Positions 1-36,737 of a stretch of DNA of 36,737 bases are shown here, one piece after another (position 1 is the stretch's first letter; the number at the start of each line of letters is the position of its first letter). The translations under genes and the position numbers were made by a program. Source of the stretch: Acidimicrobiales bacterium (lineage in GTDB: Bacteria; Actinomycetota; Acidimicrobiia; Acidimicrobiales; SZUA-35); NCBI GenBank assembly GCA_013003535.1, contig JABDIY010000169.1:1-36737 (forward strand). The letters are read 5' to 3'. The notes beneath the pieces were generated by a model. It did no database searches. It was not told the origin of the DNA and saw only the letters and a list, made by a program, of their open reading frames with translations.

Positions 1-355
1 TCAGTTCCGAGTCAGAGTCGCCAAGGTGAATTGCGGCCTGACTCTGGAAGAGTTGGTACCCGGTCGGTGACAGAACCGCCTGCCAGACAAGACTGGTGAC
101 GGCGGGGTCGGCCCCGTTGATTTCCAAAATGTCGCCTTGCTGAACGGACCAGAATTGCGCGGCAGTCTCGGGCGTGACCGGATGGAGCCTCACGCGCTCG
201 CCGGCAACCACTCCCTCTTCCGGCCAGATCCAGGACCACCCCGGCGGCTTGATCTGAACTCCTGGAGTCCATCCGTTGCGGGCGAAACTCTCGACAACCG
301 CTACGGCCAAGGCACACCCTGTGACCAAGAGGACAACAATCAGCACGCCTTCCAT
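1..355 (-). CDS. Membrane-anchored protein of unknown function (3' end beyond window)
   Basis: This frame stays open from an ATG at 355 to the left edge (118 codons), so the C-terminus is missing. The start MEGVLIVVLLVTGCALAVAV is a hydrophobic segment resembling a signal anchor or an uncleaved signal peptide. It is followed by a Trp/Pro-rich stretch (PPGWSWIWPEEG) and a soluble region that I do not recognise. An in-frame stop lies only 12 codons upstream, and ATG 355 is the first usable start. It is on the same strand as the sulfur-stress genes and about 100 bp downstream of the CPCH membrane protein, so it could be the last gene of that transcript, but no operator or domain supports a role there. 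Confidence 0.6.
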   Translation of the reverse strand, partial: MEGVLIVVLLVTGCALAVAVVESFARNGWTPGVQIKPPGWSWIWPEEGVVAGERVRLHPVTPETAAQFWSVQQGDILEINGADPAVTSLVWQAVLSPTGYQLFQSQAAIHLGDSDSEL

Positions 356-455
356 CTCATTGTGAGTCGACGATCCGACAGCAGCGCTTTAGTCGAAACC
401 GAAGATCTCGATCACGACGGAACGTTTCTTAGGGACTACTTCCGATGTAGCAGAT

Positions 456-764
456 CTAGATTTCGCACGCTCCCGCGGAGCAGTCTTTGCCTGCCGCCGC
501 CGCCCGCAGGTGCCGGAAGCCGATCCCCACCCCGATGGCATAGACCACGCCAAACACGATGCCTACGCCCAGCGTGTTCCGACTGATGAGTGATCCGAAC
601 GCAGTGCCACCAAAGATCAGCGCTAGGACCGCCATGGAAAGCGGCAGATGACAGGGGCAGAAAACGAAGGACCAAATGAGCCAGCGACGCCCCCGACGCT
701 CGCGTTCCCGGGAACGGTCGTCGGCCGTGGCGGGTTGGGTTTTGATCAGCTCAGCTGTAGCCAT
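456..764 (-). CDS. Small two-helix membrane protein with CPCH motif (MerE-like)
   Basis: This 102-residue protein has a basic, charged N-terminus (about 1-27), a first membrane segment containing C36-P-C38-H39-L-P, a second hydrophobic segment (about 64-83), and a C-terminal tail with C95 and C100. The CPCHLP motif at the start of a helix resembles the small mercury transporter MerE, where the paired cysteines carry Hg(II). No merR, merA or merT is visible here. Instead the gene sits 63 bp downstream of a CstB-like persulfide dioxygenase on the same strand, preceded by a GGAGAC-type ribosome site. The sequence shows the paired thiols. That it moves a soft metal or a sulfur species through them is inference, and the MerE match is by motif and size only. 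Confidence 0.7.
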   Translation of the reverse strand: MATAELIKTQPATADDRSRERERRGRRWLIWSFVFCPCHLPLSMAVLALIFGGTAFGSLISRNTLGVGIVFGVVYAIGVGIGFRHLRAAAAGKDCSAGACEI

Positions 765-827
765 AATTCGTCTCCAACGTTGGGAGTGATATCGACAGTT
801 CCGGACCGAAGGTTGAATGCTTTGCGC

Positions 828-2207
828 TCAGGCGGTTGCGAACAGTTCGGTCCACGCTCCATAACCGCCCATGATGTCGGTCACGTCCTGGAACCCGGCC
901 TGGCGGAGCACGCTGGCCGCTACCGAGGATCGGTACCCGCCGGCACAGAACACTACGGTGGGGGCGGTTGGGTCCAGCTCATCGAGACGGCCGCCAAGCT
1001 GGCCAACCGGCATCAGGGTCGCTCCCGGGATCGTCCCAATTGCGATCTCGCCAGGATTCCGGATATCGACCAACTGGAGACCATCGATGTCACTCTTCCG
1101 ATCTTCGAACTCTCGGGCTGTCATCCGAGAAGCTCGCTGCACCTTGTCCGGGTGTGCCGCCATGACCGTCAGAGGATGTTCGAGGTAGCCCACCACCCGA
1201 TCGAACCCGATCCGGGCCAATCGATTCCGTGCCTCTAGTTCGAAGCCGTCTTCGACTACGAGAACGATGTCTACATCGTGGGGGACAACGGATCCGGCGA
1301 ACTCGGCGTATCGGCCGTTGAGGCCAACGTTGATCGAACCAACGAGATGGGCCAGGGCAAAGTCTTCCGGGGTGCGGCCGTCGACAATCATGGCGCCTCC
1401 GGCGACAGCGGCTTCCAGTGCCGCCAGATCGAGAGCTACCGGCGGAGCTGACTCTTGCAGCAGATCACGATCCTTTCGGTTGAGAATTGCGTCGTACACA
1501 AAGTAGCTGGGGGCCGGAGGTTGGCCTTCGGTAACGAGCTCGACAAACGTCTTCTTGTCCGGAGCGAGCAACGCGTAGTTGGTGGCCTTCTGTTCACCCA
1601 TTGTGGAAGAGGTCTCGGTAGAGAGGTTCTTGCCGCACGCCGATCCTGCGCCATGGGCGGGAAAGACCCGAGTTGCGTCGGGCAATGGCAGCAACTTGGT
1701 GTGCAGGCTCTCGTATAGCTGGTCGGCAAGCTCATCTCGGGTAAAACCGATGGACGCCAGCAAATCCGGGCGGCCAACATCACCTATGAACAGGGTGTCA
1801 CCGGTGAGAACGCCATAGGGATCGCTGTCGTCAGCGTGCTCCCAAACCACGATGCTGATCGACTCCGGGGTATGACCGGGGGTGTGGAGAATCTGCAGCT
1901 TCACGTCACCGAGGCTGATGATCTCGCCATCGGTCAGCTTCCGAGACGCGAATTCCGTCTCAGCCACCGAAGAGAATCCGATCTCCGCGCCGGTAGCTGC
2001 GGCCATCTCAAGGTGGCCGGAAAGGAAATCCGCGTGGAAATGCGTCTCGATGACAAGCTCGATTTCCAGACCGGCTGCGGCTGCATCTCTGATGTATTCG
2101 TCTACATCGCGACGGGGGTCCACAACCACCGCGCGACCAGAGCTCTCATCGCCGATCAAATAGGACGCCTGGGAGAGGCAGTCGAGGTAATACTGGGTGA
2201 ACTTCAT
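828..2207 (-). CDS. CstB-like persulfide dioxygenase / rhodanese fusion
   Basis: This is a 459-residue cytoplasmic fusion. Residues 1-240 are a metallo-beta-lactamase fold of the ETHE1/CstB type: H56-x-H58-x-D60 followed by H65, H112 in TPGHT, D137 in GDTLF, and H185. H56, H112 and D137 match the usual Fe(II) ligands. Residues 260-345 form a rhodanese-like domain with no catalytic Cys (VLVVEDG where the loop should be). Residues 365-459 form a second rhodanese domain with active-site C421 in CAGGYRSS. Staphylococcal CstB has the same order and the same inactive first rhodanese domain; it oxidises low-molecular-weight persulfides to thiosulfate/sulfite. ATG 2207 has an AAAGG site 7 bases upstream. 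A CstR-type operator precedes it (2244-2261), so induction by reactive sulfur is likely. Confidence 0.9.
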   Translation of the reverse strand: MKFTQYYLDCLSQASYLIGDESSGRAVVVDPRRDVDEYIRDAAAAGLEIELVIETHFHADFLSGHLEMAAATGAEIGFSSVAETEFASRKLTDGEIISLGDVKLQILHTPGHTPESISIVVWEHADDSDPYGVLTGDTLFIGDVGRPDLLASIGFTRDELADQLYESLHTKLLPLPDATRVFPAHGAGSACGKNLSTETSSTMGEQKATNYALLAPDKKTFVELVTEGQPPAPSYFVYDAILNRKDRDLLQESAPPVALDLAALEAAVAGGAMIVDGRTPEDFALAHLVGSINVGLNGRYAEFAGSVVPHDVDIVLVVEDGFELEARNRLARIGFDRVVGYLEHPLTVMAAHPDKVQRASRMTAREFEDRKSDIDGLQLVDIRNPGEIAIGTIPGATLMPVGQLGGRLDELDPTAPTVVFCAGGYRSSVAASVLRQAGFQDVTDIMGGYGAWTELFATA

Positions 2208-2230
2208 GGGAGACCTTTCATCGAATTCTT

Positions 2231-2244
2231 ATTGTACGTACAAT
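2231..2244. promoter_or_regulatory. Perfect 14-bp palindrome with TGTACGTACA core, over the cstB-like -10
   Basis: ATTGTACGTACAAT is a perfect palindrome. Read on the minus strand its distal arm gives TACAAT, a good -10 hexamer about 24 bases before ATG 2207. The same TGTACGTACA core recurs at 5233-5242 over the sulP -10. It may be only a symmetrical -10 region or the site of a second regulator. Confidence 0.5.
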
Positions 2245-2261
2245 ATACCCCGTGGGGTATA
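2244..2261. promoter_or_regulatory. CsoR/CstR-type operator before the cstB-like gene
   Basis: TATACCCC-GT-GGGGTATA has perfect 8-bp arms and is the A/T-flanked C-tract/G-tract inverted repeat expected for CsoR/CstR-family repressors. It occupies the -35 position of the minus-strand promoter whose -10 is TACAAT (2231-2236), where binding would block polymerase. An 18-bp site of the same form lies at 5261-5278 beside the CsoR-family gene. Confidence 0.75.
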
Positions 2262-2265
2262 AATG

Positions 2266-2859
2266 TCAAACCCTGACGGCCGAAGTATTCAGCCCATCCA
2301 GAACTCCCTGGATGTCGCAGCGATCGGTTCGGTTGTACGGCAGTTTGGCCAGTAGCGAACCCATGGCACAGGAGTTCGACACCGCAGAGAACACCAGACC
2401 TCCACCCACCGCGCCGGCAAGAGCTACCGCCACTGGGCTAACGAGGCTGGCCAGAACCCCACCGAGCACGAGAGAACCGGCGGCGAGTCGGACCTGACGG
2501 TCCATGGCCCAACGCTGGGTATCGCCGTGAACGACATCGCCATCGTCGGCCAGCCACGCATTCATTCCGCCCTCAAGCAGGTGAAGCGAATGTTTGCCGG
2601 CATCGGTCAGTTTCTGATGGGCTTGAGTTGCCCGAGCGCCAGACTGGCAGACCAGGACGGCCGGATGGTTCGTGTCGGCCAGGTCTCGCACATGTTCGCC
2701 AAGTGTGTCCAGGGGAACATTGTAGGAGCCGGCGATGTGGGCGGTCTCGAACTCGCCACCAGTTCGAACGTCGAGAATCCGAATATCAGGATCCGTGGCC
2801 AGCAGATGGCGGAACTGCGCTGTATTGATTGTGTCGGTTTGCGGGATGGATGTTGCCAT
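2266..2859 (-). CDS. Membrane-tethered rhodanese (rhodanese + DUF2892, YgaP-like)
   Basis: This 197-residue protein has an N-terminal single rhodanese domain (about 8-112) with active-site C71 in the loop CQSGARA. A C-terminal DUF2892-like hairpin of two hydrophobic segments (about 125-163) follows and ends in the conserved-looking SCAMGSLLAKLPYNR. This is the architecture of E. coli YgaP, a membrane sulfurtransferase that carries sulfane sulfur on its Cys. The ATG at 2859 is preceded by AAGGAG. It lies 68 bp downstream of the carbonic anhydrase gene on the same strand and 58 bp upstream of the cstB-like gene, with the operator in that gap. A role in passing persulfide sulfur to the dioxygenase/rhodanese downstream fits the context but is inferred. 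Confidence 0.88.
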   Translation of the reverse strand: MATSIPQTDTINTAQFRHLLATDPDIRILDVRTGGEFETAHIAGSYNVPLDTLGEHVRDLADTNHPAVLVCQSGARATQAHQKLTDAGKHSLHLLEGGMNAWLADDGDVVHGDTQRWAMDRQVRLAAGSLVLGGVLASLVSPVAVALAGAVGGGLVFSAVSNSCAMGSLLAKLPYNRTDRCDIQGVLDGLNTSAVRV

Positions 2860-2927
2860 TGGATTTCTCCTTGATATGTGCCCCGTGAAGAGGCGATTGT
2901 TGTTTGCGAATGATCGGGAAGTTTGAG

Positions 2928-3476
2928 TCAGCTCGGGGCGGCAGTCACTGCACTCTGTACCGGTCTCACCAGGTCCGTGGAGAGGTCATATACCGCTCCA
3001 TGCACTTCTACTGCGCCGGACCGAATGCCCTCGCCGGTTGGCGACAGCGAGTTGGTGAGTGTGGTAACGGCACTGAGAACGTTCAGCTCGATCAGCTGAT
3101 CGAGAGTGGCTGCATGTGTCTGATTGTCGAGTTCACAGATCTGCTGGGTGATCGGGCTCAGATAGCCGTGGCACTTGCCGGATCGGGCTGCCGTGACGGC
3201 GCCACAGCCGGTATGGCCCAGCACGATGAGCAGCGGCACCGCCAACTCCTCGACGGCGTAGTCGAGGCTGGCGATCGCGGCGGGTGTGGCCGTGTTGCCG
3301 GCAACCCGGACCACGAAGATACTTCCTGCCGGCTGGTCGAAGAGGAGCGAGGGCGGCACCCGGGCATCGGAACACGCCAGGATCGCCGCAACGGGTTTGT
3401 GCTCGGGGGCGGCGACCCGTTGTGGCTCACGAACAGCCCGGTGGGATGCCAGCAACGAAGCCCAGCGCTCAGACAT
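2928..3476 (-). CDS. Beta-class carbonic anhydrase
   Basis: This is a cytoplasmic zinc enzyme interconverting CO2 and bicarbonate. With the ATG at 3476 it is 182 residues and shows the beta-class signature: C35 with the D37/R39 dyad in ACSDARVPPS, then H88 and C91 in GHTGCGAV. C35, H88 and C91 are the expected Zn ligands. I prefer 3476 over the upstream in-frame ATG at 3494 because GGGAGGG lies directly before it and the start overlaps the SulP stop in ATGTCTGA, a typical coupled arrangement. The tight link to a SulP transporter suggests the pair handles bicarbonate. Its place in a persulfide regulon is unusual. Confidence 0.9.
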   Translation of the reverse strand: MSERWASLLASHRAVREPQRVAAPEHKPVAAILACSDARVPPSLLFDQPAGSIFVVRVAGNTATPAAIASLDYAVEELAVPLLIVLGHTGCGAVTAARSGKCHGYLSPITQQICELDNQTHAATLDQLIELNVLSAVTTLTNSLSPTGEGIRSGAVEVHGAVYDLSTDLVRPVQSAVTAAPS

Positions 3477-5223
3477 GGAGGCCCTCCCGCTCAACCGCAG
3501 TAGTAGCGCGTTCGTCGATGGCGTGACGCCGTTGATCTACCGCCTCGGAGAAGCCGGTGCGCACAGATTCGACCGCTTCACTGACGGAAGGGTGGATACG
3601 CGGGCCAAGATCATCCCAGATGCCGGCCCGATGCATGACGTCGCGCACCGGACCTTTCACATCGCTGAGGTGCAGCGCAACGTGGCGTTCATCGATCTCC
3701 ACCATCACTTCTCGCAACATCTCGGCGCCCGTGGCATCGAGGTCGTTGATTCCTGAGGCATCCAGAATCAAGGCCCGGGGTTCCGTAGTGATGGCATCGG
3801 CGTGTTCGATGAGGAGCTTCTTGATCTTCATCGCATTGACGAAGGACAAGGCGGCGTCCACGCGCACGATGGATATCCCTGGTTGCGTTTCAGCTTCGGG
3901 AAAGCGCTTGATGTTGCGGTAGCTGTCGGTTCCCGGAACGTGGCCCAACGACGCAGTGTGGGGCATGGACATGCGAGCGAAGACCACGAGCATCGATGCC
4001 ACAACGGCCACGGCGATCCCCAGTTCGATTCCCAAGATCAACGTGGCGAAGAATGCGACGCTCAAGCCGATCAGGTCGGAGCGTTTGACGGCCGCGATAT
4101 GGCGCATCTCGGCGACGTCTACAAGCCCGATTACCGCCATGATGATGATCGCCCCGAGAGCGGCGTTTGGCAACGAACTGAGCAGGGGTGTCAGGAATGC
4201 GATAGTGGCCAGCACGATTCCGGCAGTGATGAGCGATGCCAGTGGCGTGCGGGCACCAGCGGTGTCGTTCACGGCCGTCCGTGAGAACCCTCCGGTGACC
4301 GGATAGCCGCCGAACAAGCCGGCGGTGACGTTGGCGGCGCCCAGGCCTATCAACTCAGAGTTCGGCTCGACTTCGTAGCGGTGGCGGCGAGCGTAGACCT
4401 TGGCGACGGCAATAGATTCCATGAACCCGACCAGGGTGATGACCATGGCGGTGCCGGCGAGGTTGCCAACGATCGAAGCGTCAACGCTGGGAATCGACAA
4501 GAAGGGAAGTGAGTCCGGAATGCTGCCAACCACCTTGACCCCTCGTTCCTCGAGACCGAAGACCTCTACAGCGGCGATCGATCCCACCACAACCACCAGT
4601 GCCGCCGGGATGCGAGGAGCCAGTTTCTTGAGGGTGAACAACCCGCCCAACGCCCCGAGACCGAGCACCATGGTGGTCTGGTTCGCTTCTCCGATCGACC
4701 GGAAGAACTCGATCACCGTTTCGTAGAAGTGTTCCTTGCCCGCTGGCGAGATGCCGAAGATGTGTTTGGCCTGCGAAAACCCGATGATGATGGCCGCCGC
4801 CGCAGTGAATCCAACCAAAACCGAATGAGACAGGAAATTGACCAGGAACCCCAGGCGCCCGAACCCGAGAACGAGGTGCACAATTCCAACCATCAGGGCC
4901 AGCACCGCGGCGGCTGTCAGGTAATCAGCGGTGCCCTCCTCGACCAACGGCGCCAGCGCTGATGCGGTGAGGAGCGAGACGATCGCCACCGGGCCAACCG
5001 CAAGCTGTCGGGAAGTTCCGAACAACGCGTAGACGACCACCGGGACGGTGGCGGCATAGAGGCCAACCGCCGGGGGAAGCCCGGCGAGTAGGGCATACGC
5101 CATCGCCTGGGGGACGAGCATCGCACCAACGGTGAGTCCCGCCGCCAGGTCACTGCGGAGGTCCTTCCGCTCATACCGGGGGGCCCAGGACAGGATGGGA
5201 ATAACGTTCCGGAGCGAGTGCAT
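3469..5223 (-). CDS. SulP family anion transporter with STAS domain
   Basis: This 584-residue inner-membrane transporter has a multi-helix SulP/SLC26 core over about residues 1-420. It includes the N-terminal motif region DLAAGLTVGAMLVPQAMAYA and the VTGGFSRTAVN segment. A cytoplasmic STAS domain follows at about 440-550 (ILDASGINDLDATGAEML). Substrates of the family are sulfate, bicarbonate and other anions. The overlapping carbonic anhydrase gene favours bicarbonate, while the CsoR/CstR-type operator and the rhodanese genes favour a sulfur oxyanion; the sequence alone does not decide. The ATG at 5223 coincides with the predicted transcription start (-10 at 5230-5235), suggesting a leaderless message. 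It is divergent from the CsoR-family repressor gene. Confidence 0.9.
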   Translation of the reverse strand: MHSLRNVIPILSWAPRYERKDLRSDLAAGLTVGAMLVPQAMAYALLAGLPPAVGLYAATVPVVVYALFGTSRQLAVGPVAIVSLLTASALAPLVEEGTADYLTAAAVLALMVGIVHLVLGFGRLGFLVNFLSHSVLVGFTAAAAIIIGFSQAKHIFGISPAGKEHFYETVIEFFRSIGEANQTTMVLGLGALGGLFTLKKLAPRIPAALVVVVGSIAAVEVFGLEERGVKVVGSIPDSLPFLSIPSVDASIVGNLAGTAMVITLVGFMESIAVAKVYARRHRYEVEPNSELIGLGAANVTAGLFGGYPVTGGFSRTAVNDTAGARTPLASLITAGIVLATIAFLTPLLSSLPNAALGAIIIMAVIGLVDVAEMRHIAAVKRSDLIGLSVAFFATLILGIELGIAVAVVASMLVVFARMSMPHTASLGHVPGTDSYRNIKRFPEAETQPGISIVRVDAALSFVNAMKIKKLLIEHADAITTEPRALILDASGINDLDATGAEMLREVMVEIDERHVALHLSDVKGPVRDVMHRAGIWDDLGPRIHPSVSEAVESVRTGFSEAVDQRRHAIDERATTAVEREGLHV

Positions 5224-5228
5224 TCCGT

Positions 5229-5244
5229 TAATGTACGTACATTA
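5229..5244. promoter_or_regulatory. Perfect 16-bp palindrome with TGTACGTACA core, over the sulP -10
   Basis: TAATGTACGTACATTA is a perfect palindrome between the divergent sulP and cstR-like genes. Its left half supplies the minus-strand -10 (TACATT). The TGTACGTACA core is identical to that at 2233-2242 before the cstB-like gene. Confidence 0.5.
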
Positions 5245-5258
5245 TTGCAACTTGGCAA
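5230..5258 (-). promoter_or_regulatory. sulP operon promoter, leaderless
   Basis: On the minus strand TTGCCA (5258-5253), a 17-bp spacer and TACATT (5235-5230) form a good sigma70-type promoter. Seven bases beyond the -10 is the A of the SulP ATG at 5223, so the transcript probably starts at the initiation codon. Confidence 0.6.
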
Positions 5259-5280
5259 CCTATACCCCCATAGGTATATT
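5252..5280 (+). promoter_or_regulatory. cstR-like gene promoter, leaderless
   Basis: TTGGCA (5252-5257), a 17-bp spacer (5258-5274) and TATATT (5275-5280) precede ATG 5287 by six bases, placing +1 on the start codon. The operator 5261-5278 fills the spacer and enters the -10, consistent with autorepression. Confidence 0.6.
5261..5278. promoter_or_regulatory. CsoR/CstR-type operator in the cstR-sulP intergenic region
   Basis: TATACCCC-CA-TAGGTATA is an imperfect version of the 18-bp inverted repeat at 2244-2261, with the same length, an identical left arm, and two changes in the right arm. It lies in the spacer of the repressor's own promoter and just upstream of the -35 of the divergent sulP promoter, so one dimer pair could control both directions. 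Confidence 0.7.
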
Positions 5281-5286
5281 GATTTT

Positions 5287-5532
5287 ATGCAGTTCCCTGA
5301 GGAAACATCGGTCGATGTGATCAAACGACTCCGCCGTCTGGAGGGCCAAATACGGGGCCTGCAACGTATGGTCGAAGAAGGCTCGGAGTGCCGCGAAATC
5401 GTGACCCAGCTAGCAGCCGCCAAAGGCGCACTCGATCGCGTGGGCTTCAAACTGATGTCGTCTGCGATGAGCCAACAGACCGAAGACACGAATATGGACG
5501 AGCTGGAAAAGCTTTTCCTGAAGCTCAGCTAG
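5287..5532 (+). CDS. CsoR/CstR-family (DUF156) repressor with a single cysteine
   Basis: This 81-residue all-helical regulator has the family pattern [22 protein letters not shown], then C35 and a helix-2 region [14 protein letters not shown]. CsoR copper sensors use Cys-His-Cys, and CstR persulfide sensors use two cysteines 29 residues apart. Here C35 is present, but the position 29 residues later is Gln64 and the CsoR His position (25 later) is Ala60. It therefore cannot be a classical Cu sensor and lacks the partner for a CstR di- or trisulfide. Gene content (CstB-like, rhodanese) and the operators argue for a sulfur-responsive role. The start at ATG 5287 is chosen because an upstream extension would run through the operator. 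Its stop overlaps the GMC gene stop in CTAG. Confidence 0.88.
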
Positions 5533-7175
5533 CCACCCTCGGGGAGGAAAACCTCAGCGGTGTCTGGCGGCAGCATCTCATTGCCCAAGATCATGTCGGC
5601 GGCCTTTTCCGCGACCATCATGGTGGGGGCATAGAGGTTGCCGTTGGTCACAATCGGGAGCACCGAAGCGTCAACCACTCGCAGACCCTCCGTTCCGTGC
5701 ACCCTCATCGTTGCAGGATCAACTACGGCCATTTCATCCGTGCCCATCTTGGCGGTGCAGCTGGGATGAAGCGCAGTCTCGGAGTCGCGCGCCACCCAGT
5801 CCATGATCTCCTGATCTGTCTCTACCGAAGGCCCGGGCGAGATTTCTCCGCCGTTGTACTTGTCGAAGGCAGGCTGACTGAGAATACGTCGAGCGATCCG
5901 AACAGCTTCTATCCATTCCCGCCGGTCCCGCTCGGTTGACAGATAGTTGAACTGGATCGCCGGCTTCTTCCGAGGATTCGTAGACGTGATTTTCACAGTG
6001 CCTTTGGAGTCTGAATACATGGGGCCAACGTGCACTTGGTAGCCGTGACCCTCGGTGGGTGACGTACCGTCATAGCGAATAGCGATTGGCAGGAAGTGAA
6101 ACATGAGGTTGGGGTAGGCCTCTTGGGGATTGGACTTCAGGAACGCCCCGGCCTCGAAGTGGTTGGTGGCAGCTGGTCCCCTACGAAAAAGCCACTGAAG
6201 ACCGATGAACGGTGCCCGCCACTTGGCGAGGTAGGGCTGCATAGACACCGGTTCTTTGCAGGAATACTGAATGTAGACCTCGAGGTGGTCTTGCATGTTT
6301 TCGCCGACGCCACGAAGCGCGCTTACCAGCGGGATACCCAGGCTCTTGAGATGATCGGGATCTCCGATCCCAGACAGTTGCAGCAACTGCGGGCTGTTGA
6401 ATGCGCCGCCGCACAAGATGACCTCGGCCCCGGCAACCTCGACAGTGCGGCGATTACGCCGATACTCCACACCGACGCAGCGGTTGCCCTCGAAGAGCAA
6501 TCTGTTGGCATGGGCTCGAGTGATCAAGGTGAGGTTGGGACGGTCGAGAACAGGATGCAGGTAGGCCCGGGCAGCGCTCAGCCGACGGCCGCGATGAAGG
6601 TTCTTGTCGAAGGCGGCAAAACCCTCTTGGCGGAAGCCGTTCACGTCGTCGGTGCGGCGAAACCCTGCCTGAGGACCGGCCTCGAGCCACGCCTCGAAGA
6701 GGGGGCTGGTGGCCGGACCTCGCTCGAGAATGAGCGGTCCGTCTCCGCCGCGCCACTCGTCTTCCCCCGCCAGGCAGTTCTCCATACGTTTGAAGTAGGG
6801 CAGGCAGTGGGCGTAGTCCCACTGTTCCATTCCGGGTTGCTCTGCCCATTTCTGGTAGTCGCCGGGATTGCCGCGTTGGAAGATCATGCCGTTGATGCTG
6901 GAGCTGCCGCCCAGCACCTTTCCCCGGGCGTGGTACACGCGCCGGCCGTTCATGTGGGGTTCGGGCTCGCTTTCATATTTCCAGTCATAGAAACGACTAC
7001 CGATCGGGTACGCCAACGCCGCGGGCATGTGGATGAAGACGTCCCACTTCCAATCCGTACGGCCCGCCTCCAAAACAAGAACCCGGTTGGCGGGATCGGC
7101 GCTGAGACGATTGGCGAGCGCGCAGCCCGCTGACCCGCCGCCGACGATGATGTAGTCGTACTCAGGTTCAGCCAT
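5529..7175 (-). CDS. GMC family FAD oxidoreductase (choline-dehydrogenase-like)
   Basis: This 548-residue cytoplasmic flavoenzyme begins with a Rossmann FAD site ([19 protein letters not shown]). It has the GMC signatures around [13 protein letters not shown] and [16 protein letters not shown], and a C-terminal catalytic region with His in [11 protein letters not shown] and Asn in TNGNLYAPT, as in choline dehydrogenase BetA and related alcohol oxidases. Length matches BetA. I take the ATG at 7175 (MAEPEYDYI) because the upstream 21 codons from 7238 carry no family sequence. Choline is the best-known substrate, but GMC enzymes of this type act on several alcohols. No betaine-aldehyde dehydrogenase or choline transporter is adjacent, so the substrate stays open. 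It converges on the CsoR-family gene and diverges from the pyrimidine operon. Confidence 0.88.
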
Positions 7176-7331
7176 CCGGAAGTCTACAAGCGATGGGCTC
7201 GGTGAAAAGCCGACCCGACAGCTGAGCGCACCAATCATCGATTAGCGAAAAATCACCATTGTGGTAGGTTCGTTTTACAAATCGCCCGCAGGGTTGAACC
7301 AGTGAAAAACGAGTGAACGGAAGAGGTTGAC

Positions 7332-8165
7332 GTGGTCAAGGCAGCAATCGTTCAAACAGGATGGACCGGCAGTAAAGAGTCCATGATCGATGTACACGAG
7401 AAGTACATGCGTGAGGCCGCAGCCGTCGGCGTAAAGGTGATGTGTTTCCAGGAGCTGTTCTACGGCCCGTACTTTTGCCAGGTCCAGGAGGCGGAGTACT
7501 ACTCCTACGCCGAAGCGATCCCCGACGGCCCCACCACCAAACGATTTCAAGACCTCGCCAAGGAACTGGGCATGGTCTTGGTGCTACCGATGTACGAAGA
7601 GGAACAACCCGGATTCCTTTACAACACCGCAGCGGTGATCGACGCCGACGGGAGTTATCTGGGTAAGTACCGTAAGACCCATATCCCCCAGGTCAAGGGA
7701 TTCTGGGAGAAGTTCTATTTCCGACCCGGCAACCTTGGTTACCCGGTGTTCCAGACCGCGGTTGGCAGGGTCGGCGTGTACATCTGTTATGACCGCCACT
7801 TCCCCGAGGGCTGGCGAGCGCTCGGCTTGGCCGGAGCCCAGATCGTCTTCAATCCGTCCGCCACGAGCCGGGGGTTATCGGCGTACCTGTGGCAGTTGGA
7901 GCAGACCGCAGCTGCGGCCGCCAACATGTACTACGTGGGCGCAATCAACCGGGTCGGAATTGAACCCCTTGGCGACAACGACTTCTACGGCACCTCCTAT
8001 TTCGCCAATCCTCGCGGCCAGTTCGTCGATGGCACGGCCAGCGATCAAGAAGAGGAACTGGTGATCCGCGACCTCGACTTCGACCTGATCGATCAAACCA
8101 GGGCCCAGTGGGCCTTCTACCGGGACCGTCGGCCAGACATGTACGGCCCCCTCACCCAAGCCTGA
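7332..8165 (+). CDS. Nitrilase-superfamily N-carbamoyl amidohydrolase (beta-ureidopropionase-like)
   Basis: This 277-residue carbon-nitrogen hydrolase has the complete Glu-Lys-Cys triad: E41 in FQELF, K115 in KYRKTHIP and C152 in YICYDRHFPE. The family cleaves N-carbamoyl-beta-amino acids (releasing CO2 and ammonia) or N-carbamoylputrescine. Because dihydropyrimidinase starts 13 bp downstream, beta-ureidopropionase activity, the last step of reductive pyrimidine breakdown, is the better reading. The GTG at 7332 has GGAAGAGG just upstream, and the first strand (VKAAIVQTG) begins at once as expected for the fold. N-carbamoyl-D-amino acid hydrolase in a hydantoin pathway is the main alternative. 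Confidence 0.88.
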   Translation: MVKAAIVQTGWTGSKESMIDVHEKYMREAAAVGVKVMCFQELFYGPYFCQVQEAEYYSYAEAIPDGPTTKRFQDLAKELGMVLVLPMYEEEQPGFLYNTAAVIDADGSYLGKYRKTHIPQVKGFWEKFYFRPGNLGYPVFQTAVGRVGVYICYDRHFPEGWRALGLAGAQIVFNPSATSRGLSAYLWQLEQTAAAAANMYYVGAINRVGIEPLGDNDFYGTSYFANPRGQFVDGTASDQEEELVIRDLDFDLIDQTRAQWAFYRDRRPDMYGPLTQA

Positions 8166-8178
8166 AGGAGACTCCGCC

Positions 8179-9591
8179 ATGACCACGTTCATCAAGGGTG
8201 GAACAGTAATCACCTCAACCGGCGCCGACCTCAACGAGGTGCTCATCGACGGCGAGACCATCATCGCCGTCCTCAGTCCGGGCTGCGACGTGGCCCAAAG
8301 CGCAGAGGCTGGTGCGGAACGAGTGATCGACGCCACCGGCCGCTACGTGATCCCGGGCGGCGTCGACGTGCACACCCACATGGCACTGCCCTTCGGCGGA
8401 ACCGTGGCCTCGGACGACTTCGAGAGCGGTACACGGGCCGCCGCCTGGGGCGGCACCACCACCATCGTCGACTTCGCCACGCAAGCCTTCGGCCAAGACG
8501 TGAGGGAGTGCTACGACGCCCGGCTGGCAGAAGCCCAGGGCCAGTGCGCCATCGACTATGGCTTCCACATGATCATCGGCGACGTGAACGATGCCTCCCT
8601 GAAGGAAATGGACCTCCTCGTCAACGAGGGGGTTACCAGCTTCAAGCTGTTCATGGCCTACCCCGGGGTCTTCCTTTCCGACGACGGGCAAATCCTCCGG
8701 GCGATGCAACAGGTGGCCAGCAACGGGGGTTTGCTCATGATGCATGCCGAGAATGGGCTGGCCATCGACGTGCTGGCCCAACAGGCCTATGAACGAGGCG
8801 AAACCAGCCCGGTCAACCACGGCTACGTGCGTCGTGCGGAGTTCGAGAGCGAGGCCACCCATCGCGCCATCCAACTTGCCAAAGTGGGAGCCGCTCCGCT
8901 CTACATCGTCCACCTTTCGGCTTCCGAGGCCTTGGAACAGGTGGCGATCGCCCGGAACAAGGGAGCCAACGTCTTCGCAGAGACGTGCCCGCAGTACCTC
9001 TACTTCAACCTCGAAGACCACCTCGGCAAAGAAGGCTTCGAGGGGGCCAAGTATGTCTGCTCCACGCCGATACGTACCAAACACGAACACCATCACCAGG
9101 ACCTTTGGACCGGGCTTCGGACCAACGACCTCAGTGTGGTCTCCACCGACCACTGCCCGTTCTGTATGAAGGAACAGAAGGAACTGGGCATCGATGATTT
9201 CCGCGCCATTCCCAACGGGATCGGCGGAGTCGAACACCGGATGGACATGATCTACCAGGGCGTGACCCAGGGGCAGATCGGCTTGGCCCGCTGGGTGGAG
9301 TTGTGTTCCACCACACCGGCCCGGATGATGGGCCTCTACCCCAAGAAGGGCGTCATTCAACCTGGATCCGATGCCGACATCGTGTTGTACAACCCCAACC
9401 ACGAGTGGACGATCAGCGTAGAGAACCATCACATGAACATCGACCACTCGGCGTATGAAGGCATCACCGTGCCCGGCAAGGTGGAGACCGTTCTCTCCCG
9501 GGGTCGAGTGATCGTCGAGGACGGCGAATACCTCGGCAGCAAAGGCCATGGACAGCTTGTCCGGCGAGGTCTGAGCAGCTACTTGATCTAA
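8179..9591 (+). CDS. hydA: Dihydropyrimidinase / hydantoinase
   Basis: This 470-residue cyclic amidohydrolase (amidohydrolase superfamily TIM barrel) has a complete di-zinc site: H65-x-H67 in DVHTHM, carbamylated K156 in SFKLFMAY, H189 in MMHAENG, H245 in IVHLSA and D324 in STDHCPF. Tyr161 after the carbamylated Lys is the substrate Tyr of dihydropyrimidinases. It opens 5,6-dihydrouracil/thymine or hydantoins to N-carbamoyl amino acids, which the preceding amidohydrolase would then cleave. The ATG at 8179 follows AAGGAGACTCCGCC. The two genes and probably the LLM oxidoreductase after it form one operon. The first-step dihydropyrimidine dehydrogenase is not in the window. Confidence 0.93.
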   Translation: MTTFIKGGTVITSTGADLNEVLIDGETIIAVLSPGCDVAQSAEAGAERVIDATGRYVIPGGVDVHTHMALPFGGTVASDDFESGTRAAAWGGTTTIVDFATQAFGQDVRECYDARLAEAQGQCAIDYGFHMIIGDVNDASLKEMDLLVNEGVTSFKLFMAYPGVFLSDDGQILRAMQQVASNGGLLMMHAENGLAIDVLAQQAYERGETSPVNHGYVRRAEFESEATHRAIQLAKVGAAPLYIVHLSASEALEQVAIARNKGANVFAETCPQYLYFNLEDHLGKEGFEGAKYVCSTPIRTKHEHHHQDLWTGLRTNDLSVVSTDHCPFCMKEQKELGIDDFRAIPNGIGGVEHRMDMIYQGVTQGQIGLARWVELCSTTPARMMGLYPKKGVIQPGSDADIVLYNPNHEWTISVENHHMNIDHSAYEGITVPGKVETVLSRGRVIVEDGEYLGSKGHGQLVRRGLSSYLI

Positions 9592-9648
9592 ATCACTTCA
9601 ACTGCGACCACTTCGGCGCAGTCCTCTCATCAGCAAAGGCCTCTCCAA

Positions 9649-10647
9649 ATGGACTTCGGTGTCGTTCTCCAAACTGACCCTCCCGCATGGCGGGTAGTCG
9701 ATCTGGCTGTGAAAGCTGAAACCCTCGGCTTCAACCACGGCTGGACGTTCGACAGTCACGTTCTATGGCAGGAACCATATGTGATCTACTCGCAGATGCT
9801 GTCAGCCACGAAGCGAATGACGGTGGGACCGATGGTGACCAACCCGGGCACTCGCAACTGGACGGTCACCGCCTCACACTTCGCCACCCTCAACGACATG
9901 TTCGGCAATCGGACGATCTGCGGTATCGGCAGGGGTGACTCCGCCATGCGGGTCCTGGGGCACACCCCCGCCAAGCTGGACACCCTCAGCCAGGCGATGC
10001 ACGTAATCAAGGAGCTCGCCGAGGGCCGCGAGGTCACCTACAACAACACCCAACAACACTTCCCATGGGCTGATGAATCCGAGTTGAAGATTCTCATGGC
10101 TGCGTACGGGCCCAAAGCGTTGAAGCTGTGCGGCACCCAGGCCGACGGCTTCATCCTCCAGTTAGCCGACCTCAGCATGGCCGAATGGACGATCGGCGCA
10201 GTGCGAGCAGCGGCGGCAGACGCCGGGCGCAATCCCGATGATCTGTATATCTGTGTAGCTGCACCGGCGTATGTGGGGGACGACGTTGCCCACCAGCGTG
10301 ACCAGTGCCGCTGGTTCGGCGGGATGGTGGGCAACCACGTTGCCGATCTCGTGGAGCGATACGGCGGCGACGGCAGCGCCGTACCGCAGGCCCTAACGGA
10401 CTACATCAGAGAGCGCGAGGGGTATGACTACAGCGGGCACGGCAAGGCTGGCAATCCCCATACCGACTTCGTGCCCGATGACATCATCGATCGCTTCTGC
10501 ATTCTCGGACCAGAAGCAGCCCACATCGAACGACTCCAAGCGTTGAAGGAACTAGGAGTCGACCAGTTCGCCATCTACCTCATGCATGACCAGCAGGACG
10601 AAACCCTCCTCGCCTACGGAGAACGAATCATCCCGGCCCTTCGGTAG
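9649..10647 (+). CDS. LLM class flavin oxidoreductase (F420-type), pyrimidine/hydantoin cluster
   Basis: This 332-residue luciferase-like TIM-barrel protein starts MDFGVVLQTDPPAWRVVDLAVKAE and contains the conserved-looking GPMVTNPGTRNWTV and GIGRGDSAMRVLG segments. Proteins of this kind bind F420 or FMN in a cytoplasmic barrel. From memory, a LLM subgroup (CPS_4043 type) is commonly neighboured by hydantoinase/dihydropyrimidinase genes, and the 57-bp gap to hydA here agrees with that. Its reaction in pyrimidine or hydantoin breakdown is not established. One possibility is a redox step supplying or consuming a dihydropyrimidine-like intermediate. The ATG at 9649 starts directly at the first barrel strand, leaving no room for an N-terminal signal. 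Confidence 0.82.
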   Translation: MDFGVVLQTDPPAWRVVDLAVKAETLGFNHGWTFDSHVLWQEPYVIYSQMLSATKRMTVGPMVTNPGTRNWTVTASHFATLNDMFGNRTICGIGRGDSAMRVLGHTPAKLDTLSQAMHVIKELAEGREVTYNNTQQHFPWADESELKILMAAYGPKALKLCGTQADGFILQLADLSMAEWTIGAVRAAAADAGRNPDDLYICVAAPAYVGDDVAHQRDQCRWFGGMVGNHVADLVERYGGDGSAVPQALTDYIREREGYDYSGHGKAGNPHTDFVPDDIIDRFCILGPEAAHIERLQALKELGVDQFAIYLMHDQQDETLLAYGERIIPALR

Positions 10648-10684
10648 CGGCAACCCACCGCCAGCCGAATCTCACCAGCGGGGG

Positions 10685-11698
10685 TCAACGCAGATCGAAC
10701 GAATCGATGGCGCGCCCTTCGTGATCGATCGCTTGGGCCTCGATTCGATCCGGGTACACCACCAGATCCACAAAGCTGTAGGTGGACCAGGACACCTCTG
10801 TGAACTCATTCCGGCCGGCTGGTCGCAAGTAGGCAGCCGCCCCGGAAACGACGTAGGTGATTCCGTTGATCGGCACACTTCGTTGGTAGTCGTGATCGTG
10901 ACCGGCCAGTACGAGGGTCACGCCATATTTTTCGAACAGCGGAACAAAGTACTTCTGGACACTGGGCTCGTCACCGTGATGTCCAGCTGAAAAAGCTGGA
11001 TGGTGCATCGTGACGATGGTCCACGCTGGACGTTCTCCTTTGAGCAAATCCTCGAGGAAGACGAGTTGCTCGGGGTTATCGGCCTGGTTGGAGTCCAGCC
11101 CGATGAAGAGTGTGTTCTCGCCGATCATCTCGGAATACCACGCTCCCGGCATCGAAAACGCCTCGATCTGGGCCTCCCGGTAGCCGTAGTCCACGTCATG
11201 GTTTCCGAGAACGGGAAGCAATCGGGTGTCCCCGTCGAGCACGGGAGCAAACGGATCCAAGAGCTTCTCTTGTAACTGGTCGATCTCGCCCTCCGGATAG
11301 ATGTTGTCGCCGAGCAGAAGCAACGCCGCAAACTCGTACTGCTGATCCAAGGAGTCCATGACCTCGGCGGTTCGGTAGGCCTCCGCCTCGCCAGTGCCAA
11401 CGTCACCCGCTACGGCAATACGAACAGGGCTCACCTCCAGCTCCCGTTCTGATTCGCCCTTCAGCTCGCCCTCGGCCTCTGCCTCCGGCTCGGCGTCAAA
11501 CTCGCGCTCCAGTTCTGGCATCAGCTCACCGGCGTCGATGCCGACCTGGCGTGCTTCGGCCGTCACCTCGGGGGCACCGATGTCATTTGTCAGGTACGAG
11601 TCGATGTAGTTTCGGTTGGTCCAGGCCATCACCGCCACCAGCAGCACTGCACCAGCGGCGACCGCGGTCACAACGGATCGTTTGGATTTCCCAGCCAC
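10685..11698 (-). CDS. Membrane-anchored metallophosphoesterase
   Basis: This 337-residue protein has an N-terminal membrane anchor or signal (residues 8-26), an extended acidic Glu-rich linker (about 58-90, repeated EPEAEAEGEL type), and a calcineurin-like phosphoesterase domain at 92-335. All metal-site motifs are present: D99 in GDVGTG, D131 in GDNIYP, N167-H168 in GNHD, H232 in MHHP, and H267/H269 in GHDHDYQR. The layout resembles purple-acid-phosphatase-like or alkaline phosphatase-type metallophosphoesterases acting outside the membrane. The substrate is unknown. Translation starts at GTG 11698. It is divergent from the YczE-like gene and converges on the LLM gene, so it is probably a single-gene unit. 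Confidence 0.87.
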   Translation of the reverse strand: MAGKSKRSVVTAVAAGAVLLVAVMAWTNRNYIDSYLTNDIGAPEVTAEARQVGIDAGELMPELEREFDAEPEAEAEGELKGESERELEVSPVRIAVAGDVGTGEAEAYRTAEVMDSLDQQYEFAALLLLGDNIYPEGEIDQLQEKLLDPFAPVLDGDTRLLPVLGNHDVDYGYREAQIEAFSMPGAWYSEMIGENTLFIGLDSNQADNPEQLVFLEDLLKGERPAWTIVTMHHPAFSAGHHGDEPSVQKYFVPLFEKYGVTLVLAGHDHDYQRSVPINGITYVVSGAAAYLRPAGRNEFTEVSWSTYSFVDLVVYPDRIEAQAIDHEGRAIDSFDLR

Positions 11699-11804
11699 TG
11701 AACCAGTGTGGCTCCACCGGGCAACTCACTACCAGTCACCCCGGTGCCGGTTGGTCCACTCGGTATTTCCGGTCAATACGGCGCATTAGCCGTAGCCTTC
11801 GCTG

Positions 11805-12461
11805 GTGACACATTCGCGTTCGACGTCTCCAGCTATTGATTTTGCTGGGTTTGAGGTTCTGCGAGTGCGGACACCGGCAGGGCTGAGGTTCAGCCGACTT
11901 CTTCCGGGCCTGTTTCTCTTCGGCCTCGCGCTGGCTCTCACCGTTGAGGCGGACCTGGGAACCAACCCCTGGACCGTCTTCCACCAGGGCGCTTCAGAGC
12001 GACTCGGCGTTTCGATAGGCACGATGGTGATCGTCACGGGCGCAATCCTGCTGCTCTTGTTCCGCCCCATCCGTGAGCCGCTGGGGCTGGGCACGCTGCT
12101 CAACGTTGCCGTCATCGGACCAGCCGTTGACCTCTCGCTCTATCTCATCCCGGACCTCACCCAGATGTGGCAGCGCATCGGCGCTCTCGCCGTTTCACCT
12201 GTATTGCTGGGGCTGGCGTCTGGGCTCTACATCGGAGCGGGGTTGGGACCGGGACCGCGCGACGGACTCATGACCGCCCTGGAACGGCGCGGGGTGAAGG
12301 TATCAACCGCTCGGCTGCTCATCGAGACCACTGCCCTGACCGTCGGTTGGCTTTTGGGCGGCACGGTGGGCGTAGGCACGGTCTACTTTGCGTTTTCGGT
12401 CAGCTTCTGGGTGCGGGTGTTTCTACCGCCACTTCGAATCGACCCCCTTCGCGTCGGCTAG
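11805..12461 (+). CDS. YczE/YitT-type integral membrane protein
   Basis: This 218-residue protein has about five hydrophobic segments and the repeated Gly/Asp signatures of the YczE-like family: ADLGTNPWTVFHQGAS in the first half and GAGLGPGPRDGLMTAL in the second, an apparent internal duplication. Function in the family is poorly known; some members lie beside regulators or antibiotic genes. The start is GTG 11805. A later GTG near 11864 would remove 20 polar residues and cannot be excluded. It ends 57 bp before arsC on the same strand, so cotranscription with the arsenic pair is possible but not shown. Confidence 0.78.
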   Translation: MTHSRSTSPAIDFAGFEVLRVRTPAGLRFSRLLPGLFLFGLALALTVEADLGTNPWTVFHQGASERLGVSIGTMVIVTGAILLLLFRPIREPLGLGTLLNVAVIGPAVDLSLYLIPDLTQMWQRIGALAVSPVLLGLASGLYIGAGLGPGPRDGLMTALERRGVKVSTARLLIETTALTVGWLLGGTVGVGTVYFAFSVSFWVRVFLPPLRIDPLRVG

Positions 12462-12518
12462 ACGCGGCCGCTCGAACTGGCCGTGTTGGGGTGGTTAACC
12501 GCCAATAGACTCAGAGCC

Positions 12519-12932
12519 GTGAAAGCCGACCGTCCCGCTGTCCTGTTCCTGTGCGTGCACAACGCCGGTCGGTCCCAAATGGCGGCCGGCTGGCTCCGTC
12601 ATCTTGCCGGCGACCGAATCGAAGTGTTTTCAGGTGGATCGGCGCCAGCCGATCGCACCAACGCCGCCGCCGTGGAGGCCATGGCCGAGGTCGGGATCGA
12701 CATCAGCGGCGAGCAGCCCCAAATATGGACCGACCAGAACGTTCGTCGCGCCGATGTAATCGTCACGATGGGCTGCGGCGATGTGTGTCCGGTCTATCCG
12801 GCTACCCGCTTTGAGGATTGGGAATTGACAGATCCCGCTGGGCAGGACCTCGCCATGGTTCGAGGCGTCCGAGACGAGATCCATGGGCGAGTGCTGGCGT
12901 TGATGGCATCGCTTCACGTGCCTGTCGGATGA
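12519..12932 (+). CDS. arsC: Arsenate reductase, low-molecular-weight phosphatase type
   Basis: This 137-residue cytoplasmic protein has the LMW-phosphatase P-loop C12-V-H-N-A-G-R18-S, plus C86 and C90 in TMGCGDVCPVYP, the redox cysteine pair of thioredoxin- or mycothiol-linked ArsC enzymes that reduce As(V) to As(III). GTG 12519 gives a compact N-terminus (MKADRPAVLFLCVHN); an upstream ATG at 12483 adds 12 residues without family likeness. The stop overlaps the start of the aquaporin gene (ATGA), so the two are translationally coupled. No arsR or Acr3 is visible nearby. A protein-tyrosine phosphatase role is less likely because the second Cys pair is present. Confidence 0.87.
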   Translation: MKADRPAVLFLCVHNAGRSQMAAGWLRHLAGDRIEVFSGGSAPADRTNAAAVEAMAEVGIDISGEQPQIWTDQNVRRADVIVTMGCGDVCPVYPATRFEDWELTDPAGQDLAMVRGVRDEIHGRVLALMASLHVPVG

Positions 12933-13630
12933 CCGCCACGCCGATATCCGTTGACCGATGGCGGGCCGATCCAGCCAAACTCACCGCCGAATTCATCGGC
13001 ACGGCGTTCCTGCTCGCCGGCGTGATCGGCTCGGGAATCATGGCCGAACGCCTCACCGACGACGTTGGCCTCCAACTTTTTCAGAATGCGTTTGCGACCG
13101 CCGGTGTTCTAGTTGCTCTCATCCTGGCTTTTGGCCCCGCATCCGGCGCCCACTTCAACCCTGCGGTCACTTTGGTAGACCGGGCGCTGGGTGGGATGGA
13201 CACGCCAACCGCACTCAGCTACATCACCGCTCAAATAGCTGGTGGCATCGTTGGCGCCATGGCCGCCAACATCATGTTCGATCTTTCCGCGATCAACTGG
13301 TCAACCAAGGACCGGTCGGCCGGAAACCTGATCTTCGCCGAAGTTGTGGCAACGCTTGGGCTCTTGCTCGTCATCTACGGCGTGGTGCGATCCGGACGAG
13401 CATCGGCTGCCCCTTACGCCGTTGGTGGTTACATCGGCGGCGCATACTACTTCACGGCGTCTACCAGCTTCGCCAACCCGGCCGTCACGATTGCCCGCAC
13501 GATGTCCGATACGTTCGCCGGGATCGAACCGGCATCAGCCCCGCCGTTTGTCATCGCCCAGATTGCGGCGGTGCCGTTGACAGTATTTCTCGTGCGCATC
13601 ATCTACCCTCGCCTGCTTGCCGAGCACTAG
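12929..13630 (+). CDS. Aquaporin / aquaglyceroporin (MIP family), arsC-linked
   Basis: This 233-residue integral membrane channel of six helices has both pore half-helix motifs: N77-P-A in GAHFNPAVT and N183-P-A in FANPAVTIAR, with R190 as the selectivity-filter Arg. The length is typical for MIP channels. The ATG at 12929 overlaps the arsC TGA in ATGA. In Sinorhizobium the aquaglyceroporin AqpS is co-transcribed with arsC and lets arsenite leave the cell down its gradient; the same arrangement here implies that role. Water or another small neutral solute remains possible. The gene is followed 36 bp later by an SDR that is probably unrelated. Confidence 0.88.
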   Translation: MTATPISVDRWRADPAKLTAEFIGTAFLLAGVIGSGIMAERLTDDVGLQLFQNAFATAGVLVALILAFGPASGAHFNPAVTLVDRALGGMDTPTALSYITAQIAGGIVGAMAANIMFDLSAINWSTKDRSAGNLIFAEVVATLGLLLVIYGVVRSGRASAAPYAVGGYIGGAYYFTASTSFANPAVTIARTMSDTFAGIEPASAPPFVIAQIAAVPLTVFLVRIIYPRLLAEH

Positions 13631-13666
13631 GCATCCCGCTCGCAAACGCCAGGCCGATAGGACAAA

Positions 13667-14599
13667 GTGACCACAACTGACCCCTCCCTCGCCAACTGGA
13701 CGGTCGCCCACATTGGCGATCTTTCCGGGCAAACGGCTTTAGTCACCGGCGCCAATTCCGGGCTCGGTTTGGTCACTGCTCGCGTTCTGGCCGAGGCTGG
13801 CGCCGCAGTCGTAATGGCGGGACGTAACGAGCAGCGCCTCGACGCAGCCGCTACCCAGTTGCAGCGCAGTCTGCCGGCCGCACAATTCGAGATCCAGATC
13901 ATCGACGTTTCGTCGTTGGAATCGGTACGGGTCGCCGTAGAGCGGCTCCTGGCAAGCCATTCCGGCATCGATCTTCTCATCAACAACGCCGGCATCATGG
14001 CCACGCCCAGGGTGGTCACGCCAGACGGGTTCGAGCGCCAGTTTGCTACCAACCATCTCGGTCATTTCGCTCTGACCGGTCAGCTCCTTCCACTTCTGGA
14101 GGCCCGGAACGGTCGGGTGGTTGCGGTGTCCAGCCTCGCGGCGCAGAAAGGCGCCATCCGTTTCGACGACATCCAGCACGAGTCCCGGTACGACAACTGG
14201 ACCGTCTACCGACAGACGAAGCTGGCCAACTTGATGTTCGGCCGTGAAATGTCCAGACGGGCTGCTGCCTCCGGTTCCGGCGTTACTGCCACCATCGCCC
14301 ATCCGGGGATCTCAGCCACCAATCTTGCCAAAGACATGAGTGAGGGTGGATTCTTCCATCGGATTCAAGCAGCGCTGTTCTCGCTGGGAGGACAGTCACC
14401 GGAGCTTGGGGCATTGCCACTCGTGTGCGCGGCCGTGGGCCCGGTCAGTTCGGGAGAGTTCGTTGGCCCGAACGGAATTCGGGAATCCCGCGGTTCAGGT
14501 GTTTCGCTGTCCTTCGTGCCCGAGGCGGCCAAGGACGGCGCAGCGGCTGCGAGGCTGTGGGATCTCTCTCAGGAACTCACCGGAGTTGAATTTCTCTAA
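13667..14599 (+). CDS. Short-chain dehydrogenase/reductase (retinol-dehydrogenase-like)
   Basis: This 310-residue NAD(P)-dependent oxidoreductase has a Rossmann cofactor loop TGANSGLG (about 27-34), the NNAG motif, Ser in VSSLAA, and the catalytic pair in YRQTK followed by LANLMF. The pattern GANSGLG...FERQFATNHLGHFALT matches the retinol dehydrogenase/WW-oxidoreductase-like SDR branch widespread in actinobacteria. Substrate is unknown. It starts at GTG 13667 with AGGACAAA before it. It follows the aquaporin by 36 bp on the same strand and converges on the PLP enzyme gene. Confidence 0.87.
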   Translation: MTTTDPSLANWTVAHIGDLSGQTALVTGANSGLGLVTARVLAEAGAAVVMAGRNEQRLDAAATQLQRSLPAAQFEIQIIDVSSLESVRVAVERLLASHSGIDLLINNAGIMATPRVVTPDGFERQFATNHLGHFALTGQLLPLLEARNGRVVAVSSLAAQKGAIRFDDIQHESRYDNWTVYRQTKLANLMFGREMSRRAAASGSGVTATIAHPGISATNLAKDMSEGGFFHRIQAALFSLGGQSPELGALPLVCAAVGPVSSGEFVGPNGIRESRGSGVSLSFVPEAAKDGAAAARLWDLSQELTGVEFL

Positions 14600-14619
14600 C
14601 CGGTTGTGGTGAACCAGCG

Positions 14620-15744
14620 CTAACTCAGGTGGCCTCGGAGGTCCACGGGAATTCGACCGGTAGTACCGGTTGCGGGGTCATGGGTGACCAGCTCGTCAAC
14701 CAGGTTTACCACCGGGCAAATGTGGTTGGGCGCAATCGGTACCCGCTCCCCAACCTTTGGCGAAGCGTCGCCGGGTGCACAACGAACCACGCCGTGATTG
14801 TCATACACCCGAACGATCTGGTCCCGCGGACGGTGAATCACCTGGCCGTAGGAGTTCATCCAGTCAGGGCGGTCCTTGGTGAGGATCTTCGCGCCCGCAT
14901 CTAGTACGTACCTGTCCTCGGCCGAGTGAATCACCGTGGCGATCACGACTGCGCCGACTCCACCGATGTCGGTCTGGCCCAGCCCGACCTGCTGCATGTC
15001 ACCGAACACATAAGTGCCGGGCCGCTCCTCATTCACCGGTGCAGACGCCGATAACAGCGCGGTCGGTGTGGAACCGGCGCTCACTATCAAATCAGCCCGG
15101 CCCGTCAGGCCCGCCAATTCCACCGCACGAGCGAGGCTCTGGATTTCGTCGTTGGCCGCCGCTGCCGATGCGCCGGGGGAATAGGCGTGGCCGCCGTGGG
15201 TGAAGAATCCCGCTACCTCCAGCGCGCCCTGCTGGACCTGGGCCGATAGTGCGAGGGCGGCAGCAGCCTCCGGGGTTAGGCCAGTTCGACCCAAGCCGCT
15301 GTCAACCTCGATCATCAGGCCAACCCCAGGTGTGGTGAGACCGGCGGCGGCTATCGAGGAGAGGATCTCGACCGAGTCGACCGCCAGCAACAGCCGAGTG
15401 TGGGCACTCAGAGCTTCCCGAGCCAGAGCGGCCTTTGGTTCATCCAGATACACCGGAATCGCCACGAGCAAATCGGTGACAACTCCAGCCGACGCCAGCC
15501 CAACCGCCTCACTGAGGGTCGCGCAGGTAAGACCGGTGGCGCCCGCCGCTAGTTGGAGCCGCGCAATATGGGTTGATTTATGTGTCTTGACATGAGGGCG
15601 CAGTTTCACACCACGCTCATCACATTCGGATTGCATGAGCGTGATGTTCCTGGCCATCACCGTCGTATCGACAATCAAGAACGGAGTCGCCTCCAAGGCA
15701 CTGGCTCCGACCACCGTGTGGCTCCAATACTCCGATCTATCCAC
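14620..15744 (-). CDS. PLP enzyme, D-serine dehydratase / D-threonine aldolase-like
   Basis: This 374-residue protein has a fold-type III (alanine-racemase-like) barrel with the PLP lysine K53 in LRPHVKTHK and a C-terminal beta domain carrying the His/Cys metal pair of PNHICPVVNL. Both features define the DSD1/D-threonine aldolase family, in which Zn or Mn assists elimination from D-serine or retro-aldol cleavage of D-threonine and related beta-hydroxy D-amino acids. The two activities cannot be separated by eye. The ATG at 15744 is 181 bp from the start of the divergent giant secreted-protein gene. It has no obvious operon partner. Confidence 0.85.
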   Translation of the reverse strand: MDRSEYWSHTVVGASALEATPFLIVDTTVMARNITLMQSECDERGVKLRPHVKTHKSTHIARLQLAAGATGLTCATLSEAVGLASAGVVTDLLVAIPVYLDEPKAALAREALSAHTRLLLAVDSVEILSSIAAAGLTTPGVGLMIEVDSGLGRTGLTPEAAAALALSAQVQQGALEVAGFFTHGGHAYSPGASAAAANDEIQSLARAVELAGLTGRADLIVSAGSTPTALLSASAPVNEERPGTYVFGDMQQVGLGQTDIGGVGAVVIATVIHSAEDRYVLDAGAKILTKDRPDWMNSYGQVIHRPRDQIVRVYDNHGVVRCAPGDASPKVGERVPIAPNHICPVVNLVDELVTHDPATGTTGRIPVDLRGHLS

Positions 15745-15839
15745 CTTCGGAGACTACGGGAAACCAGCGGCCCAGCAGCGGAGCTTTCCCTGGACTCAGC
15801 GGTCTTGACGCCTCCCGATGGGTAATAGTGCTAAATAGC

Positions 15840-15855
15840 TGAGCAAACTTGCTCA
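15840..15855. promoter_or_regulatory. 16-bp inverted repeat upstream of the giant secreted-protein gene
   Basis: TGAGCAA-AC-TTGCTCA has 7-bp perfect arms. It lies in the only intergenic space between two divergent genes, about 70 bp before ATG 15926 and just after a possible -35 (TTGACG at 15805-15810). It is a candidate operator for an unidentified dimeric regulator. Confidence 0.4.
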
Positions 15856-15925
15856 GAAAAAGCGTGACTTCCGCCACAACCTGCGCGACACTCCTTACTG
15901 GGCGGGAACAAGAGAGCACGAGGTA

Positions 15926-18900
15926 ATGATGCGTAGCAGGACTTTCATTTCAGTGATCACTGCCACTCTGGTGGCCGCAATGATGGCGGTGTCGGCCACA
16001 CCGGCCAGCGCGGAGGAGGATACGGGCACGGTATTCGTGGCAACGATCGAGAATGTCTCAACGCCCGAAACGCTGCCGACCTCCACCGGCTCGGTGGCCG
16101 TTCCCCTCTCACCGGGGGTGTACGTCGTGCACAAAGCTGGTCGAAACCCGTTGGTGGAACCCCGCGATGCCGCCAGCACTGCGCTCGAGGCACTGGCCGA
16201 GGACGGAGATCCGTCGGGCTTCCCGGCGTTGATCCAGGGAGCGAAGATTTTCAACACGCCCGTCGGTGCCGATGCTCCAGGCCCTTTGCTGCCGGGCGGC
16301 AAGTATGAGTTCTCGTTTACCGCCAACCCTGGTGACGAGCTGTCGCTGGCCACGATGTTCGTGCAGTCAAACGATTGGTTCTACACAACGGTCTCCGACG
16401 TCAACAGCATCGCCCTGTTCGACGCCGCCGGCGAACCGCTGGCGCAGGATGCCAGCAACCAGCTGAAGTTGTGGGAGTCCAAAACTGAGGTAGACGAGGA
16501 ACCGGGAACGGGCCCCAATCAGGCACCCCGCCAGAGCGGTCCCAACACCGGTCCTGCCGAGAGCGGCCAAGTGATCAGTCTCAGCAGCCAAGGCAAATCG
16601 GTGGATCTCAAGGGCTCGGTCCTCAGGCTGACGATCGCGCCTCAGGGCATGACCCCACCGGTGGATCCGCCTCCTACCGATCCCGGTGATGAACGTCCGG
16701 GCGAGCCCTTTGATGCAGCCGATGGAATGGTTATTGGCCGTACGGGGACGCTGAATGGTTTGAACGGAATCAATGTCGGTCCCGACGGCAATGTGTACAA
16801 CGCCAGCGTCGGTGGCAGTGAGATCACGGTCCATGATCCCGAGACCGGAGAGATCCTGGACCGGATCGGCCCGGATCAGGGAGTCGGCGGCCCCGATGAT
16901 TTGTTCATCACCGAAGACGGCACGATCTACTGGACCGAGATCCTGGCCGGCAATGTTGGGAGGCTGTCACCCGACGGGACGGTGAAGAAGCAGTTCGTTG
17001 GGCCGGGTGTCAACCCCATAACGATGTCCGACGACGGCCGACTGTTCGTGGCCAAGGACTTCCTCGGTGATGGCCTGTTTGAGCTGGACCCCGAGCTCGA
17101 GGCCGATCCGATTCCGCTGATACCGGACATCGTTAGTCTCAATGGCTTCGATTTCGGACCCGACGGGCTTCTGTACGGACCGCTCTTCTTCTTCGGTGAG
17201 ATCGTTCGCATCGACGTCGACGCAACCCCACCTGTGGTGGAAACCGTGGTCAGCGGGCTGAATGTGCCCTCCGCAGTGAAGTTCAACTCTGCCGGTGAAC
17301 TTCACGCATCTGAGGTTGGAGGCGGCCGAATTCTGAAGATCGATGCGGCAACCGGCGAGTTCGAAGTGCTCGCTGAGGTGGAGGGCAGTATCGACAACTT
17401 GGCGTTCGACGCCCAGGACCGGCTGTTCTTCGCCGCTGGGGCGGACAACCAGATCGTCAGGCTGACGCCAGACGGCGAAATCGACGTGTTCGGCGAAATC
17501 TCCCTGTCGCTCCCGGGCGGGGTCGCAATAAGCCCCGACGGCATCGTTTGGGTTGGTGACCTGTTCGCCATGCGCGGCTACGGCGATGGAGCAGACCCAG
17601 TGGCGTCGTTCTACGACTTCTTCGCCCCACCGGGGACGGCGTTCGGCGGTGCCAACACCGTGTTCGCCTACGGCGATCTCCTCGTCACGTCCACCACGTT
17701 CGGTAACAACGTGCAGGTGCTGAACCCCGCAACCGGTGAGGTGTTGGAGGACTACCGAAATATCGCCGGCCCAACCAATGCCATCATCCACGGTGACCGA
17801 CTCGTTGCATCCCAGCTGGGTGCCACCCCCGGCTCTTCGGGCAGCGTGGTAGACGCCCGCAGCGGCGAGATAATTGTTGACGGTTTGGTATTTCCGGTTG
17901 GTCTGGCATCCGACGGCGACACGCTGTACGTGTCCGATTGGGCCACCGGCGTTGTCACCGCCGTGACCGACAGTGGTTCCAGCGTGATCGCCGACGGATT
18001 GACCGGGCCCGAGGGCCTGGCCGTCGATGGTGACCGACTGCTGGTTGTAGAGGAGGGCTTGGATCAGCTGTCAGCCATCGATCTGGAGTCCGGCGATGTG
18101 AGTGCGGTGATCACCGGCCTAGATCTGGGACCTCCCGTCTTGGAGGGATTCGCACCGTTCGGCTCGGTTACCGGGGTCGCCGTTGGTGAGGATGGCGCCA
18201 TCTATGTCACCCAGGACAACGTGGTGAATGCGCTCCTCAAGTTTGGTGGCAGCGATTCCACAGATCCTCCAGCGGCGCCGTCTGTCCTCGACGTGCTCGT
18301 AGCCGACGGTCGATTCACCACGCTGCTCGAGGTGATCAGTGTCTCGGGGATCGAACCGCCTCCGCCAGGTGCGCTGTTCACCCTGTTCGCCCCGACCGAC
18401 GAGGCGTTTGCGGCAATCCCGCCTGAAGCGCTCGAAGGACTGTTGGCTGATCCCGAAGCGCTGCTCGACATCCTGCTCTACCACCTTACAGAAGGTACGT
18501 TCTCAGCTGAACAACTAGCGGGCATCGACGAGATCATGACGCTGCAAGGAGGCACGATCGGTGTCGAGGTAGTCGACGGCATGGTGGTGCTGAATGGTGA
18601 TGTCACCGTGATCGACGCCGACATCCCAATGGCGGAGGGCATCATCCACGCCATCGATGCGGTGTTACAACCACCCCAACGCGAGTTCCTGGCCGTTCTT
18701 GTGGCAGATTTCGCCCGCGGCTCTACCGAGGTCCCAGGACCCGGTGATCCTAATTCGCTGAGCATCGCCTTCACCGAGGTCTTCGAGCTCGAGGGCGGAG
18801 CGATCCAAATGTGTTTCGGCGCCACCACCTCGATCGCTGCCCCGACGGTCGCTCACATCCATCGAGGTGCCGCCGGGGTTTCCGGGCCGGTGGTGGTGGA

Positions 18901-21496
18901 TAGCGGATTCACCGCAGACTCCTGGGAGCAAGATGAGTTCGTCCCACGGGACCGGTTCGCCAACAACTGCGTTGACGTGGATGCGGCACTGGCGCAGGAG
19001 ATCATCGAAGCGCCTGGCGAGTTCTATTTCAACGTTCACTCCGACGAGTTCCCGGCCGGCGCCAACCGGGAACAGCTATTTGACGCTGAGGGGTTGAATG
19101 AATTCCCCCGGGCGTTCACAGCCGCGCCGTTGCTGGGCAGCAACGAAGTGCCCGGCCCGGGCGATCCCGATAGCGGACGAGGCTTTGTGGATTTCAGTCT
19201 TCCCGTCACCGATAACGGCGAGATCTGCTACCGGAGCGTCGTGTTCAAGGTTGGGGAGATCACCGGTGCCCACATCCACGCCGGGGCCGCCGGTGAATCC
19301 GGCGACGTAGTGGTGGACCTGGAAGCAGGGTCACGGTGGCCCGTGGTTGCCGAACCGAGCGGTCTCGGGTGGATCATCGATGGGTGTTCGCCGATCACCT
19401 CCGACATCCTCAGCCAGATTGAAGCTGACCCCGGTGCGTTCTACGCCAACCTTCATAACGCCGAATTCCCGGCCGGAGCCGTACGGGCCCAACTCGTCGC
19501 CGGTGTTGGTGAGATCATTCGAATCGCCGAGCTGGTTGGCGAAACAGAAGGGGACGGATTCGCCAATCTCGCCCTCTTCCCTTCCCAGGGCCAGCTGTGC
19601 TGGGGGTCCGACGCCAACGGCATCGACGTCCCGACGGCCGCATCCATACTCCTGTTCGACACGAGCGTCGTCGACCTTGACCTGGCAACCCATCCGTTCG
19701 AGGAGAACCAGGCGCCGTGGGCCGACTACACATCGTTCGGTTGTCAGGCAGTCGACGCCGCGATCCAACAAGCGATTGTGGACACGCCGTCCAACTACAC
19801 CGTCCGACTGGACGGCCCTGGCGGCTCGGTGTCAGGTGACCTCTTCGACCCACAGTTCGGGCCCGGCGGACCGCCTCCTGTTGAGCCGCCACCGGAAGGC
19901 GTCAATCTTCAGATCCTTGCGATCAATGACTTCCACGGCAACATCGCCACCACGAGCGACGCATTCGGCGGAGTTGGACGAGCTGATTTCTTGGCCGCCA
20001 ACATGGCAACCGCCGAGTCCGAGGCCGACAACTCGATCATCGTTTCAGCCGGTGACCTCATCGGCGCATCGCCGTTGATTTCGGCGCTGTTCCACGACGA
20101 ACCCACGATCGAGGCCATGAACTTGATCGGTCTGGAAATCAACGGCGTGGGTAACCACGAGTTCGACGAAGGTGCCGACGAGTTGCTCCGGATGCAGAAC
20201 GGTGGGAGCCATCCGGTAGACGGTGACCTCGATGGTGACGGCTTCGACGGCGCCGACTTCGAATTCTTAGCAGCAAACGTTGTCGACGACGCCAGCGGCG
20301 ACACCATCTTCGCGCCGTTCACGGTGAAAACCTATGACGGGATCGACGTGGCGTTCATCGGCATGACCTTGGAAGGAACCCCCACGATCGTCACGCCAGC
20401 CGGGGTAGCTGGTCTCACTTTCAACGATGAGGTCGATACCGTCAATGCGCTGATTCCCGAGCTCCAAGCCGACGGCATCGAGGCCATCGTCGTGCTCCTT
20501 CACGAAGGTGGAATAGCTTCAGAGGGCGGCGGTGATGGCGACGGGTGCGGCACGCTGTCTGGCCCGCTCAATGACATCGTGGTGGGCCTCGACGATGCCG
20601 TGGACTTGGTTATTGGCGGTCACAACAACCAACGGTTCGCCTGTTTGGATGTTGATGGCAAGGCGGTGACGATGGCTTACCACTCCGGCCGTATGTTCAC
20701 CGACATCGACGTAGTACTCGATATTGAGACGGGTGACATGACGGTGGTTTCGATCGACAACAAGGAGAACTTCCAGGAGGGTGTTACGCCCGCCCCCGAT
20801 TTGACCGCTCTCATTGATCGTTACGACGTGCTGTCGGCTCCGCTGGCCAACCAGGTAATCGGTTCGATCGTGGCCGACATCACCGAGGAAACCAACGACG
20901 CCGGCGAGTCTGCCTTGGGTGACGTCATCGCCGATGCCCAACTGGCAGCTACGTCGAGCGAAGGCACCGGCGCAGCAGTCGTAGCCTTCATGAATCCTGG
21001 TGGTATCCGCGACGATTTCCTCTCCGCTGATGTCGAAGGTGGTGAAGCGGCGGGCGAAATCACCTTCGGTGAAGCATTCAGCGTGCAGCCCTTCGGCAAC
21101 AGCTTGGTCACCATGACGCTGACCGGTGAGCAGATTCATACGCTGCTCACCCAGCAATGGGTGGGCCAGGAGCCGGGCAATCCTCGGATCCTTCAGGTGT
21201 CCGACGGGTTCAGCTACACCTGGGATGCAGCGGCCGCTGATCAAGACAAGGTGGATGCCGCTTCGATCATGATCGACGGTGTTGCTGTAGATCCCGCCGG
21301 TGAGTACCGAATCACTGTCAATAGCTTCCTCGCCGACGGAGGCGACAATTTCGCCGTGCTGGTCGACGGCACCGACCGCCTAGGTGGCGAAGTCGATCTC
21401 GACGCCTTGGTCACCTATTTCGAGGCCAATAGCCCGGTTCCTCCCGGGCCTGTCGATCGAATCACTGTCGTTGGCGCTGCCCCCGTGCAGCCGTAG
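15926..21496 (+). CDS. Giant secreted protein: spondin-like, beta-propeller, FAS1, CHRD repeats, 5'-nucleotidase
   Basis: This 1856-residue exported protein starts with a Sec signal peptide (1-29, ending ATPASA). Domains in order: spondin_N-like (about 32-235; ATMFVQSNDWFYT, LWESKTEVDEEPGTGPNQ), Pro-rich linker, NHL/SMP-30-type propeller (about 262-775, repeated GPDG/DG-LY blades), FAS1 (about 786-916; TLFAPTDEAF), CHRD 1 (918-1055; HIHRGAAG), CHRD 2 (1060-1194; HIHAGAAG), a degenerate third CHRD (1195-1312) lacking the HIH motif, Pro linker, then a 5'-nucleotidase (about 1325-1850). The last has D1335/H1337 in NDFHG, GDLIG, GNHEFD, LLHEGG, H1566, and the C-terminal substrate domain with FGEAFSVQPFGNSL and NSFLADGGDNF. 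UshA has Gln two residues after the last metal His; here it is Asn1568. GAGGTA precedes ATG 15926. It probably binds extracellular matrix and releases phosphate from nucleotides. Confidence 0.9.
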   Translation: MMRSRTFISVITATLVAAMMAVSATPASAEEDTGTVFVATIENVSTPETLPTSTGSVAVPLSPGVYVVHKAGRNPLVEPRDAASTALEALAEDGDPSGFPALIQGAKIFNTPVGADAPGPLLPGGKYEFSFTANPGDELSLATMFVQSNDWFYTTVSDVNSIALFDAAGEPLAQDASNQLKLWESKTEVDEEPGTGPNQAPRQSGPNTGPAESGQVISLSSQGKSVDLKGSVLRLTIAPQGMTPPVDPPPTDPGDERPGEPFDAADGMVIGRTGTLNGLNGINVGPDGNVYNASVGGSEITVHDPETGEILDRIGPDQGVGGPDDLFITEDGTIYWTEILAGNVGRLSPDGTVKKQFVGPGVNPITMSDDGRLFVAKDFLGDGLFELDPELEADPIPLIPDIVSLNGFDFGPDGLLYGPLFFFGEIVRIDVDATPPVVETVVSGLNVPSAVKFNSAGELHASEVGGGRILKIDAATGEFEVLAEVEGSIDNLAFDAQDRLFFAAGADNQIVRLTPDGEIDVFGEISLSLPGGVAISPDGIVWVGDLFAMRGYGDGADPVASFYDFFAPPGTAFGGANTVFAYGDLLVTSTTFGNNVQVLNPATGEVLEDYRNIAGPTNAIIHGDRLVASQLGATPGSSGSVVDARSGEIIVDGLVFPVGLASDGDTLYVSDWATGVVTAVTDSGSSVIADGLTGPEGLAVDGDRLLVVEEGLDQLSAIDLESGDVSAVITGLDLGPPVLEGFAPFGSVTGVAVGEDGAIYVTQDNVVNALLKFGGSDSTDPPAAPSVLDVLVADGRFTTLLEVISVSGIEPPPPGALFTLFAPTDEAFAAIPPEALEGLLADPEALLDILLYHLTEGTFSAEQLAGIDEIMTLQGGTIGVEVVDGMVVLNGDVTVIDADIPMAEGIIHAIDAVLQPPQREFLAVLVADFARGSTEVPGPGDPNSLSIAFTEVFELEGGAIQMCFGATTSIAAPTVAHIHRGAAGVSGPVVVDSGFTADSWEQDEFVPRDRFANNCVDVDAALAQEIIEAPGEFYFNVHSDEFPAGANREQLFDAEGLNEFPRAFTAAPLLGSNEVPGPGDPDSGRGFVDFSLPVTDNGEICYRSVVFKVGEITGAHIHAGAAGESGDVVVDLEAGSRWPVVAEPSGLGWIIDGCSPITSDILSQIEADPGAFYANLHNAEFPAGAVRAQLVAGVGEIIRIAELVGETEGDGFANLALFPSQGQLCWGSDANGIDVPTAASILLFDTSVVDLDLATHPFEENQAPWADYTSFGCQAVDAAIQQAIVDTPSNYTVRLDGPGGSVSGDLFDPQFGPGGPPPVEPPPEGVNLQILAINDFHGNIATTSDAFGGVGRADFLAANMATAESEADNSIIVSAGDLIGASPLISALFHDEPTIEAMNLIGLEINGVGNHEFDEGADELLRMQNGGSHPVDGDLDGDGFDGADFEFLAANVVDDASGDTIFAPFTVKTYDGIDVAFIGMTLEGTPTIVTPAGVAGLTFNDEVDTVNALIPELQADGIEAIVVLLHEGGIASEGGGDGDGCGTLSGPLNDIVVGLDDAVDLVIGGHNNQRFACLDVDGKAVTMAYHSGRMFTDIDVVLDIETGDMTVVSIDNKENFQEGVTPAPDLTALIDRYDVLSAPLANQVIGSIVADITEETNDAGESALGDVIADAQLAATSSEGTGAAVVAFMNPGGIRDDFLSADVEGGEAAGEITFGEAFSVQPFGNSLVTMTLTGEQIHTLLTQQWVGQEPGNPRILQVSDGFSYTWDAAAADQDKVDAASIMIDGVAVDPAGEYRITVNSFLADGGDNFAVLVDGTDRLGGEVDLDALVTYFEANSPVPPGPVDRITVVGAAPVQP

Positions 21497-21784
21497 CTAT
21501 CCGCTCACCGGGTAGCTATCGATCTGGATGTCGGCGGCCAACATGTCGGGGGCGGCGGCGATCGCCGCCCCAATATGGGGTGTCTGCATATGCGCATTCA
21601 TTTGGTCTTCTGACTCCCACATCTCGATGGACCGGAACGTGGTGGGTTCCTCGATATCAACGTGGAAGGCGTAGGAGATGCAGCCGGGATCATTACGGGA
21701 CGCTGCCGCCAACTGAGCAAGCATGCTCGCCAGATCTTCCTGCTTCTCTGGCTTACTTATCAGCGTGGCGATGGTAATGATCAT
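21497..21784 (-). CDS. Antibiotic biosynthesis monooxygenase (ABM) domain protein
   Basis: This 95-residue ferredoxin-like single-domain protein carries the ABM pattern: a first strand MIITIATLISKPEKQEDLASML, a central DPGCISYAFHVDIEEPTTFRSIEMWES, and a helix with Asn/His (NAHMQTPH). Dimers of this fold include quinol monooxygenase YgiN, heme-degrading enzymes and many uncharacterised proteins. No residues here point to heme or to a particular substrate. It ends immediately beside the stop of the giant protein (tail to tail with no gap), and its ATG is at 21784. Confidence 0.82.
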   Translation of the reverse strand: MIITIATLISKPEKQEDLASMLAQLAAASRNDPGCISYAFHVDIEEPTTFRSIEMWESEDQMNAHMQTPHIGAAIAAAPDMLAADIQIDSYPVSG

Positions 21785-21922
21785 GTCCGCACCCTAGGAC
21801 CCTGCTCGTCGATGGTCCACCGGTTGGGCGATTCTTACTCAGCCAAGAGGTCAAGAAGCTCGACCAGATGGTTCAGCGCCGGAATTATCCGGAACGCATA
21901 GGCGTTGGCAGCAAGTGTGAGA

Positions 21923-22465
21923 ATGACTCCCTCCCGCCCACTGGTGACGCTGCCCGAACTACTCGCTGAGTACGAACGGGCTCTTGGCTATACCAATGAT
22001 CTTTGGACCGACCTCTCCCAAGAGGAAGTTCACTGGCGACCGAACGACGAATCCAGCGCCATCGGCTGGCACCTTGGTCATCAGCCGGCGGTCGCCCACT
22101 TCATGGTGCGTAACCTCACCGCCGCCGAACCGCCGATCGACCCAGTCCTGGACCGCCTGATGGACAGCGCCACTCCCACCCCGCGCCGCGGCGACCTCCC
22201 CGGTGTACGCCGCCTTGCCACCTATCGCAGCGAAGTGGCCGACCGCGTCCGCTACCGGGTAGGCAATATCAATGACGGCAACGTAGGTGCCCCCACTCAG
22301 CTTCGAATGATCGCCACCACCGTGCTCACCGCGATCATCAACCATGAGTACCAGCACAGCAAGTGGATCAGCGAAGTACGCCTCGACCAATTTGGACATC
22401 CTCTTCCCGATCAGCCCGTGTCGGATCTTCTCACCGAAGTCGATGGCTACGTGATCTTGCGCTGA
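21923..22465 (+). CDS. DinB-like four-helix metal-binding protein
   Basis: This protein of about 180 residues has the DinB/YfiT layout: an N-terminal helix (LPELLAEYERALGYTNDLWTDLSQEEVHWRP), the first His in SAIGWHLGHQPAV, and a late helix with HEYQH. Three such His residues normally bind one divalent metal, as in mycothiol- or bacillithiol-dependent S-transferases. In an actinobacterium a mycothiol-linked reaction is plausible but not shown. Several starts are possible (TTG 21905, GTG 21917, ATG 21923); none has a strong ribosome site, and I use the ATG. It lies 68 bp before the DddP-like gene on the same strand, and co-transcription is possible. Confidence 0.78.
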   Translation: MTPSRPLVTLPELLAEYERALGYTNDLWTDLSQEEVHWRPNDESSAIGWHLGHQPAVAHFMVRNLTAAEPPIDPVLDRLMDSATPTPRRGDLPGVRRLATYRSEVADRVRYRVGNINDGNVGAPTQLRMIATTVLTAIINHEYQHSKWISEVRLDQFGHPLPDQPVSDLLTEVDGYVILR

Positions 22466-22533
22466 CGGGTTGGAACCACGGCGCACCTGGATCCAACAAG
22501 TCCTCGTGACGCCTGCGATGTCACAATGGCACC

Positions 22534-23796
22534 GTGACGAATCTCGATTGGCATGCTGACCACGATCGCCCGGAACCTACCTGGCTTGAACTGCTCGACG
22601 CCGCCCCCGAGAGCGCCGGAATCGACCTCGCCGGCGTACGGCGCTACCGTCGGGATCAGCTCCGGCAAGAGATGGAAAGGCGAGACATCTCCGCTCTGAT
22701 CCTCAGCGATCCCGTCAATATTCGCTATGCCACCGGAAGTCGAAATATGCAGATCTTCACGGCTAGGAATTCCCCGTCTCGCTATCTCCTGCTCACACCC
22801 GAACGCTCGATCTTGTTCGAATTCACCGGCTGCGAGCACCTGTCCGCCGGCCTGGAGACCATCGATGAGGTCCGGCCGGCCGTAACCGCCAGCTTCGTTG
22901 CAGCGGGTCCAGCGATCGAGGAACGGGAGCGTCGATGGGCTGCGTCGATGGCAACCACCATCAGCGAACAGGTGGGTCCCGGTGTGCACCGGGTGGGATT
23001 GGAACGCTTGAACGCCGGTGCAGCAGTGGCGTTGCGGGATGCCGGGCTCCAACTCGTAGACGCTCAAGAACCGGTGGAGATGGCGCGAGCGATCAAGTCT
23101 CCCGGTGAGATCGACTGCATCAAGGCTTCGCTTCGGATGACCGAGAAGGGTGTTGCAGCATTGCGGGCGGCACTACGTCCGGGCATCACGGAAATCGAGC
23201 TTTGGTCGGTCCTGCACGCAGCGGTGATAGCCGGGAACGGCGATTATTGTGAAACACGTCTTCTCAACTCCGGCCCCCACACCAATCCATGGTTTCAAGA
23301 AGCGTCCACGCGATTGATTGAAGCCAATGAACTCGTTGCCCTCGACACCGACGTCGTGGGTTGCCACGGGTATTACTCCGACTTCTCTCGTACGTTCCCG
23401 GTGGGACCAGCCTCGCCTTCGCCTGAACAGCGAACCATCTATCAGCTTGCCTTCGAGCAGATCCACCACAATCTTGACATCATCGGGCCGGGCGTCACGT
23501 TTCGCGAGTACTCCGAGAAGGCATGGGACATTCCCACCGCCTACCACTCCAACCGATACTACTTGTCCGCCCATGGGTGCGGAATGACCGGCGAGTACCC
23601 GTACCTCTACCATCGCGCTGACTTCGGCGACGCCGGTTACGACGGGGAAATCCTGCCCGGCATGACCCTTTGCGTCGAGAGCTACATCGGTGCCACCGGC
23701 GGCAAGGACGGAGTGAAACTTGAACAACAACTGTTGGTGACCGACACCGGGACCGAAATACTCAGCCACTTCCCATTTGAGGAATCGCTTCTGTAG
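22534..23796 (+). CDS. DddP-like M24 metalloprotein lacking the lyase catalytic Asp
   Basis: This 420-residue creatinase/Xaa-Pro-peptidase-fold protein has an N-terminal domain with DPVNIRYATGSRNMQIF and a C-terminal pita-bread domain. Metal ligands are D271, D273, D283, H347, E382 and E397. Their spacing (2, 10, 64, 35, 15) is the same as I recall for the DMSP lyase DddP (D295, D297, D307, H371, E406, E421). TRLLNSGPHTNPWFQE and the end HFPFEESLL also look DddP-like. However, the DddP catalytic base Asp377 falls on Gly353, while the Tyr366 position is kept as Tyr342. It is therefore a close relative with intact metal site but probably another activity, such as a peptidase or a different lyase. 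The start is GTG 22534; the nearby ATG runs into a stop. Residue numbers of DddP are from memory. Confidence 0.85.
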   Translation: MTNLDWHADHDRPEPTWLELLDAAPESAGIDLAGVRRYRRDQLRQEMERRDISALILSDPVNIRYATGSRNMQIFTARNSPSRYLLLTPERSILFEFTGCEHLSAGLETIDEVRPAVTASFVAAGPAIEERERRWAASMATTISEQVGPGVHRVGLERLNAGAAVALRDAGLQLVDAQEPVEMARAIKSPGEIDCIKASLRMTEKGVAALRAALRPGITEIELWSVLHAAVIAGNGDYCETRLLNSGPHTNPWFQEASTRLIEANELVALDTDVVGCHGYYSDFSRTFPVGPASPSPEQRTIYQLAFEQIHHNLDIIGPGVTFREYSEKAWDIPTAYHSNRYYLSAHGCGMTGEYPYLYHRADFGDAGYDGEILPGMTLCVESYIGATGGKDGVKLEQQLLVTDTGTEILSHFPFEESLL

Positions 23797-23851
23797 CACC
23801 CGGCAACCAACATATTCGTGTCACTGGGCCATCGCTGGATACGGTGGAGCT

Positions 23852-24277
23852 ATGACAACCTCCAACCTCACCGTTGCTGCGATCATGAGCCCCGATCCAA
23901 CTACGATCGATCGCAGTGACCCATTGTCCGAGGCCTACCAACTGTTGCAGGACGCCCCATTCCACCATCTGATCGTGACCGACCACGATGAGCCGATCGG
24001 CATGCTCTCAAGCTCGGACATCCTGCGCCTCGTGTATGACGTCGACGGAACCAGCGACCGGGCGCTGCGCACCTACATGGACCACCAATTCACGATCGAG
24101 GACGCCATGACCACCGGCCTCAGGACGGTGGGCATCAAAGCAACGGTGCGAGAGGCGGCCAAGATATTGTCTGAGGGAACATTCCATTCCGTGGTAGTGC
24201 TGGATGAAGCCAAGAAGCTCGCAGGGATTGTCACAACTACCGACCTGGCCCGGTACGTCGCTAAAGGCAAGGTGTAG
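23852..24277 (+). CDS. CBS-domain pair protein
   Basis: This 141-residue cytoplasmic protein is made entirely of two CBS motifs: about residues 6-62 (VAAIMSPDPTTIDRSDPLSEAYQLL ... GMLSSSDILRLV) and 80-138 (IEDAMTTGLRTVGIKATVREAAKIL ... GIVTTTDLARYV). Such stand-alone pairs bind adenosine nucleotides and act as energy or second-messenger sensors for partners that must be found elsewhere. The ATG at 23852 is preceded by GGTGGAGC; a longer reading from 23777 would extend into non-coding sequence after the M24 gene. It is followed by a 382-bp untranslated stretch and the 5'-nucleotidase gene, so a nucleotide link is suggestive only. Confidence 0.85.
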   Translation: MTTSNLTVAAIMSPDPTTIDRSDPLSEAYQLLQDAPFHHLIVTDHDEPIGMLSSSDILRLVYDVDGTSDRALRTYMDHQFTIEDAMTTGLRTVGIKATVREAAKILSEGTFHSVVVLDEAKKLAGIVTTTDLARYVAKGKV

Positions 24278-24659
24278 CACCAGCAATCAGGTGTAGCTGC
24301 GAAACAATCCATGGACCACCGGCGGTGCCGGAGGAGTTCTCCACAAGCACCCCGACCCAGGACTGCGGCGTACCTGAGCCGGGGCAAATGTCGGAACCCG
24401 GGAGCTCGCGGGGACGACTCCCTTTGGCGGGAGAACGGCACCCGTCAAGAAGCAAACCACTTGGGCGAGTGTCCGTTGCTGCTGGAAGGAACGACAGTAC
24501 CGCCCCCAGGGGTACGGGCTAGAAAGAAATTCCAGCAGAAAAACCACCCAACGCGAGCGAATACTCACCATTCGGTTGAAGTCTTTGGCCCGGAGCTGCT
24601 AGAACGGGCAGGACGAATCGGGTCCGCGGGGACCCGGCAACTACATAGGAGAGGCTCAT
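24278..24659 (+). other. 382-bp GC-rich non-coding leader before the 5'-nucleotidase gene
   Basis: I see no convincing gene on either strand. Several short hairpins can be drawn: CTCCC-N6-GGGAG near 24418-24433, GTACC-N9-GGTAC near 24500-24518, and CGGGTCC-GCG-GGGACCCG near 24618-24636, shortly upstream of the AGGAGAG ribosome site of the next gene. No known riboswitch class, tmRNA, SRP RNA or RNase P signature could be matched. It may be a long structured 5' leader or hold a small RNA. Confidence 0.4.
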
Positions 24660-26417
24660 ATGAGCGATTTCGTGACGACCACTGGACGTCGACGAGCACT
24701 GATTGGCATGATCGCATTCGCGCTCACGCTCACAGCGTTCGCGGCCCCTGCCAGCGCTAGAGATGACAAGCCCGGAAAGGCCGATCCTCCCGGACAACTC
24801 GTAGAAGTCCAGGTGCTCGGTATCAACGACTACCACGGCCACGTAGGGGCGGACACGCCCGGCACCATCGACGGCGCACCAGCGGGCGGCGGTGAATACC
24901 TTGCCGCCAAGCTCGCCGAACTCCGACAGGGCAACAAGTACAGCATCACTGCGGCGGCCGGCGACCTCATCGGCGGGTCCCCCGCCGCGTCTGGCCTGTT
25001 CCATGATGAGCCATCCGTGGAATCACTCAACGCAATGGGTCTCGACGTGTCCAGCGTCGGCAACCACGAGTTCGATGAGGGCGTCGCAGAACTGCTCCGC
25101 ATGCAAGACGGTGGCTGCCATCCGGTAGACGGCTGTTACTTCCCCGAGGCCCCTTACGCCGGTGCCGACTTCCAGTGGCTGGCGGCCAACACCGTGGACG
25201 CCTCCGGCCAGACCCCTCTTCCGGAGTATTGGATCGAGAAGGTCAACAGCGTGAAGATCGGTTTCATCGGCATGACGCTGGAAGCCACCGACACCCTGGT
25301 CGCCAAGGCCGGCATCCTCGGTTATGAATTCCTGGACGAAGCCGAAACGGCCAACGCACTTGTTCCCGAACTGAAGGCGCAGGGTGTAGAAGCAATTGTG
25401 GTGCTGCTGCACGAGGGTGGGTCGCAGACACCTCCGCTCGCTGGCATCGACACCTGCATCGGTATCACCGGAGCCATCGTGGCAATCAACGCAGCCCTCG
25501 ATCCAGCAATCGATGCCATGATCACAGGCCACACCCACCTTCCGTACAACTGCGTGCTCGATGACGCCGCCGGACAACCCCGGATCGTCACCAGCGCCTA
25601 TTCCTATGGTCGGGTGGTTTCCGAGCTGAATCTGGTGATCGACAAGCGCACCAAGGACGTCCGCCGCGATCTCAGCTCGGCCACCAACCACACCGTCATC
25701 CAGTCCGAACTCACCCCTGATGCTGCCATCACCGCAGTGCTCGACAAGTGGGCACCGCTGGTCGAAGAATCGGCCAACATCCCACTGGGCACGATCTCCG
25801 CCGACATCCTTCGTGGTGGGGTCGAGGGCAGCGACCGTGGTGTCGAGTCCGCCGCCGGCAACCTGGTTGCCGACGCCCAAGCATGGGCATCCTCTGCCAA
25901 CGGCGCCGAACTAGCATTCATGAATCCCGGCGGTGTACGGACCGACCTGTTGTTCGCCGCCTCCGGTGACGAAGGCGACGGTGTTGTGACCTACGGTGAA
26001 GCGTTCGCTTTCCAGCCCTTCGGCAACACCCTGCAGACGTTCCCCATGACCGGCGCCCAAATCGTGTCGGTGCTCGAAGAACAGTGCCAGCCACCCGGCG
26101 GCCGACCGTTCCTGCATCTGGGGGTCTCCGACGGGTTCACGTATGACCTGTCGACCACAATCGTGGGTGGGGTTTGCACCGGTGTAGCGGTCACCAACGT
26201 GATGCTTGACGGTCTGCCACTGCTGAATGCCGCCACGTACAACGTGACGGTCAACAGCTTCCTGGCCGATGGAGGAGACAACTTCGGCACGTTTGCGACC
26301 ATTGACCCGGCCCTGCGGATCGATGGCGGCAACGACCTGGAGGCGCTCGCCAACTACCTAGCGGCGTTCAGCCCCGTGGATCCGCCCAGTACGGATCGAG
26401 TCAACGAACTTCCATAG
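24660..26417 (+). CDS. Secreted 5'-nucleotidase / UshA-like phosphoesterase
   Basis: This 585-residue exported enzyme has a Sec signal peptide at 1-33 (ending APASA) with an RRR segment, but without a Tat-like hydrophobic pattern I would insist on. The N-terminal metallophosphatase domain shows D57/H59 in NDYHGH, GDLIGG, GNHEFDEG, LLHEGG and GHTH. The C-terminal 5'-nucleotidase domain has SAAGNLVADAQ, FMNPGGVRTDL, AFQPFGNTL and NSFLADGGDNF. It would hydrolyse nucleotides to nucleosides and phosphate at the cell surface. It is a clear paralogue of the last domain of the giant protein, sharing blocks such as SGLFHDEP/SALFHDEP. AGGAGAG lies before ATG 24660. A strong hairpin follows the stop. 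Confidence 0.92.
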   Translation: MSDFVTTTGRRRALIGMIAFALTLTAFAAPASARDDKPGKADPPGQLVEVQVLGINDYHGHVGADTPGTIDGAPAGGGEYLAAKLAELRQGNKYSITAAAGDLIGGSPAASGLFHDEPSVESLNAMGLDVSSVGNHEFDEGVAELLRMQDGGCHPVDGCYFPEAPYAGADFQWLAANTVDASGQTPLPEYWIEKVNSVKIGFIGMTLEATDTLVAKAGILGYEFLDEAETANALVPELKAQGVEAIVVLLHEGGSQTPPLAGIDTCIGITGAIVAINAALDPAIDAMITGHTHLPYNCVLDDAAGQPRIVTSAYSYGRVVSELNLVIDKRTKDVRRDLSSATNHTVIQSELTPDAAITAVLDKWAPLVEESANIPLGTISADILRGGVEGSDRGVESAAGNLVADAQAWASSANGAELAFMNPGGVRTDLLFAASGDEGDGVVTYGEAFAFQPFGNTLQTFPMTGAQIVSVLEEQCQPPGGRPFLHLGVSDGFTYDLSTTIVGGVCTGVAVTNVMLDGLPLLNAATYNVTVNSFLADGGDNFGTFATIDPALRIDGGNDLEALANYLAAFSPVDPPSTDRVNELP

Positions 26418-26438
26418 TTCCACCAAACCTTGAAATCA

Positions 26439-26466
26439 CAGTGCCGGGCCCCGGGGCCCGGCACTG
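26439..26466. terminator. 28-bp perfect palindrome, probable bidirectional terminator
   Basis: A perfect inverted repeat with 14-base arms (CAGTGCCGGGCCCC and its complement) begins 21 bp after the 5'-nucleotidase stop and is followed by CTGCTTTTGG. It lies between two convergent genes, as expected for a shared intrinsic-type terminator, although the T-run is short. Confidence 0.75.
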
Positions 26467-26523
26467 CTGCTTTTGGACCCAACGGTGCAGCAAGTCAGTT
26501 TTGTCGAGTCCGATGCGATTGGT

Positions 26524-26913
26524 CTAGAACCCGTCGTGCCACTCATCCTCGGGCTCGCCCCGATACTCGGGAATCGGCTCACTTTGGTCTCGCTCGGGGG
26601 CGTTGGCCCAAGAAGCATCCGACGGAGCGGGTTCGTCGGCTGGGACTGATGAAGCGCGGATCGGACGGGCCGGGCGCCTCTCGCCTTCGGCAGCATCATC
26701 GTCGGGTCCGTAGCCGTAACACATCGAAACGCCGTCTACGTCGAAGGGTTTGCCCAGCGACGCCACGGTGAATTTCGACCAATCACCAGACTTCTTCAGC
26801 ACGTCTACCTGACCACCGGTGGCCAACGCTGCTTCCAGCGATTCGATCGGAGCCATGACGGCCCATTTTCCGGCTTTGGTCTTACGAAACTGGGCGGGGG
26901 GCAGCTCACTCAT
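26524..26913 (-). CDS. Uncharacterised small protein with acidic C-terminal tail
   Basis: This 129-residue protein I cannot assign. The N-terminal half (about 6-70: FRKTKAGKWAVMAPIESLEAAL ... KPFDVDGVSMCYGYGP) looks like a small beta-rich domain of a type I associate with phage- and DNA-metabolism-linked proteins, but this is only an impression. The second half is low-complexity, Pro/Glu/Asp-rich, and ends PEDEWHDGF. Acidic tails ending in Phe are used by SSB to recruit partners; whether this is a mimic is speculation. ATG 26913 is preferred over the upstream 26949 because similarity-like sequence starts there. It is divergent from the membrane protein next door. Confidence 0.6.
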   Translation of the reverse strand: MSELPPAQFRKTKAGKWAVMAPIESLEAALATGGQVDVLKKSGDWSKFTVASLGKPFDVDGVSMCYGYGPDDDAAEGERRPARPIRASSVPADEPAPSDASWANAPERDQSEPIPEYRGEPEDEWHDGF

Positions 26914-26986
26914 GAAACAAGTATGGGTCGGAAGTATTTCGTTCGACAACGGCTCGGTTCGAGGCCTGTTCGGCCGACTGAGAACA

Positions 26987-27670
26987 ATGGATCATCGCAC
27001 CGGAGACCGGCGAGGTGCCACGGCGGCGGACCGATTCACGGCCTTGTTGCCACTGTTTGTGATTTGGACCGCCGGTCTGCTGGTGATCTCTTTCGTCCTT
27101 GTTCAACAGCAGGTTCCGTCAGAAGATCTATTCATGGATGCCACGTTCGTAGGTGGCCAACGCTGGTATGTGGGAATGGTGGCTGCTCTCGGCATGGTGG
27201 CATGGACGGCCTCGGTGTGCTTTTGCCTGACGGCCAGCTGGGTCGCTGGGCTTGCCGGTCGCAAGGGAGCCAAATCCGCTTTCCGTGGCGGCGGGCTCCT
27301 CTTCGCCCTGCTCTTGTTAGACGATCTCTTCCTGTTCCACACCGATCTGCTTCCCCGAGAGCTGGGTATTTCCAAGCAAGCCGTCTTGGGCTTCTACGCC
27401 TTCCTGGGCGCAGCCTGGCTTCTGACCTCACTGAAGGAACTGCAGCGCAGCCGCTTCGGGTTTCTGGTGGGCGCCGCCGCTGCTTTCGCGATCTCACTCG
27501 GTGTCGATGTGCTGGTCGCGGGCACCGACGCCGGTTTCCGGGGAGCGGTAGAAGACAGCGCAAAGTTTCTGGGAATCTTGGCGTTGGCGTTGTGGGCAGC
27601 AACCTCGGCCGCCGATGTCATCCGTTCCGTCGTTACCGACGCCAGTGCGAACGCTATGACGATGAGCTGA
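26987..27670 (+). CDS. Multi-pass membrane protein of unknown function
   Basis: This 227-residue protein has about six hydrophobic segments (approximate residues 20-40, 60-85, 95-112, 128-148, 155-172, 185-205). A notable DDLFLFHTDLLPRE motif with paired acids and a His lies in the third, a possible charged or metal-binding site in the membrane. I recognise no family. The ATG at 26987 is chosen because the frame upstream to 26819 overlaps the divergent gene and encodes no membrane-protein sequence. Its 3' end overlaps the end of the next minus-strand gene by 17 bp. Confidence 0.65.
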   Translation: MDHRTGDRRGATAADRFTALLPLFVIWTAGLLVISFVLVQQQVPSEDLFMDATFVGGQRWYVGMVAALGMVAWTASVCFCLTASWVAGLAGRKGAKSAFRGGGLLFALLLLDDLFLFHTDLLPRELGISKQAVLGFYAFLGAAWLLTSLKELQRSRFGFLVGAAAAFAISLGVDVLVAGTDAGFRGAVEDSAKFLGILALALWAATSAADVIRSVVTDASANAMTMS

Positions 27671-28205
27671 GGGCGTCCGGTAGCGGTTCGAGTTCCGGGA
27701 GCGCAGCCGGCCGGGCATCGAGCAATTCGATGATCCGCCGCCCGAATTCTTCCGCCGTCACCGTGATGGCGATTTGGGAGTCGGGTTTGCTGGCATCTTC
27801 GGTTCGGATGATCAGTTGATACTTGTTCTCGCCGTGGGGTGCCCACTCCACCTTTAGCGCAGTCTTCTTCCCAAGGTTGGCTTCCGCTGAGGGCAAGACT
27901 GGGCTCTTCAAGTCCAGCGTTCCTCCGGGGGTAGCAGTGTTGAGAATCCGATAGAGCCGGGTGCCCAGCGATCGAGCGGTCCAGTCCCGTTCAACGATTG
28001 CCCCGGCCAATCCAGTGTGGTGACCGTAGGCAAAAATCATGCCCTCGCTATAGGACTCCACCCGAGCAATTCGGACTCTGTCCGGTGACACGGTCTCCCC
28101 TGCATCGTCGACTACCACGGCCGGAGTGTCCAAAGGTGGGATCAGGTGGACCTCAGGCTCAGCCTTCACCTTCTTCTTTTTCTTTCCAAACCCGAACATA
28201 TACAT
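27654..28205 (-). CDS. Uncharacterised soluble protein with Lys-rich N-terminus
   Basis: This protein of about 183 residues begins MYMFGFGKKKKKVKAEPEV; the ATG two codons later is equally possible. After a basic, Pro-containing leader the rest is a mixed alpha/beta region (about 42-170) with no catalytic motif that I recognise, ending in a Ser-rich tail. The short hydrophobic-plus-polylysine start is reminiscent of peripheral membrane or lipid-interacting proteins, but that is weak evidence. It is on the same strand as the HD/FAD/SDR genes upstream and 40 bp after the HD gene, so it could be the last member of that transcript. Confidence 0.6.
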   Translation of the reverse strand: MYMFGFGKKKKKVKAEPEVHLIPPLDTPAVVVDDAGETVSPDRVRIARVESYSEGMIFAYGHHTGLAGAIVERDWTARSLGTRLYRILNTATPGGTLDLKSPVLPSAEANLGKKTALKVEWAPHGENKYQLIIRTEDASKPDSQIAITVTAEEFGRRIIELLDARPAALPELEPLPDALSSSS

Positions 28206-28245
28206 TCTCGTATCGGCAGATCCGAGCGATCTCTGAAGGGTTCGG

Positions 28246-28857
28246 TCAGGTCAGTGGGGCAACACCGGGAATGCGGGACGGGCGTCCGAACACCTCGTTG
28301 AGCATGGGGATGAAGTCATCGAGGGTCATCGACGCATACTCCGGGTCGAAGCAGTTCTGATCGTAGTTCGCACAAAAATCTACGCACGCATCGAAATAGG
28401 GCGAGGCGGAGTAGCGGTCACGGGCATCCTTATCGCCCCCCAGGTGGTGGAAGTAGTAATACCCCTGGAAGATGCCATGGTGTTTCACCACCCAGTGCGC
28501 CTCCTCATCAACATACGGGGCCAGCACCGCCGCGGCAGCGTCGCTGTGGTTCTCCGGGGCGAACGAGTCGGCTACGTCGTGGAGCAGCGCCGAAACCACC
28601 AGGTCCACCCGCTCTCCGTTGCGGTGGGCTCGGGTCGCCGACTGCAGCGAATGCTGGAGACGATCCACTTGATAGCCGAGCTTGGGACCTTCCAGCGCTT
28701 GCAGCATCCCGACGAGGTTCGGGACCAGATTGGTACGGGCATGGTTTTCGAACAGGGGTGTGAGGAAGCGGTAGTCGGTCTCAGTGCCTTCTTCCATCCG
28801 GGTCCACGAAACGGTTGGCTCCGCCGATTGGGGGTTGATCATCTCTTCACTGCTCAC
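28246..28857 (-). CDS. HD-domain protein, putative phosphohydrolase or diiron oxygenase
   Basis: This 203-residue protein has the HD metal pattern: H69 in LQHSLQSA, H93-D94 in LLHDVAD, H104 in ENHSD, H126/H127 in VVKHHG and D166 in NYDQN. The 24-residue spacing from the first His to the HD pair matches what I recall for the diiron HD oxygenase PhnZ. Extra His residues could supply a second metal, although the region after HD is shorter than in PhnZ. It starts at GTG 28857, four bases after the stop of the FAD oxidoreductase, so the two are co-translated and probably act on one substrate. A simple phosphohydrolase is the alternative; an oxidative role fits the redox neighbours. Confidence 0.8.
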   Translation of the reverse strand: MSSEEMINPQSAEPTVSWTRMEEGTETDYRFLTPLFENHARTNLVPNLVGMLQALEGPKLGYQVDRLQHSLQSATRAHRNGERVDLVVSALLHDVADSFAPENHSDAAAAVLAPYVDEEAHWVVKHHGIFQGYYYFHHLGGDKDARDRYSASPYFDACVDFCANYDQNCFDPEYASMTLDDFIPMLNEVFGRPSRIPGVAPLT

Positions 28858-28861
28858 GGCT

Positions 28862-30061
28862 CTAGATAACCACGTTTTCTACGAACGCTTCATTCTTCTG
28901 GATCCGTTCGTATCCCAGGGCGGTCATGTCGATCGTTCGAAATTCGCCGTACGTGATGAGTTCGCTTATACCGCGTCCAACCGCGGGCGCTTGTTGGAGC
29001 CCGTGACCGGAGAACCCATTGGCGAAAATCAGGTTGGGAACCAGCGAGCAAGCCCCGATTATCAGATTGTGGTCCAGCACGTTGTAGGCGTACTGACCAC
29101 CCCACGAGGTGATCACCTTGACCTGGTCGAACTGAGGGACATATTTCGCCAGCACGGGCCAGATGAGATCCTCGAACTCATCACGGCGGGTCGTAAGATC
29201 GTCATAATCCACGGCGGTGTCGTCCACCGGAACCGCGCCGGTTATGTAGTGGTGCTGCTCTCGTCGGAAATGGACACCTTCGGGGGTGATGATGAGCGGC
29301 ACATTGCCGGGGATCTCGGTGGGACAGTCGAACACGAAACTCGTCCGAGCTCGCGGTTCCACCGGGAGGTCCAGGCCGACCATTGCCGCTATCAGCTTGG
29401 CGCGCGGTCCGGCGGCGTTTACTACATGCCCACAGGACACCGAGCGGCCGGATTCCAAGCCCACCGACGTGATGCGTCCACCGTCGCCACGAACCAGCCG
29501 CACTACCCGATCGGTCAGATAGGTGACACCGTTGTGCTCGGCCCGGCTACGGAACCCCTGCAGCAACGACCATCCATCGAAGGAACCTTCACGGGAGCTG
29601 CCCATCCGGGCGCCTACCAGCGACGAGGTGTCCAGGAACGAGAACTCCTCCGAGATGCTCCGCGGAGCCAGCATCCGCACCTCAGCTCCGTGGGTGCGTT
29701 GAAGCGTGCTGTCTCGCTCCAACACCGCCAGGTGAGCTGGGTCTTCAGACAGGAACAAGTAGCCCGTCCCCCGGAAATTGATGAGCGGCGCTTCCCCGTT
29801 GACCTGGGTGTTCTCGTGGAAGTTGTCGAGGAAGTCCATGCCAAACTGGCTGATCTGGATGTTCACCGGTTGGGAGAACTGTTCCCGAATACTGTTCTGA
29901 GCCCGGGTGGTCTGAGCGTTCTCGTAGGTCGAGTCTGGTTCCACCACCAATATCGAGCCAGTGAAGTTGCGGTTCTCGCTCAGGAAATACGCCGCCGCGC
30001 TACCGATGACGGCCCCACCGACGATAACGACGTCATACCTTCGTTGCAGCTGTGCGCTCAA
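28862..30061 (-). CDS. FAD-dependent oxidoreductase, DAO family
   Basis: This 399-residue flavoenzyme of the glycine/sarcosine oxidase type has an N-terminal Rossmann FAD motif (YDVVIVGGAVIGSAAAYFL), the segment QNSIREQFSQPVNIQISQFG after it, GSFDGWSLLQGFRSRAEHNGV in the middle, NAAGPRA, and a C-terminal FAD closure with GFSGHGLQQAPAVGRGISELI. Several of these resemble the FOXRED1-like branch. Such enzymes oxidise secondary or primary amines of amino acids and methylated glycines. The start appears to be TTG 30061, preceded by AGGGG nine bases upstream; no ATG precedes the FAD motif. It lies in the ArsR > SDR > DAO > HD gene series. Confidence 0.86.
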   Translation of the reverse strand: MSAQLQRRYDVVIVGGAVIGSAAAYFLSENRNFTGSILVVEPDSTYENAQTTRAQNSIREQFSQPVNIQISQFGMDFLDNFHENTQVNGEAPLINFRGTGYLFLSEDPAHLAVLERDSTLQRTHGAEVRMLAPRSISEEFSFLDTSSLVGARMGSSREGSFDGWSLLQGFRSRAEHNGVTYLTDRVVRLVRGDGGRITSVGLESGRSVSCGHVVNAAGPRAKLIAAMVGLDLPVEPRARTSFVFDCPTEIPGNVPLIITPEGVHFRREQHHYITGAVPVDDTAVDYDDLTTRRDEFEDLIWPVLAKYVPQFDQVKVITSWGGQYAYNVLDHNLIIGACSLVPNLIFANGFSGHGLQQAPAVGRGISELITYGEFRTIDMTALGYERIQKNEAFVENVVI

Positions 30062-30092
30062 CTCAGATACCCCTAGCCATCATCCAAGGAGA

Positions 30093-30123
30093 CGGGTTCA
30101 TGATCAGTCGGGTTCATGATCAG
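30093..30123. repeat. Tandem 15-bp direct repeat at the SDR stop
   Basis: CGGGTTCATGATCAG occurs at 30093-30107 and again at 30109-30123, separated by one base. The second copy contains the SDR stop codon, so the duplication copied the 3' end of that gene into the gap before the FAD oxidoreductase. Confidence 0.85.
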
Positions 30124-30923
30124 AGGTCCTCAACCCTGGGGAAGTTGGATGGCGGCATGATGTCCACGGTGGCCGACCGCTGCTGGGCGGTCATCCCGCC
30201 GTCGATCTTGATGACATCGCCGGTGATGTAGGACGCGTCGTCGGAGGCGAGGAACAATGCCGCACCGGTCATGTCGTAGGGCTCGCCAACCCGCCCAAGC
30301 GGAACATTCTCTCCACGGAGCGTTCGACCCTCGAGATCGAGCCCGCTGGTGTCGATCGAACCTGGCATCAAAGCGTTGACCCGGATGGCATATGGACCAA
30401 GATCCAAGGCCATCGCTCGAGTCAGCGCCTCGATCCCGCCCTTGGTGGCGTCGTAGGCGGTGAACGCTCGATGGGCCTTGGTAGCACCACCGGAACTCAT
30501 GTTGATGATGCAACCACCGCCGGCCTTGGCCATGATCCTGGCGATGGGGTGGGAGACCAAGAAGTGCCCAGTGAGGTTGACGTCGATGATCCGTCGCCAC
30601 CACGCCTCGTCGGCCTCGAAGAAGTGGAGCATCGGACTGACGATGCCAGCGTTGTTCACAAGCACGTCGACGCGGCCATGCTCTGCCATCACCGATTCAA
30701 CCATGGCGTTCACCTGGTCGCAGTTGGACACGTCGGCCACGGCACCCATGGCCGAACCGCCTCGCGAGGTGATGAAATCGACCACAATGGAAACGGCATC
30801 GGGGTTCACGTCGTTGATAACAACATGCGCTCCGGCCGTGGCGAAACGTTCTGCGATCGCCCGTCCAATTCCGGCACCAGCCCCCGTGACCACAACGACT
30901 TTTTCCTTCAGTGATTCGTACAT
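30120..30923 (-). CDS. Short-chain dehydrogenase/reductase (FabG-like)
   Basis: This 267-residue classical SDR has TGAGAGIG cofactor loop (about 14-21), NNAG, Ser in INMSSGG, and catalytic YDATK. The C-terminal end LFLASDDASYITGDVIKIDGG is typical of FabG-like enzymes. It probably uses NAD(P) to oxidise a hydroxyl made or used by the neighbouring FAD and HD enzymes. ATG 30923 lies 20 bp after the ArsR stop, and the FAD oxidoreductase follows 58 bp later, so it is placed second in the operon. The substrate cannot be read from the sequence. Confidence 0.88.
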   Translation of the reverse strand: MYESLKEKVVVVTGAGAGIGRAIAERFATAGAHVVINDVNPDAVSIVVDFITSRGGSAMGAVADVSNCDQVNAMVESVMAEHGRVDVLVNNAGIVSPMLHFFEADEAWWRRIIDVNLTGHFLVSHPIARIMAKAGGGCIINMSSGGATKAHRAFTAYDATKGGIEALTRAMALDLGPYAIRVNALMPGSIDTSGLDLEGRTLRGENVPLGRVGEPYDMTGAALFLASDDASYITGDVIKIDGGMTAQQRSATVDIMPPSNFPRVEDL

Positions 30924-30943
30924 TCTTTTCTCGTCGATCCTTG

Positions 30944-31288
30944 CTAGATGGTTTCGAAAACAGTGGCAACGCTTCGGAGGGCCTCTTCGTTGCGGCGGTA
31001 GTAGGTCCAGCCCTTGCGTGGCGTTGCGATGATGAGACCGGCGTCCACAAGAACTTTGAGATGACGGGACCCGGCGGGCTGGCTGACACCCAACTTCTCC
31101 ACGATGAATTGGTTACAGGCGCCGTGCGCCTCGGGATCGCCGTGTTCCTGGGCCGGGAAGTGTTCGGTCGGGTGTTTCAACCACTCTAGAATTTGGAGTC
31201 GACGGGTACTCGCCAACGCCTTGAACACACTCTCCAGCTGCTCCAGCCCAGCGCCGTCTTCTACAAGACGTGCGGCGACACCGTTCAT
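30944..31288 (-). CDS. ArsR-family transcriptional regulator
   Basis: This 114-residue winged-helix protein has the N-terminal helix LESVFKALASTRRLQILEWL, an insertion with several His and one Cys (H39, H43, H49, H55, C58), the recognition helix VSQPAGSRHLKVLVDAGLI, and a wing ending GWTYYRRN. The classical ArsR (CVC) metal box is absent. The PAQ-x-GD...C insertion occurs in a common actinobacterial ArsR branch whose effector is generally unknown. ATG 31288 is preferred over TTG 31294 because the promoter predicts +1 at this codon. It heads the SDR/FAD/HD operon and diverges from the SRPBCC gene, so it probably represses one or both units. Confidence 0.85.
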   Translation of the reverse strand: MNGVAARLVEDGAGLEQLESVFKALASTRRLQILEWLKHPTEHFPAQEHGDPEAHGACNQFIVEKLGVSQPAGSRHLKVLVDAGLIIATPRKGWTYYRRNEEALRSVATVFETI

Positions 31289-31294
31289 AGCCAA

Positions 31295-31310
31295 ATAACT
31301 AGTTCGTTAT
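31295..31310. promoter_or_regulatory. Inverted repeat over the arsR-type promoter, probable autoregulatory operator
   Basis: ATAAC-N6-GTTAT with a central AACTAGTT covers the -10 region of the minus-strand promoter and lies 85-100 bp before the divergent SRPBCC gene. The ATA...TAT dyad form and position fit an ArsR-family operator. Confidence 0.5.
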
Positions 31311-31324
31311 CTGAACCTTGTCAA
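31296..31324 (-). promoter_or_regulatory. Promoter of the ArsR > SDR > FAD > HD operon, leaderless
   Basis: On the minus strand a consensus -35 TTGACA (31324-31319), exactly 17 bp of spacer and TAGTTA (31301-31296) precede ATG 31288 by seven bases, so transcription should begin at or next to the start codon. Confidence 0.65.
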
Positions 31325-31394
31325 GTAGCATTTCCGACCCGCAAGGCTTTGGGCGACGTGAGGCGTTTTGTATGGACGCGGGTAGGAAAGGAAC

Positions 31395-31886
31395 GTGAAG
31401 TACAGCGACTGCCCAACCATCACTGCCTCCACCACCATCAAGGCAACCGCCGCCGATGTCTGGGCTCTGGTGTCAGACATTTCGCTCCCGGTAGCACACT
31501 CCAACGAACTCCAAGCGGTCGAGTGGATCGGGGATGTGAACGCCGGTGCGCTCGGCGCCCAATTCAGGGGTCAAAACGCGAACGCCGCGATCGGGGCGTG
31601 GGAAACCACGAGCATCGTCACCAAGTGGGACCCAGGTCGGGTCTTCGAGTGGGCTGTAGGAGACCCCAACCACCCATCGGCATCATGGCGATTCACCATC
31701 ACCCCGATGGCAGGTGGTGTTGAACTGGAGCAATGGTTCCAGATCGGACCCGGCCCTTCCGGTTTGAGCCCGGCCATTGCCGCCGTGCCAGACAAGGAGG
31801 AGCGGATCCTCACTCGCCGTCTCGAAAGCCAGCAGGTCAACATGCAGGCCAACCTCGACGCCATCAAAGACGCATTGGAAGGCTGA
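31395..31886 (+). CDS. SRPBCC / polyketide-cyclase-like ligand-binding protein
   Basis: This 163-residue START/Bet v1-type fold protein has an opening strand and helix ITASTTIKATAADVWALVSDISLPVAHSNELQAVEWIG, a middle beta sheet with the W-F pattern SASWRFTITPMAGGVELEQWF, and a long C-terminal helix. Members bind hydrophobic or aromatic ligands in a deep cavity, and some act as cyclases or hydroxylase accessory proteins. The GTG at 31395 has AGGAAAGG directly before it. The LLM oxidoreductase starts 7 bp after its stop, so the pair is co-translated. It is divergent from the ArsR gene. Confidence 0.85.
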   Translation: MKYSDCPTITASTTIKATAADVWALVSDISLPVAHSNELQAVEWIGDVNAGALGAQFRGQNANAAIGAWETTSIVTKWDPGRVFEWAVGDPNHPSASWRFTITPMAGGVELEQWFQIGPGPSGLSPAIAAVPDKEERILTRRLESQQVNMQANLDAIKDALEG

Positions 31887-31893
31887 CACAAAC

Positions 31894-32961
31894 ATGTCCC
31901 TGCAAATCGGGATCGTCACCGCGCCCGGGTCGCCGGACTTCCTGGACTATGCGATCGAGGCCGAACGGCTAGGCATCGATTCGGTGTGGGTCCCGGAGTA
32001 CTGGGAGTATGACGCGTTCACTCCCCTGGCCGCCATTGCTGCGGTGACAAAACGGATCAAGCTGGGTACCGGCATCGCCCAAATCGGTGCCCGCTCCCCC
32101 GCCATGCTGGCGATGACCGCGATGAGCCTGCACACGATTTCCAACGGACGCTTCGTTCTGGGAATCGGGACCAGCGGACCACAGGTCATGGAAGGGTGGC
32201 ATGGCGTCCACTTCGCCCGGCCGATTCAGCGAACCAGGGAGACCATCGAGATCGTGCGCCTGATCACCGCCGGCGAGAGGCTTCAGTTCGACGGCAAGAT
32301 TTACCAGCTCCCCCTACCGAACAGCGCAGGTCGGGCAATTCGCAGCCAAAACGCCACCGGCCATCTCCCGATCTATGTGGCCTCGCTTGGTCCGGCCAAT
32401 CTGGCGCTCACTGGAGAGTTGGCCGACGGATGGATTGGAAACTCGTTCTTCACCGAATCCGCCCACCACTACTTCGACCACATCGCCGGCGGCGCCCAAA
32501 CCGCCGGTAGAGCGCTGACCGATTTGGACCTCACCGTGGCGGTCAGCCTGGAATTCACCGACGATGTCGAGGAAGCTGGCCGGCGTCATGCCGACGGCTA
32601 CGCGTTTACCTTCGGAGCGATGGGATCCGGTAGGCAGAACTTCTACAACACCGCATTTGCAAGACAAGGCTTTGCCGCGGACGTTGCCGAGGTGCAACGC
32701 CTCTGGCAGGCCGGTGACCGGTTGGCGGCCGCCGCACGGGTACCTCTGCAGATTGGCCTGAGAACCAACCTGATCGGCCCGCCTGCCGTTGTGCGGGAGC
32801 GGCTGCGCGAATACGCCGCTTGTGGCGCCACCACGCTGCGGATCAACCCGATGGGCAACACGCTGGATCTGCGCCTAGACGCTCTAGGCCAACTCATGGA
32901 TTTGATCAACGAGCTGAATGCTGAGCCGTCTGTCTCGCCGTCACCTGATCAGAGCGGCTAG
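31894..32961 (+). CDS. LLM class flavin/F420-dependent oxidoreductase
   Basis: This 355-residue luciferase-like TIM-barrel enzyme has the typical opening LQIGIVTAPGSPDFLDYAIEAERLGIDSVWVPEYW, LGTGIAQIGARSPAMLAM and the nucleotide-contact loop RFVLGIGTSGPQVMEGWHG. The H-G-V-H-F-x-P block is usual in actinobacterial F420-binding LLM proteins. The ATG at 31894 is chosen because a longer reading would overlap the SRPBCC gene in another frame and lacks family sequence. The 7-bp spacing to SRPBCC suggests a two-step reaction on one hydrophobic substrate, perhaps the same compound sensed by the divergent ArsR protein; this is inferred from position only. Confidence 0.87.
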   Translation: MSLQIGIVTAPGSPDFLDYAIEAERLGIDSVWVPEYWEYDAFTPLAAIAAVTKRIKLGTGIAQIGARSPAMLAMTAMSLHTISNGRFVLGIGTSGPQVMEGWHGVHFARPIQRTRETIEIVRLITAGERLQFDGKIYQLPLPNSAGRAIRSQNATGHLPIYVASLGPANLALTGELADGWIGNSFFTESAHHYFDHIAGGAQTAGRALTDLDLTVAVSLEFTDDVEEAGRRHADGYAFTFGAMGSGRQNFYNTAFARQGFAADVAEVQRLWQAGDRLAAAARVPLQIGLRTNLIGPPAVVRERLREYAACGATTLRINPMGNTLDLRLDALGQLMDLINELNAEPSVSPSPDQSG

Positions 32962-32979
32962 GGCTTGAGGTTGGCCCTA
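32959..32979. terminator. Hairpin containing both stop codons of the convergent LLM and DUF971 genes
   Basis: TAGGGC-N9-GCCCTA forms a 6-bp stem. The first arm begins with the plus-strand TAG stop, and the second ends with the minus-strand TAG stop. A CCCCCGGGGG palindrome follows at 32980-32989 inside the DUF971 gene. No T-run is present, so terminator function is tentative. Confidence 0.4.
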
Positions 32980-33339
32980 CCCCCGGGGGCTGGTTCCCTC
33001 GGAGTCGGCCCAATTGCGGAGCGCATCGAAAGGATAGATGCCGGCGGTGTGCCCGTCGTTCCAGGTAGGGCTCAGCCCCCACGCCCCATGCATTTCGGCC
33101 GTTGCGATCTCGAGGGGAATTGGGCTTCCCGGCCGGGGCCAACTCTCCTCACCGCGGTCCCGCAGGCTGCGACACTCGGCGCACGGGCAGCGCAGCCTCA
33201 GCGCAACAAGGTTGAACTCGGCGACAAAATCGTCGGCGAAGGTGATCGTTACCCCCTCCGTGCGCTTCACATGAATATCCAAAGGTTCGAAGCGATCATC
33301 CACGTTCTCAGCGTAGGAGGGTAACCGGACGCTAAGCAT
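32977..33339 (-). CDS. DUF971 / GBBH-like N-terminal domain protein
   Basis: This protein of about 120 residues consists of the small domain found at the N-terminus of gamma-butyrobetaine hydroxylase: a beta-rich start (VRLPSYAENVDDRFEPLDIHVKR), FADDFVAEFNLVALRLRCPCAEC with three closely spaced Cys, and the late WGLSPTWNDGHTAGIYPFDALR with His. The Cys/His set is a probable zinc site. Stand-alone copies often lie near Fe-S assembly factors, but none is nearby. I start at ATG 33339; the GTG immediately upstream (33342) is equally possible. Longer readings overlap the pgi coding region. It follows pgi by about 25 bp. Confidence 0.8.
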   Translation of the reverse strand: MLSVRLPSYAENVDDRFEPLDIHVKRTEGVTITFADDFVAEFNLVALRLRCPCAECRSLRDRGEESWPRPGSPIPLEIATAEMHGAWGLSPTWNDGHTAGIYPFDALRNWADSEGTSPRG

Positions 33340-33364
33340 CACGCCGGCGACGATTCCTCGGTCC

Positions 33365-34990
33365 TTAGCGATCCAGGAAACGCTGGATGAGGGCGTTGGT
33401 GGAGCTGTCGTGACGGCCAGGGTTGGGGGTGGCCGTGGTGAGTTCTTCGGCGATCTGGGAGGCGAGCGCCTTCCCCAGCTCGACGCCCCACTGGTCAAAC
33501 GAGTTGACCCCCCAAATGGTGCCTTGGGTGAACACCCGGTGCTCATAGAGTGCCACCAGTTGACCCAGCACGCTTGGGGTGAGCGCGTCCGCCAGAATCA
33601 CGGTTGACGGTCGATTGCCGGCGAACGTGCGGTGGGCTACCAGCTCCTCCGCAACGCCGGCCGCCCGGACCTCCTCGGCCGTCTTACCGAACGCCAATGC
33701 TTCGGCCTGAGCGAACATGTTGGCCATCAGCAATTCGTGCTGAGGGGGCAGGTCGTAGGCGGAATGAAGAAAGCCGATGAAGTCGCTGGGGATCACCGTG
33801 GTGCCCTGATGGATCAGTTGAAAGAACGCGTGCTGACCATTGGTGCCCGGTTCCCCCCACACGATCGGACCGGTGTCATAGTCCACCGGTGAGCCATCGA
33901 GCCTGACAGATTTACCGTTGCTTTCCATGTCCAACTGCTGCAGGTAGGCCGGAAAACGGTCGAGGTGCTGACAGTATGGCAGCACCGCATGGGTGGGAAG
34001 GTCCAGGAAATTTCGATACCAAACCCCGATCAAGCCAACCAGAACGGGGACGTTCTTTTCCAAATCGGTAGTGAGGAAGTGACGATCCACCGTTCGAAAC
34101 CCGTCGAGCATCTGGCCAAAGTTGTCTGCTCCCACCGCGATCATCAGACTGAGGCCGATCGCCGCGTCAAAGGAGTAGCGGCCACCCACCCAGTCCCAGA
34201 ATTCGAACATGTTGGCGGTATCGATTCCGAATGCTGCTACCTCGGCCGCATTGGTGGAAAGCGCCACAAAGTGCTTGGCGACTGCGGCCGGATCTCCCCC
34301 CAGACCTTCAACAAGCCACCGGCGAGCATTCCTGGCATTGTTCAACGTCTCTGCAGTGGTAAATGTCTTAGATGCAACTATGAAGAGAGTCTCGGCGGGT
34401 TCCAGGTCAGCCGTGGCATCCACGAGATGGGCGGGGTCCACATTGGAAACAAACCGCACCTCCAACTCGGGGTGCACGAACGGGGTAAGAGCCCGATACG
34501 CCATCAATGGTCCCAAGTCGGATCCACCGATCCCGATGTTCACCACCGTGCGAACTCGCTGGCCCGTGGAACCGGTCCAGACCCCGCTGCGAACCTTCCC
34601 CGAAAAATCGGCCATCTTGTCCAACACTGCGTGGACTTCGGGCACGACGTCTTCGCCAGCAACGATGAAGCGGTCGGTGGAGTTGGCGCGCAGGGCTGTG
34701 TGAAGAACCGCGCGATCCTCGGTGCTGTTGATCCGTTCACCGCAAAACATTGCCTCGGTTCGCGCTCGGAGCCCGGCGGCCTCGGCCAGCTCGATCAGCA
34801 AACGGACCGTCTCTGCAGTGATTCGTTGCTTGGACAGGTCGATCGTGAGCGATCCCAAGCGGAGCGTAAACCGCTCAGCTCGATCCGGGTCTGCTGCGAA
34901 GAGCTCCCGCAGGTGAACACCTTTGAGGTCCTCGGCGTGCGTTACGAGAGCTCGCCACTGCGGCGTATCGGTGATGGAGTGCAGAGTCAT
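33365..34990 (-). CDS. pgi: Glucose-6-phosphate isomerase
   Basis: This 541-residue cytoplasmic glycolytic enzyme interconverts glucose 6-phosphate and fructose 6-phosphate, and its length is close to that of the E. coli enzyme. Diagnostic blocks are [34 protein letters not shown] (the SKTFTT phosphate loop), [32 protein letters not shown] (catalytic Glu and His), and the C-terminal [16 protein letters not shown] with the catalytic Lys. The ATG at 34990 begins the family N-terminus ([15 protein letters not shown]). It lies alone between an RND gene and DUF971 on the same strand; no operator is evident. Confidence 0.96.
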
Positions 34991-35071
34991 CGGTCAACCC
35001 TTGAGTGGACGGTAGGTCCCTCCTGTCTATCGCACCTATCGACGGTCGCTACGCTGCCACACCTTCCGATT

Positions 35072-36737
35072 TCAGGCGGCGACGGCGGTCTTGTGCCGGT
35101 CGCCGATCAGCAGGTAGACCGGCGGCACGATGAAGAGATTGACCAGCGTCGAGGTGATCAGCCCACCGAGGATAACGATGGCCATCGGGTGCTCGATCTC
35201 GTGACCTGGGATACTTCCCGAGATCGCCAGCGGCACCAAGGCCAGGCCCGTGGTGAGGGCGGTCATCAGGATCGGCGCCACTCGTTCCCGGGCTCCGCGG
35301 AGTACAAGATCGGGCCCGAACGCCATACCCTCCTTGTCCTCGAGGTGCTGGTAATGGTTGATCAGCATGATGCCGTTGCGAGCGGCGATGCCGAGGACGG
35401 TCAGGAAGCCGACCAGCGACCCGAGCGACAGGACGCCGCCTGTACCCCAGGCCGCCAGAACGCCTCCAACCAGCGCCGCCGACAGGGCGAAGAAGGACAG
35501 CACCGCCAGCCTTAGGCTGTTATAGGAGACGTACAGCAGGATGAGGACCAGCAGGCCTGAAAGCAACGAGATTCGGAGGAGGTTGCGGGAAGCTTCCTGT
35601 TGCTCGGAGAACTCGCCGAGCAGCTCCGGGTAGTAGCCGACGGGGAACTCGATCCCTTCCAGCACCTCCTCAACCGTCTCTACCGCGGTCGACAGGGCGA
35701 CGCCGTCGAGCTCGGCGTCTATGTGGATCCGTCGGGCCAAGTTCTCCCGGTTGACAGCGTTTGCCGTTGGGACGATCTCGATCGAGGCGATCTCCTGGAG
35801 GGCGACCCGCTCACCGCTTGGAGTCTCGATCGGGAGGTTGTAGATGTCGGTCAAGCTGTCGCGGTTCTCGGGCAAGCTCCAGATGTTGACGTCGTAGGTC
35901 CGGTTGACAGTGTGGATGTCGCCAGCCTCCTCGCCGGCGAGCATGTAGCCGGCCTGGCGGCGGACGTCCCCCGGTTTGACCCCGTAGGCCGCGGCGAGGT
36001 CCAGATCGACCTTGATGTCAACCTGGGGTATGTCAACGAGTAACTCGGTATGGACCTCTTTGAGTCCATCCTCGGCCCTGAGCGCCTCTTCTATCTCGGC
36101 GGCCTTCCGTCGGAGCGTGTCCATATCCTCACCGTAGATCCGGATCACGATCGGGTGGCTTGAACCGGTCAGGACCTCCCGGATCCGCTCCTTCAGGTAG
36201 GTCTGCACATCGCGCACCAGGCCCGGGTACCCGTCGACCGTGGCCTGGACCGTCGCCAGCGTCTCGTCGTAGTCAACCGACGGATCAACGCTGATCCAGT
36301 TCTCACCGAAATAGATGCCGTAGACCTCGTCCATCAACAGGGCCTGGCCGATGTGGGAGCCGCAGTTGTTCACCCCGTCGATGGTCAGTAGCTCCTGGCA
36401 CGCCAGTTCGGAGATCCGCACCATCTCGGGGTGGGAGGTTCCCGGCTTGCCCAGCCAGTGCATCAGAAAGTCGCGCTCCTTGAAGTCGGGCAGGAGCTCC
36501 TGACCGAGTTGCGGGTAGACGCCGATGCCGGAGAACGCCAGCAGAGCGAAGGCGCCGATGGCAAAGGCCGGTCGACCCATCACCGGCTTGAGCGCCCGGC
36601 TGTAGCCGCGGTGGAGCAGCGGGAGGATCGGAGACTGCCGCTTGTCGAGTGGGGCCTTGCGGAGCAGCATGTAGCTCAGTGCCGGGGTCACCGTCATGGC
36701 GATGAAGCCGGACACGAGCACGGCGATCACGTAGGCC
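35072..36737 (-). CDS. Heavy-metal-efflux-type RND pump, C-terminal half (5' end beyond window)
   Basis: The frame is open to the right edge (555 codons seen of roughly 1000-1050 expected). What is visible is the C-terminal part of a CzcA/CusA-like RND protein: a helix (VTPALSYMLL), the second periplasmic loop with the porter segments (VIRIYGEDMDTLRRKAAEIEEAL, GYMLAGEEAGDIHTVNRTYDVNIW), then the last transmembrane bundle with AARNGIMLINHYQHLE, VAPILMTALTTGLALVPLAI and GGLITSTLVNLFIVPPVYLL. These match the HME family rather than AcrB or MmpL. Such pumps normally work with an outer-membrane channel, which makes the actinobacterial setting notable. The N-terminal half with the proton-relay Asp is outside the window, so metal type cannot be judged. 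Confidence 0.87.
   Translation of the reverse strand, partial: AYVIAVLVSGFIAMTVTPALSYMLLRKAPLDKRQSPILPLLHRGYSRALKPVMGRPAFAIGAFALLAFSGIGVYPQLGQELLPDFKERDFLMHWLGKPGTSHPEMVRISELACQELLTIDGVNNCGSHIGQALLMDEVYGIYFGENWISVDPSVDYDETLATVQATVDGYPGLVRDVQTYLKERIREVLTGSSHPIVIRIYGEDMDTLRRKAAEIEEALRAEDGLKEVHTELLVDIPQVDIKVDLDLAAAYGVKPGDVRRQAGYMLAGEEAGDIHTVNRTYDVNIWSLPENRDSLTDIYNLPIETPSGERVALQEIASIEIVPTANAVNRENLARRIHIDAELDGVALSTAVETVEEVLEGIEFPVGYYPELLGEFSEQQEASRNLLRISLLSGLLVLILLYVSYNSLRLAVLSFFALSAALVGGVLAAWGTGGVLSLGSLVGFLTVLGIAARNGIMLINHYQHLEDKEGMAFGPDLVLRGARERVAPILMTALTTGLALVPLAISGSIPGHEIEHPMAIVILGGLITSTLVNLFIVPPVYLLIGDRHKTAVAA

Follow-up and report, generated by a model that had tools for sequence, protein, structure and literature searches.

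How are the genes for persulfide disposal controlled in a little-studied group of bacteria? The window analysed here, 36,737 nucleotides from an Acidimicrobiales bacterium (assembly GCA_013003535.1, contig JABDIY010000169.1), carries a block of such genes beside the gene of a CsoR-family repressor, and an earlier note on this DNA read the block as the regulon of that repressor. The CsoR-type operators on which that reading was built stand up to analysis, but a single-regulator account is incomplete because a second, GntR-type site, of consensus WWTGTMCGKACAWW and absent from the earlier note, is found at both promoter regions, and a candidate GntR regulator exists. Judged from sequence, the sulfur disposal genes seem to be under two different switches.

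The gene block and its products

The gene calls of the earlier note agree with profile-based calls, apart from the start of the repressor gene, which is corrected (Table 1). The pdo product matches 3tp9 (E 3.3e-88) and 3r2u (E 1e-60; presumably S. aureus CstB) over its full length and, aligned with them, retains both motif cysteines. Its domains, full-length matches and motif cysteines identify it as the CstB-like fusion that had been proposed, a persulfide dioxygenase-sulfurtransferase with predicted persulfide oxidation activity. The closest solved relative of the SulP protein is a plant sulfate transporter (E 1.5e-107). SulP keeps its place in the regulon, as does, more tentatively, the beta-carbonic anhydrase, whose copies in two sister-genus genomes bear a GntR-type palindrome of their own. 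The window genome holds no close SQR (best match 29% identity).

Table 1. Features of the block and its promoters; promoter elements were read from the sequence
Feature	Position	Strand	Remarks
CPCH small membrane protein, MerE-like	456..764	-	63 bp downstream of pdo
pdo	828..2207	-	CstB-like persulfide dioxygenase-sulfurtransferase (predicted); MBL and two rhodanese domains; Pfam Lactamase_B, Rhodanese
GntR-type palindrome ATTGTACGTACAAT	2231..2244		pdo start region
pdo -10 TATATT	2242..2247	-	aligned promoters
CsoR-type operator 1	2244..2261		in pdo -35/-10 spacer, overlaps pdo -10
pdo -35 TTGACA	2264..2269	-	aligned promoters
Rhodanese fused to YgaP-type membrane domain	2266..2859	-	PF00581, PF11127
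Beta-carbonic anhydrase	2928..3476	-	PF00484, 108 bits
SulP anion transporter with STAS domain	3469..5223	-	TIGR00815 519.5 bits, cut-off 380.45
sulP -10 TACATT, -35 TTGCCA	5230..5235, 5253-5258	-	relatives aligned
GntR-type palindrome AATGTACGTACATT	5230..5243		covers sulP -10
Repressor -35 TTGGCA, -10 TATATT	5252..5257, 5275-5280	+	
CsoR-type operator 2	5261..5278		within repressor promoter, upstream of sulP -35, between divergent sulP and repressor promoters
Single-cysteine (Cys35) CsoR-family repressor	5287..5532	+	PF02583 78.3 bits, cut-off 22.8; alignments

The small CPCH membrane protein, which the earlier note had counted into the regulon, shows only a weak link with the system. It scores just over the cut-off of PF05052 MerE (23.8 against 22.8 bits) and under that of the NCBIfam MerE model (29.4 against 80), and a PADLOC scan of the protein gave no match. 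Among 17 homologues in 248 genomes of the order, only two have pdo or gntR at a distance of 1.5 kb or less (the window's own, by pdo, and that of G035, by gntR), and the protein was rejected as a conserved part of the system. One neighbouring ORF could be identified for 10 of the other 15 homologues (MFS, YibE/F, lyase, thiolase, ferric reductase, peptidase, tRNA synthetase, glycosidase, Na/H exchanger and kinase); no mercury gene is among these ten.

Two kinds of site at two promoters

The two inverted repeats reported at the two promoter regions are real: TATACCCCNNGGGGTATA matches the window at the two operators (with no mismatch at the first and two at the second) and nowhere else at up to three mismatches, while shuffled windows yield a mean of 0.05 matches and none of 100 reaches two. 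The operator that had been placed over the pdo -35 lies instead between -35 and -10, overlapping the latter. When the genome-wide motif search that the earlier note had proposed is run over 3,995,572 bp with the looser TATACCCCNNNNGGTATA at up to two mismatches, it returns the two block operators and nothing more, a count that is not striking by itself, because the reversed control pattern gives two forward and three reverse matches. The operators, of the form TATACC-N6-GGTATA, fit the ATACCn6GGTAT box published for ScCsoR of Streptomyces coelicolor, which in that account occurs at several promoters and among them at that of the repressor gene itself (PMC7533328). Here the box stands at the sulfur-gene promoters.

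In the window genome, WWTGTMCGKACAWW occurs without mismatch only at the two palindromes of the block. At up to two mismatches the palindrome is unremarkable in the window (shuffles average 1.02 and 28 of 100 reach two), and the case for it is accordingly made from the exact, genome-unique matches and from comparison across genomes, not from window statistics. Palindromes with up to one mismatch also lie on contigs C46 (adjoining a cytidine deaminase gene), C142, C169 and C209; the ORFs at the last three match none of the genes of the sulfur set, and these extra sites are probably due to chance. The palindrome was also considered as a sigma-factor element and rejected as such, because it follows the -10 at pdo and lies on the -10 at sulP. 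Where a pdo promoter has both sites, the -35/-10 spacer is taken up by the CsoR operator, which keeps a distance of 15 bp to the GntR site in nine of nine such promoters among 19 chosen by hand from those with a palindrome. The repressor transcript, read from its own promoter, is probably leaderless.

A candidate GntR/HutC regulator

Comparative genomics assigns the palindrome to a GntR/HutC (UTRA) regulator, which would bind it. In the window genome its gene (about G000:C7:4085-4828) lies on another contig, away from the block, and is closely preceded by a palindrome with one mismatch. By domains and modelled fold it is a predicted GntR winged helix-turn-helix protein with a UTRA domain: PF00392 and PF07702 score above cut-off in the G036 orthologue, the window-genome protein matches NagR/YvoA and DasR in sequence across most of its length, and an L160-based model matches the fold of HutC, DasR and PhnF. 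No named NCBIfam subfamily takes it in (the best, PhnF, gives 105.8 bits against a cut-off of 156.8). It thus shares domain architecture and UTRA fold with NagR and DasR, and it keeps both phosphate-binding arginines of NagR; other sites mapped to ligand contacts of NagR are changed (T90 to F, E145 to D, A224 to R, and Y228 mostly to I). Its recognition helix, SRHTxRxA, matches that of AraR, and its palindrome resembles the AraR box, given as At(T/A)tGTaCGTAcaa(A/T)T in the published account (PMC4218819). Unlike those of NagR/DasR and AraR, its candidate regulon is one of sulfur oxidation.

Distribution

An orthologue of this GntR protein is found in 29 of 39 genomes of the window's family, and there both the regulator and its palindrome occur more often than the CsoR layer. 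Among the class genomes sampled the order is reversed, with GntR in 32 of 296 genomes and CsoR-family relatives in 103 of 395. The exact palindrome occurs in 22 of the 32 class genomes with GntR (it is missing in the other 10) and in 13 of the 264 without (Fisher p 6e-17, a value that ignores relatedness).

Locus-level counts refer to the best 80 of 305 GntR loci found, with the gene set located by targeted tblastn and with upstream stretches of under 100 bp and weak matches (by identity and length limits) excluded. In these 80 loci 66 of 78 palindromes (at up to one mismatch) lie between -200 and +20 of a gene-set start, a density of 1.44 per kb as against 0.011 per kb elsewhere. The palindrome stands upstream of sulP in 17 of 19 cases, of pdo in 18 of 30, of SQR in 4 of 10 and of gntR itself in only 22 of 80. 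The CsoR operator, for its part, is at sulP in all six of these loci that have the repressor and in none of the 13 that lack it. The pdo sample began with 46 places and was reduced to 44, G025:C285 being partial and G005:C126 having too little upstream sequence.

Twenty further stretches, chosen for having gntR or the palindrome, contain pdo, sulP or SQR in 15 cases, most with a palindrome beside gntR; all three genes are absent from L319, L324, L327, L329 and L330, and gntR is absent from L329 and L316. Five of the ten family genomes without a detected GntR nevertheless have the palindrome before pdo or sulP, and two of these (G013 and G033) are 95-96% complete. The 81%-complete assembly G009 has both types of site before pdo and neither regulator was found in it.

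A CsoR-family repressor with one cysteine

That the repressor belongs to the CsoR family, as had been claimed, is borne out by a PF02583 (Trns_repr_metal) match above the gathering score. The further identification as a classical dithiol CstR is unsupported because the protein has a single cysteine. In all nine sulP-linked repressors compared, the window's included, sulP adjoins the repressor gene, Cys35 is the sole cysteine and a 7-residue deletion runs across the site of the second (about position 64). That segment is kept in the G035 and G036 proteins. A close CsoR-family relative is encoded at 29 other class loci, and at 28 of these the cysteine pair is present. By its sequence the repressor thus falls outside the dithiol persulfide sensors represented by CstR and by ScCsoR, for which Cys37 and Cys66 are reported as required (PMC7533328).

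Which regulator, and which signal?

Might the CsoR-family protein alone, by thiol chemistry, govern both promoters in a plain CstR/ScCsoR-type persulfide regulon, the palindrome being incidental? The block operators do match the ScCsoR box, and the 29 other class loci just referred to have that box in 19 cases and a neighbouring pdo in 11, with the palindrome in none of the 29 within 1.5-kb flanks. However, the palindrome is conserved also at those sulP and pdo promoters that have no CsoR operator and tracks gntR genome-wide, its offset from the -10 differs between the two promoters in a way that a promoter element's would not, and the second cysteine on which ScCsoR is reported to depend (PMC7533328) is missing; we regard this account as unlikely. 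It is quite improbable, too, that some other regulator binds the palindrome and that GntR is linked to it by shared neighbourhood only. The two near-complete family genomes with palindrome and no detected GntR speak for such a protein, as do a LysR-like gene (labelled by eye) in 13 of the best 80 of 305 GntR loci and, at L026 and L027 respectively, genes of the Fur family and of a sigma factor. Against it are the AraR-like recognition helix with its AraR-like box, the co-occurrence of palindrome and gntR at the genome level, the palindromes before gntR itself and, within what was a non-exhaustive screen for other regulators, the finding that the 13 LysR-like loci together hold only 2 of the 78 palindromes.

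Copper CsoR proteins bind their metal at a Cys-His-Cys site, and FrmR has Pro2. If the CsoR-family protein sensed copper, nickel or formaldehyde, its company of sulfur genes would be coincidental. Family membership and weak hits to the NCBIfam models RicR, FrmR and RcnR point that way, but the hits are all far under their cut-offs (for FrmR, 42.9 bits against 133), residue 2 is Gln, and the histidine and second cysteine of the copper set are missing, leaving only Cys35. Sensing of these ligands was rejected on the missing residues; with the constant adjacency to sulP also counting against it, this explanation is given very little credence.

A probable regulon with two locks

The reading that we prefer, and consider probable, is that a GntR regulator controls a regulon for sulfide/persulfide oxidation and that, in the window's lineage, a single-cysteine CsoR protein acts as a second lock on it. 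Several observations count against this reading: the palindromes in family genomes with no detected GntR (G009 has both types of site and neither regulator), the 10 GntR-bearing class genomes that have no exact site, the 11 of 13 LysR-like GntR loci that have no palindrome, the small share of gntR genes with a palindrome before them, the position of the window genome's gntR away from the block, the higher frequency of CsoR-family relatives in the class, and the window genome having no close SQR. Sites, their positions, conservation, linkage and co-occurrence are observed; from these we infer binding, repression, ligands, induction and the direction of transport. The block would be the local part of a regulon present in several families of the class. 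The GntR protein would repress pdo and sulP, in relatives also the genes of SQR and carbonic anhydrase, through WWTGTMCGKACAWW over the -10/+1 region, with binding dependent on TGTACGTACA at pdo and sulP, and would be released by a small ligand in the UTRA pocket, for which a sulfur oxyanion, either sulfite or thiosulfate, is the likeliest candidate. The CsoR-family repressor would act on the same promoters and leave DNA when Cys35 is persulfidated, so that full expression would need both signals. Pdo would convert low-molecular-weight persulfide to sulfite/thiosulfate, the rhodaneses would shuttle sulfane sulfur, SulP would carry the oxidised sulfur anion out of the cell, and the bicarbonate for the exchange would be supplied or buffered by carbonic anhydrase. 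A stronger version is put forward tentatively, as a possibility to which we give rather less than even weight: that a GntR/HutC protein with no conserved cysteine, its UTRA domain sensing sulfite or thiosulfate, has chief control over sulfide oxidation in those lineages in which it is present, and that the single-cysteine CsoR protein, sitting at a fixed 15 bp from the GntR operator, is a persulfide-specific second lock, the promoter reading both the substrate and the product of the pathway.

Relation to known systems

The cst operon of Staphylococcus aureus comprises CstR, CstB, CstA, TauE and SQR. The block has in common with it an MBL-rhodanese fusion and a CsoR-family repressor; it differs in having no CstA, TauE or SQR gene and in the repressor's lack of a second cysteine. 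The staphylococcal system is mentioned in PMC8148161 and PMC9918477. The Streptomyces circuit (ScCsoR, ScPDO, rhodanese and TauE; PMC7533328), shares a CsoR-family repressor, persulfide dioxygenase, rhodanese and anion exporter (predicted here), and differs in its cysteine pair, in having TauE where the block has SulP and carbonic anhydrase, and in the GntR-type palindrome at both block promoters. Two regulators on one persulfide-oxidation cluster are also reported for Bacillus licheniformis, where YrkD is joined by the sulfide-sensing two-component system NreBC (PMC9918477); the second regulator of the block would instead be a one-component GntR/UTRA protein. The bacterial sulfide regulators named in one review are CstR, SqrR/BigR, FisR, CsoR, SoxRS and OxyR, with none of GntR type (PMC8148161), and a GntR regulator of persulfide-oxidation genes was not found described in the open-licence PMC literature searched.

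If the proposed arrangement is correct, a metabolite-sensing GntR protein separates the question of how much persulfide there is from that of how much oxidised product, and a two-input promoter becomes open to test by means of two short operators. The single-cysteine repressor, for its part, poses the question of how a CsoR-family protein might sense sulfane sulfur without a second thiol. As to why SulP and carbonic anhydrase are found in company, a clue comes from the palindromes that precede carbonic anhydrase genes.

The gene block and its CsoR operators

The genome of the window is assembled as 3,995,572 bp in 221 contigs (95.8% complete), of which the window is one, C185. The two CsoR-type operators that an earlier note had placed at the promoters of the block are both confirmed, and both fit the box ATACCn6GGTAT given for ScCsoR in PMC7533328. 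At promoters of pdo, the gene for a CstB-like persulfide dioxygenase, the operator fills the spacer between TTGAC and a -10 element reading TATAAT or TATATT. At sulP, the anion transporter gene, an operator with at most two mismatches is found at 6 of 6 loci with the repressor vs 0 of 13 sulP loci without it (among the best 80 of 305 loci of the GntR regulator discussed below).

Features of the sulfur gene block in the window
Feature	Position	Strand
MerE-like CPCH protein	456-764	minus
pdo	828-2207	minus
Palindrome ATTGTACGTACAAT, adjoining CsoR operator	2231-2244	
CsoR operator, pdo promoter	2244-2261	
Rhodanese-YgaP-TM	2266-2859	minus
Beta-carbonic anhydrase	2928-3476	minus
sulP	3469-5223	minus
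Palindrome AATGTACGTACATT, adjoining CsoR operator	5230-5243	
CsoR operator, sulP/repressor promoters	5261-5278	
CsoR-family repressor	5287-5532	plus

Along its full length Pdo matches both 3tp9 and 3r2u, and both motif cysteines are retained. The closest solved structure to SulP is a plant sulfate transporter (E 1.5e-107), with SLC26 exchangers next; 6ki1 (BicA), titled a low-affinity sulfate transporter, is a far weaker match (E 3.1e-26). The divergent promoters of sulP and the repressor share part of their -35 hexamers (5253-5258 on the minus and 5252-5257 on the plus strand, within 5215-5290), and the two transcripts probably have little or no leader. The convergent neighbour (5529-9591) is a choline-dehydrogenase-like GMC oxidoreductase gene. 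Beyond it come carbon-nitrogen hydrolase and amidohydrolase genes, and nothing was seen to connect these with the sulfur block.

A single-cysteine repressor

The reading of the repressor as a classical CstR did not hold. The protein belongs to the CsoR family and its role may be CstR-like, but the cysteine pair that defines CstR is absent and a single cysteine is left, while ScCsoR is described as requiring both cysteines for release (PMC7533328). All nine sulP-linked repressors compared, the window's included, have a 7-residue deletion in the second-cysteine segment. That segment is retained in the repressor of the sister genus (G035 and G036), the gene of which sits by rhodanese and pdo, not sulP. 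The pair is present at 28 of 29 further loci in the class; the sole exception, L278, has Cys35 alone and its gene is also divergent to sulP.

A second element at the same promoters

Exact WWTGTMCGKACAWW sites occur in the window genome only beside the two operators; at two mismatches, about one palindrome is expected in the window by chance. In the family (39 genomes), palindromes with at most two mismatches precede 26 of 44 pdo genes (vs 69 of 3000 random 303-bp windows), 16 of 17 sulP genes and 15 of 30 gntR genes. Some of the site-less pdo genes stand behind a site-bearing sulP (G024, G020, G019), and the second pdo of the window genome, on contig C146, has a 2-mismatch palindrome. At the G035 pdo (L028:7880-7925) a facing pair of GntR-type sites surrounds the -10, replacing the CsoR operator and one GntR site; at that of G036 (L027:7700-7760) one such site is clear and the second degenerate.

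The centres of operator and palindrome are 15 bp apart in all nine operator-bearing pdo promoters (eight with at most two mismatches, L197 with three). Since this is one and a half turns, the two proteins would occupy opposite faces of the DNA. For one of the nine promoters, that of G009 (assembly 81% complete), the repressor was not detected. The pdo genes of G037, G034 and G029 have a TTGAC/TATAAT-like promoter with the palindrome at the same place; their spacer is no operator (5, 7 and 10 mismatches in register), and a close repressor was not found in these genomes. Across the family the shared element is the GntR site, and the one that varies is the CsoR operator. In the wider class, a close CsoR-family match is present in 103 of 395 genomes, with a neighbouring pdo at 11 of 29 loci of CsoR relatives; two-cysteine relatives with pdo are common there, more so than GntR.

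The likely binder of the palindrome

The likely binder of the palindrome is a predicted one, a GntR/HutC regulator encoded outside the window (in the window genome at about C7:4085-4828, with a one-mismatch palindrome at C7:4048-4061). A full-length orthologue is present in 29 of the 39 family genomes, with GntR and UTRA domains in that of G036; both G036 and G035 carry a GntR-family gene after pdo. The pdo-adjacent copy in G035 (L028:6082-6402) matches in the N-terminal domain only (63% over residues 7-87); a full-length copy lies on another contig. Among the best 80 of 305 loci, relatives, where named, are labelled as actinobacterial MAGs, mostly Acidimicrobiales/Acidimicrobiia, with one titled Euryarchaeota; the window probably belongs to this class too. 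A structure model based on the relative L160 (mean pLDDT 83.3, pTM 0.65) resembles the effector domains of HutC, DasR and PhnF (Z 17.9-18.8); full-length superpositions give rmsd of at least 13 A, since the arrangement of the domains is not the same.

The regulator shares its recognition helix, SRHTxRxA, with AraR, the box of which is At(T/A)tGTaCGTAcaa(A/T)T according to a figure legend in PMC4218819. Residues were mapped to NagR by eye from a sequence alignment. The position of NagR Arg38, described as reading the outer guanine (PMC4333415), is replaced in 40 of 40 GntR sequences (Leu in 28), and the arginine equivalent to NagR Arg48/AraR Arg41 is retained in all 40; half-sites with a single G would be in keeping with this pattern. 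Also retained in 40 of 40 are the equivalents of NagR Arg133 and Arg135, which hold phosphate. Other positions that PMC4333415 gives as ligand contacts have changed: T90 to F (39), E145 to D (40), A224 to R (39) and Y228 to I (37). The same source describes sulfate as mimicking the effector phosphate in NagR, its binding moving the DNA-binding domains, and among the 40 sequences no cysteine column exceeds 15. For these reasons a small sulfur oxyanion would be our preferred ligand.

Linkage and co-occurrence

At 48 of the best 80 of 305 GntR loci, at least one of pdo, sulP, SQR, NrfD and the repressor is found within 10 kb; counting pdo, sulP and SQR only, the number is 35. Stretches upstream of the gene set, which includes the gntR by which these loci were chosen, hold 66 of 78 palindromes (1.44 per kb vs 0.011 per kb elsewhere). 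In a class sample of 296 genomes GntR is present in 32, spread over 18 families, and the exact palindrome in 35: 22 of 32 genomes with GntR vs 13 of 264 without (Fisher p 6e-17, relatedness ignored). A reversed control pattern gives 16 sites in 13 genomes. Of 42 exact sites in GntR-bearing genomes, 23 lie less than 20 kb from gntR.

In class-sample family f7 the genes form an unbroken run in the order sulP, (carbonic anhydrase), (rhodanese), pdo, (SQR), NrfD/FeS, Mo, gntR, and sulP and pdo are both preceded by sites (L315, L321, L323, L328); L316 has the same order without gntR in the fetched stretch. Families f3 (L313, L314), f44 (L318), f19 (L322) and f64 (L326) also have sites ahead of pdo, sulP or SQR in the neighbourhood of gntR. 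The repressor was not seen beside the gntR-linked sites in the stretches from these five families; CsoR-family relatives occur elsewhere in some of the genomes (e.g. G081, G224). In the window genome, C146:68-3071 (L145) holds the second pdo (60% identical) and after it an NrfD/4Fe-4S gene, reaching the contig start, and C7:200-4828 (L082) a Mo-oxidoreductase gene then gntR, from the contig start; the two ends may adjoin as pdo2-NrfD-Mo-gntR.

Several observations count against a sulfur regulon under GntR. Only 22 of the best 80 of 305 gntR genes have a palindrome before them; 10 of 32 GntR-bearing genomes lack the exact palindrome; G013 and G033 (95-96% complete) have sites with no GntR detected; and a close SQR is missing from the window genome. 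So, too, do the 13 of 80 loci with a LysR-like gene (so labelled by eye) close to gntR on the other strand (L204, L205, L207, L208, L209, L211, L212, L215, L216, L221, L223, L225, L227), 11 of them without a palindrome. Since pdo or a palindrome occurs at only two of the 13, the gntR genes of this group may serve a different role.

Carbonic anhydrase and wider sites

In two sister-genus genomes the carbonic anhydrase gene is on a different contig from sulP, with a palindrome of its own 7 bp ahead of the start; elsewhere it lies with sulP (6 of 19 sulP loci; also L316 and L328). Both facts support its membership of the regulon. Further sister-genus palindromes (L244:3450, L247:1485, L249:1418, L248:1600) lie by a peroxiredoxin/Fur-family pair, by the thioredoxin genes of two genomes (one apiece) and by a DsbA-like gene, and may point to a broader thiol-stress regulon.
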